DNA of 64,000 bases from Micromonospora sp. WMMA1947 (lineage in GTDB: Bacteria > Actinomycetota > Actinomycetes > Mycobacteriales > Micromonosporaceae). The notes under the pieces were generated by a model. That model had not been told where the DNA came from. It made no database searches and was given only the letters and a program-made list of their open reading frames with translations. Of this stretch, positions 1-64,000 are shown in pieces; the stretch's first letter is position 1, and every line of letters begins with the position of its first letter. The stretch is taken from NCBI RefSeq assembly GCF_027497355.1, contig NZ_CP114909.1, forward strand, positions 1,922,001 to 1,986,000, read 5' to 3'. A program made the position numbers and the translations under genes.

Positions 1-1100
1 TGCCTTTCCACCGCGCTGCCGACCATGAACCCGGGTACGTCGCTGAGGAACAGCAGCGGCACGTTGAACGCGTCGCAGAGCTGCACGAACCGGGTCGCCT
101 TGTCGGCCGAGTCGACGAAGAGCACGCCGCCCTTGAACATCGAGTTGTTGCCGACCACGCCGACGACCTCGCCGTTCAGCCGGCCGAACCCGATGGTCAG
201 CTCCTTGGCCCACAGCGCCTGGATCTCGAAGAAGCTGCCGGAGTCGAGCAGACCCTTGACGTACCGGCGCATGTCGAACGCCTGCCGCTCGCTGGCCGGG
301 ACCAGCGCGGCCAGGTCGGCCTTCTCCGGCGCGGCCACCGCCTCGGCGGCCGGTGGGTCCTGCTTCCAGTTCGACGGCAGGTAGGACAGGTAGGTCCGCA
401 CCACGTCGAGCGCGTCGTTCTCGGTCTTGCAGAGGAAGTGACCCACGCCGGACTCGGCGCAGTGCACCTTCGCGCCGCCCATCGCCTCCAGCGTGGTCTT
501 CTCGCCGGTGACCATCTCGACCATGCGGTCGGAGCCGAGGTACATGCTGGCGTTGCCGTCCACCATGGCGACCACGTCACAGAACGCCGGGATGTACGCC
601 CCACCCGCCGCGCTCGGCCCGAACAGCGCGCAGACCTGCGGGATCGAGCCGGAGGCGCGGACCTGGTTCCAGAAGATCTTGCCGGCGCCGCGGCGGCCCG
701 GGAACAGGTCGACCTGGTCGGTGATCCGGGCGCCGGCCGAGTCGACCAGGTAGACCATCGGCACACCGGTCGCGTACGCCCGCTCGATGATCCGGATGAT
801 CTTCTCGACGGTACGCGCGCCCCAGCTGCCGGCCTTGACCGTGGAGTCGTTCGCCATCAGGCAGACCTGGCGGCCGTCGATGGTCGCGGTGCCGGTGACC
901 ACGCCGTCGGCGGGCAGCCCGTCGGCCATGGCGTTGGCGTAGAGACCGTCCTCGACGAAGGAGCCCTCGTCGACCAGGTACGCCACGCGCTCGCGGGCGA
1001 ACAGCTTCCCCTTCGCCGCGTTGGCCGCGTGGTACTTGTCCGCACCACCGGCGCGGGCGCGCTTGCGCAGCTGCTCCAGTGCCTCACCGTCGAGCGTCAC
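1..1100 (-). CDS. Acyl-CoA carboxylase beta (carboxyltransferase) subunit, C-terminus outside window
   Basis: Carboxyltransferase subunit of a biotin-dependent acyl-CoA carboxylase; the neighbouring HMG-CoA lyase suggests methylcrotonyl-CoA (leucine breakdown) as substrate. About 366 residues are visible and the frame is open at the window edge; family members are about 530 residues. The crotonase-like N-terminal half is clear: YLVDSAGARITDQVD (about 117-131) and the oxyanion-hole segment GPSAAGGAYIPAF (161-173). I chose GTG at 1100 because GGGAG lies 5 nt upstream; an in-frame GTG at 1118 has no ribosome site. A TetR-type operator overlaps its probable promoter, so it can be transcribed separately from the upstream HMG-CoA lyase. 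Family certain; exact substrate inferred from context. Confidence 0.9.
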   Translation of the reverse strand, partial: MTLDGEALEQLRKRARAGGADKYHAANAAKGKLFARERVAYLVDEGSFVEDGLYANAMADGLPADGVVTGTATIDGRQVCLMANDSTVKAGSWGARTVEKIIRIIERAYATGVPMVYLVDSAGARITDQVDLFPGRRGAGKIFWNQVRASGSIPQVCALFGPSAAGGAYIPAFCDVVAMVDGNASMYLGSDRMVEMVTGEKTTLEAMGGAKVHCAESGVGHFLCKTENDALDVVRTYLSYLPSNWKQDPPAAEAVAAPEKADLAALVPASERQAFDMRRYVKGLLDSGSFFEIQALWAKELTIGFGRLNGEVVGVVGNNSMFKGGVLFVDSADKATRFVQLCDAFNVPLLFLSDVPGFMVGSAVER

Positions 1101-1141
1101 GCCGACTCCCGTTGCCACCGCCCGCGCAGGGCGCCACCGAC

Positions 1142-1157
1142 CTGAACGATCGTTAGG
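1142..1157. promoter_or_regulatory. TetR-type operator upstream of the carboxyltransferase gene
   Basis: CTGAACGATCGTTAGG is an imperfect palindrome with the perfect core AACGATCGTT. It sits just after a possible minus-strand -10 (TAGCCT, complement of 1155-1160), where a repressor would block transcription. It matches the site at 3627-3642 at 12 of 16 positions, so both are probably bound by the TetR regulator at 3657-4271. Binding is inference. Confidence 0.6.
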
Positions 1158-1215
1158 CTACCCCACCCGCACCACCTCCGGCACCCCGCCACACCCCCGC
1201 GCCCCATTCACCTTC

Positions 1216-1275
1216 GTGATCAAGGAGTTCGTGTCCTCGGTCGGGCTCCCGGAGGACACCAACTCCTTGATCAAC
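1216..1275. repeat. Intergenic hairpin element, family A, copy 1
   Basis: Inverted repeat with arms 1216-1238 and 1252-1275 sharing the core TGATCAAGGAGTT-GTGTCCTC, separated by a 13-nt loop. It begins 20 nt beyond the stop of the HMG-CoA lyase gene. The same element recurs at 30261-30321 and 58863-58923, each time shortly after the 3' end of a minus-strand gene. It may act as a terminator or 3'-end stabiliser; it is not an insertion sequence, as there is no reading frame. Confidence 0.85.
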
Positions 1276-1295
1276 GGGGCGGGCACGGGACGGGG

Positions 1296-2216
1296 TCAGG
1301 ACGGGAGGGGGGTCAGGCGGGAGCGCGGGCCGGCCCGGAGGACTCCGGACGGGAGCTTCTTGCCCACCAGGGACTCGGCCAGCTCGGCGGCAGCGATCAG
1401 GGCGTCCAGGTCGATGCCGGTGTCGATGCCCATGTCGTGCAGCATGTGCACCGCCTCCTCGGTGGCCAGGTTGCCGCTGGCACCCGGGGCGTACGGGCAG
1501 CCGCCGAGGCCGCCGACGCTGGCGTCGAACTCGGTGACGCCCAGTTCCATTGCGGTGAGCATGTTCGCCAGGGCGGTACCCCGGGTGTTGTGGAAGTGCA
1601 GCAGCACCGGCAGGTGGGCGTTGCGGTCCCGGACCGCCGTCACCAGTTCGCGGACGCGCCGGGGCGTACCCATGCCGGTGGTGTCGCCGAAGGCGACGCG
1701 GTCCGCGCCGTCGCGGGCGACCCGGTCGACGATCGCGGCCACCCGGCGGGGGTCCACGTCGCCCTCGTAGGGGCAGCCGAAGCTGGTCGCCACGATCACC
1801 TCGGCGGTCGCGCCCGCGCCGTGCAGCAGGTCGATCAGCTCGGCGATGTCGTCGAGCGACTCGTCGGTGGAGCGGTTGACGTTGCGGCGGTTGTGCGTGT
1901 CGCTGGCCGAGACCACCACCTCGATCTCGGTGAAGCCCGCCGCCAGCGCCCGCTGCGCGCCACGGGTGTTCGGCACCAGGGCCGAGTAGCGCACCCCGCC
2001 GACCTTCTCCGCCCGCTGCCACACCTCGTCGGCGTCGGCCATCTGCGGGATCGCCTTCGGGTGGACGAAGGAGACGGCCTCGATGCGCCGCACCCCGGTG
2101 CGGGACAACGCGTCGAGCAGCCGCACCTTGGCGTCGGTGGGGATGGGCTCCTCGTTCTGGAGCCCGTCCCGTGGACCGACCTCACGGATGCTCACGGAGT
2201 CCGGGAGTTCCGCCAT
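1296..2216 (-). CDS. mvaB: Hydroxymethylglutaryl-CoA lyase
   Basis: Cleaves HMG-CoA to acetoacetate and acetyl-CoA, the last step of leucine catabolism. The 306-residue protein is a normal-length HMGL-like TIM barrel. Visible motifs are REVGPRDGLQNE near residues 11-22 (metal and substrate binding), HFHNTRG at about 207-213 (metal histidines) and the signature GGLGGCPYAPGA at about 235-246 with the catalytic cysteine. I chose ATG at 2216 because AGGTGA lies 5 nt upstream; an in-frame GTG at 2225 overlaps that site. It follows the biotin carboxylase by 25 nt, so the two are probably co-transcribed. A hairpin element follows its stop. Confidence 0.93.
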   Translation of the reverse strand: MAELPDSVSIREVGPRDGLQNEEPIPTDAKVRLLDALSRTGVRRIEAVSFVHPKAIPQMADADEVWQRAEKVGGVRYSALVPNTRGAQRALAAGFTEIEVVVSASDTHNRRNVNRSTDESLDDIAELIDLLHGAGATAEVIVATSFGCPYEGDVDPRRVAAIVDRVARDGADRVAFGDTTGMGTPRRVRELVTAVRDRNAHLPVLLHFHNTRGTALANMLTAMELGVTEFDASVGGLGGCPYAPGASGNLATEEAVHMLHDMGIDTGIDLDALIAAAELAESLVGKKLPSGVLRAGPRSRLTPLPS

Positions 2217-2241
2217 CAGATTCACCTCACTGGGTCGAAGG

Positions 2242-3588
2242 TCAGCGCATCCGGGAGACGATGCCGGTGTCGTAGTCGCCGGAGAGGAACTCCGGGTTCT
2301 CCAGCAGCTCGGCGAAGAACGGCAGGTTGCACTTGGGGCCGGCGATCTCGAACTGGGCCACCGCCGCCCGCGCCCGCCCGACCGCCTCCTCGCGGGTGTC
2401 CCCGGTGAGGATCAGCTTGGCCATCAGGCTGTCGTAGAACGGCGTGACGGTGTTGCCGGCGACGTAGCCGGAGTCGACGCGTACGCCGGTGCCGGACGGC
2501 TCGTTCCAGGTGGTGATCGCGCCCGGGCCGGGCAGGAAACGCTTCGGGTCCTCGGCGTTGATCCGCAGCTCGATGGCGTGCCCGCGCGGGGTCAGCGCGT
2601 CCGGGTCGAACGTCGGCGCCAGGCCGGCCGCCACCCGCAGCTGCTCCTCGACCAGGTCGACGCCGTAGACGTACTCGGTGACCGGATGCTCGACCTGCAG
2701 CCGCGTGTTCATCTCCAGGAAGAAGAACTCCTGCGTGGACGGGTCGAGCAGACATTCCACGGTGCCGGCGTTGCGGTAGTTCACCGCCTCGCCCGCGCGT
2801 ACCGCGGCGGCCAGGAAGCGCTCGCGCAGCTCGGGCGAGACCGCCGGGGACGGCGACTCCTCGACCAGCTTCTGGTTGCGCCGCTGCACCGAGCACTCCC
2901 GCTCGCCGAGCGCCACCACCCGGCCGTCGGCCAGGCCGAGGATCTGCACCTCGACGTGGCGTACCCGGGGGAAGTACCGCTCGATCAGCACCGAGCCGTC
3001 GCCGAACATCCGCTCGGCGAACGCGCGGACCTTGTCGTACTCGGTGCGCAGCGCCGCCTCGTCGGCGGCCACGCCCATGCCCATGCCGCCGCCACCGGCG
3101 GCGGCCTTGACCATCACCGGGTAGCCGATCTCCGCGGCGGCCGCGACCGCCGCGTCCAGGTCGCTCGCCGGTTCGGTGGTGCCGGGCGCGACCGGCACGC
3201 CCGCGGCCGCCATCAGGTTCCGGGCGTTGATCTTGTCGCCCATCGCGGTGATCGCGTCGGCGCCGGGTCCGACCCAGATCAGGCCGGCCCCTTCGACGGT
3301 ACGGGCGAAGTCCGCGTTCTCGGACAGGAAGCCGTAGCCGGGGTGGATCGCCTGCGCCCCGGTGCTCCGGGCGGCGTCGAGGATCGCTTCGACGTTCCGG
3401 TAGCTCTGCGCCGGGTTCGCCGGGCCGACACAGACCGCCTCGTCGGCCTCGGTCACGAACGGCAGCGCGCCGTCGGCCTCCGAGTGCACCGCGATCGTCC
3501 GGATCCCGAGCCGCCTACCGGTACGGATGATCCGCCGCGCGATCTCCCCCCGATTCGCGACCAACAACGATTCGATCATCTTCTGCAC
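2242..3588 (-). CDS. accC: Biotin carboxylase subunit of acyl-CoA carboxylase
   Basis: ATP-dependent carboxylation of biotin, paired with the carboxyltransferase downstream. The 448-residue protein shows the biotin carboxylase N-domain (IHPGYGFLSEN, 81-91), the ATP-grasp glycine loop KAAAGGGGMGMG (161-172), ECSVQRRNQKLVEESPSP (231-248) and the catalytic EMNTRLQVEHPVTE (292-305). It stops right after the biotin carboxylase C-domain: there is no biotinyl domain and no M-K-M motif. Methylcrotonyl-type alpha subunits are usually about 650 residues with a fused carrier, so a separate carrier protein must exist, perhaps beyond the left edge. GTG at 3588 has AAGGGG 8 nt upstream; ATG at 3579 is an alternative. 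Confidence 0.93.
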   Translation of the reverse strand: MQKMIESLLVANRGEIARRIIRTGRRLGIRTIAVHSEADGALPFVTEADEAVCVGPANPAQSYRNVEAILDAARSTGAQAIHPGYGFLSENADFARTVEGAGLIWVGPGADAITAMGDKINARNLMAAAGVPVAPGTTEPASDLDAAVAAAAEIGYPVMVKAAAGGGGMGMGVAADEAALRTEYDKVRAFAERMFGDGSVLIERYFPRVRHVEVQILGLADGRVVALGERECSVQRRNQKLVEESPSPAVSPELRERFLAAAVRAGEAVNYRNAGTVECLLDPSTQEFFFLEMNTRLQVEHPVTEYVYGVDLVEEQLRVAAGLAPTFDPDALTPRGHAIELRINAEDPKRFLPGPGAITTWNEPSGTGVRVDSGYVAGNTVTPFYDSLMAKLILTGDTREEAVGRARAAVAQFEIAGPKCNLPFFAELLENPEFLSGDYDTGIVSRMR

Positions 3589-3626
3589 GGACGTGACCCC
3601 TTCTCGACGTGAAGCCGGGGTCCCTT

Positions 3627-3642
3627 CTTAACACGCGTTAAG
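3627..3642. promoter_or_regulatory. TetR-type operator between regulator and biotin carboxylase
   Basis: CTTAACACGCGTTAAG has perfect 6-bp arms (CTTAAC/GTTAAG) around a 4-bp centre. It lies in the 68-bp gap between the TetR gene and the biotin carboxylase start. The related site at 1142-1157 precedes the carboxyltransferase gene. Control by the adjacent TetR protein is inferred. Confidence 0.65.
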
Positions 3643-3656
3643 GTGCGCGCGGCGTG

Positions 3657-4271
3657 TCAGGTCGGGTCGGTGGGCGCGAGCAGGGCCGCAAGAGTCGCGC
3701 CGCGCAGCAGTTCGGCCCGGCGCCGGCGATCCACCTCGCCACCGAGGAACGGGGTCGAGTTCATCAGACCGAACGCCGCGTGGGCGAGCACCCGGGCCTC
3801 GCCGTCGGGCAGGCCGGGGTGCAGCGCGGTCAGCACGGTGACCCATTCCTCGACATACATCCGCTGGAGCCGGCGGATCCGGCGGCGCGGCTCGTCCGGG
3901 AGGCGGTCCAGTTCGTGCAGGTGCAACGCGATCACGGCCGGGTTGGCCAGCGCGAAGTCGACGTGGAAGTCGATCAGCGACTCCAGCGCGGCACGCGGAT
4001 CGCCCGGGTGACCGGCGGCGCGTTCCCGCCCGCCCGCGAGCAACCCCTCGCTCACCGGGATCAGCGCGGCGACGAGCATCGCCTCCTTGCCGGCGAAGTG
4101 GTGGTAGAGCGCCGGCCCGGTGACCCCGGCCGCCGCGCCGATGTCGTCCATCGACACACCGTGGTAGCCGCGCGCCGCGAAGAGGCCGACCGCGATCTCC
4201 AGGATCTCGTCCCGCCGGGACCGGCGCCGGGCCGCGCCCGCCGCCCCCCGTGCCTGCTGTTCCACCGCCAC
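3657..4271 (-). CDS. TetR/AcrR family transcriptional regulator
   Basis: One-component repressor of 204 residues. The N-terminal helix-turn-helix occupies about residues 20-65 (ILEIAVGLFAARGYHGVSM, then GVTGPALYHHFAGKEAML), followed by a helical ligand-binding domain. It is first in the minus-strand acyl-CoA carboxylase/HMG-CoA lyase cluster and probably senses an acyl-CoA from that pathway. Start GTG at 4271: TAGGCT followed by 6 nt places the transcription start at the GTG itself, so the mRNA is probably leaderless. Matching operators lie at 3627-3642 and 1142-1157. Confidence 0.88.
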   Translation of the reverse strand: MAVEQQARGAAGAARRRSRRDEILEIAVGLFAARGYHGVSMDDIGAAAGVTGPALYHHFAGKEAMLVAALIPVSEGLLAGGRERAAGHPGDPRAALESLIDFHVDFALANPAVIALHLHELDRLPDEPRRRIRRLQRMYVEEWVTVLTALHPGLPDGEARVLAHAAFGLMNSTPFLGGEVDRRRRAELLRGATLAALLAPTDPT

Positions 4272-4299
4272 CGGGCCAGCCTAGACCTCGTGTTCGCGC

Positions 4300-4334
4300 T
4301 GGGGCAGCCGCGGTTACCCAACGGTTGCCCCAGC
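4300..4334 (-). terminator. Hairpin terminator after the TPR gene
   Basis: Stem CTGGGGCA/TGCCCCAG plus a short inner CCG/CGG pairing, 9 nt beyond the stop of the minus-strand TPR gene and just before the TetR promoter. There is no T-tract, as is usual for actinomycete hairpin terminators. Confidence 0.6.
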
Positions 4335-4342
4335 CCGCCGCG

Positions 4343-7186
4343 TCAGTCCTCCTCGATGCCGTGGTCGGCGCGGATCTTCGCCGCCTCGGCCTCCCGGCCC
4401 TGCTCGTCGAGCGCACGGGCCAGCAGCCAGGCGGCCTGCGTGGCCGGACGGGAACCGCTGGGCAGCCCGCCGAGGACCGGGCGCAGCAGCCCTTCGGCCT
4501 GCTCCGGGCGCCCGTCGCGCAGCAGCAACTCGCCGGTCAGCACCTCGACCTGCGCCGCCTCGCCGAACGCCTCGATCGACCGCAGGCGCTCCGGTACGCC
4601 GGCCACCCGGTCCAGCGCGGCGGTGAGCCGGTCCTCGCCGATCAGCACCCGGGCCACCGCGTCGTCGGCCATCGCCCGCTCGTACGTCACCACGGGACGC
4701 TCGTCGGCCCCGGCCGGGAGCGCGGCCGCCGCCTCGTCCACCCGCTCGATCGCGGCGACCGCGGCCGGCAGGTCACCGGACCAGTGCAGGGCGAGCAGTT
4801 CCCGCCGCCGGGCCCGCAGCTCGTCGACCTGGAAACCGGCCAGCCGCCAGGCGGTCGCCGCCGCCGCGAACCGCTGCGCGGCCAGGGCGTCCCGGTCGGC
4901 GTCGTAGAGCAGGCCGCCGGACTCCTCCAGCACCTGCGCGCGGTGGGGGAGATTGTCGGGCCCGTCCAGGTTGTCGGCGAGCGTGTCGAGCACCGCGAGC
5001 GCCAGATCCGTCTCGCCGAGACCCGCGTAGATGCCGGACAGCATGTGCCGGCAGCGGTCCGCCTCGGCCTGCGCCCCTGCCCGGTCGAGCCCGAGCACCG
5101 CCTCCTCGGCCACCTCGGCGGCCTCCGCCAGCCGCCCGGCGACCCGGTACGCGTCGGCCAGCTCCCAGCGCAGCAGCGCGTCGCCCTCCAGCCCCTGCTC
5201 GACGCAGAGGGTGACCGCCTCGGCGAGATCCTCCACCGCCTCACCGGCCCGGTCGGCGGCCATCAGCGCCCGGCCCCGGGTCACCCGCAGCGGCAGGTAC
5301 GCGCCGGCCGGCGCGACCGACAGCGCCTCGTCGCAGGCGGCCACCGCGTCGGCCGCGTCGTCGGTGGCCCGGGCGTACGCCAGGCAGGCGCCGGTGAGCA
5401 TCTCGGCGTCGCCCAGCTCGCCCGCCAGCCGACGGGACCGCACCGCCGCCTCCCGGAACTCCTCGGCCCGCTCCAACTGCTCCAGCACGTGAGTGCGGTG
5501 CAGCGCGACCCGCCCCGCCAGCCACGGATCGGCGTCGGCCTCCGCCTCGGCCCGGTCCAGCGCGTCGAGCGCCTCCGCCCACCGCTCGCCGTGCACGTGG
5601 GCCAGGGCGAGCCGGTCCCAGCCGGCCGCCCGGTCACGGGGTCCGCCGTGCTCGCTCAGGTAGTCGGCCGACTCCCGGGCCAGGGCCAGCCCTTCGTCGG
5701 CGCTCTCCTCGACCATGCTGAGCAGCACACCGAGCCGGCCGGCCACGACCTGGGCGTGCAGCGGGTCCGGCACCTCCCGCCACGCGGCCAGCGCCTCCCG
5801 GTTCACCTCGATCGCCGCCGGTACGCTGTCGTCGTCCTGGGACAGCTCACCGGCCCGCAGCTCCAGCCGCCAGGCCCGGGTGGTCGGGGGCAGGTCGGCG
5901 TCGCCGAACCGCTCGTCGTACGCGTGCAACGCCGCGACCAGGCCGTCCCGGCGGTTGGTGCGCCAGCACTCCTCGGCCAACGCGAGCAGCTCGTCGGCAC
6001 CGGCGTCGGCGGGCACCGTCACCGGCTGCGGAGAGGTCGCCGGGCCGTCCGGCCCGGTACGCGGCGCGGGCACCGTCGGGCGGCGCAGGCTCGCCGACAG
6101 CGGCAGGTGCTCACCGACCGGCCCGGCCGCCAGCTTGCGGGCGATCAGGCCCGACTGGTGCGTGGTGCCGTTGCGGGCGTCGAAGCGCTCGGCCAGCGCG
6201 ATCGCCGTACCGGCCAGCTCGTCGGCGAGCACGCCCACCGACACGTCGGCCGCCGGTCGCTCGCCGGAGGCGCGGCGGTGCACTGTCAACTCGGCCGGCA
6301 CCTGACGCAGCGCGGCCGAGGCGGCGGCCGCGAAGTGCATCGCGGCGGCCGGGGTGGGCGCCCGGTCCAGCCAGTCCAGGTGCCGCTCGACCAGTTCCAG
6401 CGCGCGGGCCTCGTTGCCGGTCACCGTGCAGAACTCGACGTGCTCGCCGATGTCCCACAGGTCGGCGAGGTGCCCGCGCACCCGCCGGTACGCCTCCCGG
6501 TGCGCGTCCCGCGCCGCGTCGGTCCGGCCGGTCTCGCGGTAGGGCGTGAGCAGCGCGGTGAGGATCCCCTGCGGCTGCTCGCTACAGGTCAGCCGCCCGG
6601 CGAGCACCGGCTCGGCCAGCGCCACCGCCTCCTCGTGCCGGCCGTGCCGCGCCAGGTGCGCGACCTGCGTGGTCGGGTCACACCCGGCGCAGTCGGACAG
6701 CGCGTCCCGGGGCGTGGTCATCCACTTGCGGTACCACTGCTCCGCCGCCTCGTCGTCGCCCAGGTGCGCGGCCACCAGGTAGCGGTGCTTGTAGACGGCC
6801 TGCAGCGAGTGCCCGGAGTCGCGGTAGCGCCGTTCCATGTCGTCGAGCACCGCGTACGTCCGGTCCAGCGGCAGCTCCGGGAACTTCACCATCGCGTTGA
6901 CCATGTACTTGAAGAACCAGAGCAGCTGGTGCGTGTAGCGCTGGTGGTAGGGCTGCGGATCCTTGTCGTACTCGGCGAGGCACCAGGAGAACGTGACGAA
7001 GGACTTCGCCGGTTCGCCGCCGTAGACGTACGCGGTGGTGCCGGTGACCCGGGCGGCGAAGGCGAGGTGCCGGTCGTCGCCCGCGTCGGCGCGCCGCAGC
7101 AGCTGTTCCAGCGCGGCGATCTGCCCCGGCCCGTACGGCATGGATTCGATCTCGTGGTGCATCCGCCAGAGGTCGTCGTCAGTCAC
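4343..7186 (-). CDS. Large tetratricopeptide-repeat protein coupled to the Hsp90-like gene
   Basis: Predicted cytoplasmic all-helical protein of 947 residues with no signal peptide or membrane segment. Repeated helical hairpins with A/L/Y spacing typical of TPR units run through it, e.g. GRHEEAVALAEPVLAG (about 197-212) and GEDRLTAALDRVAGV near the C-terminus. TPR proteins are protein-interaction scaffolds. Its GTG start overlaps the end of the Hsp90-family gene by 8 bp, with GGGAGAG upstream, so the two are translationally coupled. The pairing recalls eukaryotic Hsp90 with TPR co-chaperones, but the Hsp90-like protein here ends in GEIRD, not the eukaryotic EEVD tail. Function otherwise unknown. 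Confidence 0.82.
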   Translation of the reverse strand: MTDDDLWRMHHEIESMPYGPGQIAALEQLLRRADAGDDRHLAFAARVTGTTAYVYGGEPAKSFVTFSWCLAEYDKDPQPYHQRYTHQLLWFFKYMVNAMVKFPELPLDRTYAVLDDMERRYRDSGHSLQAVYKHRYLVAAHLGDDEAAEQWYRKWMTTPRDALSDCAGCDPTTQVAHLARHGRHEEAVALAEPVLAGRLTCSEQPQGILTALLTPYRETGRTDAARDAHREAYRRVRGHLADLWDIGEHVEFCTVTGNEARALELVERHLDWLDRAPTPAAAMHFAAAASAALRQVPAELTVHRRASGERPAADVSVGVLADELAGTAIALAERFDARNGTTHQSGLIARKLAAGPVGEHLPLSASLRRPTVPAPRTGPDGPATSPQPVTVPADAGADELLALAEECWRTNRRDGLVAALHAYDERFGDADLPPTTRAWRLELRAGELSQDDDSVPAAIEVNREALAAWREVPDPLHAQVVAGRLGVLLSMVEESADEGLALARESADYLSEHGGPRDRAAGWDRLALAHVHGERWAEALDALDRAEAEADADPWLAGRVALHRTHVLEQLERAEEFREAAVRSRRLAGELGDAEMLTGACLAYARATDDAADAVAACDEALSVAPAGAYLPLRVTRGRALMAADRAGEAVEDLAEAVTLCVEQGLEGDALLRWELADAYRVAGRLAEAAEVAEEAVLGLDRAGAQAEADRCRHMLSGIYAGLGETDLALAVLDTLADNLDGPDNLPHRAQVLEESGGLLYDADRDALAAQRFAAAATAWRLAGFQVDELRARRRELLALHWSGDLPAAVAAIERVDEAAAALPAGADERPVVTYERAMADDAVARVLIGEDRLTAALDRVAGVPERLRSIEAFGEAAQVEVLTGELLLRDGRPEQAEGLLRPVLGGLPSGSRPATQAAWLLARALDEQGREAEAAKIRADHGIEED

Positions 7187-8972
7187 GGATCTCTCCCGGT
7201 ACGGCCCGGCCGAGCAGGCCGAGGAAGGAACTGTTCAGCAGTGCGGCGTCGGCCGCCCGGATCGGGTGGTGCCCGAGCAGCAGGGCCTGCCCGTAGAGCG
7301 CCTCGACGGCCAGCCCGACCAGTTCCGGGTCGGCGAGCGTGGTGACCCGGCGGACCAGCGGGTTGCGGTGGTTGAGCACCAGTTGCGGGCGGTCCGGCGG
7401 GGCGGAGGCGGCGAGCGCGTCGAGCACCCCGCCCCACAGCTCGTCGGCCCGGTCCCGGCTGGCGGCGAGCTGGTCGTGGAACGCGGCCGAGCGGGACACC
7501 AGGTAGAGCGCCGGCAGCGAGACCGGGTCGTACGCGCGGATCACGACCTCGCAGCCGAGCCGTTCCAGGGCCCGCTGCGCGGCGGCGCGGAACGGCCGCA
7601 GGGCCAGCTCGGTCGCCGGGTCGAGGATCTCGAACCGGGTGGTCAGGTCGCTCGGCTCCAGCCGCTCGATCAGCACCGAGCGGTCCACCGCGGGCAGTCG
7701 CTCGATCAGCTCGGTGTCGTACGTGTAGCCGCCGTTGACGACTGCCAGGTCCTGCGCGGCGGCCACGGCGGCGAGCTGGCGGAACTCGTCCAGGCTGGCG
7801 GCGTACCGGAGCACGCCGTGCCGCTGCCGGAACTCGGCGAGCGTCATCGTGCCGACGTTGGTGTCCATCGGCCACCACTGGTCGACCAGCCGCAGCATCT
7901 CGTCGTCGTGGATCGCGAGCGCCTTGACCCCGAGGTGGTGCACCTGGAGGAACTCGCCGAGCCGGCGCGGGTCGTGCTTGGCGAGCCGGACCAGCCACCC
8001 GCGGATCTGGTCGCCGAGCGCGTCCCGGACGGAGGTGAGCAGCGTGTCCTCGTAGAGCGCCTCGCGGCTGGCGGTGGGCCGCAGCTCGCTGGCGTCGATC
8101 ACGCAGTGGGCGAAGAAGGCCCACTCCGGCAGCAGCCCGTCGGCGTGCTCGCTGAGCAGCATCCGCTTGAGGTAGACCCGGTGCCCGGCCCGGGCGGCCG
8201 GGTTCACCGCGGCGGGCAGGATGAACGCCACCCCGGTGAGGCCGGCCTCGGGCACCGACAGCGGCACCACGTCGAACGGGGCGAAGCCGAGCAGTTCCTG
8301 CGCGTACCGCTGGAGCGCGGCCCGGTCGACAGGTGCCCCGGGTGTGGTCGGCCACGGCGGCGGGCCGCTGGTGGTCGGCGTGTCACCGACCCGGACGTCG
8401 ACCGGCAGCAGGCTGCCGTAGAGACGGGCCAGTTCGGTGACGGTGGGTACGCCGAGCCACTGGTCGGCGTCGCGCCGGGGCACCAGCGTCACTGTGGTGC
8501 CCGGCTCGTCGCGGGTCTGTTCCGGGTCGGCGAGCCGCACCGCGTACCGCCCGTCGGACCAGCCCGTCCAGAGCACTGTGGGCTCGTCGGCGTGCCGGGT
8601 GACCACCCGGATCTCGTCCGCGACCAGGAAGCAGGAGAGCAGGCCGATGCCGAACTGGCCGAGGAACTCGTGCCGGGAGAAGCCCAGCTCGTCGCGCTTG
8701 GAGCTGCGGCCGATGGTGGCGAGCAGCTCGTGCACCTGCGCCTCGGTCAGGCCGATGCCGGTGTCGTACACGCGCAGCGTCCCGTCGCCGGTCAGCTCGG
8801 GCGGCTCGATGCGGACCCGGGCCGGGGCGTTCGGCTCGGTGGACCGGCGCGCGGTGATCGCGTCGACGGCGTTTTGCAGCAGCTCGCGCACGTAGACCCG
8901 CGGACTGCCGTAGAGGTGATGACTGAGCAGGTCGACCACGCCACGGAGGTCCACCTGGAAGGTGCGGTCCAA
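7179..8972 (-). CDS. Hsp90-family (HtpG-like) ATPase
   Basis: GHKL-type ATPase chaperone of 597 residues. The N-terminal Hsp90 nucleotide site is intact: RELLQNAVDAI (catalytic Glu and Mg-binding Asn, about 29-39), DTGIGLTEAQ (about 69-78) and LGQFGIGLLSCF (about 104-115). Middle and C-terminal regions are diverged from classical HtpG (usually 620-650 residues), so this is a distinct actinobacterial subfamily rather than the housekeeping copy. The start is a rare TTG at 8972, supported by GGGAG 5 nt upstream; no ATG or GTG lies between it and the Hsp90 core. The downstream TPR gene overlaps it by 8 bp, suggesting a chaperone/co-factor pair. Confidence 0.88.
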   Translation of the reverse strand: MDRTFQVDLRGVVDLLSHHLYGSPRVYVRELLQNAVDAITARRSTEPNAPARVRIEPPELTGDGTLRVYDTGIGLTEAQVHELLATIGRSSKRDELGFSRHEFLGQFGIGLLSCFLVADEIRVVTRHADEPTVLWTGWSDGRYAVRLADPEQTRDEPGTTVTLVPRRDADQWLGVPTVTELARLYGSLLPVDVRVGDTPTTSGPPPWPTTPGAPVDRAALQRYAQELLGFAPFDVVPLSVPEAGLTGVAFILPAAVNPAARAGHRVYLKRMLLSEHADGLLPEWAFFAHCVIDASELRPTASREALYEDTLLTSVRDALGDQIRGWLVRLAKHDPRRLGEFLQVHHLGVKALAIHDDEMLRLVDQWWPMDTNVGTMTLAEFRQRHGVLRYAASLDEFRQLAAVAAAQDLAVVNGGYTYDTELIERLPAVDRSVLIERLEPSDLTTRFEILDPATELALRPFRAAAQRALERLGCEVVIRAYDPVSLPALYLVSRSAAFHDQLAASRDRADELWGGVLDALAASAPPDRPQLVLNHRNPLVRRVTTLADPELVGLAVEALYGQALLLGHHPIRAADAALLNSSFLGLLGRAVPGEIRD

Positions 8973-9063
8973 TCGCGCTCCCGGTTCGGATTTTCGGCGC
9001 TCACCGTACCGGTCAGCGCCGACAGTGTCCGTCCCGTTTCATCCCTCCCCCTCCCGCCCACCT

Positions 9064-9145
9064 CCCCGCCGATCTTGCACCTTCCGCCCGGGCGAACGCG
9101 CACAAAGTGGACCCGCCGAGGGCCGCAACTGCAAGATCAGCGGGG
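9064..9145. repeat. Intergenic hairpin element, family B
   Basis: Inverted repeat CCCCGCCGATCTTGCA (9064-9079) against TGCAAGATCAGCGGGG (9130-9145), one mismatch, around a roughly 50-nt interior. The right arm covers the stop codon of the FAD monooxygenase gene, so the hairpin forms at that mRNA's 3' end. It differs in sequence from family A but has the same position at a gene end. Confidence 0.75.
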
Positions 9146-10276
9146 TGGTGGCTCGAAGCCCGCGAGGCGGGTGGCGATGCGGTGCCGGGCCGGGGGGAGG
9201 GTCGAGACCAGGCGGAGCAGCACGTTGCGCAGGGGGCGCGCGAAAGGTGGGGCGGCGGCCAGGCGGGTCAGGCCGGCGGCGAAGCCGAGCACCTCCTCGG
9301 CGCGGGGGCGGCGGTCGGCGGCGTACCCGTCGAGGGCCTGCCCTCCGGCGGCGAGCGCGTCGCCGAGGGCGACCGCGTCCCGCAGGCCGAGGTTCATCCC
9401 CTGCCCGCCGGCCGGACTGTGCACGTGCGCGGCGTCCCCGGCGAGCAGCACCGGCCCGCGACGGTAGGTGCTCGCGATCCGGTGGTGGATCCGGAACCGG
9501 GACGACCACGCCATGCCTGTCACCCGGTCCGGTCGGCGCGCCGGACCGCGCTCGTCGAGCAGCGCCTGGAAGTGGTGCGCCTGCGGGTCGCGCGGCGCAT
9601 CATCCACGGTGGCCACCAGCCGGACCGTGCCGTCGGGCAGCGGCGCCCAGACCAGCGGGCCGCGCCGGGAGAGGAAGAGGCTCACCTGGTCGCGCGGGAG
9701 CGTGCTGTCCACGCGGACGTCGGCCAGCAGGAAGGACTCCCCGGGGTCGGCCGGGCCGCCGAATCCGATGCCGGCGAGTTCGCGGACCCGGCTGTGCATC
9801 CCGTCCGCGCCGACGACCCAGCGCGCCCGGACCGCGCGGCCGCCGTCGAAGCGCGCGACGGCGCCGTCGCCGTCGAGGTCCAGCCCGGTCATCTCGTACG
9901 GCCGCAGCACGCGCCCGCCGAGCGCGGCGAGCCGGTCGGTGAGCACCGCCTCGGTGTCGGCCTGCGAGATCAGCAGCGCGTACGGGTAGCGCGACGGCAA
10001 CCTGTCGAAGGGGACGGTGACCAGCACCCGGTCCCGGTCGCGGACGCTGAACCGGGCCGAGTGCAGCCCGCGCGCGGCCAGCGGTTCGGCGATCCCGATC
10101 CGGTCGAGCACCTCGAGGGTGCCGGCGTGCACGACGGCGGCGCGCGACGTGACGGGTGGCTCGGCGAGCCGGTCGACAACCGTCGCGGCGATCCCGTGCC
10201 CGGCCAGTGTCACCGCCACCGCCAGGCCGGTCGGCCCGGCTCCCACCACGAGGACGTCGGTGCGTTCGGGCAGCAT
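9137..10276 (-). CDS. FAD-dependent aromatic-type monooxygenase
   Basis: Flavoprotein hydroxylase of the PheA/TfdB (p-hydroxybenzoate hydroxylase) superfamily, about 379 residues. Motifs: dinucleotide fold VVGAGPTGLAVAV near the N-terminus, DG motif VVGADGMHSRVRE (about 155-167), and GD motif GPVLLAGDAAHVHSPAGGQG (about 275-294). Such enzymes use NAD(P)H and oxygen to hydroxylate aromatic or polyketide substrates; the substrate is unknown. I chose ATG at 10276, with GGAGG 8 nt upstream; GTG at 10285 would overlap that site. It is divergent from a TetR gene with operator palindromes between them, so probably substrate-inducible. Confidence 0.9.
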   Translation of the reverse strand: MLPERTDVLVVGAGPTGLAVAVTLAGHGIAATVVDRLAEPPVTSRAAVVHAGTLEVLDRIGIAEPLAARGLHSARFSVRDRDRVLVTVPFDRLPSRYPYALLISQADTEAVLTDRLAALGGRVLRPYEMTGLDLDGDGAVARFDGGRAVRARWVVGADGMHSRVRELAGIGFGGPADPGESFLLADVRVDSTLPRDQVSLFLSRRGPLVWAPLPDGTVRLVATVDDAPRDPQAHHFQALLDERGPARRPDRVTGMAWSSRFRIHHRIASTYRRGPVLLAGDAAHVHSPAGGQGMNLGLRDAVALGDALAAGGQALDGYAADRRPRAEEVLGFAAGLTRLAAAPPFARPLRNVLLRLVSTLPPARHRIATRLAGFEPPPR

Positions 10277-10297
10277 CGCTTCCACCTCCGAGCTCCG

Positions 10298-10327
10298 GTC
10301 AACAACTGTTTGCCAACGCTTGTTGAC
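10298..10327. promoter_or_regulatory. Operator 1 between monooxygenase and TetR gene
   Basis: GTCAACAA and TTGTTGAC form perfect 8-bp inverted arms 14 nt apart, 22 nt upstream of the monooxygenase start. The same half-site GTCAACA recurs in the palindrome at 10347-10358, so one regulator probably binds both. Confidence 0.65.
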
Positions 10328-10346
10328 TTCACTGTAGAGCCGATGT

Positions 10347-10367
10347 CAACACGTGTTGGCCTACAGT
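10347..10367 (+). promoter_or_regulatory. Operator 2 with -10 element of the TetR gene
   Basis: The perfect 12-bp palindrome CAACACGTGTTG (10347-10358) lies just upstream of TACAGT (10362-10367), a plausible -10. The start GTG at 10375 is 7 nt beyond this hexamer, as expected for a leaderless transcript. The layout fits autorepression by the downstream TetR protein. Confidence 0.6.
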
Positions 10368-10374
10368 CGTGGAC

Positions 10375-10968
10375 GTGACCGAACCCGCCACCCGCACCCG
10401 CCGCTCGGACGCCACCCGGGCGGCCATCCTGCGCGCCGCCCGGGAACGCTTCGCCGCCGACGGCTACGACCGGGCCACCATCCGGGCCATCGCCGCCGAC
10501 GCCCGCATCGACCCCTCGATGGTCATGCGCTACTACGGCAGCAAGGAGGGTCTGTTCGCCGCGGCGGCCGAGTTCGACCTGCGCCTGCCCGACCTGGCCG
10601 AGGTGCCGCCGGACCGGCTCGGCGAGACACTGACCCGGCACTTCGTCCGCCGCTGGGAGGCGGACGGGACACTCGTCGCCCTGCTCCGGGCCGCCGCCAC
10701 CAACCCCGGTGCGGCCGACCGGATGCGCGGGATCTTCGCCGGCCAGCTCGCCACCGCGGTGGCCCGGTCCGGTGCCGACCCGGCAACCGCCGACCGCCGG
10801 GCCGGTCTGGTGGCCAGCCAGATCCTCGGCCTCGCGCTCACCCGGTACGTCGTCCGGCTGCCACCAGTGGTGGACCTCGGCCCGGAGGAACTGGCCGCCT
10901 GGGTCGGCCCGACGATTCAGCGCTACCTGACCCAACCTTTACCCCCGTCCCGCGCGTCTGGCCGGTGA
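10375..10968 (+). CDS. TetR family regulator of the divergent monooxygenase
   Basis: Repressor of about 197 residues. The helix-turn-helix spans about residues 10-55: AAILRAARERFAADGYDRAT, then PSMVMRYYGSKEGLFAAA. The C-terminal half resembles the TetR ligand domain common to small-molecule exporters and oxygenases. No ribosome site is present; GTG at 10375 lies 7 nt after a TACAGT hexamer and is probably the leaderless start, with GTG at 10369 as alternative. It shares a 92-98-nt control region with the FAD monooxygenase containing two GTCAACA-type operators. A sigma factor gene follows after 15 nt, so it may be co-transcribed. Confidence 0.87.
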   Translation: MTEPATRTRRSDATRAAILRAARERFAADGYDRATIRAIAADARIDPSMVMRYYGSKEGLFAAAAEFDLRLPDLAEVPPDRLGETLTRHFVRRWEADGTLVALLRAAATNPGAADRMRGIFAGQLATAVARSGADPATADRRAGLVASQILGLALTRYVVRLPPVVDLGPEELAAWVGPTIQRYLTQPLPPSRASGR

Positions 10969-10983
10969 CGGAGGAGGAGCCGG

Positions 10984-11514
10984 ATGGGGCGTGACGCGGA
11001 CGACGGGCGGGCGGACTACCTCGCCTTCGTCGAGTCGCACCAGCACCGGTTGCTGCGCGCCGCGTACCTGATCTGCGGCAACCGGCACCAGGCCGAGGAT
11101 CTGCTCCAGGATGCGCTGCTCAAGCTGGCGCTGCGCTGGCCGTCGGTGCGCGACGGCGACCCGGCCGCGTACGTGCGCGCCATCCTCTACCGCGACGCCG
11201 TCTCCTGGTGGCGACGCCGGCGGCGGGAGTGGCTCAGCGCGTACCCACCGGACCGGCCGGGTTCGGACGCCGACGCGGCGCTGCGGCTCACCGTGCGCGC
11301 GGCGCTGGACCGGCTGCCGCCACGCCAGCGGGCCGTCGTGGTGCTGCGCTACTTCGAGGACCTGACCGAGGTCGCCACCGCCGAGGCGCTCGGCGTCACC
11401 GTCGGCACCGTCAAGAGCCAGTGCCACGACGCGCTGCGCCGGCTGCGCGACGTCGTACCCGCCCCCGGCACGTCCGGAGACGACCTGGTGACCGGGATGG
11501 AGGCGAACTCGTGA
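10984..11514 (+). CDS. SigE-family ECF RNA polymerase sigma factor
   Basis: Group IV sigma factor of 176 residues. Region 2 runs from YLAFVESHQHRLLRAAYLIC through GNRHQAEDLLQDALLKLALR (about 12-60, with the -10 binding helices), and region 4 from LDRLPPRQRAVVVLRYFEDL to VTVGTVKSQCHDALRRLRD (about 103-155). The short linker and WSWWRRR-like helix fit the actinobacterial SigE-like subgroup. ATG at 10984 has GGAGGAG upstream. The next gene starts inside its stop (GTGA), encoding a membrane protein likely to tether or sense. No target promoter was identified. Confidence 0.9.
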   Translation: MGRDADDGRADYLAFVESHQHRLLRAAYLICGNRHQAEDLLQDALLKLALRWPSVRDGDPAAYVRAILYRDAVSWWRRRRREWLSAYPPDRPGSDADAALRLTVRAALDRLPPRQRAVVVLRYFEDLTEVATAEALGVTVGTVKSQCHDALRRLRDVVPAPGTSGDDLVTGMEANS

Positions 11515-12704
11515 ACGAGCCCGAGCTGACCCGGCTGCTGACCCGGACCGCCGAGGAGATCCGGCCGACCCGGCCCGCCGAGGCCGGATGGGACCGGGCC
11601 GGGCGGGTCCGCCGCGCCCGCCGGGCCGCCGGTGCCGCGGCCGTCGCCGTGGTCCTGCTCGGCGGCGGTACGACGGCACTGCTGCACCGCCCCGGCCCGC
11701 CCCCGGCGGCACCGCCCCGCCCGACTGTGACGTCGGCGCCGAGCGCCCCGGTGGTGCAGCGGCCCCCGGACCGGCTCGGACAGGCGGGTGACCCGCTGGG
11801 CCGGCTCGGCGACCGGATCGCCTACGGCCTCTCCGACCGGCCGGTGAGCCGGGCGCTGGCGCTGTACCAGCCGATCGACCCGGAGACCGGCGACGCCGGC
11901 CCGGTCCGGGTGCTGGGTGACGACGGCATGGTCCGGGAACTCGACGTGGTGACGCTCGCGCCCACCCGCGACGCCGGCGGCAACGAGGCCGCTCCGCTCA
12001 AGCCGGGCAGCCTGTCCCCGGACGGCCGGACCGCCGCGTTCGCGCAGACCGACGAGGTGATCGTGATCGGCCTGACCGACGGTGCGGTCCGCCGCTACCC
12101 GCTCACCGGCTACCTGGAACACGTGGTCTGGGCCGGGGACCGGCTGGTCGTCGGGGACAACGACACCGCGTACGAGCTGGACCGGCGCACCGGGTCGGCA
12201 CGGAAGCTCCCGGTCGACCCCTGGACGCTCGTCGTACCCGAGCCGGCCCGGCCCGGTGACCTGTTCACAGTGGGCGGCTGGGCCGGGGACGGCGGCCTGG
12301 CCGTACGCCGGTTCCCCGCCTCCGGCGGCGCGCCGGAGCGACGGCCGGTGACCACCGGGGAGCTGCCCCCCGGTTACCAGCTGAACGAGGTCTACGGGCG
12401 AGGCTGGCAGCGCGGCGACCGGATCGGCCAGGCCGGGTGGACCACCACCGCGGGCCCCGCCGGCACGATGAGCGGCGCCGAGGGCGTGGCGGTGCTGGAC
12501 GCCCGTACCGGGGCGGTGACCCGACTGCTCGACCTCGGGCGCGAGGACCGCGCGAAGGGCTGCTGCGAGGTGCACGGCTGGACCGCCGACGGCGACCTGC
12601 TGTTCCGCTACGACGACGGACTGGCCCGGTGGCGGCCGGAGACCGGCGCCGTCGACTGGGTGGCGAGCAACGTCCCCGGGCGCCTGTCGATAGCCGCCCG
12701 CTGA
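11511..12704 (+). CDS. Membrane-anchored beta-propeller protein, putative anti-sigma partner
   Basis: Single-pass membrane protein of 397 residues. A short cytoplasmic N-terminus (about 45 residues, many charged) is followed by one helix, AAGAAAVAVVLLGGGTTALL (about 44-63), a proline-rich linker, and an extracytoplasmic domain with repeating blade-like units such as GSLSPDGRTAAFAQTDE and DRLVVGDNDTAYELDRR. This is the usual partner of SigE-family sigma factors and probably senses or binds the sigma factor through its N-terminus; no zinc-binding anti-sigma motif is visible. GTG start at 11511 overlaps the sigma stop, with GGAGG 7 nt upstream. Confidence 0.82.
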   Translation: MNEPELTRLLTRTAEEIRPTRPAEAGWDRAGRVRRARRAAGAAAVAVVLLGGGTTALLHRPGPPPAAPPRPTVTSAPSAPVVQRPPDRLGQAGDPLGRLGDRIAYGLSDRPVSRALALYQPIDPETGDAGPVRVLGDDGMVRELDVVTLAPTRDAGGNEAAPLKPGSLSPDGRTAAFAQTDEVIVIGLTDGAVRRYPLTGYLEHVVWAGDRLVVGDNDTAYELDRRTGSARKLPVDPWTLVVPEPARPGDLFTVGGWAGDGGLAVRRFPASGGAPERRPVTTGELPPGYQLNEVYGRGWQRGDRIGQAGWTTTAGPAGTMSGAEGVAVLDARTGAVTRLLDLGREDRAKGCCEVHGWTADGDLLFRYDDGLARWRPETGAVDWVASNVPGRLSIAAR

Positions 12705-12743
12705 CCGGCCGGTCCCGCCGACGGGTGCGGCGGGACCGGCCGG
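12705..12743. terminator. Bidirectional hairpin terminator
   Basis: Perfect 16-bp arms CCGGCCGGTCCCGCCG and CGGCGGGACCGGCCGG around a 7-nt loop, filling the gap between two convergent genes. It begins directly after the TGA at 12704 and ends 5 nt before the sulfurtransferase stop. Confidence 0.85.
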
Positions 12744-12748
12744 GACGC

Positions 12749-13651
12749 TCAGCGGGTCAGGCCGCCGGGCTGGTCGCCCTTCACGACGGGGGCCCGGACC
12801 AGGTTGCCCCACTCGGTCCACGAGCCGTCGTAGTTGCGCACCTGCGGGAATCCGAGCAGGTGGTGCAGCACGAACCAGGTGTGGCTGGACCGCTCGCCGA
12901 TCCGGCAGTACGCCACCACGTCGTCGGACGGGCTCAGCCCGAGCTGGTCGGCGTAGATGGCGCGCAGCTCGTCGGCGGACTTGAACGTGCCGTCGTCGTT
13001 CGCGGCGGACTTCCACGGCTTGCTCACCGCGCCCGGGATGTGCCCGCCACGCAGCGCGCCCTCCTGCGGGTAGTCCGGCATGTGCAGCATCTCGCCGGTG
13101 TACTCGCCGGGCGAACGCACGTCCACCAGCGGCCGGCCGGCCGCCACGTGCGCCATGACCTGCTCCCGGTACGCGCGGATCGGCGCGTCGTTGCGCTCCG
13201 GCACCGGGTACGAGGCGCGGGGCCGGCTCACCTTGTCCCGGGTCAGCTCCCGGCCCTCGGCGATCCACTTCTGCCGGCCGCCGTCGAGCAGCCGCACGTC
13301 CTGGTGACCGAAGAGGGAGAAGACCCAGAGGGCGTACGCGGCCCACCAGTTGAAGTTGTCGCCGTAGAAGACGACGGTGTCGTCCCGCCCGATGCCCTTC
13401 GCCGCGCACAGCTCGGCGAAGCTCGCGGCGTCCAGGTAGTCGCGGGTGACCTGGTCGTTGAGTTCGGTGTGCCAGTCGACCTTGACGGCGCCGGGGATGT
13501 GGCCGGTGTCATAGAGGAGCACGTCCTCGTCGGACTCGACCACCACGAGCCCTTCGTCGCCCAGGTGCTCGGCCAGCCACTCGGTGGTGACCAGGCGCTG
13601 CGGGTCGGCGTACGACTGGAGGTGGGGATGCGGATCGCTCGGCACAGGCAT
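12749..13651 (-). CDS. sseA: Thiosulfate sulfurtransferase (tandem rhodanese)
   Basis: Transfers sulfane sulfur from thiosulfate to cyanide or thiol acceptors; cytoplasmic. The 300-residue protein has two rhodanese domains: an inactive N-terminal one ([18 protein letters not shown], about 49-66) and an active one with [11 protein letters not shown] and the catalytic cysteine loop [12 protein letters not shown] near residue 252. The loop and the final [13 protein letters not shown] segment are those of mycobacterial CysA2/SseA-type enzymes. I chose ATG at 13651; an upstream GTG at 13705 would add an unconserved extension. The gene stands alone, facing the sigma factor operon across a strong terminator. 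Confidence 0.93.
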
Positions 13652-13690
13652 GATCCCCAAGGTACGCCGGATCCGGGGCGGCGGATGTGA

Positions 13691-13729
13691 CACCGGCCCC
13701 ACCACCTCGGAAAGGTGGTGGGGCCGGTG
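13691..13729. terminator. Strong hairpin terminator after the repeat protein gene
   Basis: Perfect 17-bp arms CACCGGCCCCACCACCT and AGGTGGTGGGGCCGGTG with a 5-nt loop, 12 nt after the stop of the minus-strand secreted protein gene. It separates that gene from the sulfurtransferase. Confidence 0.88.
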
Positions 13730-13740
13730 CGATCAGATGC

Positions 13741-16674
13741 TCAGCCCTCGACGACGAACCACTGGTACGTGGGGTCCGACTGGTTGCCGGCCTTGTCGAT
13801 CGCGTACACGGTCAGGGTGTGCCAGCCGGCCTCGGCCGGCGTGAGGGTGACCGAGGCGGAGCCGTCCGCACCCGCCGGCACGGTGACCTCCGGCGCGTAG
13901 TCGAACTGGTAGACGTACCTGTCCACGTCCGGCATGCCGGGGGTGAACGTGAAGACACCCGGCACGCCCGGACCGCCACCGGACCCGCCGATCGGGTAGG
14001 TCGTCGAGCTGACGCCCGGCGCGCTGCTGACCAGGAACGAGTAGCTCGTCTCCGGGGACAGCTCGCCGGACGCCGAGCGGGCCCGGACGGTGAGCGTGTT
14101 CCGGAAGGCCCGGTCCGGGGTGACGGTCAGCTCGGCGGCGGTGCCGTCGTTCACGTCGACGGTCTGCTCCGGCCCGCCGTTGAGCCGGTAGACGAACGCC
14201 ACGGTGTCCGGCAGGTCGGAGTGGAAGCGGAAGCCACCGGGCACACCGATGCCGCCGCTCGAACCCCACTCGCTGTACAGGTACGAGATGACCTGCGGCT
14301 GCGGATCCCGGACGGTGAACTGGTATTCGCGCTGCTCACTACGGGTGCCGTCGGCGGTCTCCGCGATCACCGTCAACTGGTGCCAGCCGGCCTGCTCCGG
14401 GGCCCAGGTGACGACGGCGGTCCCGTCGGCCCTCGCGTCGACAGTCGTCGTCTCCGCGCCCTGGAACGAGTAGTGGTACCGGACCACGTTCGACCGCTGC
14501 GGCGTGAAGGTGAAGGTCCCGGCGACGCCGGGCAGGCCGCTGCTGCCGTTCTCCGGATACTCCGCCGACTGGACCAGCGGGGCGTCGTTCACCAGGAACG
14601 TCCAGACCTGTTCCGGCGAGCGGGTGCCGTCCGCGGTGACCCCGACGACAGTGAGCGTGTGCTCCCCGCCCTCGGTGGGCGTCCAGCTCACCGTCGCCCG
14701 GTTGCCCGTCTCGACGCGCTGCTCGGCACCGTCGTCGAACCGGTAGAGGAAGGCCACCGTCTCCTCGACCTCCGAGGTGAACCGGAACTCGCCCGGCTGG
14801 CCCGGGCCCCCCATGGGCCAGTCACCCCGGTACGGGTCGCCGGAGACCGCGGGGCGCAGGTCCCGCACCCGGAAGGACCAGGTCGCCGGCTCGGACTCGG
14901 TGCCGTCGCGGCTCACGCTCCACACGGCGAGGTCGACCCAGCCCTCTTCGGTCGGGGTCCAGGTCACCGACGCGGTGCCGTCGCCGTTCGCGGCCACCGT
15001 GCCGGACTCGCCGTCGAAGTGGTAGCGGTAGCTGACCGTGTCGGGCAGGCGTGGGGTGAACGTGAAGACGCCTGGGATGCCCTGTCCGCCGCCGGAAATC
15101 CACTCCTCGTAGACGGTGGCCGTGATCTTCGGCTCGGTCAGCAGCTGGAACTCCCGGATGCCGGTGGCCTCCACGCCGCCGGCCGTCACGCTGGTGACGG
15201 TCAGGGTGCGGGAGCCGCCCCGGGTCGCGGTGACGGTGATCGCGGCGGAGCCGTCGGCGGCGGCCTCGACCGTCCGCTCCGGGTCGCCGTCCAGGCCGTA
15301 GCGGTAGCGCACCACCCCGTCCATCTGCGGACGCAGCTGGAACGTGGCAGGCACCCCGATCTCGCTCAGCCGTCCCTCGATGACCGGCGACACGTCCGCG
15401 GCGAGGAAGTCGTACACGGTGGTCGTCGAGCGGTTGCCGACCGCGTCCAGGCTCCACACCCGCAGGGTGTTCGGGCCGCTGCCCGGGGTGAGCGTGACGG
15501 TGGCCGTACCGCCCGTCCGGTCCGCGTCGATCGTCTTCTCACCGCCGGAGTCCAGCGAGTAGCCGTACCGCACCACGTCAGCGGCGCCGTTGGCGGTGAA
15601 GGTGAACTCGCCGGGCAGGGCCGGGTGCCACGCGCCGTCGTCGGGGAAGTCGGCCGACGTCACGGTGGGCGGCGTGGCCGGGCCACGGACGTCGAGGCGG
15701 AAGTAGCAGACCGGGCTCCACTCGCCGGTGGCCCGGCTGTCCGCCGCCCGCATCTGCCAGGCGTACGTCCGGTCGTGCTCGAACGGTGACGGATAGATGT
15801 GATCGAAGCGGCCGACGGCCCGCTGGCCGTCACGCGCGTAGTCGGTCTGCTCGATGCGTGCCTCCGGCTCGTCGACCGGCCAGACCGCGAAGGAGACGGT
15901 GAGATGGTCCGTGCCGCCGCCGTCGTTGCGGTCCCGGTCGTGCACCACTCCCGAAGGGACGGGATAGCGGATCACCTGGTACGGCTCGGCGGTGGTGCAC
16001 GCCGTGCCGTCGGTGCTCTGCAGGTCGGTGGGCACGCCGGGGCGGAAGTTGTAGTCGATCGAGATGCCGACCGTGGTGGCGTACTTCCGGGCCAGTGCCG
16101 GATCCCGCTCGGCGTCGGCGGGCAGCCGCAGGGAGAGGGTCAGCGTCGACCGGCCCTCGGCGAGCGCCTGGCGCAGCCCGTCGATCGCGTCGAACTCCAC
16201 CCGGGGCGCCGGGCAGACGGTCTGGTCGGTGAGCCGGCGGCTGTCGACCAGGCCCAGGTCGGCCGGCGGCTTCTGCCAGCTCGACTTGCCGGTGTACGCG
16301 GCGGTACGCCGCAACTCGATCTCCGGGCGCTTGGTGCAGTCTCCGCCGGCCGTCTCCTTCACGTCGAGGACGGCCGACCGGACGTCGGCTCCCCGGTAGC
16401 GGGAGATGTCGAACGTGAAGTAGGCGCGCGACGTGTGCGGGCGGCCCTTCGCGTCCGTCCAGGTGCCGACCGGCATGTCACCGGGCCGATCGATGTTGAT
16501 CTTAGTGGGTGAGTGCGAGTCGGTCCAAGCCCAGGAGGTGTTTCGCTCGTAGCGGATGTCGTACGCGGCCGCCGGCGCCGCGGTGGCGGCCACCGCCCCG
16601 GCCGCGACCACGATCGACAGCGCGGCGGCGAGCAGGCTTCGCCGACCGGTCCGACGTGGATTTCTGTCAGGCAT
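13741..16674 (-). CDS. Secreted protein with DNRLRE-like head and seven Ig-like repeats
   Basis: Exported protein of about 977 residues. An arginine-rich n-region (RRTGRRS), hydrophobic LLAAALSIVVAAGAVAA and an APAAA cleavage site form a signal peptide. The N-terminal domain (about 36-190) resembles actinobacterial DNRLRE beta-sandwiches (RAYFTFDISRYRGADV). After a short linker come seven repeats of about 90-95 residues, each with G-PG-FTF, V-RY-Y and a closing F-V strand, typical of extracellular Ig-like stalks. No catalytic domain, LPXTG or membrane anchor is visible, so a cell-surface or matrix role is only inferred. ATG at 16674; TTG at 16683 with AGGTGG upstream is an alternative. A strong terminator follows. 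Confidence 0.82.
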   Translation of the reverse strand: MPDRNPRRTGRRSLLAAALSIVVAAGAVAATAAPAAAYDIRYERNTSWAWTDSHSPTKINIDRPGDMPVGTWTDAKGRPHTSRAYFTFDISRYRGADVRSAVLDVKETAGGDCTKRPEIELRRTAAYTGKSSWQKPPADLGLVDSRRLTDQTVCPAPRVEFDAIDGLRQALAEGRSTLTLSLRLPADAERDPALARKYATTVGISIDYNFRPGVPTDLQSTDGTACTTAEPYQVIRYPVPSGVVHDRDRNDGGGTDHLTVSFAVWPVDEPEARIEQTDYARDGQRAVGRFDHIYPSPFEHDRTYAWQMRAADSRATGEWSPVCYFRLDVRGPATPPTVTSADFPDDGAWHPALPGEFTFTANGAADVVRYGYSLDSGGEKTIDADRTGGTATVTLTPGSGPNTLRVWSLDAVGNRSTTTVYDFLAADVSPVIEGRLSEIGVPATFQLRPQMDGVVRYRYGLDGDPERTVEAAADGSAAITVTATRGGSRTLTVTSVTAGGVEATGIREFQLLTEPKITATVYEEWISGGGQGIPGVFTFTPRLPDTVSYRYHFDGESGTVAANGDGTASVTWTPTEEGWVDLAVWSVSRDGTESEPATWSFRVRDLRPAVSGDPYRGDWPMGGPGQPGEFRFTSEVEETVAFLYRFDDGAEQRVETGNRATVSWTPTEGGEHTLTVVGVTADGTRSPEQVWTFLVNDAPLVQSAEYPENGSSGLPGVAGTFTFTPQRSNVVRYHYSFQGAETTTVDARADGTAVVTWAPEQAGWHQLTVIAETADGTRSEQREYQFTVRDPQPQVISYLYSEWGSSGGIGVPGGFRFHSDLPDTVAFVYRLNGGPEQTVDVNDGTAAELTVTPDRAFRNTLTVRARSASGELSPETSYSFLVSSAPGVSSTTYPIGGSGGGPGVPGVFTFTPGMPDVDRYVYQFDYAPEVTVPAGADGSASVTLTPAEAGWHTLTVYAIDKAGNQSDPTYQWFVVEG

Positions 16675-16831
16675 GAGGATCAAACCCCATCCACCTTTCC
16701 CGATGTCGCCCCGTGCTCGATCGACGGGGGCAGCGGATGCTACCCAGACGGGCGGACATCGGGCGATCCCGATTTGGGACCGACGGAGCACATCGGACGA
16801 TCGGCGGTGCAGGTCGAGCCGTCCGGCGGGG

Positions 16832-17278
16832 TCAGGCGCGGCGGTGCACCAGGCGGCCGGCGACCACTGTGGCCAGGCAGGAGCCGTCCGCGTCGAACAC
16901 GGCGAGGTCGGCCCGCCCGCCGGTCACCATTGCGGGTGGCCGGGCGGCAGGCAGCACCGCCACGTCGTTGCGAGCGGCGGCGGACCGCAGCGCCGGATCG
17001 GCCACGTGCTCCTCGACCACCACGGCGACGCCGAGCCGGAACAGCGCGTGCACCCGCTCGCGGGGCGTGGGCGCCGGAGGCAACGGGCCGTCGTGCACGA
17101 GCGCCGGCCCGAGCGTGCCGGCCCACCGCCGCACCCGCACCCCCGGGTACGCGCCGGGAAGCTCGTCGGTCGGCACGATCGCCTCGACGCGGTCACCGTC
17201 GACCACGACGGCCAGCCCGGCGCGGGGCGGATCGTCGACTGTCAGCCGCAGCAGGTCGGCGGCGTGGACGGTACGCAC
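16832..17278 (-). CDS. Imidazolonepropionase-like composite-domain protein
   Basis: Protein of 148 residues resembling only the beta-sandwich part of amidohydrolases: an N-terminal AADLLRL...LAVVVDGDRVEAIVP stretch and a C-terminal RADLAVFDADGSCLATVVAG stretch are the halves that normally flank a metal-dependent hydrolase barrel. The barrel and its HxH motif are absent, so it is probably not an active amidohydrolase. The GTG start lies 2 nt after the stop of the SGNH hydrolase gene, so the two are co-translated; I would look for a joint role. Function unknown. Confidence 0.7.
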   Translation of the reverse strand: MRTVHAADLLRLTVDDPPRAGLAVVVDGDRVEAIVPTDELPGAYPGVRVRRWAGTLGPALVHDGPLPPAPTPRERVHALFRLGVAVVVEEHVADPALRSAAARNDVAVLPAARPPAMVTGGRADLAVFDADGSCLATVVAGRLVHRRA

Positions 17279-17280
17279 GC

Positions 17281-18051
17281 TCAGTCGCGCTCGACCGGCC
17301 CGAGCACCGGCCGCTTCGCGGTGACGAAGTCGCCGGAGGACCGCCCGGTCAGCCGGCGCCTGATCCACGGTGCCAGGTGCTTGCCGGCCCAGCGCAGGTC
17401 GGCCGCGCGCGCGGCGAGCCACGGGCTGGGCGCCGGGTGCGGCGGGACCAGCAGCCACTCTTCGTCGCAGCCGACGCCGAGCGCGGTGAGCACCTGCGCG
17501 GCGACCCGGCGGTGGCCCGCCGCCGACAGGTGAATCCGGTCGGTGCTCCAAAGGAGCGGGTTGAGGTAGGTGTCGTCGGAGTAGAGGTCGACCAGGATCG
17601 CGCCGTGCCGCTCGGCCACCTCGCCGACCACCCGGTTGAGCAGCGTCACGCGCGGCGCCATCAGCCGCTGGCCGGGCAGCCGGGACATCACGTCGGCGAA
17701 CCGGAACAGCACCACGTCGCTGCCGCCGGAGCGCAGCCGTTGCACCACCGAGTCGAAGCGGGGGACGAACGCGTCCGGGTCGAAGCTGCGGCGCAGCACG
17801 TCGTTGCCGCCGGCCGCGAAGCTGATCAGGTCGGGCTTCATGGCCAGCGCGGACGGCACCTGCTCGGCCACCACGTTCGGGAACAGCCGGCCGCGGATGG
17901 CCAGGTTGGCGTACCCGAAGTCGGGCCCGGCCTCGACGGCGAGGCGGGTGGCGACCAGGTCGGCCCAGCCCCGGTAGCTGCCGTCCGGATATGCGTCGTC
18001 CATGCCCTCGGTGAAGCTGTCGCCCACCGCCACGTAGCTGCGCCAGCGCAC
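17281..18051 (-). CDS. SGNH/GDSL-family hydrolase
   Basis: Esterase/lipase-type hydrolase of 256 residues, without a clear signal peptide and thus probably cytoplasmic. Conserved blocks: VAVGDSFTEGMDD (block I, catalytic serine, about residues 7-19), AAGGNDVLR (block III, about 83-91) and DRIHLSAAGH (block V, Asp and His, about 176-185). A basic C-terminal tail (WIRRRLTGRSSGDFVTAKRP) follows the catalytic domain. GTG at 18051 is preceded by GAGGGG about 6 nt upstream. The next gene starts 2 nt after its stop. Substrate unknown. Confidence 0.9.
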   Translation of the reverse strand: MRWRSYVAVGDSFTEGMDDAYPDGSYRGWADLVATRLAVEAGPDFGYANLAIRGRLFPNVVAEQVPSALAMKPDLISFAAGGNDVLRRSFDPDAFVPRFDSVVQRLRSGGSDVVLFRFADVMSRLPGQRLMAPRVTLLNRVVGEVAERHGAILVDLYSDDTYLNPLLWSTDRIHLSAAGHRRVAAQVLTALGVGCDEEWLLVPPHPAPSPWLAARAADLRWAGKHLAPWIRRRLTGRSSGDFVTAKRPVLGPVERD

Positions 18052-18305
18052 GGCGCCCCCCTCAGACGTTCCGGCAGAAGTGCGTCGCACAGTCTGTCAC
18101 CGCGCGGACCGGTCCCGCTGGCCCTGAACCCCCGACGTGGCGGATGTCTCGACGTCCTGTTCACGACAGCCGCCCCACGGGACAAAAGCCCCGACACGTC
18201 CGGGCGGGCCACAATCCGTCGGCCGGAACGGGGATGATGGCTGCCGTCATCCGGCTGTGCGAAACCGTCCGGCCGGTCCCGCACCCGGCACGAGCGAGGA
18301 ACCAC

Positions 18306-19790
18306 ATGACGCAGGGGCACCCACCGGCAGCAGGCTGGCCACCGCCCGGCAATGCCGATCCCCGGTACGGCGCGGCACCGCCGCCCGGGCAGCCGACGCC
18401 GTGGGGGCCGCCGCCCCCGGCGCCGAAGTCCCGCCGTGGGCTCTGGATCGGCCTCGCGGCGGGCGCGCTCGCGCTGGCGCTCTGCGCCGGCACTGCGGTC
18501 GGCGTCGGGCTGGGCCTGCGCGGTGACGACGAGGACGGCCCGGCGCCGAAGGCGGCAGCCGGAGCGAACGGTGTCACCGTCACGGACGCCGAGCTGGCCG
18601 CCCTGCTCGACCGGCACAGCAAGGCGCTCGCGGCGAAGGACCTGGACGGCTACCTGGCCGCGTTCGACCCGGACCGCAAGGATCTGATCGCCGGGCAGAC
18701 CCAGCTCTTCCGCAACCTCATGAAGTTGCCGCTGTCGGTGGCCCGCTACGAGATGCTCGAGAAGCAGGGCCGGGTGAGCGACGCCTTCGGGCAGGGCGTC
18801 ACGTTCCAGCTCGACGTCTCGTTCGTGCACCAGCTGGACGGCTTCGACCTGGCACCGGTCGCCGAGTGGTACCGGTGGACGATCGTCCGCGCCGGCAAGG
18901 ACGCGCCGATCCGGGTCGTGGCGGTCACCGGAGCGTCGGCCGGTGGCAACGGCGACTCGAAGACCGTCTACTACCCCGGGCCGTGGGACAAGTGGCGGGA
19001 CATTCATGTCGAGCGGACCGCGTACGCCCTGATCATCACCGACGCGGCCCGGGCCGACCTGGCGGTGCGGTACGCCCTCGCCGTCGACAGGTCGGTGACG
19101 GACAGCCTCGCCGTGTGGCGGGCCAACGCGCCGCCCGAGCCGATGACTGACAAGTTCGTCGTCACGTTCGCCGCGGGCAAGGACGAGATGACCTCGCTCT
19201 ACCGGATCGGCACCGAGAAGGCCACCGAGGCGGGCTACTCGGTGGGCATGGTCGCGGCCGAGCGCAAGAACGGCAAGGCCACGATCGGCGGGACCCGCAT
19301 CGTGGTGGACACCACCGATCGCTACTTCACCCGCTCCGGTGGCGACAACGACGCCCGCATGGTGTTGCGGCACGAGATGGCGCACTCGCTGATGACGCTC
19401 CGCACCGACCTGACCGCCGTGGACGAGTTCAGCAAGCTCGACGAGTGGGTGGTCGAAGGCTTCGCCGAGTACATCGCCTTCAGCGGCCGTCCGCTGACCG
19501 CCAGCGCGCGCACCGCGCCGTCCCTGCAGTTGGTCCGCAACGGCTGGAACGGCAAGCTGCCCGGCAACAGCGACTGGGACAACCCCGGAATGCTGACCTT
19601 CCACTACTGGCTCGGGCACACCGCCATGACCCACCTCGCCGACAAGCACGGTGAGCCGAAACTGTTCCGCTTCGTCGAGGCGGTCTACGCCGGCACCCCG
19701 ACCGACCGTGCCGCCCGGGACGTGCTCGGCGTGTCGCTCGACGACTTCCAGGCCGGCTGGGCCGACTACGTCCGCGCGCAGGCGGGCTGA
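18306..19790 (+). CDS. Membrane-anchored gluzincin-type metallopeptidase
   Basis: Protein of 494 residues with a 42-residue proline/glycine-rich cytoplasmic N-terminus, one membrane helix (LWIGLAAGALALALCAGTAV, about 46-65) and an extracytoplasmic domain. RHEMAHSL (about 355-362) is an HEXXH zinc motif, and EGFAEYIAF some 28 residues later supplies the third ligand Glu, the gluzincin (M1-like) arrangement. The preceding domain resembles an NTF2-like fold. It probably acts as a cell-surface zinc protease. ATG at 18306 has GAGGA 6 nt upstream. The propeller protein gene follows after 19 nt with the same N-terminal architecture, suggesting they work together. Confidence 0.8.
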   Translation: MTQGHPPAAGWPPPGNADPRYGAAPPPGQPTPWGPPPPAPKSRRGLWIGLAAGALALALCAGTAVGVGLGLRGDDEDGPAPKAAAGANGVTVTDAELAALLDRHSKALAAKDLDGYLAAFDPDRKDLIAGQTQLFRNLMKLPLSVARYEMLEKQGRVSDAFGQGVTFQLDVSFVHQLDGFDLAPVAEWYRWTIVRAGKDAPIRVVAVTGASAGGNGDSKTVYYPGPWDKWRDIHVERTAYALIITDAARADLAVRYALAVDRSVTDSLAVWRANAPPEPMTDKFVVTFAAGKDEMTSLYRIGTEKATEAGYSVGMVAAERKNGKATIGGTRIVVDTTDRYFTRSGGDNDARMVLRHEMAHSLMTLRTDLTAVDEFSKLDEWVVEGFAEYIAFSGRPLTASARTAPSLQLVRNGWNGKLPGNSDWDNPGMLTFHYWLGHTAMTHLADKHGEPKLFRFVEAVYAGTPTDRAARDVLGVSLDDFQAGWADYVRAQAG

Positions 19791-19809
19791 CGGGAACGGG
19801 AGACGACCG

Positions 19810-21213
19810 ATGACCTATCAGCACCAGCAGTACCCGCCGCCCGCGTACCCGCCGGTGGTCCGGCCGGGTCCGGCCGGTGCGCCGCCGACGGCGCCGAAGC
19901 GGCGCGGGCGCGTCGCGTTGCTGGTGGCCGGTGGCCTGGTGGCGGTGCTCGCGGTCGCGGCCGGTACCGCCTACGGCGTGTCCCGGCTGGTCGGCGGCGG
20001 TGACGACGACGGGCGGAAGCTGCGCACCGCGTGGGTGCTCGACTTCCCGGAACTCCAGCGCAACGGGCTGAAGACGTACGACGGGCAGGACATGTTCGGC
20101 GCCTGGCTGGTCGGTGACGCGGTGGTCCGGGCCCAGCCGGACGGCATCATCGCCTACCGGCTCGGCGACGGCGGCCAGGTGTGGGGCGTGCCCGCGCCGC
20201 AGGCGTCCTCGCTGTGCGCGGCCGCGCAGACGCTCGCCGAAGGGCGGGGCGTGGTGGCGCTCGGTTCCGCCGACTCCTGCGACACGCTCGTCGGTTTCGA
20301 CGCGGCCGGCGGCACGCAGACGTGGCGGGCGACGTTCCCTGTCGAACGCCGGACGGGCCGGTCCGAGATCGTCGCCCCGGACCTGTCCGTGGCCGCCGGG
20401 CAGGTGGTCGTGCGCAGCGGCGAGAGCGTCCTCGGCTACGCGCTGGCCGACGGCAAGCGGCTGTGGCAGACCGACGCCGACCGGCTGCTGCCCGGCCGCG
20501 ACTGCCGCCTGACCGACGCGCAGGCCGCCGGGGACCAGGCGGTGGTCACCGCGCTGTGCGACGGCGACCGGGGTGCGCTGCTCGGCCTGGACCCGGCCAC
20601 CGGCAAGCCGCGCTGGCAGCAGCAACTGCCGGCCACGCAGCAGAGCGACGGGGTGCTGAGCGTCGACCCGCTGGTCAGCTTGCCCGGCCTCAACACCGAG
20701 ACGTTCGTCGCGCGCGACGCCACCGGCAAGGCGCGGGCCACGTTCGGCAACCCCGTCGACGGTACGCGGTTCAGCGACCTGCCGGTCAACCGCTCCAACA
20801 CGGTGAGCGGCCCGGGGATCAGGCCGTACCTGGCCGACGCGGACACGCTGTACCTGCCCACCGAGGCTTCTCCGGTGGGCGACAAGATGCGCCAGGCCAA
20901 CCAGGTGGTGGCGATCGACCTGGCCACCGGGAAGCGGCGCTGGGTGTCGGCCGGGCACACCGACAGCGAGGTGGAACTCGTCCGCCTCGACGGGCAGGGC
21001 CTGCTGGCGTGGGAGGTGGGCGACCGGCGGGACCTCGCCCCGCGGCTGGTCCGGATCGACCCGGCCACCGGCGCGGTGACGGTGGTGGCCGAGGCGCCGC
21101 TGTCGGCCGGCACCGAGGGCAGCGACGCGAAGGTGCTGGAGCGCGACGGCACCGTGGTGCTGGTGCCGTGGAAGCAGGTCACCGCGGACGCGGCGATCAC
21201 CGTGCTGCGCTGA
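19810..21213 (+). CDS. Membrane-anchored PQQ-like beta-propeller protein
   Basis: Protein of 467 residues. Proline-rich cytoplasmic tail (about 1-30), one membrane helix (RVALLVAGGLVAVLAVAAGT, about 34-53), then an extracytoplasmic propeller with blade signatures such as GFDAAGGTQTWRA, GYALADGKRLWQT, GLDPATGKPRWQQ and AIDLATGKRRWVS. Blades of this type occur in PQQ-dependent enzymes and BamB-like scaffolds; the cofactor residues of quinoprotein dehydrogenases are not visible, so a scaffold or sensor role is more likely. It follows the metallopeptidase gene by 19 nt, presumably one operon. The 3' end meets a convergent gene only 12 nt later. Confidence 0.8.
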   Translation: MTYQHQQYPPPAYPPVVRPGPAGAPPTAPKRRGRVALLVAGGLVAVLAVAAGTAYGVSRLVGGGDDDGRKLRTAWVLDFPELQRNGLKTYDGQDMFGAWLVGDAVVRAQPDGIIAYRLGDGGQVWGVPAPQASSLCAAAQTLAEGRGVVALGSADSCDTLVGFDAAGGTQTWRATFPVERRTGRSEIVAPDLSVAAGQVVVRSGESVLGYALADGKRLWQTDADRLLPGRDCRLTDAQAAGDQAVVTALCDGDRGALLGLDPATGKPRWQQQLPATQQSDGVLSVDPLVSLPGLNTETFVARDATGKARATFGNPVDGTRFSDLPVNRSNTVSGPGIRPYLADADTLYLPTEASPVGDKMRQANQVVAIDLATGKRRWVSAGHTDSEVELVRLDGQGLLAWEVGDRRDLAPRLVRIDPATGAVTVVAEAPLSAGTEGSDAKVLERDGTVVLVPWKQVTADAAITVLR

Positions 21214-21225
21214 GCAGCGGCGGCG

Positions 21226-21741
21226 TCAGCAGTCGAAGACCGACCAGCAGATGTCGTTGCGCAGCCGCTGGTCGTCCAGGACCAGCTCGCGGATCTCGGC
21301 CGGGAGCTGGTCGCGCTGCCACCGGCACTCGGCCCGCCCGGCCGCCTCGCCGAGGCCGGCGGGCGCCGCCGCGCGTACCGCCTTGATCGCGTACGCGGCG
21401 GCGCCGAGTTCGTGGGCGGCCACGTGGGCCACGACGGCGGCCTGACCGGCGGCGTACGCGGCGTTGCGCGCTGCCCCGCGCAGGTCACGGGCCGCGCCCA
21501 TGGCGTGCCCGCCCGCCGCACGCGCCTCCATCATGCGGACCTCGCCCCGCACCCAGGCACGGGCGTGCGCGATCGCCTCACGCGGGCGGTTGTCGTCCGG
21601 CCGGACCGCCTCGAACAGGCCGAGGACGTGCTCGGCGCAGGTGGCGGCCCAGAGCGCCAGCAGGTGGTGGTGCTCGTCGGTGAGCGTGCCGCCCCGGCGG
21701 ATCGTGACGAACCGGGGATCGCGGACCTTCGGCAGGATCAC
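21226..21741 (-). CDS. Imm-5-like domain protein A
   Basis: Alanine-rich helical protein of 171 residues of the type often labelled putative immunity protein. It shares with its neighbour the layout LFEAVRPDDNRPREAIAHAR (about 42-61), then alternating AA-rich helices. It is last in a three-gene minus-strand operon; its ATG overlaps the preceding stop (ATGA). No toxin gene is adjacent, so the immunity label rests on family resemblance only. Two paralogous copies side by side suggest a heterodimer or duplication. Confidence 0.7.
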   Translation of the reverse strand: MILPKVRDPRFVTIRRGGTLTDEHHHLLALWAATCAEHVLGLFEAVRPDDNRPREAIAHARAWVRGEVRMMEARAAGGHAMGAARDLRGAARNAAYAAGQAAVVAHVAAHELGAAAYAIKAVRAAAPAGLGEAAGRAECRWQRDQLPAEIRELVLDDQRLRNDICWSVFDC

Positions 21742-22295
21742 GAGGTGGCCTCCGGTCCGGCGGCGCCCCGGCGCAGGTCGTGGTCCAGTGTGCTCATCAG
21801 CCGGGCGACCCGGCTGCCGCCGCCGGTCAGCGGCGGATAGCGGCGCAGCACGTCGACCAGCACTGGCGTGGCGAGTCGCCGGTACCGGTCCAGCGTCGCC
21901 TGCCCGACGGTCTCGTCACCGCCGGCCTCCAGTTCGGCGACGCGCGCGGCGTTGGCGGCGGCCCGCAGGATGTGCCCGACCTGGGTGGCCTTCGCGATCG
22001 GGTGCAGGTACGCGGCTGCGGCGGCGTCACCGGCGGCCCGGGCGGCCAGGCGCGCGGGCTCGGTGGGCGCGGCCCGGGCGGCCCGGTGCGCGTCGAGCGA
22101 CGCGACCCGCTGGAGTTTCGTCCGGGCGGCCCCACGCGCGAACGTCCACGCCGCGTCGACAGCCGCGCGGGGACGCGGATCGCCGGGAACCGCCCGCTCG
22201 TAGACCGGGAGGACGTCCTCCGCGTGCCGGACCGCGTACCGCGCCACCTCGCGCAACTCGTCCGTCGTCAGGTCGAAGTCCCCGGGCGCAGTCAT
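21738..22295 (-). CDS. Imm-5-like domain protein B
   Basis: Helical alanine-rich protein of 185 residues. LTTDELREVARYAVRHAED (about 9-27) followed by VYERAVPGDPRPRAAVDAAW (about 30-49) is the hallmark of the Imm-5-like family. Overlaps by 4 bp with both neighbours (ATGA at each junction), showing tight translational coupling. The operon is divergent from an XRE regulator/DUF397 pair with about 95 bp between them, so it is probably controlled by that regulator. Biochemical activity unknown. Confidence 0.72.
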   Translation of the reverse strand: MTAPGDFDLTTDELREVARYAVRHAEDVLPVYERAVPGDPRPRAAVDAAWTFARGAARTKLQRVASLDAHRAARAAPTEPARLAARAAGDAAAAAYLHPIAKATQVGHILRAAANAARVAELEAGGDETVGQATLDRYRRLATPVLVDVLRRYPPLTGGGSRVARLMSTLDHDLRRGAAGPEATS

Positions 22296-22627
22296 GTCGC
22301 GGGCATCGTATCGGTGATGCCCCGCCGGTACGGGCCCCAGCCGACGAACCGCTCGAACAGCTCGCGCGGGGTCGGCCCGTCGTGCGGATTGAGGCGGAAC
22401 AGGTCGTGCGTGGCCTCGTGGTAGAGCCCGGACAGGTAGACAGCCAGGTCGACGGGGTGGTCCGCGTACTCGACCTTGAGCAGCAGGCGCGCCTGGGCAC
22501 AGGGCCACGGTCCGCCACAGGCGCGGCACAGCCAGAGCGGCCGGATCGGCAGGTGGGCCGGGTGGTCCGGCGGGTAGGGGCGGGGCCGATCGGGGTACGG
22601 CCCGAGCCGCGGTACGGGAAGGTTCAT
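22292..22627 (-). CDS. Small cysteine-containing conserved protein
   Basis: Hypothetical protein of about 111 residues. LWLCRACGGPWPC (near residue 32) has a C-X2-C-X6-C arrangement and may bind metal; the rest is helical. Its stop overlaps the next gene (ATGA). First gene of the three-gene operon opposite the XRE/DUF397 pair; this type of protein is typically found beside such regulators. The start is uncertain: ATG at 22627, ATG at 22636 and GTG at 22648 all lack a clear ribosome site. I do not assign a function. Confidence 0.6.
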   Translation of the reverse strand: MNLPVPRLGPYPDRPRPYPPDHPAHLPIRPLWLCRACGGPWPCAQARLLLKVEYADHPVDLAVYLSGLYHEATHDLFRLNPHDGPTPRELFERFVGWGPYRRGITDTMPAT

Positions 22628-22722
22628 GCGTGACATTCTGCTGACCACACCACTACGCTCGGAAGCCGTCGCGGCCGGTCCGGGAACCGGCCGGGGGACC
22701 GGCGGCGGACTGGGGAGGACGT

Positions 22723-23526
22723 GTGGAGAACGAGCCGACCGCCGAGCTGATCCGCGCGCAACTGCGGCGGCTGCGAGTGCGGGCCGAGCTGAGCCAGGAG
22801 GAGTTCGGGAGGCTCGTGCACTTCTCCGGCTCCCAGGTGTCGGCGGTGGAGCTGGGCCACCGGCCGCTCGACCGGTTCTTCCTCGCCCGGGCCGACGAGG
22901 TGCTCGGCACCGGCGGGCTGTTGATGTCGCTGCTCAAGCTCGCGGAGCGCGACGGCCAGCCGAGCTGGTTCCGCCCGTGGCTGGAAGCCGAACGCCAGGC
23001 CCAGCAGTTGCGCACCTACCAACCGACCCTGGTGCCCGGACTGCTCCAGACCGAGAACTACGCCCGCGCGATGATCCGCACCGATGATCTGATCAGCGAC
23101 GACGAGGTGGAGCGGCGGCTTGGAGTACGGCTCGACCGACAGTCCATCCTGTCCGACCCGGGTCGCCCGAAGTACATCGCCGTCATCGAGGAGGCCATCC
23201 TGCGCCGCGCCGACGAGGGCTGTCGCGGACTCATGGCCGAGCAGATCGCGCACCTCGTCGAGTGCGCCGAGCGCCCGCACGTCGACATCCACATCGTGCC
23301 GGCCTCGGTCACCATGCACGTCGGCCTGGTCGGACCGTTCGCACTGGCCCGGGGAACAGACGGCGGCTGGGTCGGTCACCTGGAGAACCAACTCGGCGGC
23401 GTCGTGGTCGACAAGGACGAGGACGTGGCTATCCTGCTGTCCAGATGGGAGAGTGTCCGCAGCGAGGCACTACCGCGCCGACAGTCGGTCGAGCTGATGA
23501 AGGACGTGATGACCTCGTGGAGCTGA
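22723..23526 (+). CDS. XRE-family regulator with DUF5753 (WhiJ/Scr1-like)
   Basis: DNA-binding protein of 267 residues. The N-terminal helix-turn-helix is AQLRRLRVRAELSQEEFGRL with GSQVSAVELGHRP (about residues 9-47); the C-terminal DUF5753 domain begins at LRTYQPTLVPGLLQTENYAR (about 95-114) and ends near VELMKDVMTSW. Actinomycetes carry many such regulators paired with DUF397 proteins, some acting in differentiation (WhiJ type). GTG at 22723 has GGGGAGG 4 nt upstream. The DUF397 gene overlaps its end by 10 bp. It is divergent from the Imm-5-like operon and likely controls it. Confidence 0.88.
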   Translation: MENEPTAELIRAQLRRLRVRAELSQEEFGRLVHFSGSQVSAVELGHRPLDRFFLARADEVLGTGGLLMSLLKLAERDGQPSWFRPWLEAERQAQQLRTYQPTLVPGLLQTENYARAMIRTDDLISDDEVERRLGVRLDRQSILSDPGRPKYIAVIEEAILRRADEGCRGLMAEQIAHLVECAERPHVDIHIVPASVTMHVGLVGPFALARGTDGGWVGHLENQLGGVVVDKDEDVAILLSRWESVRSEALPRRQSVELMKDVMTSWS

Positions 23527-23711
23527 CCGGAGCGATCTGGCGGAAGTCCACACGCAGCGGCACCCAGGGCGACTGTGTCGAGGTGGCGGACAATCTGGCC
23601 GGGGTGGTCGGGGTGCGGGACAGCAAGGACCCGGCCGGGCCGGTGCTCACCTTCACGCCCGATGCCTGGCGCACCTTCGTCCGGGTCAGCGGGAGCCGCG
23701 CGTCGCGCTGA
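23517..23711 (+). CDS. DUF397 domain protein, partner of the XRE regulator
   Basis: Small protein of 64 residues. AIWRKSTRSGTQGDCVEVAD (6-25) and GVRDSKDPAGPVLTFTPDAW (32-51) are the DUF397 signature. DUF397 proteins act with DUF5753 XRE regulators, in some systems as antagonists in a toxin/antitoxin-like relation. GTG at 23517 lies inside the regulator's final codons, so translation is coupled. The 3' end overlaps the convergent methyltransferase gene by 26 bp. Confidence 0.85.
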   Translation: MELTGAIWRKSTRSGTQGDCVEVADNLAGVVGVRDSKDPAGPVLTFTPDAWRTFVRVSGSRASR

Positions 23712-24459
23712 TCAGCACGGTGTGCTTGCGTACCCGGAAGGCGCCGTCGGCGTCGATGCGGGCCTCGATCGCCGCGCGCGCGGCCAACTCCTCCGCCACT
23801 GTGAGCGGCCCGATCATGCTGGCGACGTACGCCAGGATCGGCTCCGCGGCGGGCACCACCAGCTCGTCCGGGTAGCGCTCGACGGTCACGTCGTCGAAGT
23901 GGGCGGCGACCCGGGCCGGTGTCGCCTCGGCGGTGACGTCGTTCCGGTGGTGGAACCGGACGGCCAGGTCGGGGCACCCGATCACCGGGCCGAGCGTGTT
24001 CAGCTCGGCCATGTGGTCGCGGCCGTTCACGGCGACAGCCAGCCGGCCGCCGGGGCGCAGCACCCGGGCGAACTCGCGCAGCGCGGCGTCCGGGTCGTCC
24101 AGGTGGTAGAGCATGCTGTTGGCTATCACCGCGTCGACCGTGCCGGCGCGGAACGGCAGGTACGTGGCGTCGCACCGCAGCACCCGAGCGCCGGGCACCT
24201 CGCGCAGCCGCGCGCACATGGCGGGCGAGAAGTCGGTGACTGTGAGCCGGCCGCTATGACTCACCCGGTGCCACAGCTCGCCGGTGCCGGCGCCGACCTC
24301 CAGGACGTCCCCGGCCAGTGGAAGCCGCTCGCCCAGCCAGCCGAACCAGCCCTGGGGGTTGGTGCCGTACGAGTGCAGTGCCATGCGCGCGGTCAGGTTG
24401 CCGGTCGTCGTCGCGTACTGGCTGGTGGCGAGCGCCGACGCGATGACGTCGCCCGTCAT
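23686..24459 (-). CDS. Class I SAM-dependent methyltransferase
   Basis: Methyltransferase of 257 residues. VLEVGAGTGELWHRV (about 52-66) is the SAM-binding motif I, RCDATYLPFRAGTVDAVIAN (about 94-113) covers motifs II and III, and REFARVLRPGGRLAVAVNGR (about 127-146) is the post-III segment. It is of the UbiE/Methyltransf_11 type acting on small molecules; substrate unknown. Its ATG overlaps the stop of the VOC-family gene (ATGA), so the two form an operon. The 3' end overlaps the DUF397 gene tail-to-tail. Confidence 0.88.
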   Translation of the reverse strand: MTGDVIASALATSQYATTTGNLTARMALHSYGTNPQGWFGWLGERLPLAGDVLEVGAGTGELWHRVSHSGRLTVTDFSPAMCARLREVPGARVLRCDATYLPFRAGTVDAVIANSMLYHLDDPDAALREFARVLRPGGRLAVAVNGRDHMAELNTLGPVIGCPDLAVRFHHRNDVTAEATPARVAAHFDDVTVERYPDELVVPAAEPILAYVASMIGPLTVAEELAARAAIEARIDADGAFRVRKHTVLISATRGSR

Positions 24460-24833
24460 GAGAGGTAGAAGCAGAACGGGTGACCGGCCGGGTCGAGGAG
24501 CACCCGGACGTCGTCCTGCGGCTGGAAGTCGGGCAGCGTCGCACCGACCGACACCGCGTACGCCACGGCCGCCTCCAGGTCGTCGACCTTGATGTCCAGG
24601 TGGACCGACATCTGCTGGTCACCGGGACCGGCCGGCCACACGGGCCGCACGTAGGCCGACTCGTCCTGGAACGCCAGCCAGTGGCCGCCCTCCGGCGGGG
24701 CGAGGACGACCCACTCGGGCTCCTCCTCGCGTCGGGTCCAGCCGAGCAGCCGCTCGTAGAACGCGGCCAGGTCCTCTGCGGACGGCGCGTCCAGCACCGT
24801 GGTCGTCAGCTTCATCAGCGGTCGCTCAGCCAT
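24456..24833 (-). CDS. VOC-family (glyoxalase-like) protein
   Basis: Protein of 125 residues with two beta-alpha-beta-beta-beta modules of the vicinal-oxygen-chelate fold: LDAPSAEDLAAFYERLLGW (about 14-32) and LDIKVDDLEAAVAYAVSVGA (about 79-98), ending in LLDPAGHPFCFYL. Such proteins are metal-dependent lyases or antibiotic-binding proteins; the single histidine pattern does not fix the role. Translationally coupled to the methyltransferase downstream. The upstream divergent region to proS contains a large palindrome. Confidence 0.82.
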   Translation of the reverse strand: MAERPLMKLTTTVLDAPSAEDLAAFYERLLGWTRREEEPEWVVLAPPEGGHWLAFQDESAYVRPVWPAGPGDQQMSVHLDIKVDDLEAAVAYAVSVGATLPDFQPQDDVRVLLDPAGHPFCFYLS

Positions 24834-24885
24834 GCCGCATTCCTACCGGACCCCCGCGACATTTACCGGCCCGTCCGCGCCGGCT

Positions 24886-24934
24886 CGGCGGGGTGGCGGC
24901 ATCCGGCTGGTATCGATACCGCCACCTCGCCGAA
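24886..24934. repeat. Nested palindrome between VOC and proS genes
   Basis: Outer arms TCGGCGGGGTGGCGG (24886-24900) and CCGCCACCTCGCCGA (24920-24934) pair with one mismatch; the interior holds the perfect 12-bp palindrome GGTATCGATACC (24910-24921), which overlaps the right arm by 2 nt. It sits in the divergent promoter region and could be an operator, a cruciform or another intergenic hairpin element. Confidence 0.65.
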
Positions 24935-24995
24935 CTGGCGGCGATCGGTCCCCACCCGACACCGAAAGGGGTCGCACGGCCGTCCGCTCGCGCCA

Positions 24996-25001
24996 TAAGC
25001 T
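24996..25001 (+). promoter_or_regulatory. Probable -10 of proS (leaderless)
   Basis: TAAGCT is followed by exactly 6 nt and then the ATG of proS at 25008, which has no ribosome site. No good -35 is visible, so this is a moderate inference. Confidence 0.4.
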
Positions 25002-25007
25002 GCGGCA

Positions 25008-26777
25008 ATGCTGCTGCGCATGTCGACCCTGCTGCTTCGGACCCTGCGCGAGGACCCGGCCGACGCGGAGGTGCCGAGCCACCGGCTGCTGCTGCGCGCC
25101 GGATACGTCCGCCGGGCCGCGCCGGGCGGCTACACGTGGCTGCCGCTGGGCAAGCTCGTACTGGACCGGATCACCGCGATCGTGCGGGACGAGATGACCG
25201 CGATCGGCGACCAGGAGGTGCACTTCCCGGCGCTGCTCCCGGCCGAGCCGTACCGGACCAGCGGGCGGTGGACCGAGTACGGGGACGACATCTTCACGCT
25301 CGCCGACCGCAAGGGTGCCGACCACCTGCTCGCGCCGACCCACGAGGAGTTGGCCGCGCTGCTGGTGAAAGACCTGTTCACGTCGTACCGGGATTTCCCG
25401 GTGACGCTGTTCCAGATCCAGACCAAGTTCCGCGACGAGGCCCGCCCCCGGGCCGGTCTGCTGCGCGGGCGCGAGTTCCTGATGAAGGACGCCTACTCGT
25501 TCGACCTGGACGAGGCCGGGCTCCAGGCGGCGTACGACAGGCACCGCGCCGCCTACGAACGCGTCTTCACCCGCCTCGCGCTGGAATTCGCCACCGTCCA
25601 CGCGATGTCCGGCGCGATGGGTGGGTCCGCGTCGGAGGAGTTCCTGGCCGCCACGCCGGTCGGCGAGGACACGTTCGTCGGCTGCACCGCCTGCGACTAC
25701 GCGGCGAACACCGAGGCGGTCGTGACCCGCGCCCCGGACGCCGGCGACCCGGACGCGCACCCGCCCACCGAGGTGCACGACACCCCGGAGACGCCGACCA
25801 TCGCCGCCCTGGTCGAGCTGGCCGAGGCCCGGAAACTGGGCGGGCGCACCGGCTGGACCGCCGCCGACACGTTGAAGAACGTGGTCCTCACCGTCCGCCG
25901 CCCCGGCGCCGAGCGGGCCGAGCCGTTGGTGATCGGCCTGCCCGGCGACCGCGAGGTGGACCTCAAGCGGGTCGAGGCGGTGCTCGCCCCGGCCACAGTG
26001 GCGGTCTTCGAGGACTGGGACGCGCACCCCGAGCTGATCCGCGGCTACATCGGGCCGCAGATCCTCGCCAAGCACGGCATCCGCTACCTGGTCGACCCCC
26101 GCGTGGTGCCCGGCACGGCGTGGCTGACCGGCGCGAACGAGCCGGGCCGGCACGCCACCGACGTGGTGTGCGGGCGGGACTTCGTACCCGACGGCACGAT
26201 CGAGGCCGCCGAGGTGCGGCCCGGCGACCCCTGCCCGGCCTGCGCCGACGGCGAGCTGACCATCCGGCGGGGCATCGAGGTCGGGCACATCTTCCAGCTC
26301 GGACGCCGCTACACCGACGCGTTCGCGGTCGACGTGCTCGGCCCCGAGGGCAAGCCGGTCCGGCCCACCATGGGCTGCTACGGCATCGGCGTTTCCCGGG
26401 CGGTCGCCGCCGTGGCCGAGCAGCACCACGACGACCGAGGGCTGGTCTGGCCGGCCGCTGTGGCGCCGTGCGACGTACACCTGGTCGCCGCCGGGAAGGG
26501 GCCGCAACTCGACGCGGCGCTCGACCTCGGCGGGCGCCTCGCCGCCGCCGGCCTGCGCGTGCTGGTCGACGACCGCACGAACGTGTCCGCCGGGGTGAAG
26601 TTCACCGACGCCGAGCTGATCGGCATCCCGCGCGCCGTCGTGGTCGGCCGTCGCCTGGCTGACGGGTACGTGGAACTGCGCGACCGGGCCACCGGCGAGC
26701 GCACCGAGCTACCGGTGGAGGCCATCGTGGAGCGCCTGCGCGCCGATGTGGGCGCGACGCGCCGCGACGGGGTGTAG
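25008..26777 (+). CDS. proS: Prolyl-tRNA synthetase, bacterial type with editing domain
   Basis: Class II aminoacyl-tRNA synthetase charging tRNA-Pro, cytoplasmic, 589 residues, the normal length for the form with an inserted YbaK-like editing domain (about 230-390). Catalytic motifs: [20 protein letters not shown] (motif 2 region, about 139-158) and [20 protein letters not shown] (motif 3, about 455-474); the anticodon-binding domain follows. ATG at 25008 is probably leaderless; ATG at 25020 is an alternative that would match [12 protein letters not shown], the usual family N-terminus. A free-standing YbaK-type deacylase lies 1.7 kb downstream. Confidence 0.95.
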
Positions 26778-26831
26778 CGAACGCGCCACCGGGTACCGCA
26801 AACGGATCGACCGAGGCGTTCGGAGGCTCTC

Positions 26832-27251
26832 ATGTACCGCGTCAGTGACGTGATGACCAGGCAGGTGATCTACCTCTCCGCGGAGACCCCGCTGGACGAG
26901 GCGGCCCGGGTGATGAAGGAGTCGGACATCGGCGACGTGGTGGTGACCGACGGCGCCACGCTGGCCGGCATGCTGACCGACCGCGACATCGTGGTGCGGG
27001 CGGTGGCCGAGCGGGCCGACCCCGGCACCACCACGATCGGCTCGATCATCACCCGCGAGGTGGTGATGATCGAGCAGCACTGCACGGCGAGCGAGGCGGC
27101 GGCGCTGATGCGCGAGCGCAACATCCGCCGGGTGCTGGTGTGCGACAGCGACCGCAAGCTCGTCGGCATCGTCTCCCTCGGCGACCTCGCCATGCAGCTC
27201 GACCCCCAGTCGGCGCTCAGCGACATCAGCGAGGCCGCGCCGAACGTGTGA
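26832..27251 (+). CDS. Tandem CBS-domain protein
   Basis: Protein of 139 residues made of two CBS domains: VSDVMTRQVIYLSAETPLDE (4-23) through GMLTDRDIVVRAVAE, and ITREVVMIEQHCTASEAAAL through VGIVSLGDLAMQ. CBS pairs bind adenine nucleotides and often act as energy sensors; with no fused domain the partner is unknown. ATG at 26832 has GGAGG 6 nt upstream. A strong terminator follows the stop by 4 nt. Similar small CBS proteins are common in stress or dormancy regulons of actinobacteria. Confidence 0.88.
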   Translation: MYRVSDVMTRQVIYLSAETPLDEAARVMKESDIGDVVVTDGATLAGMLTDRDIVVRAVAERADPGTTTIGSIITREVVMIEQHCTASEAAALMRERNIRRVLVCDSDRKLVGIVSLGDLAMQLDPQSALSDISEAAPNV

Positions 27252-27255
27252 GTGC

Positions 27256-27282
27256 GGGCCCCGCACGCCTGCGGCGGGGCCC
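27256..27282 (+). terminator. Hairpin terminator after the CBS gene
   Basis: Perfect 9-bp arms GGGCCCCGC and GCGGGGCCC around a 9-nt loop, starting 4 nt beyond the TGA of the CBS protein gene. Confidence 0.8.
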
Positions 27283-27331
27283 CGCCCGGCACCGCCGGGT
27301 GACGACGCGCCACGGCGGATAGCCTCGACCC

Positions 27332-27757
27332 ATGCCCGAGATGCCGACCAAGCTGGCCGAGATCGTCGACGAGTTCGCCGCCGCGCCCCGCGACGTCGTC
27401 CTGGAGATGCTGCTGGAGTTCGCGGACGTGATCCCGCCCCTGCCCGAGGGTGTGAACCGGGAGGAGCTGGAGCAGGTCCCCGAGTGCCAGACCGCGTTCT
27501 TCCTGCGCGCCGAGGTGAACGCCGACAAGACGGTGAGCACTGTCTTCGACTGCCCGCCGGAGGCGCCCACCACCCGGGCGTTCGCCGGCATCCTCGCCGA
27601 AGGGCTGGCCGGGGCGAGCGCCGAGGAGGTGCTCGCCGTACCGGACGACCTGTACCAGCGGATGGGCCTGGCGCAGGCGATCAGCCCGCTGCGGGTACGC
27701 GGCGGCACCGCCATCCTGGCCCGGCTCAAGCGCCAGGTCCGGGAACAGATCTCCTGA
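27332..27757 (+). CDS. sufE: SufE-family sulfur acceptor protein
   Basis: Protein of 141 residues that accepts persulfide sulfur from a SufS-type cysteine desulfurase for Fe-S cluster assembly. The family core LEQVPECQTAFFLRAEVNAD (about 46-65) has the acceptor cysteine at about residue 52; the C-terminal segment RGGTAILARLKRQV closes the fold. No desulfurase gene is in the window. In mycobacteria a SufE homologue neighbours sseA; here the sseA-like gene is 14 kb away. The DsbA-like oxidoreductase gene begins 20 nt after its stop. Confidence 0.9.
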   Translation: MPEMPTKLAEIVDEFAAAPRDVVLEMLLEFADVIPPLPEGVNREELEQVPECQTAFFLRAEVNADKTVSTVFDCPPEAPTTRAFAGILAEGLAGASAEEVLAVPDDLYQRMGLAQAISPLRVRGGTAILARLKRQVREQIS

Positions 27758-27777
27758 CCCGCGGGTTGTCGCTGGTC

Positions 27778-28410
27778 ATGGACATCGAGATCTACGCCGA
27801 CGTGGTCTGCCCCTGGTGCTGGATCGGCAAGCGCCGACTGGAACAGGCTCTGGAGTCGTACGACGGCGAGGTGACTGTCCGGTTCCGGCCGTTCCAGCTG
27901 GACCCGACGCCGGTCACCGAGCCGAAGCCGCTGCTGGAGGCGCTCGGCGACAAGTTCGGCGGCCGGGACAAGGCCGAGGGCATGGCCGCGCACGTCACCG
28001 GCGTCGCCGCGGGCGCGGGTCTCGACCTGCGGTTCGACCGGGCGGTGGCCGCGAACACGTTCGACGCGCACCGGCTGGTGCGTTTCGCCACTGAGCACGG
28101 GCGCTCCGCCGAGATGGTCGAGCGGCTCTACCGGGCGCACTTCCACGACGGCGTCGACGTCGGCTCGATCGACGCGCTGGTCACGCTGGCCGGCGAGGCC
28201 GGGCTGGACGAGACCGAGGCGCGGCAGTACCTGGAGTCGAACCTGGGTCGCCGGGAGGTCGCCGCCGACCTGAGCACCGCGCACCAGCTCGGCGTCTCCA
28301 GCGTGCCGACGTTCGTGCTGGCCGGGAAGTACGCGGTCACCGGTGCGCAGGAGCCGGAGACGCTGCTGGCCGCGCTGCGCGAGGTGGCGCAGCGCGAAGC
28401 GGCAGCCTGA
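27778..28410 (+). CDS. DsbA-like (FrnE-type) thioredoxin-fold oxidoreductase
   Basis: Cytoplasmic dithiol oxidoreductase of 210 residues. The thioredoxin-fold active site is VVCPWCWIGKRRL (about 9-21) with C-P-W-C; the helical insert and cis-proline loop GVSSVPTFVLAGKYAVTGAQ (about 173-192) match the FrnE/DsbA family. FrnE proteins act in disulfide exchange and oxidative stress tolerance. ATG at 27778 lacks a good ribosome site, so translation may depend on the sufE gene 20 nt upstream. A parS site begins immediately after its stop. Confidence 0.9.
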   Translation: MDIEIYADVVCPWCWIGKRRLEQALESYDGEVTVRFRPFQLDPTPVTEPKPLLEALGDKFGGRDKAEGMAAHVTGVAAGAGLDLRFDRAVAANTFDAHRLVRFATEHGRSAEMVERLYRAHFHDGVDVGSIDALVTLAGEAGLDETEARQYLESNLGRREVAADLSTAHQLGVSSVPTFVLAGKYAVTGAQEPETLLAALREVAQREAAA

Positions 28411-28426
28411 TGTTTCACGTGGAACA
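28411..28426. promoter_or_regulatory. parS: parS chromosome-partition site (ParB-binding)
   Basis: TGTTTCACGTGGAACA is a near-perfect 16-bp palindrome; its core GTTTCACGTGGAAC (28412-28425) is the parS consensus described for Streptomyces. ParB binds such sites to organise and segregate the origin region. It starts directly after the stop of the oxidoreductase gene, about 30 kb from oriC. It is the only good match I found in this window. Confidence 0.92.
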
Positions 28427-28446
28427 AGATCGATGCGGATGAGGAC

Positions 28447-28998
28447 CTAGGCCGGCTTGGCCAGGTCCTCCACCACCCTCGCCCCGGGCAGTGCGCCGAG
28501 CGCCGGCCCGGGCAGGGCGATCTTGCTGTGCCGTACGCCCGATCCGATGATCACGTGCGGTGTGGCGATCACCCGGGAGTCGACGCCGATCGGCCAGTCC
28601 GCCGGCAGGCCGATCGGCGTGATGCCGCCGTACTCCATGCCGCTGCGCTCGACCGCCTCGGCCATCGGCGCGAAGCTCGCCTTACGCACGTCGAGCAGCT
28701 TGCGGACCACGCCGTTCACGTCGGCGCGGGTGGTGGCGAGCACGACACAGGCCGCGTACCGGGTCTCGCCGCCACGCTTGCCGGCGACCACCACGCAGTT
28801 GGCCGACTCCTCCAGCCCCACCTCGTACGCCTCACAGAAGGCAGCGGTGTCGGCCAGGTCGGCGTCGATCGGGGCGACCAGCACCTCGTCCACGTCCACC
28901 GGAGCCTCGGCCGGCCACTCCTGCAGCGCCGCGGCGACCGGCGGGGCCAGCAGGTCGAGCCGCGTGCGGGCCGGCTCCGTCTTCAGCGTCCCCATCAT
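28447..28998 (-). CDS. YbaK/EbsC-family aminoacyl-tRNA deacylase
   Basis: Free-standing editing domain of 183 residues, probably hydrolysing mischarged aminoacyl-tRNA. CVVVAGKRGGETRYAACVVL (about 68-87) holds the conserved glycine/lysine region, and GGITPIGLPADWPIGVDSRV (about 123-142) the P-loop-like G-X-X-P-I-G signature. The homologous domain is inserted in ProS, encoded 1.7 kb away. ATG at 28998 or 28995. It converges on the parS site. Confidence 0.87.
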   Translation of the reverse strand: MMGTLKTEPARTRLDLLAPPVAAALQEWPAEAPVDVDEVLVAPIDADLADTAAFCEAYEVGLEESANCVVVAGKRGGETRYAACVVLATTRADVNGVVRKLLDVRKASFAPMAEAVERSGMEYGGITPIGLPADWPIGVDSRVIATPHVIIGSGVRHSKIALPGPALGALPGARVVEDLAKPA

Positions 28999-29054
28999 GC
29001 CGCGATCCTCGCACCCACCCGGCGGATCGACCGGCCGGACCCCGCCCCCACCCT

Positions 29055-29252
29055 TCAGTTGGGATTGGTGAGGAACGCGTTCTCCTGGGCGAAGTCCCGG
29101 TTCTCGGTGGTGGTGAGCTGCCGGCGGCGCAGCACCTCGGGACGGTTCGCCTCGGCGTCCTCGATGCCGTGCCGGACGCCGACCCGGATCACGCCGTAGA
29201 GGAAGACGAAACCGAAGACGTAGAGGAGCACTGTGGCGACGAAGACCAGCAT
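29055..29252 (-). CDS. Small single-pass membrane protein
   Basis: Hypothetical protein of 65 residues. An N-terminal membrane helix (LVFVATVLLYVFGFVFLYGV, 2-21) is followed by a charged cytoplasmic tail with ENRDFAQENAFLTNPN at the end. No known domain recognised. It stands between the YbaK-type gene and an NAD(P)-binding protein gene, with small gaps on both sides. Base composition and codon use match a real gene. Confidence 0.6.
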   Translation of the reverse strand: MLVFVATVLLYVFGFVFLYGVIRVGVRHGIEDAEANRPEVLRRRQLTTTENRDFAQENAFLTNPN

Positions 29253-29288
29253 GCGGTCACCGTAGGCCGGTGCGGACCCGACCGGTTC

Positions 29289-30068
29289 TCATCTTCCGCC
29301 GGTTCCCCCGTACGTGTCCGCCAGGTAGTCGGCCCAGGTCCGGCTGCCGGTCGGCGTGGCGGTCGTGGTGAGCCCACCCGCACGCAGTTCCCGCCCGAGC
29401 CGGCCGGGGATCCGGACCGGCAGCAGCGGACGGCGGACCCGCCGGGCCGCCAGCCAGGCGCGGGCCGCGTCGTCGTAGCGCAGCACCTCCGGTCCGCCGA
29501 AGTCCTCCACCCGGTGCGACGGCCCAGCCAGCAGCAGCACCGCGAGCCGGTCCGCGACGTCGACCGGGTCGACCGGCTGGGCGAGCACGGCCCGGTCCCC
29601 GATCACCGGGCCGAGCCGGCTCGCGCCGCTCAGCAGCCCTTCCAGGAATTCCGGGAACTGGGTCGCCCGCAGCACGCTCCACGGCACCGGCCCGGCGGCC
29701 ACCACCTGCTCGGCCGCGAGCTTGTGCCGGTAGTAGGCCAGCGGCACCCGGTCGACGCCGACGATCGAGACGAACACCAGGTGACGCACCCCGGCGTGAC
29801 CCGCGGCCACCGCCAGGCGGCGGGTGCCGAGCACGTCGACGTCGTGGGTGCGCCGGTTGGGCGACGAGGCCAGGTGCAGCACCGCGTCCACCCCGGCGAC
29901 CGCTTCCGCCAGCCCGGCGCCGGTGGCCAGATCGGCGCTCACCCATTCGACCCCGTCTCCGGTACGCGGCCGGCGGCTGACCGCCCGCAGCGTGAAGCCC
30001 TCGTCCCGCAGCCGCGGCACCGCCACCCGCCCGAGCCGTCCGGTCGCCCCGGTCACCAGTACCCGCAT
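29289..30068 (-). CDS. NAD(P)-binding (atypical SDR/NmrA-like) protein
   Basis: Rossmann-fold protein of 259 residues. The N-terminal LVTGATGRLGRVAVPRLRDE (about 4-23) is the atypical SDR glycine motif TGATGRLG; VDAVLHLASSPNR and GVRHLVFVSIVGVDRVPLAYYRHK include the usual Y-X3-K region. Family members range from epimerase-like enzymes to redox-sensing NmrA regulators; the substrate is unknown. ATG at 30068 has GGAGG 7 nt upstream; GTG at 30074 overlaps that site. Confidence 0.85.
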   Translation of the reverse strand: MRVLVTGATGRLGRVAVPRLRDEGFTLRAVSRRPRTGDGVEWVSADLATGAGLAEAVAGVDAVLHLASSPNRRTHDVDVLGTRRLAVAAGHAGVRHLVFVSIVGVDRVPLAYYRHKLAAEQVVAAGPVPWSVLRATQFPEFLEGLLSGASRLGPVIGDRAVLAQPVDPVDVADRLAVLLLAGPSHRVEDFGGPEVLRYDDAARAWLAARRVRRPLLPVRIPGRLGRELRAGGLTTTATPTGSRTWADYLADTYGGTGGR

Positions 30069-30260
30069 CGCCACTCCTCCCGCACACGCGCAGCCGCCAC
30101 ACCGCGGCTCCAGGGTGGGACGGGACGCCGACCCGGATCGTGACAGCTACCCGCTCGACGCCACCCACCCGATCCTGCGCCACCCGACGGCCCTCACGAC
30201 CCGGATCGCTCCACCCAGCCTGCACACCGGCCTTCCGCTCCACCCACCCGCCCCCACCAA

Positions 30261-30321
30261 GTTGACCAAGGAGTTTGTGTCGGATGACGGCCCCTCGTCG
30301 GACACAAACTCCTTGATCAAC
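30261..30321. repeat. Intergenic hairpin element, family A, copy 2
   Basis: Arms GTTGACCAAGGAGTTTGTGT (30261-30280) and its complement with one mismatch (30302-30321), followed inward by a GTCGGA/TCGGAC-like stretch. It lies 59 nt beyond the stop of the MFS gene. The remainder of the 312-nt gap 30069-30380 shows no gene; its upper part presumably carries the promoter of the NAD(P)-binding protein gene. Confidence 0.85.
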
Positions 30322-30380
30322 GGCAGAGGCACGGGCGGGCGCCGGGCGGGCGAGTGGGCCGAGGGTGGGCGGGGTGAGGG

Positions 30381-31757
30381 TCAGGGGGTGGGGCGGGGGA
30401 CCACGCGGCCGGCCACGACCAGGCCGAGCAGGCCGCAGGCGGCTGCCACGGCCAGCGTGGTCGCGTAGCCGGCCGGGCCGGGGGACGCACCGGCGGCCAG
30501 GACCGCACCGGTGAGCGCCAGCACGGTGGCGGCGGCGAGCGAGTCGCCCAACTGCAGCGCGGAGCTGTTGCGGCCCTGCTCGGCCGGGGCGGACTGCTCC
30601 AGGGTGAGCACCGACAGCGACGGATAGAGCAGCCCCATGCCCAGCCCGGCCACCGACCAGCTCAGCACGGCCGGCAGCACCGGCAGGCCGGGCACCAGCG
30701 CCGACGCCACGCCCGCCGTACCGATCGTGATGCAGGCCAGCCCGGCCCGGGGCAGCGTCGCCGCCGAGCGGGGCGAGCCGATGCGGCCCTGGATCCACGA
30801 GCCCACCGACCAGGACAGCGCGCCGACGGTCAGCACCAGGCCGGCGCCGGTGGGCGAGAAACCGCGCTCCCGGGACAGCATCAGCGGGATCACCACCTCG
30901 GCGGCCACGAACGCCGCCGACGCCAGCGCGCGCAGCCCGATCACCGTCGGCAGTCCCCGTGCCGCGCGCAGGAAACCGGCAGGCAGCAGGTGCGGTACGC
31001 AGACGAGCAGCCCGGCCAGTGCCGCGGTGATCAGGCCGGCGGCGAGAACGCCGCGCTGCTGCCCCCCGTAGTGCAGCAGTGCGGCGCTCGCCCCCGCCCC
31101 GCAGGCCCAGCCGATCCGGGCCAGGGCGCCGGCCGGCGGCCGGGTCGCCACGGTGGCGGTCAGCGCGCGCAGTCCCGGCTGGACCAGCAGCGCCGCCGGG
31201 ATCGCCACCGCCGGCACCGCAAGGAACACCCATCGCCAGCCCAGGTGTTCCACGATCAGCCCGGCCAGCGCCGGGCCGACGAGCGACGGCGCCACCCAGG
31301 CCGCGGCGAACGCGGCGAAGATCCGCCGCCGCAACTGCTCCGGGTACGCCTGACCGACGACCACGTACAGCGCCACGGAAACCAGTCCGGAGCCGAAGCC
31401 CTGCACCACCCGCCCGACGACCAGCACCTCCATGGTTGTCGCGGCGCCGGCCACCACCAGCCCGGCGACGAACCAGACGACCCCGTGCCACATGGCCTGG
31501 CGTGGTCCGCGCGCGTCGCACCAGATGCCGGAGGCGACCATCGCCACCACGCCGGAGGCGAACGGGCCGCCGAACGCCAGCGCGTACAGGCCGAGTCCGT
31601 CGAGGCTGCGCGCCACGGTCGGCATGGCGGTGCCCACCGCCAGCGCCTCGAACGCGAGCAGGGACACCAGGGCGACACTGCCCACAGTCATCGCCCGCAG
31701 GCGCGGCGACCAGAGGTCGACGGGTGGGTCAGCCGGTACGGCGGTGGTACTGGTCAT
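30381..31757 (-). CDS. MFS multidrug-type exporter
   Basis: Integral membrane transporter of 458 residues with about 12-14 hydrophobic helices, e.g. VGSVALVSLLAFEALAVGTA (about 26-45) and VLALTGAVLAAGASPGPAGY near the C-terminus. The MFS loop-2/3 signature is GIWCDARGPRQAMWHGVVWF (about 77-96), and VVGRVVQGFGSGLVSVALYV (about 114-133) resembles helix 4 of drug:proton antiporters. Probably exports a toxic compound. ATG at 31757 lies 7 nt after a -10, so the mRNA is likely leaderless. The promoter has a 19-bp spacer with a dyad, the architecture used by MerR-family activators. Confidence 0.9.
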   Translation of the reverse strand: MTSTTAVPADPPVDLWSPRLRAMTVGSVALVSLLAFEALAVGTAMPTVARSLDGLGLYALAFGGPFASGVVAMVASGIWCDARGPRQAMWHGVVWFVAGLVVAGAATTMEVLVVGRVVQGFGSGLVSVALYVVVGQAYPEQLRRRIFAAFAAAWVAPSLVGPALAGLIVEHLGWRWVFLAVPAVAIPAALLVQPGLRALTATVATRPPAGALARIGWACGAGASAALLHYGGQQRGVLAAGLITAALAGLLVCVPHLLPAGFLRAARGLPTVIGLRALASAAFVAAEVVIPLMLSRERGFSPTGAGLVLTVGALSWSVGSWIQGRIGSPRSAATLPRAGLACITIGTAGVASALVPGLPVLPAVLSWSVAGLGMGLLYPSLSVLTLEQSAPAEQGRNSSALQLGDSLAAATVLALTGAVLAAGASPGPAGYATTLAVAAACGLLGLVVAGRVVPRPTP

Positions 31758-31764
31758 GGCGTTC

Positions 31765-31795
31765 AGCCTGGGACCTCACCCCTGGTTGAGGTCAA
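31765..31795 (-). promoter_or_regulatory. MerR-type promoter of the MFS gene
   Basis: On the minus strand: TTGACC, a 19-nt spacer, then CAGGCT, with the ATG 7 nt downstream. The spacer and flanking bases contain the dyad TGAGGTC/GACCTCA (31772-31793 on the plus strand). An overlong spacer plus dyad between -35 and -10 is the hallmark of MerR/SoxR-regulated promoters. No MerR gene is adjacent. Confidence 0.6.
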
Positions 31796-31916
31796 CTGTG
31801 GCGCGTGTCTCGTCCGGCGGAAGCAGCGGCGCACGCCCGGAAACTTCCGCCGTCGGGGTGGCATAACGGACGCCGCGCCGGGAAGTCGGGCCGCCGGGAC
31901 GAGACCGGGAGGCGAG

Positions 31917-36417
<4,501 letters not shown>

Positions 36418-36428
<11 letters not shown>

Positions 36429-37206
36429 GGTCACGTTCGTCGGTACGGCCACCACTGTGCTGCGAATCGGCGGCTTCACGCTGCTCACCGATCCGAACTT
36501 CCTGCACCGGGGGCAGCGCGCGTACCTGGGCCGGGGCCTGTGGTCGAAGCGCAGCACCGACCCGGCGCTGACCATCCCCGAACTGCCCGCGCTGGACGCG
36601 GTGGTCCTGTCCCACCTGCACGGCGACCACTTCGACCGGGTCGCCCGGCGTGGCCTGGACAAGGCGCTGCCGATCCTCACCACGCCGCAGGCGGAACGGA
36701 AGCTGCGCCGCTGGGGCTTCGGCGCGGCGGAGGGGCTGCCCACCTGGCGGGCGTACGAGCTGCACCGGGGCGACGAGACGCTGCGCCTGACCGCGCTGCC
36801 CGGCCAACACGGGCCGGGCCTGCTCGACCGTGCGCTCCCCGACGTGATGGGCAGCCTGATCGACCTGGAACAGGGCGGCGAGCGGCGCTTCCGTCTCTAT
36901 GTCACCGGGGACACGCTGCGGCGCCCGCAGCTCGCCGAGATCCCCGCCCGCTTCCCGGACATCGACGCCATGCTGATCCACCTCGGCGGCACCCGCATCG
37001 CCGGCCTCCTGCTCACCATGGACGCCCGCCAGGGCGCCGACGTGGTCGAGCTGATCCGGCCGCGGCTGACCGTGCCGATCCACTACGACGACTATCCGGT
37101 GTTCCGGTCCCCGCTGCGGCACTTCGTCGAGGAGGCGAGGCGGCGCGGCTTCGCCGGCCAGGTCCGTACCGTCCTGCGCGGCGAGACGGTCCCGCTGACG
37201 CCCTGA
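36418..37206 (+). CDS. MBL-fold metallo-hydrolase (UlaG/NAPE-PLD-like)
   Basis: Zinc hydrolase of 262 residues. The signature VVLSHLHGDHFDRV (about 61-74) is HxHxDH; further ligand residues are likely in PGQHGPG (about 130-136), TGDTLRRP (about 162-169) and VPIHYDDYPVF (about 219-229). It resembles the UlaG-like or NAPE-PLD-like branch acting on phosphodiesters or lactones. ATG at 36418 overlaps the ATPase gene by 11 bp, so the two are translationally coupled; an upstream in-frame ATG at 36355 is less likely. Function in the cell unknown. Confidence 0.87.
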
Positions 37207-37235
37207 CCGGCGGGTCGCGGGCGGCTGACCGCTGC

Positions 37236-38207
37236 TCAGTGCCAGGTGGCGGCGGCGCGGCGCAGCCGGTCGTTTATCGCCCGGCCCACGCCGGTCTCCG
37301 GTACCGGCTCGGCGACGATCTCGGTAACCCCGGCCGCGTCGAGCCGGTGCAGCGCATCGAACAGGCGCGCCGCCGCCGCCGTCACGTCGCCGTCGGGCGA
37401 AAGCACCTCCACCGCCGCCCAGTCGCCGTCCGCCGGTGGTTCCCGGAAGGCCAGGAAGCCCCGCCGGCCTTCGCCGGGCTCGGTCGCCGCGCCCAACCGC
37501 AACGGGGTACGCGGGGCGTAGTGCGCGGCCAGCGTCCCGGGCGCGACCGGCTGACCGGAGCTGTCCTGGCGCACCTCGACCGGCCCGACCGCCTCGACGA
37601 GCGCCTCGATCGGCAGCGCGCCCAGCCGCAGCACCACCGGCCGGTCGCCGCGGGCGTCCACGATCGTCGACTCGATGCCGCACCGGGTGGGCCCACCGTC
37701 GAGCACGACGTCCACCGCGCCGCCCAGTCCGGCCACCACGTGCTCGGCGCGGGTGGGGCTGAGCTGACCGAAACGGTTGGCGCTCGGCGCCGCCACCGGC
37801 ACGCCGGCGGCGGCGATCAGCGCCCGCGCCGACGGCTCGTCCGGTACGCGTACCGCCATGGTGTCCAGGCCGGAGGTGACGATCGGCGGGATGATCTCCG
37901 GCCGGTCCACGATCAGGGTGAGCGGGCCGGGCCAGAACCGCTTCGCCAGTTCGGCCACCGCCGCGGGCACCTCGCCCACGAGCGCGGCCAGGTCGGCGGC
38001 GTCGGCGAGGTGGCTGATCAGCGGGTCGAAGCTGGGCCGGGCCTTCGCCTCGAAGATCCGCGCGGCGGCCCGGGCGTCCAGCGCGTTCGCGCCGAGCCCG
38101 TAGACCGTCTCGGTGGGGAAGGCGACCAGCCCGCCGGCGCGCAGGACGGCGGCTGCCTCGTCGATGCCGCTCTCGGCCGGCAGGACGCGCGGGGATCCGG
38201 TGCTCAC
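37236..38207 (-). CDS. sua5: L-threonylcarbamoyladenylate synthase, Sua5 type
   Basis: Makes the threonylcarbamoyl-AMP used for t6A37 modification of ANN-decoding tRNAs. The 323-residue protein has the YrdC domain (GLVAFPTETVYGLGANALDA near residue 25; PSANRFGQLSPTRAEHV near residue 137) and the extra C-terminal Sua5 domain, linked through PVAPGTLAAHYAPRTP. GTG at 38207 opens VSTGSPRVLP directly before the domain; a longer in-frame start at 38246 is not conserved. Convergent with the MBL-fold gene across a 29-nt gap. Confidence 0.92.
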   Translation of the reverse strand: MSTGSPRVLPAESGIDEAAAVLRAGGLVAFPTETVYGLGANALDARAAARIFEAKARPSFDPLISHLADAADLAALVGEVPAAVAELAKRFWPGPLTLIVDRPEIIPPIVTSGLDTMAVRVPDEPSARALIAAAGVPVAAPSANRFGQLSPTRAEHVVAGLGGAVDVVLDGGPTRCGIESTIVDARGDRPVVLRLGALPIEALVEAVGPVEVRQDSSGQPVAPGTLAAHYAPRTPLRLGAATEPGEGRRGFLAFREPPADGDWAAVEVLSPDGDVTAAAARLFDALHRLDAAGVTEIVAEPVPETGVGRAINDRLRRAAATWH

Positions 38208-38270
38208 GCGTCCGACGCTAGCCTGCCCGGGGCGCCGCCCCGGCACGACCCTGCCGTCCCGGGGTGGCCG

Positions 38271-38861
38271 TCAATCGCGCGGGTCGGTGGCCGGGTCCGT
38301 GTCGGGGAGCGTGGGCGCGTCGGTCGGGTAGAGGCCGGCGGCGAAGCCGTACACCTGGTCCCCGGCTCGGGGGATCTGCGCGAACCGCCGGGCCAGCGCC
38401 TGCACCTCGGCCCAGAACTCGCGCACGTCCTCGATCGGGATGCGCGCGTGCACGAGCGTGCACCGCAGCTCGTCGGCGGCGTGTGCGGCTGCCGATTCGG
38501 CGGCTGCCTCGGCGAGCCCGTTGATCCGGGACACCACCTGCTTGTCCTCCGCGCGGGTGAGCGCGCCGACGTAGTAGGTGCGGGCCACCCGCCCGTAGAA
38601 GCGCTCCTCGATGGCGCGTACCCGCCGGGTCCGCACCACGCGCAGCAGACCGGCGTCCACCAGTTGGTTCACGTGGTACGCCACGCTGCTCTTGGGCCGG
38701 TCGACGGCGCGGGCCATCTCGTTCACCGTGGCGGCGCGCTCCAGGAGCAGTTCGAGCAGCGTGCTCCGCAGGGGGTCGGCGAGCGCACGCAGCTGCTCCG
38801 GAGCGGTGACCACGAGCAGATCGTCGAGGTCGTAGTCCGGGACTCGCTCATTGACCGACAT
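38271..38861 (-). CDS. ArsR-type winged-helix regulator
   Basis: Regulator of 196 residues. APEQLRALADPLRSTLLELL (about 20-39) and RPKSSVAYHVNQLVDAGLLR (about 55-74) form the winged helix-turn-helix with the recognition helix SSVAYHVNQL. The C-terminal half is a helical domain of unknown ligand. No metal-binding cysteine pair is seen, so it is not a metal sensor of the SmtB type. It is divergent from a dienelactone-hydrolase-like gene with a 65-nt gap and is the obvious candidate to control it. Confidence 0.85.
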   Translation of the reverse strand: MSVNERVPDYDLDDLLVVTAPEQLRALADPLRSTLLELLLERAATVNEMARAVDRPKSSVAYHVNQLVDAGLLRVVRTRRVRAIEERFYGRVARTYYVGALTRAEDKQVVSRINGLAEAAAESAAAHAADELRCTLVHARIPIEDVREFWAEVQALARRFAQIPRAGDQVYGFAAGLYPTDAPTLPDTDPATDPRD

Positions 38862-38926
38862 TTCTCGACCGTTCTAAGATTCTGGTTCGTTCGATAACTC
38901 TGGTCTGACAACTCAGGAGTGTAGTG

Positions 38927-39517
38927 ATGGCCGAGATCGTGCTCTTCCACCACATTCAAGGGCTCACGGACGGCGTCCGCGCCCTCGCCGACTCCCTCCG
39001 GTCCGGCGGGCACACCGTGCACGTCCCCGACTTATTCGACGGCGAACGGCCCCGCACCATCTCCGACGGCGCCGCGCTCACCAAGCAGATCGGCGGCGAC
39101 GTCCTCGACCAGCGCGCCGACGCGTACGTCGCCGGGATGCCCGCCGATCTCGTCTACGCGGGCGTCTCCTGGGGCGCCGCCATCGCCCAGCGGCTCGCCC
39201 AGACCCGGGCCGGCGCCCGGGCTGCCCTGCTCTACGAGGCCTGCCTGCCGGTGACCGGCGAATGGGCGATCGGCCCCTGGCCCGACGGGGTGGCGGTGCA
39301 GGTGCACGGCATGGAGCAGGACCCGTTCTTCGGGCTGGAAGGCGACGTGGACGCCGCCCGCGAGCTGGTGTCCATCGTCGGTCCCGAGCGCGGCGAGCTG
39401 TACGTCTACCCCGGCGACCGGCACCTGTTCACCGACAGCTCGCTGCCCTCGTACGACCCGGAGGCGACAGCGCTGGTGGTGAGCCGCAGCCACGAACTGC
39501 TCGACCGGCTCGGCTGA
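38927..39517 (+). CDS. Dienelactone-hydrolase-family alpha/beta hydrolase
   Basis: Hydrolase of 196 residues. The nucleophile elbow is VYAGVSWGAAIAQRLA (about 67-82) with serine where classical dienelactone hydrolases have cysteine; the catalytic Asp lies near LVSIVGPERG and the His in YPGDRHLFTDSS (about 163-174). Substrate unknown. ATG at 38927 has AGGAG 7 nt upstream, better than GTG at 38924. Divergent from an ArsR-type regulator. The following gene is convergent, 5 nt away. Confidence 0.85.
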   Translation: MAEIVLFHHIQGLTDGVRALADSLRSGGHTVHVPDLFDGERPRTISDGAALTKQIGGDVLDQRADAYVAGMPADLVYAGVSWGAAIAQRLAQTRAGARAALLYEACLPVTGEWAIGPWPDGVAVQVHGMEQDPFFGLEGDVDAARELVSIVGPERGELYVYPGDRHLFTDSSLPSYDPEATALVVSRSHELLDRLG

Positions 39518-39522
39518 CGCGC

Positions 39523-40206
39523 CTACCCGTCACCGCGCAGCCGCGCCAACTCGGCCGCGTACTCGGCGTCGGTCAGCACCCCACGCTCGTACTGTCTGGT
39601 GAGCGCGTGGATGTCGCGCCGCTGGGCGGCGCTCGGAGCGGGCCGCCGGACCTGCTCCGGCGGGTCCGGACGGCCGGCGCGGACCGGATCCGGGCTCGCC
39701 GGACCGCGCTGCTCCGCGGGCCGGGCATTCCGGTGGCACTCCCGCAGGTTCGCGAGGATCTCGTCGTAGTGCTCCGGCCAGGTAACCAGCCGGGTCAGCT
39801 CCAGGCGGAACGGCCGGACGATGGCGCCGGACTGGATCGGCGTCTGCACCGGCTCGCCGTCGATCCGCTCGATGACGATCGCGTCGCGTCCCATGTCCAG
39901 ACCCGCTATCGAAGCCGTACCGCTGTGGATCTCCACGACCGACGCCCACGGCACTGTGGTCGTGCGGAGCAGCGAGCGCGCGCGTACGCCGACGGGGCTC
40001 ACCCAGACGCCGAGCATCGCGCGGCGGACCGCGACGGCGAGGACCCCGGCGTTCCACACTCCGAGGACCACCGCCTCCCCTTCCAGGAGTCTGCCGCTGC
40101 GGAACCCGAACACGATGAGCACGAAGAAGCCGACCGCCAGCCCCGCCACGACCATGAAGCCGGCGGTGGTCAGGTCCAACGCGTACGGGCGCCGCCACAC
40201 CGTCAT
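39523..40206 (-). CDS. Membrane protein with PH-like and SHOCT-like domains
   Basis: Protein of 227 residues with two N-terminal membrane helices (LTTAGFMVVAGLAVGFFVLI, 12-31; VVLGVWNAGVLAVAVRRAML, 46-65), a beta-rich PH-like cytoplasmic domain (VWVSPVGVRARSLLRTTTVP onward) and a C-terminal SHOCT-like helical hairpin (QYERGVLTDAEYAAELARLR, about 205-224). SHOCT modules are short oligomerisation or membrane-linked segments. Role unknown. Convergent with the hydrolase gene. Confidence 0.75.
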   Translation of the reverse strand: MTVWRRPYALDLTTAGFMVVAGLAVGFFVLIVFGFRSGRLLEGEAVVLGVWNAGVLAVAVRRAMLGVWVSPVGVRARSLLRTTTVPWASVVEIHSGTASIAGLDMGRDAIVIERIDGEPVQTPIQSGAIVRPFRLELTRLVTWPEHYDEILANLRECHRNARPAEQRGPASPDPVRAGRPDPPEQVRRPAPSAAQRRDIHALTRQYERGVLTDAEYAAELARLRGDG

Positions 40207-40248
40207 GCCGTCAGAGTGACCGATCGTGTCCAGCGGTTCCGCGTGGAG

Positions 40249-40797
40249 TTAACGCCCTCGCGCCAACTCTGCGACCTCGGCGAGGCTCGCGACCCGGTCG
40301 CACTCGTCGTCGGTCAACGTGTTGACGAGTGCCTTGGCGGCCTGGGCCTGGGGAGTCGTCGGCAGGGCACCGGCCAGCAGGTCCGGCAGGACCAGCTCGT
40401 AGCCGACCCGCGCCCGGGGTGAGTAGCGGTGGCGGCTGCGAGTCACCGCCGTGGCGACGCGCAGCGCGTGCTCGTTGCCGGGCGGCACGTGCGGGCGGTC
40501 GCGCTCGCGGGCGCCGAACCGCATGCGGTGGCGGAATTCGCACGTCTCACACGTCGCCGGTCCGGCGGTCAGCCGCGCCCCGCAATCCGGGCAGGTCAGC
40601 CGGTCCACCGCGCCGTCCACGGTCCGCCAGTCGTACCCCCCGGGGTCGTCGACGACGAGCCAGGCAAGCTCTCGCTCCTCTGGCGAATCCGGTGCCACGT
40701 CCAGCTCACCGCGCAGCCGCGCCCAGGCGTCCCGGATCTCGTCCTCCAGGCGCTCCACCGCGGCGGACAGCGCCGGGCTGCGCCACGGTCCCTCCAC
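40249..40797 (-). CDS. Hypothetical zinc-ribbon protein
   Basis: Protein of 182 residues. RLTCPDCGARLTAGPATCET followed by C-E-F (about 66-88) supplies a C-X2-C...C-X2-C zinc ribbon. The N-terminus is helical and acidic; the C-terminal helices have the aliphatic spacing of an alpha-helical scaffold (VGYELVLPDLLAGAL). No family recognised. The 3' end is 42 nt from the membrane protein gene and the 5' end 9 nt from the VOC gene, so it may be transcribed with either. Confidence 0.6.
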   Translation of the reverse strand: MEGPWRSPALSAAVERLEDEIRDAWARLRGELDVAPDSPEERELAWLVVDDPGGYDWRTVDGAVDRLTCPDCGARLTAGPATCETCEFRHRMRFGARERDRPHVPPGNEHALRVATAVTRSRHRYSPRARVGYELVLPDLLAGALPTTPQAQAAKALVNTLTDDECDRVASLAEVAELARGR

Positions 40798-40806
40798 TGC
40801 GACCCG

Positions 40807-41193
40807 CTACCGGTACTGTGCGATCTGGATCAGGTTGCCGCAGGTGTCGTCGAACACCGCGGTGGTCACCGGGCCCATGTCGACCGGCTCCTGGGTGAAC
40901 AGCACGCCGAGGCTCCGCAGCCGGTCGTGCTCGGCGGCCACGTCGTCCACCGCGAACTGCGTCAGCGGGATCCCGTCGCCCGCGAGCGCCTCCTTGAACG
41001 CCTTGGCGGCCGGATGCGCGTCGGGCTCCAGCAGCAGCTCCACGCCGTCCGGGGCGTCGGGCGAGACCACAGTCAGCCAGCGGTACTCCCCGGTCGGCAC
41101 GTCGGTCTTCTTCACGAAGCCCAGCACCTCGGTGTAGAAGCGCAACGCCTTGGTCTGGTCGTCGACGTACACGCTGGTGAGGTTGATTCTCAT
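40807..41193 (-). CDS. VOC-family dioxygenase/glyoxalase-like protein
   Basis: Protein of 128 residues with paired VOC modules: NLTSVYVDDQTKALRFYTEV (4-23) and TQFAVDDVAAEHDRLRSLGV (about 80-99), and a closing VFDDTCGNLIQIAQY. The final D/N-G-N-L-I-Q pattern is typical of metal-binding glyoxalase-like proteins. ATG at 41193 overlaps the stop of the ArsR gene (ATGA), so the pair is an operon and the regulator probably responds to the VOC protein's substrate. Confidence 0.85.
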   Translation of the reverse strand: MRINLTSVYVDDQTKALRFYTEVLGFVKKTDVPTGEYRWLTVVSPDAPDGVELLLEPDAHPAAKAFKEALAGDGIPLTQFAVDDVAAEHDRLRSLGVLFTQEPVDMGPVTTAVFDDTCGNLIQIAQYR

Positions 41194-41495
41194 GGGTTCT
41201 CCTGGGTGGGTGCGTCGGGCCTGAGCCATCGCTCGGCGATGGACCGCAGCGGCCGGGTGTCGAGGTGGTGGAACTTGTAGCGACCCTGCCGCCGCGTGAC
41301 GACGAGGCCGGCGGCCTCCAGGACGTCGAGGTGCTGCGAGATCGCCTGCCGGGACGAGCCGACCTGGTGCTTCGTGGCCAGCCGGCCGCAGATCTCGAAC
41401 AGGGTCTGACCGTCGCGCTCGGTCAACTCGTCGAGGATCAGGCGGCGCGTGGAATCGGCCAGCGCCTGGTACAGATCGCCCACGTCACCCACCAT
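41190..41495 (-). CDS. ArsR-family regulator of the VOC gene
   Basis: Small regulator of 101 residues: LYQALADSTRRLILDELTER (about 8-27) and RQAISQHLDVLEAAGLVVTR (about 49-68) form the winged helix-turn-helix, and GRYKFHHLDTRPLRSIAERW the C-terminal wing and helix. No metal-site cysteines except in the EICGRL helix. A perfect 9-bp-arm palindrome covers its start codon, so it is probably autoregulated. ATG at 41495 is my start; TTG at 41501 is possible. Coupled to the downstream VOC gene. Confidence 0.87.
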   Translation of the reverse strand: MVGDVGDLYQALADSTRRLILDELTERDGQTLFEICGRLATKHQVGSSRQAISQHLDVLEAAGLVVTRRQGRYKFHHLDTRPLRSIAERWLRPDAPTQENP

Positions 41496-41517
41496 AGGCA
41501 AGTACCTGCTTGCCTAT
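41494..41517. promoter_or_regulatory. Operator over the ArsR start
   Basis: ATAGGCAAG and CTTGCCTAT are perfect 9-bp inverted arms with a 6-nt centre. The site touches the ArsR start codon and lies 30 nt before the divergent ATPase gene, so a bound dimer would affect both. A leaderless ArsR mRNA or a start further downstream would fit the overlap. Confidence 0.7.
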
Positions 41518-41546
41518 CAAGAGCGTTGCCCGCATCGGAGGACGTC

Positions 41547-42083
41547 ATGCCCGGATACATCCTCACCGGCGCTCCCGGCTCCGGTAAGACAGCGATCCTG
41601 CGCCGGTTGGAGATCGACGGTCACCCCGTCGTGGAGGAGGCCGCGACCGACGTGATCGCCCTTCAGCAAGCGCTCGGGCGGCCCGAGCCGTGGCGGGAGC
41701 CGGACTTCGCCGAGCAGGTGCTGGATCTCCAGCGGAGACGTCGGCGCCGAGCCGAGATGTTCGGCGGCGACGTGGTGTTCCACGACCGCTCGCCCGTCTG
41801 CACGCTCGCGTTGTGCCGCCATCTGGGGCTGACGCCGCCACCCGCGCTGGTCGACGAGATCGAGCGCATGACGACCGAGCGAACCGTCTTCTTCGTACGG
41901 AATCAAGGCTTCGTCGAGTCGACAGCCGCGCGTCGGATCAGCTTCGAGGAGTCACTCGTCTTCGAACGGATTCACGCGCTGACCTATCGCGAGGCCGGAT
42001 TCGACCTCGTCGACGTGCCGGCGGACCCACTGGCAAACCGGGTGGCATCGATAAAAGAGGTGGTTGATCGACTGCGTCGTTAG
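41547..42083 (+). CDS. P-loop AAA-type ATPase
   Basis: Predicted nucleotide-binding protein of 178 residues. Walker A is GAPGSGKTAILRRL (8-21); VVFHDRSPVCTLALCRHLGL (about 75-94) contains a DRS motif resembling the Asp-Arg pair of the ATPase/kinase superfamily, and TERTVFFVRN a further strand. It resembles small AAA-family P-loop proteins of unknown substrate, possibly kinases. ATG at 41547 has GGAGG upstream. It is divergent from the ArsR/VOC operon, and the operator at 41494-41517 may control it too. Confidence 0.8.
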   Translation: MPGYILTGAPGSGKTAILRRLEIDGHPVVEEAATDVIALQQALGRPEPWREPDFAEQVLDLQRRRRRRAEMFGGDVVFHDRSPVCTLALCRHLGLTPPPALVDEIERMTTERTVFFVRNQGFVESTAARRISFEESLVFERIHALTYREAGFDLVDVPADPLANRVASIKEVVDRLRR

Positions 42084-42098
42084 CGCAATCAATGCCCC

Positions 42099-42126
42099 TT
42101 GCTTTTCGGACCGACGCCGGTAACAT
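42099..42126 (+). promoter_or_regulatory. Promoter of the LPXTG protein gene
   Basis: TTGCTT (42099-42104), 16-nt spacer, TAACAT (42121-42126), with a predicted start near 42133 and a 30-nt leader before the ATG. Both hexamers are close to the vegetative consensus. Confidence 0.6.
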
Positions 42127-42162
42127 CTGCATGTTTTGATCTACACGGGGAGGAAAGTCCAC

Positions 42163-42909
42163 ATGCAATGGAAGATCCCGGCCGGTGCCCTGGTGGCGCT
42201 GGCCTTTTTGATTCCGGCGGCGCCGGCGGCCGCGGCGGCGCAAACCGCAGCGCTCGGGCTCAACGAGTCCTGCCAGACGGTCGAACGCAAGGTGTACAAG
42301 GACTTCCGCGAACTTGTCACCATCGATCTGGACACCGCCACCGTTGCCGAACTGCGGCTGCTCGCGTACCGGCTGCTGGACGAGGCGCAGGCCGAATCGT
42401 TGCCCGTTCTGCCGGGCGAAGTCGAGGAGCGACTGAAAGGCACCTCGGACGACCTTCGCGCCTACCTCAAGAACGTGCAGGATCGCTGGGCGACGGCTCT
42501 GCGCGTCAGGATCGGCCAGACGATGACGGGCGCCGGCCCCAACGTGCGGGCCGCCGCGCAGAAGGTGCTCGACAGCCCGTCCGTCGAGGCCTACCTCGCC
42601 TACCTGAACATCGGCCTGTACGAGGCTCGTGCGCTCGACTGCGCGTCCCAGCCGACGGCGACTCCGACACCGTCTCAGCCCACGACCACGCCGACCGCGA
42701 CGCCCAGCGCCACGTCGACAGTCGTACCGCCCGTCACCCCCTCCGCCGGCGTGGGCGCGCCCGGCGGCGACGGTGGTGGCGAGGGCGGCGGGCTGCCCGT
42801 GACCGGCGCTGACACCGCGACCGTGGCCAGCATCGGCGGGGCGCTCCTGCTCATCGGCGGCGCCAGCTACGTCATCGGACGCCGGCGTCGTTCCCGCTTC
42901 GTCGCATAG
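42163..42909 (+). CDS. LPXTG-anchored cell-wall protein with ALF-like repeat
   Basis: Exported protein of 248 residues. Signal peptide ALVALAFLIPAAPAAAAA; the mature N-terminal half is helical and includes an ALF-like repeat (MTGAGPNVRAAAQKVLDSPS, about 124-143). A Thr/Pro/Ser-rich stalk (about 165-205) leads to the sorting signal LPVTGADTATVASIGGALLL plus a basic tail RRRRSRFVA. Sortase would link it to peptidoglycan. ATG at 42163 with GGAGG 9 nt upstream. Strong bidirectional terminator after the stop. Role at the cell surface unknown. Confidence 0.87.
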   Translation: MQWKIPAGALVALAFLIPAAPAAAAAQTAALGLNESCQTVERKVYKDFRELVTIDLDTATVAELRLLAYRLLDEAQAESLPVLPGEVEERLKGTSDDLRAYLKNVQDRWATALRVRIGQTMTGAGPNVRAAAQKVLDSPSVEAYLAYLNIGLYEARALDCASQPTATPTPSQPTTTPTATPSATSTVVPPVTPSAGVGAPGGDGGGEGGGLPVTGADTATVASIGGALLLIGGASYVIGRRRRSRFVA

Positions 42910-42917
42910 TTCCCTGT

Positions 42918-42956
42918 GGCGCGCCCAGCTCGATGCCTCATCGGGCTGGGCGCGCC
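42918..42956. terminator. Bidirectional hairpin terminator
   Basis: Perfect 12-bp arms GGCGCGCCCAGC and GCTGGGCGCGCC, extended by inner CGATG/CATCG pairing. Lies between the convergent LPXTG gene and SnoaL-like gene. Confidence 0.87.
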
Positions 42957-42974
42957 GCGGTTTCCGGATCCCCG

Positions 42975-43394
42975 TCAGCCGGCGAGCTGCCGCCGCACCG
43001 AGTCGGTGTCCATCAGGTACGACATGAACTTGAACTTGCCGTCCTGCACCCGGTAGAAGGCGGTCTCGGTGAACGACACCGACCTGCCGGTGGGCGCCAG
43101 GCCGTTCCACTCCTTGACCGGGGTGCCCGTGTCGACGAGCCGGGCGGCGATCCGGTCGCCCTCGACGACGAGCTCCTGGATCTCCCAGTGGAGGTCCGGC
43201 ACCGCCTCCACGTGCTTGTAGAACTCGGCCACCATGTCCGCCATCTTGACTGGGGTGCCGTTCATGATGACCTCGTCGTGGGCGAAGTCGGCCATGCGGG
43301 CGAACTCCCGCTTGTTCGCCAGATCGACGTACCGCAGGTAGAAGTCCCGCAGCTCCTGAGTGGACATGCCTGACTGCGTCGCGACGGAGCTCAT
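42975..43394 (-). CDS. SnoaL/NTF2-like protein
   Basis: Protein of 139 residues of the SnoaL-like cyclase/NTF2 fold: ELRDFYLRYVDLANKREFAR (about 14-33), then FYKHVEAVPDLHWEIQELVV and FTETAFYRVQDGKFKFMSYL. Relatives include polyketide cyclases and many small binding or isomerase proteins; no catalytic dyad is certain. Its 5' region carries three copies of TACCG-N-TCGGT, strongly suggesting repression by a TetR-type regulator that is not encoded nearby. Confidence 0.8.
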   Translation of the reverse strand: MSSVATQSGMSTQELRDFYLRYVDLANKREFARMADFAHDEVIMNGTPVKMADMVAEFYKHVEAVPDLHWEIQELVVEGDRIAARLVDTGTPVKEWNGLAPTGRSVSFTETAFYRVQDGKFKFMSYLMDTDSVRRQLAG

Positions 43395-43463
43395 GATCGT
43401 TGTCCCTCATCTGTGTGCGCCGGCCCGTATCCCCGGGCCGGTCGTCGACGCGAGCGAATTTTT

Positions 43464-43546
43464 GTACCGCTCGGTTCTGGCACGAGCGTATCAGGATTCT
43501 GTACCGATCGGTTCATGATCCGGATCATGTTCTGTACCGATCGGTA
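43464..43546. promoter_or_regulatory. Triple TACCG-N-TCGGT operator cluster
   Basis: Three repeats upstream of the SnoaL-like gene: 43464-43475 (GTACCGCTCGGT), 43501-43512 and 43534-43546 (GTACCGATCGGTA). Copies 2 and 3 contain palindromic cores and flank the perfect 16-bp palindrome CATGATCCGGATCATG (43514-43529). Such sites are typical TetR operators. No TetR gene is within 5 kb on either side, so the regulator acts from elsewhere. The remaining bases of the 283-nt gap to the Nudix gene show no gene. Confidence 0.7.
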
Positions 43547-43677
43547 GGTGGCCCTGGGCCCGACACCCTCGCCTGGCCTGCCCGCCGTTCGGCTGCTCAC
43601 CGGCCGACACCTGGCGCTTCAGTTTCCCCGCAGGCGATACGTCACGCCCTGACGCAAGGCTTCGATACCCTCCACGG

Positions 43678-44130
43678 ATGCCGTCGATCCGCCCGGTTGC
43701 CCTGGCCGTACCGCGGCGCGGCGCGGACGTGCTCGTGTTCGAGTACCGCGACTCCACGAAGGACGAGACCTTCTACCGTCCCCTGGGCGGGGGAATCGAG
43801 TTCGGCGAGACGGCCGAGGCAGCCGTCCGGCGCGAACTGCGCGAGGAACTCGACGCCGACCTTCTCGACGTACGCCTCCTGGGCGTACTGGAGAACCTCT
43901 TCCACGCGTTCGGCTGCGACGGGCACGAGATCGTCTTCGTCTTCGACTGCCGGCTCGCCGACCAGTCCCTCTACGAGCGGGACGCCGTCGGCGAGATACG
44001 CGACGACGCCGGCACGAAGGTGATGTGGCGCCCGCTGAACAGCTTCGACGCCGGCAGTCCGCTCTACCCCGCCGGTCTCACCGAGTTGCTCCACGCAGAA
44101 TCCGCTGTCACTGATGATCGGGCGACGTGA
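43678..44130 (+). CDS. Nudix hydrolase
   Basis: Hydrolase of 150 residues that cleaves nucleoside diphosphates linked to another moiety. The Nudix box is GGGIEFGETAEAAVRRELRE-E-L (about 37-59), matching GX5EX7REUXEEXGU except for aspartate near its end (LDAD). Substrate class unknown; similar small proteins act on NUDP-sugars or oxidised nucleotides. ATG at 43678 has no clear ribosome site. Its end overlaps the start of the tRNA-Ala-like repeat. Confidence 0.88.
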   Translation: MPSIRPVALAVPRRGADVLVFEYRDSTKDETFYRPLGGGIEFGETAEAAVRRELREELDADLLDVRLLGVLENLFHAFGCDGHEIVFVFDCRLADQSLYERDAVGEIRDDAGTKVMWRPLNSFDAGSPLYPAGLTELLHAESAVTDDRAT

Positions 44131-44170
44131 TGTGCTGGAGTCCGTAGGACTCGAACGCCTGACCCCTGCC
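44128..44170 (-). pseudogene. Partial copy of the tRNA-Ala 3' half (att-like or decayed tRNA)
   Basis: These 43 nt match 44951-44993, the 3' half of tRNA-Ala plus 5 nt beyond it, at 36 positions and in the same orientation, 823 bp apart. The T-loop TTCGAGT is kept but the T-stem pairs at only about one of five positions, so it is not a functional tRNA. Direct repeats of a tRNA 3' end at this spacing are what an integrated element leaves as attL/attR; a decayed tandem tRNA is the alternative. Confidence 0.65.
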
Positions 44171-44530
44171 GCTTGAGGAGCAGGGCTGCTGGGGTACGGA
44201 GCATTGGACTCTGACCCCGAACGGGCGGATCAACGAAACCAGGTACGCGTTCCGCCGCCCCGGGGAAACGTCGTCAGAATTGCTGGCTGACGTCAGTTGG
44301 CTGCTGGGAGGAGGGGAGACGCTTGACGACCGCGCTGCTGCGGCGGATCTCTGAGGAGAGCCGGAGTTAGTTCGGGACGGAACCCGCGATCTTCTGATCG
44401 TGTCGTCTCGACGTGTGGCCGGCTGTCGCGATTACCGGTTTCCCGGAACGGGCGACCGAACGGCCGGGGTGGGCGCGATGCTGGAACCGGACGGCAGTCG
44501 ATCGGCTGACACGCGCGGAGGTGGCAACGC
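44171..44530. other. Gap between tRNA-like repeat and CMD gene
   Basis: 360 nt with no convincing gene. The stretch 44281-44346 has short palindromes (CTGACGTCAG), and the last 25 nt carry the ribosome site (GGAGG) of the CMD-like gene. The minus-strand frame 44293-44568 lacks codon bias and ribosome site and is not accepted. No integrase remnant is visible. Confidence 0.6.
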
Positions 44531-44908
44531 ATGCCCGACGATCCCCGATACCAGCAGGCCCTCGACACCGCGGAGCGCCTCCTCGGCCAACCGTTGACCC
44601 TCCCGCTGGCCGACGGGGAACCCGCAGTCGGTCAGGACTTCCGGCGGCTGGCGACCGAGCACACCTTCGGCGACTCGTGGCCGCGACCGGGCCTGGACCT
44701 GCGGAGCCGCTGCCTGATCTCGGTGGCCGTCGCGGCGGCGCTGGGCACCCACGAGCCGCTGCGGGGGCAGTTGCGCATCGCGCTGACGTCCGGCGTGACC
44801 AAGGAGGAGATCGTCGAACTCTTCATCCACCTGGAGGCGTACGCCGGGGCGGCCCGGGCCTTCGACAGCTACCAGGTGGCCACGGCGGTCTTCGGCGAGC
44901 ACCGCTGA
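44531..44908 (+). CDS. Carboxymuconolactone decarboxylase family protein
   Basis: Protein of 125 residues. LDLRSRCLISVAVAAALGTH (about 56-75) and GVTKEEIVELFIHLEAYAGA (about 88-107) are the CMD helices; where many relatives have catalytic cysteines or histidine (ExxxxCxxH) this one keeps only the histidine, as in true CMD. It may act on gamma-carboxymuconolactone-like compounds or be a peroxidatic-type relative lacking activity. ATG at 44531 with GGAGG upstream. It is the only gene between the two tRNA-Ala-like repeats. Confidence 0.83.
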   Translation: MPDDPRYQQALDTAERLLGQPLTLPLADGEPAVGQDFRRLATEHTFGDSWPRPGLDLRSRCLISVAVAAALGTHEPLRGQLRIALTSGVTKEEIVELFIHLEAYAGAARAFDSYQVATAVFGEHR

Positions 44909-44955
44909 CGACGCTGCCGGCACCCGTCAACGGGTCGTGAACTGGCCGGATGATG

Positions 44956-45031
44956 TGGTGGAGCCCAGGGGACTCGAACCCCTAACCCCTGCCTTGCAAA
45001 GGCAGTGCTCTGCCAGTTGAGCTAGGGCCCC
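44956..45031 (-). tRNA. tRNA-Ala (TGC)
   Basis: 76-nt cloverleaf including encoded CCA. Acceptor GGGGCCC/GGGCTCC contains the G3-U70 pair that identifies alanine tRNAs; the anticodon arm CTGCC-TTTGCAA-GGCAG gives TGC; the T-arm is AGGGG-TTCGAGT-CCCCT. Its 3' half is duplicated at 44128-44170. Confidence 0.97.
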
Positions 45032-45041
45032 GTGACGGCGT

Positions 45042-45170
45042 TCAGCGCAGGTCGGGCGCCGTGGTCGCCTCGTGCCACAGGGCGCGCTCGTCGTTCGAGG
45101 CCTTGACCTTCTTGGCCACGACGGCGGCCACACCGACGATGCCGGCCAGGATCAGGAGCTTCTTGAACAT
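45042..45170 (-). CDS. DLW-39-family small membrane protein
   Basis: 42-residue protein, missed by length cut-offs. A basic start MFKKLL leads into one membrane helix (LLILAGIVGVAAVVAKKV) and a short tail ending DERALWHEATTAPDLR. It matches the small DLW-39 family, which sits next to this tRNA pair downstream of gyrA in actinomycetes. ATG at 45170 has AGGGG 8 nt upstream. Function unknown; it lies between tRNA-Ile and tRNA-Ala and may be transcribed with them. Confidence 0.8.
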   Translation of the reverse strand: MFKKLLILAGIVGVAAVVAKKVKASNDERALWHEATTAPDLR

Positions 45171-45213
45171 GTGCTTGACCCCTCGCGCTCGACTACCGTC
45201 GGACGATGTGCGG

Positions 45214-45287
45214 TGGGGCTAGCTGGAATCGAACCAGCGACCTCAGAGTTATCAGCTCTGCGCTCTAACCGACTGAGCTATAGCCCC
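45214..45287 (-). tRNA. tRNA-Ile (GAT)
   Basis: 74-nt cloverleaf. Acceptor GGGGCTA/TAGCCCC, D-arm, anticodon arm CAGAG-CTGATAA-CTCTG giving GAT, T-arm with TTCGATT. CCA is not encoded (the genome has CCG). Same strand as tRNA-Ala, probably one transcript through the DLW-39 gene. Confidence 0.97.
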
Positions 45288-45302
45288 GCGTAGCGACGAG
45301 CT

Positions 45303-45332
45303 AGGTTAACCCATCGCCTCCACCGCGCCCAA
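45303..45332 (-). promoter_or_regulatory. Promoter of the tRNA-Ile/DLW-39/tRNA-Ala unit
   Basis: On the minus strand TTGGGC (complement of 45327-45332), an 18-nt spacer and TAACCT (complement of 45303-45308), with tRNA-Ile starting 15 nt beyond the -10. Confidence 0.55.
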
Positions 45333-45386
45333 ATCGGGGGTACGTGGTGGAAGCACCCGCGCCATCTCGAACCTACCCGGACGCAC

Positions 45387-45424
45387 GACGCCGGGGCGAC
45401 CGCTTTACGCGGTGCCCCGGCGTC
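45387..45424 (-). terminator. Terminator of the gyrB-gyrA-DUF3566 unit
   Basis: Hairpin GACGCCGGGGC with inner ACCGC, a 5-nt loop, then GCGGT and GCCCCGGCGTC (16 paired bases, one bulge or mismatch). Begins 8 nt after the DUF3566 stop. Confidence 0.87.
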
Positions 45425-45431
45425 GGGTTGA

Positions 45432-46361
45432 TCAGTCCCGCTCGGCGAGCGTCAGCTCGATCCCGCCGACCAGGTCGGCGCAGACGTTGTAGACGAATGC
45501 GCTGAGCGTGGCCAGCGCGGTGAACAGCACGACGTTCACCAGGCCGATCAGCGACGACGTCAGGATCACGCCCTTCGCGGTGATCCGGAAGCCACCGCCA
45601 CCCTGGCCGCCGCCGGCGTTCACCAGGTCGGTCAGGCTGTCGTTGACGCTCTTGAACACGCCCATCGCGTCGAGCGCCAGGTAGAGCACCGACGTCGCCA
45701 CGACGACCACGATGAAGAGCACCACGGAGACCGCGAAGGCGAACTTCATCACCGACCACGGGTCGATCCGCTTCAGGTTCAGCCGGGCCCGTCGCGGTCC
45801 GCGCGACGCGGCCGAGCTGACCGAGGTACGCGCGGAGCGTACCGCCTCACCCACGCGCGCGGCCCCGACCGCTGCCGCGCCGCTGATGCCCGGCGGCAGG
45901 CCGCCGCCGTTGGCGGGCCGGGACTGACCGGCGGTGCCGGTGCCGCCCGGGCGCGAGCCGTCCGGCGAAGCCTTCGGGGCGGTGCCCAGGCCGGCGCCGA
46001 TCCGTGGCTGCGTGCCGGTCGTCCCGGTGGAGGCCCGGCCGGTGGCCGGCGGCGTCTTGATCGACTGTGCGCTCGTGGCGTTCGCGGGCTTGCCGGCCGG
46101 AGCGGCCAGACCGTCGGCCGACGTCGGTGCGTCCACCTTGGTCTCGGCCGAATCCCGGGAACCGGAGTCCTCGGACGGCTTGTCCGGAGGCGGGGCCATG
46201 CCGGGAGCCCGGGTGAACTTCGGGGCAGGCGCGTCGGCGGGAACCGTGGCCCGGCCCACAGCCGCGCGGCCGGTCGCTGGTGTGCCGCCCTGTGCGGCCT
46301 CCTCCTCGACCGGGGTGGCCGAGGTCCCCTTGTTCCCCGACTTCGCCTGTGTCTCCGTCAT
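45432..46361 (-). CDS. DUF3566 membrane protein (Rv0007-like)
   Basis: Protein of 309 residues. The N-terminal two-thirds is disordered, rich in Ala/Gly/Pro/Ser; the C-terminal DUF3566 domain (about 190-309) has two membrane helices, SVMKFAFAVSVVLFIVVVVA and LIGLVNVVLFTALATLSAFV, and includes LNLKRIDPWSVMKFAFAVSV. The M. tuberculosis gene downstream of gyrA (Rv0007) is of this family. It follows gyrA by 3 nt, so it belongs to the gyrBA operon. ATG at 46361. Function unknown, likely cell envelope or division. Confidence 0.88.
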   Translation of the reverse strand: MTETQAKSGNKGTSATPVEEEAAQGGTPATGRAAVGRATVPADAPAPKFTRAPGMAPPPDKPSEDSGSRDSAETKVDAPTSADGLAAPAGKPANATSAQSIKTPPATGRASTGTTGTQPRIGAGLGTAPKASPDGSRPGGTGTAGQSRPANGGGLPPGISGAAAVGAARVGEAVRSARTSVSSAASRGPRRARLNLKRIDPWSVMKFAFAVSVVLFIVVVVATSVLYLALDAMGVFKSVNDSLTDLVNAGGGQGGGGFRITAKGVILTSSLIGLVNVVLFTALATLSAFVYNVCADLVGGIELTLAERD

Positions 46362-46364
46362 CAA

Positions 46365-49300
46365 CTAGTCCTGTTCGTCAGGCTCGTCGGCATTGCGAGC
46401 AATCGCCACGATAGTCACGCCGTCCGGGAGGTCCATCAGCTTGACCCCCATTGTGTTCCGGTCACGCGTACGGCGTACAGGCTTCACCGGAGTCCGGATG
46501 ACGCCGCCGTTGCTCGTGATGGCGAACAGCTCGTCCTCCGGATCGATCACGACCGCGCCGACCAGGCCACCGCGTCGCTCGGTGATCTTCGCGGTCAGCA
46601 CGCCCTTACCTCCCCGGCCCTGGACCGGGTATTCCTCGATCGGGGTACGTTTCGCGTAACCCCCGTTCGTCGCGACCAGAACGTCCAGACCCTCTCGCAC
46701 CACCTCGACGGCGAGCAACTCGTCCTCGCCGCTGAAGCGCATGCCGATCACCCCGGAAGTCGCCCGGCCCATCGGGCGCAGCGCCTCGTCGGTGGCGTTG
46801 AAGCGGATCGCCTGGGCGTTCTTCGACACGAGCAGCAGGTCGTCCTCCGGAGCGACCAGTACCGCACCGACCAGTTCGTCCTCATCGCGCAGGTTGACCG
46901 CGATGATGCCGCCGGAACGGTTGGAGTCGAACTCCTCGAGCCGCGTCTTCTTCACCAGGCCGTTCTTCGTGGCCAGTACCAGGTAGGGGGCCACCTGGTA
47001 GTTCGGGATTTCAATGATCTGCGCGATCTGCTCGTCGGGCTGGAACGCGAGCAGGTTGGCCACGTGCTGGCCCTTGGCCACCCTACTGGCCTCGGGAAGC
47101 TCGTACGCCTTCGCCCGGTAGACCCGACCCTTGTTCGTGAAGAACAGGATCCAGTCGTGGGTAGAGCATACGAAGAAGTGGCTGACGATGTCGTCCTGCC
47201 GGAGCGTCGCCCCGCTGACGCCCTTCCCGCCGCGCCGCTGTGACCGGTAGAGATCGACCTTGGTCCGCTTCGCGTAGCCGGTGCGAGTGATCGTCACCAC
47301 CACGTCCTCGCGGGCGATGAGGTCCTCCATCGAGACCTCGCCGTCGAACGGGACGATCTTCGTACGCCGGTCGTCGCCCCACTTCGCGACGATCTCGCCC
47401 AGCTCCTCCGAGACGATCCGCCGCTGCCGCTCCGGCTTGGCCAGGATGTCCTTGAGGTCGGCGATCTCCAGCTCGAGCTTCACCAGGTCGTCCAGGATCC
47501 GCTGCCGCTCCAGGGCAGCCAGCCGGCGCAGCTGCATGTCCAGGATCGCGGTCGCCTGGACCTCGTCGATGTCCAGCAGCCGGATCAGGCCCTGCCGGGC
47601 GTCCTCGACGGTGGGCGAGCGCCGGATCAGGGCGATCACCTCGTCCAGGGCGTCCAGCGCCTTGGACAGACCACGCAGGATGTGCGCCCGCTCCTCGGCC
47701 TTGCGCAGCCGGAACGCGGTCCGCCGCCGGATCACCTCGATCTGGTGCTCGACGTAGTAGCGGATGAACTGGGCCAGGTTGAGCGTGCGCGGCACGCCGT
47801 CGACGAGCGCCAGCATGTTGGCGCCGAACGTCTCCTGGAGCTGGGTGTGCTTGTAGAGGTTGTTCAGCACCACCTTGGCGACCGCGTCGCGCTTGAGCAC
47901 GAGCACGATCCGCATGCCGGTACGCCCGGAGGACTCGTCGCGGATGTCGGCGATGCCGGCGAGCTTGCCCTCCTTGATCAGCTCGGCGATGCGCTCGGCG
48001 AGGTTGTCCGGGTTGACCTGGTACGGCAGCTCGCTGACCACGAGCGCCGGCCGGCCCCGCTTGTCCTCCTCGACCTCGACCACGGCGCGCATCCGGATCG
48101 AGCCGCGCCCGGTCCGGTACGCGTCCTGGATGCCCGCCTGGCCGACGATCAGACCGTGGGTCGGGAAATCCGGGCCCTTGACGATCTCGAGGAGAGCTTC
48201 CAGCGTGGTGGCCTCGTCGGCCTCCGGGTGCTCCAGGCACCACTGCACCGCAGCGCCGATCTCGCGCAGGTTGTGCGGCGGGATCTTGGTGGCCATGCCG
48301 ACCGCGATGCCCTCGGAGCCGTTGATCAGCAGGTTCGGGATACGCGACGGCAGGATGGTGGGCTCCTTGGCCCGGCCGTCGTAGTTGTCCTGAAGGTCGA
48401 CGGTGTCCTCGTCGATGTCCCGCAGCATCTCCATCGCCAGCGGGTCGAGCTTGCACTCGGTGTTGTGGCTGACGAAGCCGTCGGAGACGAACGAGTGGTC
48501 CTCGGTGTCGACCCGGATGCTGTAGACCGGCCGCACACCGGCGTCGGTGATCTCGGTCACCTCGGCGTAGTAGAAGCGCCCGTCGACGAGCGGCTCGACC
48601 ACGTCGAGGACGCCCGGCTCGGTGATCCGGGCCGCGATCTCGTCGCGGTCCCGCTCCCAGCGCTCGATCCGATCCACGTTGTGCCGGCGCAGCCAGTCGC
48701 GCTCGGTCCAGCGGCTCGCGCCGTGCTCGCGGACGAAGTCGCCCACGAACGGCACGTGATCGCCGGAGAGCGCGGTGCTGCTCGCCGGCACCTGGGCCAG
48801 CTCGGACTCCAGCTTCGCCTGCTTACGGCCGAGGAATCCGATGTGCGCGGCGAAGATCCGGGCGTCCCGACGGTTGGTGACGACGACCTTGATCTCGCCG
48901 TTGTCGTACCGGCACTGCCGGCTGACCACGCCGAACTCCAGCAGCAACTGCTGGACCTCGCGGGCCAGCCGCTCGCTGCGGGTCGAGTAGGAGACCTGGA
49001 TCGTGTGGCGGGGCAGCAGCGACGACGAACCGTCACCCTCGAACAGCGCCTGGAGGAAGGCCCGCTTGACCGCTGCCGGACCGCGCCAGACGAACTCCGG
49101 CACGAACTTGTCGGCGCTCCGCGCGCCCACCATCTCGCCGAGCACGCTCGCCCGGAGCGCGGTGAGGTCCTGGACGTCGAGCTCGTGCAGCTTGCTGCCG
49201 GAGGCGATGACCCGCTCGGAGACGTACCGGGGGCCGCCGACCGCGAGGTCGTAGGCGGTGAGGACCCGGACGAAGAACTCACGGTCCACGTTGTTGAAGC

Positions 49301-50144
49301 CGGCCCGGTGCTCCGACACCCAGCCCTCGGCCACGAAGGCGCCGGCCAGCACAGCGGCCTCGACGTGCTCCAGCATCGGGTAGCCGATCTCGTCCGGCAC
49401 GGTGCGCTGGAGGACCACCCGGTCGCCCGGGGAGATCTCGGCGAGCAGCTTCCACAGCAGGGTCGGCACGCCGACCACGTTCACCAGGCAGAGCACCGGG
49501 TGGTTGTGGGTGCCGGTCAGCTCGTACCCCTCGCGGGTGCGCAGCCGCAACGTGGGGTGCTCGCCGGAGTGGAAGAACTTGCTGGCACGGACCAGGTCGC
49601 CGTTGCGGTCACGGACCTTGAGGTCGACGTCGGTCTCGCTGCTCGGCGCGGCGTCCGGCACGACGTCGCCGATCCGGACGGTGCCGTCGACGGTACGAAC
49701 CCGGACATCTGCCGTAACACAGTACCGCATGGCGGCAGCGGGATCATTACCCGGCGAACCGAAGTTGCCGTTGCCGTCGACCAGCGGGTAGCGCAGCGAC
49801 CACGGCTGCGCCATCCGGACGAGCGCGTCGTAGATGGCCGAGTCGCCGTGCGGGTGGAACTGGCCCATCACGTCACCGACGACGCGGGAGCACTTCACGT
49901 ACCCGCGGTCCGGCCGGTAGCCGGAGTCGAACATGGCGTAGAGGATCTTGCGGTGGACCGGCTTGAGCCCGTCCCGGACGTCCGGCAGGGCCCGCCCGAC
50001 GATGACGCTCATCGCGTAGTCGAGGTACGAGCGCTGCATCTCGACCTCGAGGCCGACCGGCTCGATCCGGTCGTGCTGGACGACCGCGGCCAGTGTCTCC
50101 GGGGTCTCCGGCTCGTTCGGGGTGGACTCGGGAGTATCGGTCAC
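46365..50144 (-). CDS. gyrA: DNA gyrase subunit A, interrupted by an intein
   Basis: Cleaves and rejoins DNA in negative supercoiling with GyrB. The 1259-residue product contains an intein (residues 142-561); after splicing it is 839 residues, normal length. The N-extein has the winged-helix domain with [20 protein letters not shown]; the catalytic tyrosine is the last N-extein residue (AAAMRY, Tyr141), and the C-extein resumes [10 protein letters not shown]. The GyrA box is [12 protein letters not shown], with beta-propeller blades in the last third. The gyrB-gyrA gap is 131 nt and holds DnaA-box-like sites. GTG start at 50144. Confidence 0.97.
48462..49721 (-). mobile_element. GyrA intein with LAGLIDADG homing endonuclease domain
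   Basis: 420 residues, in frame. Splicing signature: Cys1 ([10 protein letters not shown], block A), TxxH block [13 protein letters not shown] (65-77), block [17 protein letters not shown], and the terminal [10 protein letters not shown] with penultimate His-Asn followed by Thr+1. Endonuclease motifs [10 protein letters not shown] (125-134) and [10 protein letters not shown] (223-232) keep acidic residues (Glu, Asp), so nuclease activity is possible. It is inserted directly after the gyrase catalytic tyrosine, the same site as mycobacterial GyrA inteins. Confidence 0.93.
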
Positions 50145-50181
50145 TGTTAACCCTTATCAGACTCTTCAGTCGTGGTCTCGC

Positions 50182-50233
50182 TGTGGATAACGGCTGTGGA
50201 AAGCGTTCAGGCTGTGGATAACTCTGTGGACTT
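50182..50233. promoter_or_regulatory. DnaA-box-like cluster between gyrB and gyrA
   Basis: Two perfect TGTGGATAA (complement TTATCCACA) at 50182-50190 and 50213-50221, plus TGTGGAAAG (50195) and TGTGGACTT (50225). They sit in the 131-nt gap where gyrA would start transcription. DnaA binding here is inferred. Confidence 0.6.
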
Positions 50234-50275
50234 CCGGGCCGGCCGGTGGATGTCCGGCCGGCCCGGGTGCGTCCG

Positions 50276-52330
<2,055 letters not shown>

Positions 52331-52457
52331 TCACGTGCGCCGGGCGCCGCGGTTGCCCGCGGATCGCGATCGGCTCGGACCCGGTACGGGACTATGATCG
52401 AGGGCTCATGAGGGCCCTGGTCCGTCGCTCCGTCTCGGGTCTTTCGTCTCGCCCTCA

Positions 52458-52463
52458 ATCTTA
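52458..52463 (-). promoter_or_regulatory. Possible -10 of gyrB in the 547-nt gap
   Basis: TAAGAT (complement of 52458-52463) is a good -10 in the 52223-52769 gap, but no consensus -35 lies 16-18 nt upstream, so confidence is low. It would give a 228-nt leader. The rest of the gap shows no gene. Confidence 0.35.
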
Positions 52464-52769
52464 CTGTGCGGAGCCGACCAAACCGCCACTCGGCACCCTC
52501 TCCGGGGCGGCTGAGAATGCCGTAGCCGGACGAACCGCGCTGCCCACGACTCCCCCTACACGCCAACGGGGCGGTACCGCGCCACCGGCCACCGTGAGCC
52601 GCGACGGTCATCCGACCGGTGATCGGCAGCTGCCCCTACCGGGGGTCGCGGCCGGGCCCGGCGTGCCGTAGCTTTTGCGGCGCCGCCGTTGCGGTCTTGA
52701 TCTTTTGCGCCCGGAACCGGGACGATCGTCGGAGATGGTCCGAAAACGCTTGGTGAGAGGTGACGCCAG

Positions 52770-53324
52770 ATGGGGCTGGACAACGTCGCGGTGCACTGGC
52801 CGCGGACCGGCCGCTTCTACGATCCGGTCGCGCCGGCTGAGTTCGTGGACTTCGGCGAGATCGTGGACATGCCCCGGATCTCTGCGCCGACAGCGGCGCT
52901 CGCCGAGCTGATCGCGAAGACCGGCACGGTACGCGCGACCGCGTACACCGAGCTGGTCGACCTGATCCTCGGGCTGGAGAATGTGCTCTACGCCACGGAG
53001 AACGCGGTCGAGGACGAGGATCCGGTGATCGACCCGGACGGCTGCTCCTGGATCGCCGAGGGTGTGGAGAAGTTCGTCGCCCGGCACCGGCCGTACGGCG
53101 AGTCGGTCACGTTCGAGTCGGTGAGCGAGGTGCTGCGCGCGCTGCTCGGCGACGGGCGGCTGGCCGAGCAGCAGCTCCGCTGGCTGGACAGCCGCCTCGA
53201 CCGGCTGCGGGACGAGAGCGGCGATCCGCCGCAGTGGAACTTCACCTGCGCCGAGCTGAGCGTGCTGGCGGCCTTCTACCGGCGCTGCGCGGAGCGGGGT
53301 TTCGCGGTCTACGCCGACGCCTGA
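52770..53324 (+). CDS. Conserved hypothetical protein
   Basis: Protein of 184 residues, not recognised as a known family. Mixed alpha/beta, acidic, no signal peptide or membrane helix. MGLDNVAVHWPRTGRF at the start and ENVLYATENAVEDEDPVIDP (about 72-91) give the strongest pattern. Location between gyrB and dciA is typical of a lineage-specific insertion into the origin region; both sequence-wise and positionally it looks restricted to Micromonosporaceae. ATG at 52770 with GAGAGG upstream. Its end overlaps the MarR gene by 16 bp. Confidence 0.65.
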   Translation: MGLDNVAVHWPRTGRFYDPVAPAEFVDFGEIVDMPRISAPTAALAELIAKTGTVRATAYTELVDLILGLENVLYATENAVEDEDPVIDPDGCSWIAEGVEKFVARHRPYGESVTFESVSEVLRALLGDGRLAEQQLRWLDSRLDRLRDESGDPPQWNFTCAELSVLAAFYRRCAERGFAVYADA

Positions 53325-53797
53325 CCGGGTGCCGCAGCGCCGGGAGAGGACGTGGCCTGGTTGGCGGCCGCGATCACCTCGGTCAGCGCGGCGTGCAGGT
53401 GCCGCAGGTCGGCCGGCGGCAGGCCGAGGCGCTGCACGATGGCCGGCGGGATCCGCTCGGCCTGCGCACGCAGCGCCTGCCCGGCGGCGGTGAGCGAGAC
53501 GGCCAGGCTGCGCTCGTCGGCGGCGTCGCGCTCCCGCCGGATGTAGCCGGCCGCCTCCAGGCGCTTGAGCAGCGGTGACAGCGTGCCGGGGTCGAGCTGG
53601 AGCAGCCGGCTCAGATCCCGGCCGGACAGCGGCGCGTGCTGCCAGAGCGCCAGCATCACCAGGTATTGCGGGTGGGTGAGCCCCATCGGCTCCAGCAGCG
53701 GCCGGTAGACCGCGACGACGCTCCGGGCGGCGACGGAGAGCGCGAAGCAGACCTGTTGCTCCAGCGCCAGCGGGTCCTCCTCGATGCCGTCGGCCAC
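53309..53797 (-). CDS. MarR-family transcriptional regulator
   Basis: Winged-helix regulator of 162 residues: LTHPQYLVMLALWQHAPLSG (about 40-59), RDLSRLLQLDPGTLSPLLKR (about 60-79) with recognition helix PGTLSPLLKRLEAAGYIRRE, and wing RDAADERSLAVSLTAAGQAL. It resembles organic-hydroperoxide/oxidative OhrR-like members in length, but the key cysteine near residue 15-25 is in EQQVCFALSVA (about 14-24), which fits OhrR. GTG at 53797 with AGGAGG upstream. A perfect palindrome lies 37 nt upstream. Confidence 0.85.
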   Translation of the reverse strand: MADGIEEDPLALEQQVCFALSVAARSVVAVYRPLLEPMGLTHPQYLVMLALWQHAPLSGRDLSRLLQLDPGTLSPLLKRLEAAGYIRRERDAADERSLAVSLTAAGQALRAQAERIPPAIVQRLGLPPADLRHLHAALTEVIAAANQATSSPGAAAPGQASA

Positions 53798-53833
53798 TCG
53801 CGTCCTCCTTGTCGTCGTTGCGATCGTCGCAAT

Positions 53834-53864
53834 GGTTGGTGTACCAATTGTTTGTACACCAACC
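53834..53864. promoter_or_regulatory. MarR operator in the divergent gap
   Basis: GGTTGGTGTAC and GTACACCAACC are perfect 11-bp arms with a 9-nt spacer, between the MarR gene and the small basic protein gene. Placement suggests autoregulation and control of the divergent gene. Confidence 0.75.
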
Positions 53865-53879
53865 AGGAGGGGCGGCGGG

Positions 53880-54119
53880 ATGAGCGACGACGAGCAGGTG
53901 GGCGACGCCGCCGGCAAGGGTGGCCGCCTGTTGGGTTGGGTGTTCCGCAACCTCGCCGGCCCGTCCCAGGTGCAGGGTGCCGTGCAGGGCGGCTCGAAGC
54001 TGGCCCGCGACGCGTGGAAGGAAGACCTGGAACGCCGCAAGCAGTGGAGCCGCGAGCAGCGCGAACTCAAGCGCGCCCGGCGCGAGGCGCGGCGCTCGGG
54101 GGGCGTCGGTCAGCCGTAG
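53880..54119 (+). CDS. Small basic hypothetical protein
   Basis: Protein of 79 residues. Central WVFRNLAGPSQVQGAVQGGS and a strongly basic, helical tail (RRKQWSREQRELKRARREAR). No known domain. The long basic helix could bind nucleic acid. Its start shares the control region with MarR, and its end overlaps dciA by 10 bp tail-to-tail. ATG at 53880 with AGGAGG 10 nt upstream. Confidence 0.6.
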   Translation: MSDDEQVGDAAGKGGRLLGWVFRNLAGPSQVQGAVQGGSKLARDAWKEDLERRKQWSREQRELKRARREARRSGGVGQP

Positions 54120-54715
54120 GTGTCGCGGGGCCCGCGCCCGCGTACCCGTCGAGGGCCGCGCGACCACGACGGCGCCGCCGGCCCGTGGATGTGCAGCTTG
54201 CGCACCACGTTGTGGCCGACCTCCCGGGCGATCTGCTTCAACAGCGAGCCCGCCAGCAGGCGCAACTGGGTCGCCCAGGCCGTCGACCGGGCCTCCACCG
54301 TCAGCTCGCCGTCCTCCAGCTTGACCGGGCGGCTGTGCTGCGCGACCTCCGGGCCGACCACCTTCTCCCAGGCGCCGAACACGGTCGCCTCGGCCGCCGG
54401 CTGCTGCCAGCCCCGCGCCTTCATCAGCTTGTCCAGCACCGCGCCGAGCGGCTGCGGGTCGCGCGGATCCGGACCCGGGCCGGAGTAGCCGCGCAGCCGC
54501 TTCTCGCCGTCGCCGCGGACCGCGCCGCGCCGTCGCGGGGCCGCCGCCTGCCGCCGGGCCTTCGCCGCGTCGAGCACCGCCCGGGCCAGTTCCGGCCCGC
54601 TCGTGCCCTCCGGCAGGCTCGCGCCCGGCTCACCGTCCGCGGGCTTTCCGGGGGTACGCGCGTCGCGTCCCGGCCCGAGCCGTGCGGGCGGGAGCTGCAC
54701 CTCGTCATCCGGCAC
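54110..54715 (-). CDS. dciA: DciA, replicative helicase loader (DUF721)
   Basis: Protein of 201 residues. The DUF721/DciA domain (about 85-180): [20 protein letters not shown] (about 94-113), then [20 protein letters not shown] and [20 protein letters not shown]. DciA loads or operates the DnaB helicase in bacteria without DnaC or DnaI. The disordered N-terminus is typical for actinobacteria. Overlaps recF by 11 bp, so translationally coupled; the equivalent M. tuberculosis gene is Rv0004. Confidence 0.9.
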
Positions 54716-55838
54716 GCCGCACCGTCCCCTCGCCCACCGCGTACCGGGTGCCGCGCAGCGTCGCCGGCACGTCGTCGTCCACCGCGCAGGTGACCAGGAG
54801 CTGGCTCGCGCCGCCGACCAGCTCGGCCAGCCGTTCCCGCCGGCCGGTGTCCAGTTCGGCGAAGACGTCGTCGAGCACCAGCACCGGCTCGATCCCGTCG
54901 GCGCGCAGCAGGTCGTACCCGGCCAGCCGCAGCGCCAGCGCGTACGACCAGGACTCGCCGTGGCTCGCGTACCCCTTGGCGGGCAGCGGGCCGAGCGTCA
55001 GCGCCAGGTCGTCGCGGTGCGGGCCGACGAGCGTGGTGCCGCGCTCGATCTCGGCGGCGCGGTTCGCGGTGAGCGCGGCGGCGAGCGCCTCCGCCAGCGC
55101 CGCGCGGTCGGCGCCGGGTTCGGGCAGCTCCACCGAGGGCCGGTACGCGATGCCCGCCGCGCCGCGACCGGCCGCCACCGCGTCGTACGCCTTGGCCACG
55201 TGCGGGGTCAGCGCGGCCACCAGCTCCAGGCGCCCGGCGAGGAGGTCCGCGCCGTGCTGCGCCAGGTGCGCGTCCCACACGGCCAGCGTCGACAGGTCAC
55301 CGCCGCGCGAGCCACCGGTCTTGCGAGCCAGGTACGAGGTACGCAGCAGCGCGTTGCGTTGTTTGACCACACGCTCGTAGTCGGCGCGGACACCCGCGTA
55401 GCGGGGCTGGCGGGTGACCAGCAGGTCGTCCAGGTAGCGGCGGCGTTCCGAGGGGTCGCCACGGACCAGTTCCAGGTCCTCCGGCGCGAACAGCACCAGG
55501 CGCAGCGCGCCGAGCACGTCCCGGGCGCGCCGGGCCGGGGACCGGCCGAGCCGGGCCCGGTTGGCCTTGCCCGGGACGATCTCCAGCTCGACGAGCAGCT
55601 CCCGGCCCTCGTGCACCACGGCGCAGCGGATCACCGCCGAAGTGGCGCCCATCCGCACCAGCGGGGCGTCGGTGGCGACCCGGTGCGAGTCCAGGGTCGC
55701 CACGTAGCCGAGCGCCTCGACCAGGTTGGTCTTGCCGACGCCGTTGGCGCCGACGAGCACGTTCGGCCCCGGCTCCAGGTCGACGCCGACGCGCTCGTAC
55801 GAGCGGAAGTCGACCAGTTCGAGCCGGCGGACGTACAC
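54705..55838 (-). CDS. recF: RecF, DNA repair ATPase
   Basis: SMC-like ATPase of 377 residues in the RecFOR pathway, loading RecA at gaps. Walker [16 protein letters not shown] (about 29-43); signature and Walker B region [18 protein letters not shown] (about 317-334). GTG at 55838 with a weak ribosome site. Follows gnd after 16 nt and overlaps dciA by 11 bp, the standard dnaN-gnd-recF order of actinomycetes. Confidence 0.96.
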
Positions 55839-55854
55839 AGCCTGTGGATACCGG

Positions 55855-56727
55855 TCAGCGCTTGTGGACGGCGTGGCCGCCGAACTGCTGGCGCAGCGCG
55901 GCGACGGCCTTCATCGCGGGTGAATCGTCCTGCCGGGAGGCGAACCGGGCGAACAGCGACGCGGTGATGACGTTGAGCGGTACGGCGAGCCGGACCGCCT
56001 CGTCCACGGTCCACCGGCCCTCGCCGGTGTCCTCGGTGTAACCGCTCAGCTCGGCCAGTTCCGGGTCCTCGTCGAGTGCCCGGTCCAGCAGGTCGAGCAG
56101 CCAGGAGCGGACCACGGTGCCCTCGCGCCACGACTTGAACACACCGGGCACGTTCGTCACCAGCTCGGAGGCGGCCAGCAGCTCGTAGCCCTCGGCGTAG
56201 GCGTGCATCAGGCCGTACTCGATGCCGTTGTGCACCATCTTGGCGTAGTGGCCGGCGCCGACCGGGCCGGCGTGCACGAAGCCGAACTCGCCCTCGGGCT
56301 TGAGCGCCTCGAAGACCGGCATCAGGCGCTCGACGTGCTCCTGCGCGCCGCCGACCATCAGCGCGTACCCGTTCTGCCGGCCCCAGACGCCGCCGGAGAC
56401 ACCGACGTCGATGTAGCCGATGCCCTGCTCGTTGAGCCGCTCGGCGCGCGGGGCGTCGTCGCTGAACCGGGAGTTGCCGCCGTCGATGATGATGTCGCCC
56501 TCGCCGAGCACACCGGCGAGCTCGTCGATGGTGGCGTCGGTGACGCCGGCCGGAACCATGACCCAGACCGCGCGGGGCGACTGGAGCTTCTCGGCAAGCT
56601 CGGCCAGGCTCGCGGCGTCGCTGATCTCCGGGTTGTGGTCGTAGCCGACCACCTCGTGCCCGGCGGCGCGCAACCGCTCCCGCATGTTGCCGCCCATGCG
56701 GCCGAGTCCTACCAGGCCGAGCTGCAT
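55855..56727 (-). CDS. gnd: 6-phosphogluconate dehydrogenase, decarboxylating
   Basis: NAD(P)-dependent oxidative decarboxylation of 6-phosphogluconate to ribulose 5-phosphate. The 290-residue protein belongs to the short GndA-like class. [20 protein letters not shown] (3-22) is the cofactor fold; [10 protein letters not shown] (about 83-92), [20 protein letters not shown] (about 104-123) and [20 protein letters not shown] (about 158-177) carry the substrate and catalytic Lys/Asn residues. ATG at 56727 with GGAG upstream. Lies between dnaN and recF. Confidence 0.95.
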
Positions 56728-56767
56728 CTGCTCCTACCTCCGTACGTCAAGGGTCGTGCTGCTGCGA

Positions 56768-57901
56768 TCAGCGGGACACGCGGATCGGCATGATGAGGTA
56801 CCGGTACCCCGGAATGACCTCGCCATCCTCGCCTGCCGGGGAGATGACCGCGGGCTTGAACGCGTCGACGAACCGGAGCAGGGCGTGCTGGGCGCCCAGG
56901 TTGGCCAGGCCGTCGATGAGGTACTGCGGGTTGAACCCGATGGTCAGCGGCTCGCCGGTGAAGGTGGCCTCCATGGCCTCGCTGGCCCGGGCCTCCTCGG
57001 TGCCGCCCGCCTCGACCACGAGACCGTCGGCGCTGAAGCTGAGCAGGACCGGGGTGGTGCGCTCGGCGACCAGCGCGACGCGCTTGACCACCTCGATGAG
57101 CGAGGAGACGGCGACGCGCGCCTCGGCGTTGTGGTCGGCCGGGAACAGCGAGCGCACCGGCAGGTAGTTGGCGCCGTCGAGCAGTCGGCTGGTGGTCCGG
57201 CGGGTGCCGCCGGAGAAACCGATCATGCCCTCACCGGCGCCGCCGGAGGAGAGCGCCATGGTGACGTGGCCGCCGAGCGGGCCGAGTGCCTTCGCGGTGT
57301 CGTGCAGCGTACGGGCCGGCACCAGCGCGTTGAGGCTGATCTCCGGGTCGTCCGGGTTCCACTCCATCTCGCGCAGCGCGAGGCGGTAGCGGTCGGTCGC
57401 CAGCATGGCCATCGTGCCGCCGCTAAGCTCGACGCGCACACCGGTCATCATCGGCAGCGTCTCGTCGCGGCCGGCGGCCACCGCCACCTGGGCCACGGCG
57501 GCGGCGAAGGCGGCGGCGTCCACGGTCCCCGCGCTCTCTGGCATTTCCGGGAGCGTCGGGTAGTCCTCCACCGGCATGGTGGGCAGCGTGAACCGGGCGC
57601 TGCCGCAGACCAGTTCGAGGTGGGCGCCGACGGCGGCGATGTCCACCGGCTTGGCCGGCAGGGCCTTGGTGATCTCGGCGAGCAGCCGGCCGGAGACCAG
57701 GGCGGCGCCGTCCGCGTCGCCCTGCACCTCGACTGTCACCTGGCTGGAGACCTCGTAGTCGAAGCCGGAGACCTGGAGGTTGCCGTCGGTGACCCGGAGC
57801 ATCACTCCGGCCAGCACCGGTACGGAGGGTCGGTTGGGCAGGCTCTTGGCGGTCCACGCGACCGCCTCGGCGAGCGCGTCGCGCTCCACTCGGAACTTCA
57901 T
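56768..57901 (-). CDS. dnaN: DNA polymerase III sliding clamp
   Basis: Processivity clamp of 377 residues, a ring-forming dimer with three repeated domains. The N-terminus is MKFRVERDALAEAVAWTAKS; the C-terminus GYRYLIMPIRVSR contains the conserved MPIR that forms the partner-binding pocket with residues such as TDRYRLALR. ATG at 57901 has GGAGG 5 nt upstream; the longer frame to 58090 runs into oriC and has no clamp similarity. oriC follows toward dnaA. Confidence 0.96.
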   Translation of the reverse strand: MKFRVERDALAEAVAWTAKSLPNRPSVPVLAGVMLRVTDGNLQVSGFDYEVSSQVTVEVQGDADGAALVSGRLLAEITKALPAKPVDIAAVGAHLELVCGSARFTLPTMPVEDYPTLPEMPESAGTVDAAAFAAAVAQVAVAAGRDETLPMMTGVRVELSGGTMAMLATDRYRLALREMEWNPDDPEISLNALVPARTLHDTAKALGPLGGHVTMALSSGGAGEGMIGFSGGTRRTTSRLLDGANYLPVRSLFPADHNAEARVAVSSLIEVVKRVALVAERTTPVLLSFSADGLVVEAGGTEEARASEAMEATFTGEPLTIGFNPQYLIDGLANLGAQHALLRFVDAFKPAVISPAGEDGEVIPGYRYLIMPIRVSR

Positions 57902-58059
57902 CAATGCCTCCGCGTCGACGTCAGCGACAACTCTCTCATGCCGACCGCTGCCACCCGTCCCGCCCGACCGTGCGGGTACCCATCGCACCTTAAGGCGCTG
58001 GGGCATCGGCTGTGCGCCCGACCCCGTGGATCCAGGTGCCCGGGGCGACTGCCGACGGC

Positions 58060-58560
58060 AGTGCTTCGGCCCGATCCACAGGAAGTCCAACGGTGATGAT
58101 TGGTTTTTGTTGTTTAGAAGAGATAACTCATCGTCTTCATCGCACCTGTGTAAACTGTGGAGAACCGGCGTCCGCGCAGGTCAGACACGTTATCCATCGG
58201 TGGTTTGGCTGTGGAGAACCAGGGGTAAAACTCGTGTCCCGGTCCACAGCCCTCGCCAGCCGCCGGGTTTTCCACGGCTGTCCACCGGTTGTCCACCGCT
58301 AATCCACCGGTTTTCTCCCCAGCGCTGTGGACAGCGCCGCAGAGGTCCACAGCCGTCGTCCCCAGAACCTTCAACAGCCCGCCCACAGGCGACCCGCTGT
58401 CTGGGGACAACGGGACCGTCATCCCCAGGCGTCCACAGCGTCGTCCCCAGGAGTTGTCCACAGTCTGTGGGTAACCGGGCGAGTGCACAGTGTGGTTGTC
58501 CACCGCCTGTGACACAGGGGCTGTGGACAACGGGTACGAGCTGTGGACGAGCACAGGACA
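58060..58560. other. oriC: Chromosomal origin of replication (oriC)
   Basis: Lies in the 1068-nt dnaN-dnaA gap, the standard actinomycete position. An AT-rich unwinding candidate at 58096-58140 (TTGGTTTTTGTTGTTTAG and AGATAACTCATC) stands out from the GC background. To its right is a dense DnaA-box array in both orientations: TTGTCCACA (58454-58462) and TGTGGACAA (58522-58530) perfect; near-matches at 58156, 58190, 58210, 58268, 58278, 58289, 58300, 58326, 58466, 58496 and 58542. The remaining gap to dnaA holds two hairpin elements. Confidence 0.93.
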
Positions 58561-58677
58561 AATCCTGGGCCCTCTACCGGCTCGAGGGTCAACCGTCGCC
58601 GCTGTCGGCAACTTGCCACCCGCCGGCCGAGCCCTCCCGCAGCACCCGCGCCAGGCCCTCGCCCTCGCCGTTGCTCG

Positions 58678-58740
58678 CGTTGATCATGAAGTTGGCGGCA
58701 TTTGGCGTCCGGTTTGTCACCGTCAACCTCATGATCGTCG
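58678..58740. repeat. Intergenic hairpin element, family C
   Basis: Arms around GATCATGAAGTTGGCGG (left, from 58682) and the complement of GATCATGAGGTTGACGG (right, ending 58737), two mismatches, in the oriC-dnaA gap. Variants of GATCATGAAGTTG hairpins are common in actinomycete intergenic DNA. Confidence 0.7.
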
Positions 58741-58862
58741 GGGTCGAGGGTGCTCGCCTGACTGCGGCCGGTCCATCCTGAGGCTTGACGTTGAGCTTCC
58801 AAGATCTGCGGTGGTGTCCGCGCTGGCCAGGAGTCGGCCGAGGCGAGCGCCCCGCCCTCCTT

Positions 58863-58923
58863 GTTGACCAAGGAGTTTGGGGTGGGGATGACGTGTCTCC
58901 CGGACACAAACTCCTTGATCACC
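58863..58923. repeat. Intergenic hairpin element, family A, copy 3
   Basis: Left arm from 58863 (TTGACCAAGGAGTTT), right arm ending at 58923 (complement of GTGATCAAGGAGTTTGTGTC). It lies 47 nt beyond the dnaA stop, matching the position of copies 1 and 2 after their genes, so it may terminate dnaA. Confidence 0.83.
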
Positions 58924-58969
58924 GCCGGGAGCAGCCGGAGCGTGGAGGGGAGCGCAGAGGGAGGGAGAG

Positions 58970-60847
58970 TCAGGTGTTCTGCTTGATGCGGTTCGTCAGC
59001 TCGGCGATCTGGTTGTAGAGCGAGCGCCGCTCCGCCATCTGCTGACGGATCTTGCGGTCCGCGTGCATCACTGTGGTGTGGTCCCGGCCGCCGAACGCCT
59101 GCCCGATCCGGGGCAGCGACAGGTCGGTCAGCTCACGGCACAGGTACATGGCCACCTGACGCGCGTTCACCAGCACCCGGGAGCGGGAGTGGCCGCGCAG
59201 GTCCTCGAGGCTCACGCCGAAGTAGTCGGCCGTGGACACCATGATCTGGTCCGCGGTGATCTCCGGGCCGGCGCCGTCCGGGATGAAGTCCCGCAGCACC
59301 TCCTCGGCCAGCGACAGCTCTACCGAGGACCGGGTGAGGCTGGCGAAAGCGGTGACGCGGATCAGCGCCCCCTCCAGTTCGCGGATCGAGTTCGACACCC
59401 GCGAGGCGATGAACTCCAGCACGTCCGGCGGCGCGTACAGCCGCTCCTGCGCCGCCTTCTTCTGCAGGATCGCGATCCGCGTCTCCAGGTCCGGCGGCTG
59501 GATGTCGGCCAGCAGACCCCACTCGAAGCGCGTACGGAGCCGGTCCTCCAGCGTCGCCAGCTGCTTCGGCGAGCGGTCGGACGTGATCACGATCTGCTTG
59601 TTCGCGTTGTGCAGCGTGTTGAAGGTGTGGAAGAACTCCTCCTGCGTCCGTTCCCGGTTCTCCAGGAACTGGATGTCGTCGATCAGGAGGATGTCCACGT
59701 CCCGGTAGCGGCGCTGGAACGCGCTCGTCTTGTCGTCGCGAAGCGAGTTGATGAAGTCGTTCGTGAATTCCTCGGTCGAGACGTACCGGACCGAGCGCGC
59801 GTTGCCGAGCGTCGTGGCGTAGTGCCCGATGGCGTGCAGCAGGTGCGTCTTGCCCAGCCCCGAACTGCCGTAGATGAACAGCGGGTTGTACGCCTTCGCC
59901 GGCGACTCGGCCACCGCCACGCTCGCGGCGTGCGCGAACCGGTTCGACGAGCCGATGACGAACGTCTCGAACATGTACTTCGGGTTGAGCCGGTTGCCGC
60001 CGCTCTCCGTACCGCCGGGGAGCCTGCGGTCGGCCTGGCCGCCGCCGGGACGGTGGTGGTCGGCGCCACCGCGGCCGGGGCCACCCCGACCGGGGCCGCT
60101 GTCGGTGGCGCCGTCGCGGGGCAGGCCGCGCATCGGCGCGGGATCGGCGGGGCCGGGGCTCTCCCGGTAGCGGGGCTCGTATCCCCCGGAGTCGGGGGCG
60201 GGCGGCTCGACCCGGCGCTCATCGAAGGCGCGGCGCTCGGGCGCGGCGCGCAGCGGCTCGGCGAACGCGGCGCTGAAGAGCGTGTCCTGCGCGTCCCGCC
60301 CGGACGGGATCAGATGGGGGCGACCGCCGTCCGCGGTCCGCTGCCGCGGCGCCGGTTCGTCCGCCTGCTGCTCGGTGCGGGGATCCGCGTAGCCGGGCTC
60401 GGCGTACCCAGGCTCGGCGTAGCCGGACTCGGCATAGCCGGGCTCCGGGCGAGGAGACGGAAAGGGCGGGTTGGCCGTGGCCGGGCCGGGCTGGTCGAAA
60501 CCGGGCAGCGGGGCGGCGCCGTCGTGCTCGGGCAGCGGCTCGGGGCTGCTGCGGTAGACGGTGCCGGACGGGCGGGCACCGGGGTCGTCGGCGACCCGTA
60601 CGGTGACTGCCACCTGGATGGGCCGGCCGAGCCGACGGCTCAACGCCTCGGTGATGGCCGGGCGGAGCCGGGACTCGATCACGTCCCGGGTGAAGGCGTC
60701 CGGCACCGAGAGCAGCGCCGTGTCCTCGACGATCGCCCGTAGCCGGGTCAGCCGGAGGTACGCCCGTTGCTGCGCGGAGATGATCTCGTCGGCGAGTTCG
60801 TCGGTGGTCGCCGTCCACACCGCGGCAAGGTCGGTCGCTCCGGTCAC
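58970..60847 (-). CDS. dnaA: Chromosomal replication initiator DnaA
   Basis: AAA+ initiator binding DnaA boxes at oriC. About 625 residues: domain I at the N-terminus, a long Pro/Gly-rich linker with four [10 protein letters not shown]-type units, AAA+ domain with Walker [13 protein letters not shown] (about 319-330) and Walker [13 protein letters not shown] (about 381-392), and DNA-binding domain IV with [15 protein letters not shown] (about 585-599). I chose GTG at 60847 (start [11 protein letters not shown]), preceded by GAGGGGG; GTG at 60913 would overlap DnaA boxes. Two DnaA boxes upstream suggest autoregulation. Confidence 0.95.
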
Positions 60848-60905
60848 CGTCGTGCCACCCCCTCGCCTGCTCCTTCTCACGCCCGCCCGGACGGCTGACC
60901 GGTCG

Positions 60906-60925
60906 TCATCCACAAGTTATCCACA
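60906..60925. promoter_or_regulatory. DnaA boxes upstream of dnaA
   Basis: TCATCCACA (60906-60914) and TTATCCACA (60917-60925), two adjacent boxes in the same orientation about 60 nt before the dnaA start. Probably autoregulatory. The rest of the gap up to 61212 shows no gene. Confidence 0.75.
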
Positions 60926-61212
60926 GCCTGTGTACCGACCGATTGTGGCCGCCCACCGGACGCGGGTCGGACCTGCCCCCCTCGATCCACGGAGGCGTTG
61001 AAGCGGGTTCACCGTGCCGAACGATTCAACAGCGTGTCCGGTCTTGCCGATCGGCGACAAACCCCGGACCCCCGACGCCGACCGCAATCGCGCACGCTAA
61101 CAGCGCGGACCCCACAGCATCAACCGGCGACACCCAGACGACCTTGGCAACATCAGTGAAAACCGCCCCTTCGGTCGCGCTTGCCCGCAGGTCGGACGCC
61201 GGAGTGTGACGT

Positions 61213-61241
61213 TTGACGGTCATTGCGCCCCTGCGTAGGCT
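61213..61241 (+). promoter_or_regulatory. Promoter of rpmH
   Basis: TTGACG (61213-61218), a 17-nt spacer and TAGGCT (61236-61241), a near-consensus vegetative promoter; predicted start near 61248 and a leader of about 176 nt. Confidence 0.7.
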
Positions 61242-61423
61242 GGAGCGGCTGCTCTCTCGCCCTCTGCTAGGGTGATTGATGCTTGCTGTCCGTGGCTGTC
61301 ACTCCGCATCGCCGGGGAGCGTGTCACGGCAGCGCCGATCGGAGGTCACCGGCAGGTGATCTGGACCAGCACACGACCCCGGGCGATCCGCCGCGCGGGG
61401 CGTACGACAACGGAGAGCCTGAC

Positions 61424-61561
61424 GTGAGCAAGCGCACCTACCAGCCGAACAACCGCCGGCGCGCGAAGACCCACGGCTTCCGGCTGCGCATGCGCACCCG
61501 TGCCGGCCGCGCCATCATCGCGACCCGTCGCTCCAAGGGCCGCACCCGCCTGTCGGCCTGA
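61424..61561 (+). CDS. rpmH: Ribosomal protein bL34
   Basis: 45-residue basic ribosomal protein: [20 protein letters not shown] and [20 protein letters not shown] are the canonical sequence. GTG at 61424. Next to rnpA as in most bacteria; the rpmH-rnpA-yidD-yidC-jag order is conserved. Confidence 0.98.
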
Positions 61562-61595
61562 CGCCGACAGGTCCGGTCCGGGGACGTGGGCAGTC

Positions 61596-62009
61596 GTGCT
61601 GGCCGCCGCGCAACGACTGCGGCGCAGTAGCGACTTCGCCGCAGCGGTCCGCGGTGGCCGACGCGTCGGCCGCGGTGCCGTCGTGGTCCACCTGACCCTC
61701 CCCGGATCGATCGGCACGACCGCGACACCCTCGCCGGAGCCGGCGCGAAGCAGCGGTGCGGAGATCTCCGCACCGAGCCGCGCCGGCTTCGTCGTGTCCA
61801 AGGCCGTCGGCGGGGCGGTGGTCCGCAACAAGGTCCGCCGCCGGCTCCGGCACCTGGTCCGCGAGCGGCTGGACGCGCTGCCCGCCGGGACCACCCTCGT
61901 GGTACGCGCGCTGCCCGCAGCGGCCGACGCGACGTACGCCCGGCTCGGCGCCGACCTGGACGCCGCCCTCGCCGCCGCGCGGTCCCCCCGGGGACGGCGG
62001 TCGCGGTGA
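61596..62009 (+). CDS. rnpA: Ribonuclease P protein component
   Basis: Protein part of RNase P that matures tRNA 5' ends; 137 residues. [19 protein letters not shown] (about 9-27) is the central cleft strand, and [20 protein letters not shown] (about 73-92) the RNR motif, whose arginines and lysines contact RNA. GTG at 61596; longer in-frame starts overlap rpmH. Extended loops compared with short family members. Confidence 0.93.
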
Positions 62010-62293
62010 ACGGCCCGACGACGGCGACTCCGCCGCCCACAACCGGTGCCCGCATGCTGCTGGCGCCCATCATCGCGTACCGTCGGTGGATAAGTCCGGC
62101 ACTGCCGGCCCGCTGTCGGTTCTACCCGTCGTGCAGTGCCTACGCCGTGGAGGCGGTGTCCCGGCACGGTGCGCTGCGGGGAGCCTGGCTGACGGTCCGT
62201 CGGCTGTCGCGCTGCCATCCCTTCCACCCTGGTGGACACGACCCGGTTCCGGAGCCGGGCGACCGCCGCCGTTCCGACGTGACTGGAGCCTGA
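62006..62293 (+). CDS. yidD: Membrane protein insertion efficiency factor YidD
   Basis: Small membrane-associated protein (95 residues) that aids YidC. The UPF0161 signature [20 protein letters not shown] (about 27-46) has the conserved cysteines, followed by [20 protein letters not shown] and [13 protein letters not shown]. The start overlaps the rnpA stop (GTGA), and its stop is followed directly by yidC. Confidence 0.95.
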
Positions 62294-63295
62294 GTGTTTA
62301 GTCTCGACTGGATCTACTACGCGATCTCGTGGATCCTGCTGGCCTGGCACTCGGCCTGGGACGCCATCGGAGTTCCGGTCGGGGCCGTACTCGGTACGAA
62401 CTGGGCCTGGATCCTCGCCATCATCTTCCTGGTGGTGACGGTCCGGGTGATCCTGTTCCCGGTCTTCGTCAAGCAGATCAAGTCGCAGCGTGCCATGCAG
62501 GCGCTCCAGCCCAAGGTGAAGGAGCTCCAGGAGAAGCACAAGGGTGACCGGGAGACGCTCCAGAAGGAAATGATGGAGCTCTATCGGAAGGAAAAGGCCA
62601 ACCCGCTCATGGGCTGCCTTCCGATGTTCCTCCAGATCCCTGTCTTCCTCGGCCTGTTCCACACGCTGCGCCGCCTCAGCCCGGACAACCAGGGCAAGAC
62701 CCTGTACGGCTGGACTGTCGACCAGTTCAACAGCGCCTCGAACGCGACGCTCTTCACCGCGCCGATCTCCGGCAAGTTCGGCTCCACCGCCGAGGAACTG
62801 AGCCGGCTGGGCGCGAACACCGGCACGGTCAAGGTCGTCGCCGGCATCCTGGTGATCATCATGATCGCCACCACCTACCTGACCAGCCGTCAGATGATCC
62901 TCAAGACCGGGTGGGCCGAGGACCCGCAGCAGCGCATGGTGCAGCGACTGATGCTCTACGGCATCCCGCTGTCGCTGCTGATCTCGGGCGCGATCTTCCC
63001 GATCGGTGTGATCATCTACTGGGTCACGAACAACCTCTTCACGCTCGGCCAGCAGCAGTGGGTGCTGCGGAAGTTCCCGCCGCCGCCGACCGCGAAGAGC
63101 ACCACCGCCGGCAAGAGCACCGCCGGCAAGGGCCCGGTGCAGCCGGCCAAGACCGGTGGCCTGTTCGGCCGCAAGGCGGCCCAGCCGCCGGCGAAGGCTC
63201 CGGCCGCCGCGCCGAAGGTGGCCGGCCCGAAGCCGGGCGCCAAGCCGGTCAACCCGAAGAAGGGTGGCAGCCGGCCCGCCAAGCGACAGGGCTGA
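62294..63295 (+). CDS. yidC: Membrane protein insertase YidC (Oxa1 family)
   Basis: Inserts membrane proteins, alone or with SecYEG. 333 residues, five to six membrane helices: WILAIIFLVVTVRVILFPVF (about 36-55) with the conserved arginine, GCLPMFLQIPVFLGLFHTLR (about 107-126), VKVVAGILVIIMIATTYLTS (about 178-197), and ISGAIFPIGVIIYWVTNNLF (about 230-249). A long Lys/Pro/Ala-rich cytoplasmic tail (about 262-333) likely contacts the ribosome. GTG at 62294 directly after yidD. Confidence 0.96.
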   Translation: MFSLDWIYYAISWILLAWHSAWDAIGVPVGAVLGTNWAWILAIIFLVVTVRVILFPVFVKQIKSQRAMQALQPKVKELQEKHKGDRETLQKEMMELYRKEKANPLMGCLPMFLQIPVFLGLFHTLRRLSPDNQGKTLYGWTVDQFNSASNATLFTAPISGKFGSTAEELSRLGANTGTVKVVAGILVIIMIATTYLTSRQMILKTGWAEDPQQRMVQRLMLYGIPLSLLISGAIFPIGVIIYWVTNNLFTLGQQQWVLRKFPPPPTAKSTTAGKSTAGKGPVQPAKTGGLFGRKAAQPPAKAPAAAPKVAGPKPGAKPVNPKKGGSRPAKRQG

Positions 63296-63299
63296 GCCC

Positions 63300-63332
63300 A
63301 CGGGCCACCGTCGCGCGCCGGCGGTGGCCCGT
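63300..63332 (+). terminator. Hairpin after yidC
   Basis: Perfect 11-bp arms ACGGGCCACCG and CGGTGGCCCGT around an 11-nt loop, 5 nt after the yidC stop. It may attenuate rather than fully stop transcription into jag. The 213-nt gap to jag shows no other feature. Confidence 0.75.
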
Positions 63333-63512
63333 TCCGGCCGCGTGCTGCCATCCGAGGAGTCGGCGCCGGGCTGGAATCGCCGCGCGAAGCGCGGACACGG
63401 GCGAAACTGGCCCGTACAGACGTGCCCGAGGGCACCCGGCGAACCTCCCGCCGGCCCCGGGAGACCAGCGGACCCCCGACGGTCCGGCCGAGCGAGTACG
63501 GAGATGAGACCC

Positions 63513-64000
63513 GTGACCGAGACCAGCATCCCCAGCGCCGACCAGTCCCTGGACGAGGAGACCCCCGTTACCGCCGCCACCGAGACCGAGGACGCCCCGG
63601 GCGAGGCTCGGGAGAAGAAGGCCCCGGCCGACAGCGACCTGTTCCGGCAGAGCGAGATCGCCGCCGACTACGTCGAGGGCCTGCTGGACATCCTCGACTA
63701 CGACGGCGACATCGACGAGCTGGTCTCCGGTGGCCGCCCCGTTGTCGAGGTGGTCGGTGGCCGGCTCCAGAACCTGGTCGGCCAGCGCGGCGCGACCCTG
63801 GAGGCGCTCCAGGAACTGACCCGGCTGGCCGTGTTCCGTCAGACCGGTACGCCGAGCCGCCTGCTGCTCGACGTCGGCGGCTACCGTGCCGCCCGGCGCA
63901 AGGAACTGGCCGCCGTGGCGAAGAACGCGGTCGAGAAGGTCAAGGAGCACGGCGAGCCGGTGCGCCTGGAGCCGATGTCCGCGTTCGAGCGCAAGTGCGT
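63513..64000 (+). CDS. jag: Jag/KhpB RNA-binding protein, C-terminus outside window
   Basis: RNA-binding protein encoded after yidC in most Gram-positive bacteria. About 162 residues are visible. An acidic disordered N-terminus (about 1-45) leads to the KH domain (EIAADYVEGLLDILDYDGDI, then VEVVGGRLQNLVGQRGATLE with the GxxG loop); the R3H domain begins at LEPMSAFERKC at the edge. There is no Jag N-terminal domain. GTG at 63513 has GGAG 9 nt upstream; ATG at 63504 overlaps that site. Confidence 0.93.
   Translation, partial: MTETSIPSADQSLDEETPVTAATETEDAPGEAREKKAPADSDLFRQSEIAADYVEGLLDILDYDGDIDELVSGGRPVVEVVGGRLQNLVGQRGATLEALQELTRLAVFRQTGTPSRLLLDVGGYRAARRKELAAVAKNAVEKVKEHGEPVRLEPMSAFERKC

Follow-up and report, generated by a model that had tools for sequence, protein, structure and literature searches.

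In the window, by which we mean the whole stretch of 64,000 nucleotides of Micromonospora sp. WMMA1947 analysed here, the gyrA gene is read from the minus strand, next to gyrB, and its frame carries an in-frame insert of 420 residues. The features that matter for what follows are these:

50276..52222, minus strand: gyrB, the upstream neighbour of gyrA (translation recognised by eye)
46365..50144, minus strand: gyrA precursor open reading frame, 1259 aa, GTG start (frame and profile match)
49722..50144, minus strand: N-extein, 141 residues, the last being catalytic Tyr141 (frame analysis)
49722..49724, minus strand: TAC codon of Tyr141 (sequence)
48462..49721, minus strand: intein, 420 residues (frame, profile, PDB sequence match, structure model, Foldseek)
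49719..49721, minus strand: Cys1, intein residue 1 and splicing nucleophile (sequence; 88 of 88 full-length inteins)
49500..49511, minus strand: block B, T71-H-N-H74 (sequence, alignment)
49323..49349, minus strand: LAGLIDADG motif 1, LAGAFVAEG, acid E132 (sequence, alignment)
49029..49055, minus strand: LAGLIDADG motif 2, LQALFEGDG, acid D230 (sequence, alignment; Pfam LAGLIDADG_3 at residues 218-295)
48498..48500, minus strand: D408, invariant residue of the C-terminal splicing block (88 of 88 inteins)
48462..48467, minus strand: His419-Asn420, end of the intein (sequence, alignment)
48459..48461, minus strand: Thr+1, C-extein residue 1 (sequence)
46365..48461, minus strand: C-extein including the stop codon (frame analysis)
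49683..49760, minus strand: patch of AT-ending synonymous codons, 13 codons either side of the 5' intein junction (codon counts)

The insert makes up residues 142-561 of the precursor, between Tyr141, which we take from general knowledge of GyrA to be the catalytic tyrosine, and Thr562, with junctions PAAAMRY/C...HN/TE (here and below, a slash marks the splice junction). The 1259 codons run without stop or frameshift, and removal of the intein from the frame leaves a GyrA of 839 residues; the limits and both lengths agree to the base with the preliminary description, which had proposed a full-length intein at this place. Base composition is hardly altered at the borders (GC content 0.70 in the intein against 0.69 and 0.67 in the exteins).

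The identity of the element is best established at the level of the whole gene, which the NCBIfam model NF038098 ('intein-containing DNA gyrase subunit A') recognises at 2373.9 bits, for a cut-off of 1850, along model positions 1-1232 of 1232. TIGR01445 and TIGR01443 also score above their own cut-offs, as does Pfam LAGLIDADG_3 (77.9 bits, cut-off 22.5). Pfam Intein_splicing, taken alone, stays under its gathering score (28.2 against 35.8), which we attribute to the endonuclease domain splitting the match. The top sequence match in the PDB is the Mxe GyrA intein, 1am2 (E = 3.5e-53). An AlphaFold2 model built on a 15-sequence alignment has a mean pLDDT of 92.5 and a pTM of 0.92, and Foldseek against the PDB places the TliVMA intein first (E 4e-21), PI-PfuI third and the Mxe GyrA intein fifth, the latter with a TM of 0.89 by the target's length; a HINT fold is seen in this predicted model and its matches to inteins, as a prediction and not a solved structure. 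A chance or artefactual origin of the insert was considered and is ruled out by the exact frame, the profile scores and the PDB match. Judged from its sequence, the GyrA intein is an ordinary member of the already named family NF038098. As had been supposed for mycobacterial GyrA inteins, the site is shared: it is the same Tyr/Thr as that of the M. xenopi family (NF038098, 1am2), and it is also used by GyrA inteins from a different family within the order.

The residues expected of a class 1 intein are all in place, in keeping with what had been read from the letters: Cys at position 1, a TxxH in block B, and H419-N420 followed by Thr562. Among 70 aligned full-length GyrA inteins, C1, T71, H74, D408, H419 and N420 are each found in 70, and Cys1 and D408 are each present in 88 of 88 when a wider set of full-length inteins is used. 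His72 occurs in only 55 of the 70, so that the functional register of TxxH must be T71-H74. Both LAGLIDADG motifs, likewise noticed at the start, carry their acidic residue, E132 in motif 1 (intein residues 125-133; 70/70) and D230 in motif 2 (residues 223-231; 68/70). One departure deserves attention: the residue before E132 is Ala131, where 68 of the 70 have Ser, and alanine is unique to the present copy among them, the endonuclease of which could be weakened.

How widely this intein is spread was asked of 300 genomes drawn from the family, 106 of them species of the genus. At least 62 of the 300 hold a GyrA intein at the tyrosine site, and the matches listed comprise the genome itself, 39 of the same genus and 22 of the same family. 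A search with the joined, empty junction matched 240 genomes (E <= 1e-47), eight of which (E about 1e-48) were ParC cross-matches in genomes with an occupied GyrA and were removed, leaving 232 of 300 empty and 6 of 300 placed in neither state. Within the genus, 40 of the 106 species have the intein and 66 are empty, in a survey such as the preliminary description had proposed. Most of the 62 inteins listed are of full length (55 at 416-421 aa); four are shortened (347-373 aa) and three are mini-inteins (173-178 aa), all of these in other genera of the family, which suggests endonuclease loss as in the homing cycle. Of 394 genomes drawn from across the class, 31 gave a match at E <= 1e-20, in some cases through other inteins, such as that of RecA.

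To account for intein presence on a C-extein tree of 72 rows, 40 of them occupied and 32 empty, 13 changes are needed, eight of which are forced by well supported branches. Intein distances follow extein distances to a small degree (Mantel r 0.267, p 0.001), which points to an inheritance that is in part vertical. In 178 close pairs from the 30 of 40 genus sequences that are exactly 420 aa long, dN/dS is 0.147 in the endonuclease part, whereas the two splicing parts give 0.26 and 0.132 and the C-extein gives 0.064; by this sequence measure, the endonuclease is under purifying selection in the genus. From patchy presence together with purifying selection we infer that the GyrA intein is a live homing element. 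Its vector was sought in 50,697 phage records, 72,556 plasmid records and viral contigs, and no close relative was seen there: 66 phage records match, each below 60% identity, besides two weak matches in plasmids and one, at 22%, in viral contigs. An origin from a circulating plasmid or phage, entertained as a candidate, was set aside on these distant matches. An alignment of the ParC inteins described below found no match in the phage, plasmid or viral-contig records.

The genome, 6.31 Mb in one contig, contains a related intein that the preliminary description overlooked. Its ParC, the A subunit of topoisomerase IV, encoded downstream of a ParE that was recognised by eye, has at the homologous catalytic tyrosine a 429-residue intein, the second match within the genome:

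L002 1501-2787, C1:6264659-6265945, minus strand: ParC intein, 429 aa

The two inteins are 47% identical; the ParC junctions read GPAAARY/C...HN/TEAR. NF038098 gives this ParC precursor 987.3 bits, below the cut-off of 1850, for the 1139 residues, part of the gene, that were scored, and NCBIfam offered no model of intein-containing ParC in searches with inteins of this site (site a) or of the second ParC site (site b, below). A third intein-like match, N-terminal, lies elsewhere in the genome (L050, C1:1271377-1271601, plus strand), in a frame that by eye looks like a radical SAM protein similar to Rv2578c.

ParC inteins at site a are present in 16 of the 300 family genomes and in 10 of the 106 in the genus, these same ten being the genus members without a contiguous ParC site-a junction. 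Alignment against named GTDB genomes retrieved 56 loci, 52 with a ParC extein and four with a GyrA extein by score, several of the ParC calls (L232 and L244, for example) resting on a small score margin; most of the named ParC hosts belong to the Micromonosporaceae or the Pseudonocardiaceae. The closest named ParC inteins are those of Micromonospora chalcea (98%) and M. marina (97%), with ParC exteins at 99% and 98%; these matches point to Micromonospora as the host genus and fit the Micromonosporaceae host that had been guessed from the DNA. The same intein is 82% identical both to that of Amycolatopsis taiwanensis, where the extein is at 83%, and to that of M. halophytica, where it is at 94%; equal identity of the inteins despite such different exteins argues for transfer between families.

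Site b, just before HPHGD (VGD/C...HN/CMGKYHPHGD), is occupied by an intein of 433-435 residues in 11 of the 106 genus genomes (L169-L179). The site-b intein is far in sequence from those of site a, since NF038098 gives it 26.2 bits, and it has no sequence match in the PDB. Nine of the 52 named ParC genes, which were found through site a, hold both sites (L200, L201, L202, L204, L207, L209, L238, L240 and L242), as does L180, and in a Pseudonocardiaceae-like genome, G546, an intein in GyrA adds to those at both ParC sites. Counting all three inteins, one or more is present in 50 of the 106 genomes of the genus, and 11 of 106 carry inteins in both enzymes. If gyrase and topoisomerase IV are both essential here, as in other bacteria, a cell of the present strain has to splice the two of them at the catalytic tyrosine.

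The relationship between the site-a inteins of the two paralogues is reflected in a 97-row tree where the GyrA type (43 rows) and the ParC type (54 rows) are separated with full support. The ParC-type branch unites 51 ParC hosts with three GyrA hosts from metagenome-assembled genomes (L225, L227 and L228, actinobacterial and with gyrB upstream), the inteins of which are 68-69% identical to the ParC type and 47-51% to the GyrA type. At least one switch between GyrA and ParC is implied by these sequences, and a second is favoured, from the three metagenomic genes; a single host change suffices in 0 of 200 bootstrap trees, yet the AU test does not reject it (p 0.444). Vertical descent from the duplication that separated GyrA and ParC would be possible from identity alone (47% between inteins, 42%, or 267 of 630 columns, between exteins); it was rejected by a reasoning based on intein dN, about five times extein dN in close pairs.

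A last trait of the locus is its choice of codons. In the 40 gyrA genes of the genus that contain the intein, AT-ending codons amount to about 5% gene-wide; their fraction is 0.65 at codons -10 to -6 and climbs to 0.4-0.95 at many positions early in the intein. The richest 26-codon window lies within five codons of the 5' junction in 39 of the 40, and the N-side flank is the top window in an amino-acid-matched column permutation, a level reached in 0 of 2000 trials, for a pattern that had been noticed before the width of the codon window was chosen. There is no such patch at the 3' junction. The loci concerned, among occupied genes and part of the intein-free relatives, are positions 49683-49760 of the window, L109, L116, L126, L133 and L183, and L139-L168. 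Among 32 intein-free gyrA genes, five have an AT-rich flank (4-6 of 13 codons) and the other 27 have 0-2 such codons. Four of these five are neighbours of occupied rows or nested among them, on branches with support, which suggests intein loss leaving a scar; the fifth (L116) sits on a fork without resolution. Taken together, the intein-free gyrA genes show no significant window (best P 0.90); the N side of site a ranks second of 563, with a local P of 0.0175. The 32 parC genes without an intein have their top two of 563 windows at site b (P 0.0085) and at site a (P 0.017), and site a is in the gene's own top 5% in 8 of them, site b in 11, either in 14; this signal comes from part of the species, probably one clade. 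The intein-free genes used for comparison were for the most part those that best match the junctions of the genome itself, and not a random draw. The 19 occupied ParC rows include named and other records that may belong to the same species. As for a general property of topoisomerase genes, it was discarded: among 36 parC genes of other families (40 loci fetched, four left out), neither site is in excess, and the one window that emerged is unrelated (codon 369 in f39, P 0.004).

These AT-ending codons at intein-free sites are perhaps the scars of past inteins. Our tentative view, somewhat more doubtful than secure, is that the region around the active site of type IIA topoisomerases serves inteins as a common battleground in Micromonospora and its relatives: related inteins sit at the same tyrosine of the two proteins GyrA and ParC, another lineage has settled just before HPHGD in ParC, and homing would have left lasting scars of AT-ending synonymous codons, in genes with 95% GC3, at all three sites, two in ParC and one in GyrA, from which former inteins might be recognised in genes now empty. 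Another account of the codon anomaly alone is plausible too, if rather questionable: the codons would serve translation, through a pause or a low mRNA structure at the border between N-extein and intein, and would have nothing to do with homing. It would suit a patch that covers the first 13 or so intein codons, absent from any empty-allele target of the endonuclease, and that is missing from the 3' junction; it sits less well with intein-free alleles that keep the patch inside occupied clades, and with intein-free ParC having it at both intein sites when the 36 ParC of other families do not. The codon data do not distinguish between a scar, resistance to the endonuclease and a translational role. 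Were the scars real, genes now free of inteins could be screened through them for past ones, and the genus, with occupied, empty and apparently scarred alleles in close relatives, lends itself to the direct study of invasion, loss and host resistance.

We can therefore understand the insert, with very little doubt, as a canonical full-length class 1 intein with a two-motif LAGLIDADG homing endonuclease, belonging to the known actinobacterial GyrA family at the Tyr/Thr site, that would splice, home and behave selfishly. The precursor would be translated as a single chain of 1259 residues, in which Cys1, the T71/H74 block, D408, H419, N420 and Thr+1 would drive the N-S shift, transesterification, cyclisation of the asparagine and the final S/O-N shift, releasing the intein and joining the exteins into a normal GyrA of 839 residues, as suggested by the conserved residues and the Mxe GyrA homologue. 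The endonuclease, as intact motifs, purifying selection and patchy presence lead us to expect, would cleave intein-free gyrA alleles, into which the intein is then copied, and the intein would persist selfishly in a gene that is essential. The equivalent tyrosine of ParC, that of the present genome included, is occupied by a sister lineage because the two sites are homologous, presumably after a move between the paralogues.

It might be argued that such an element is past its prime, splicing poorly or homing no more, its precursor being tolerated by the cell. The unique Ala131 of motif 1 and the shortened and mini versions in other genera lend this some colour; as every splicing residue is intact, the 1259 codons are uninterrupted, the endonuclease is under genus-wide purifying selection and gyrA is essential, we regard decay as improbable. 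A conditional switch, whereby redox, metal or DNA-damage stress would delay splicing and tune gyrase, perhaps also topoisomerase IV, after translation, appears still less credible, and indeed very unlikely. Conditional supercoiling and an effect on fluoroquinolone assays, which the preliminary description had raised as possibilities, stay speculative. An insert at the catalytic tyrosine should leave the precursor inactive, GyrA and ParC both carry an intein in 11 of the 106 genus species, and 7 of the 10 species with a ParC site-a intein also have that of GyrA, slightly above expectation (Fisher p 0.039, kinship ignored); yet this association is marginal and is lost when ParC site b (p 1.0) or ParC inteins of either site (p 0.14) are taken instead, and a presence that is patchy among close relatives, with 66 of 106 species without the GyrA intein, is more in keeping with a selfish homing element than with a switch that the host has kept.

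The intein can finally be set against the systems it resembles. Nothing defining separates the present gyrA from NF038098, the whole gene lying above the cut-off. With the M. xenopi GyrA intein (1am2, 4oz6) it shares the host gene, the splicing blocks at both ends (query residues 2-108 and 367-420) and a similar fold; the solved Mxe chains, of 199-202 residues, match only its two ends, which in the present intein flank a complete endonuclease region with two motifs. The ParC intein of the same genome occupies the homologous Tyr/Thr site and is also of full length; it differs in its host gene, in its separate branch (100/100 support) and in having Ser or Thr at block B position 71, where the GyrA type has Thr. 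Much more remote is the GyrA-like protein of Staphylococcus phage vB_StaM_SA1 (L246 2099-5650), the intein of which, in a phage host gene, lies at the equivalent tyrosine (AAASRY/C ... HHN/TE) and is very distant, at 23.4% identity to the GyrA intein described here.
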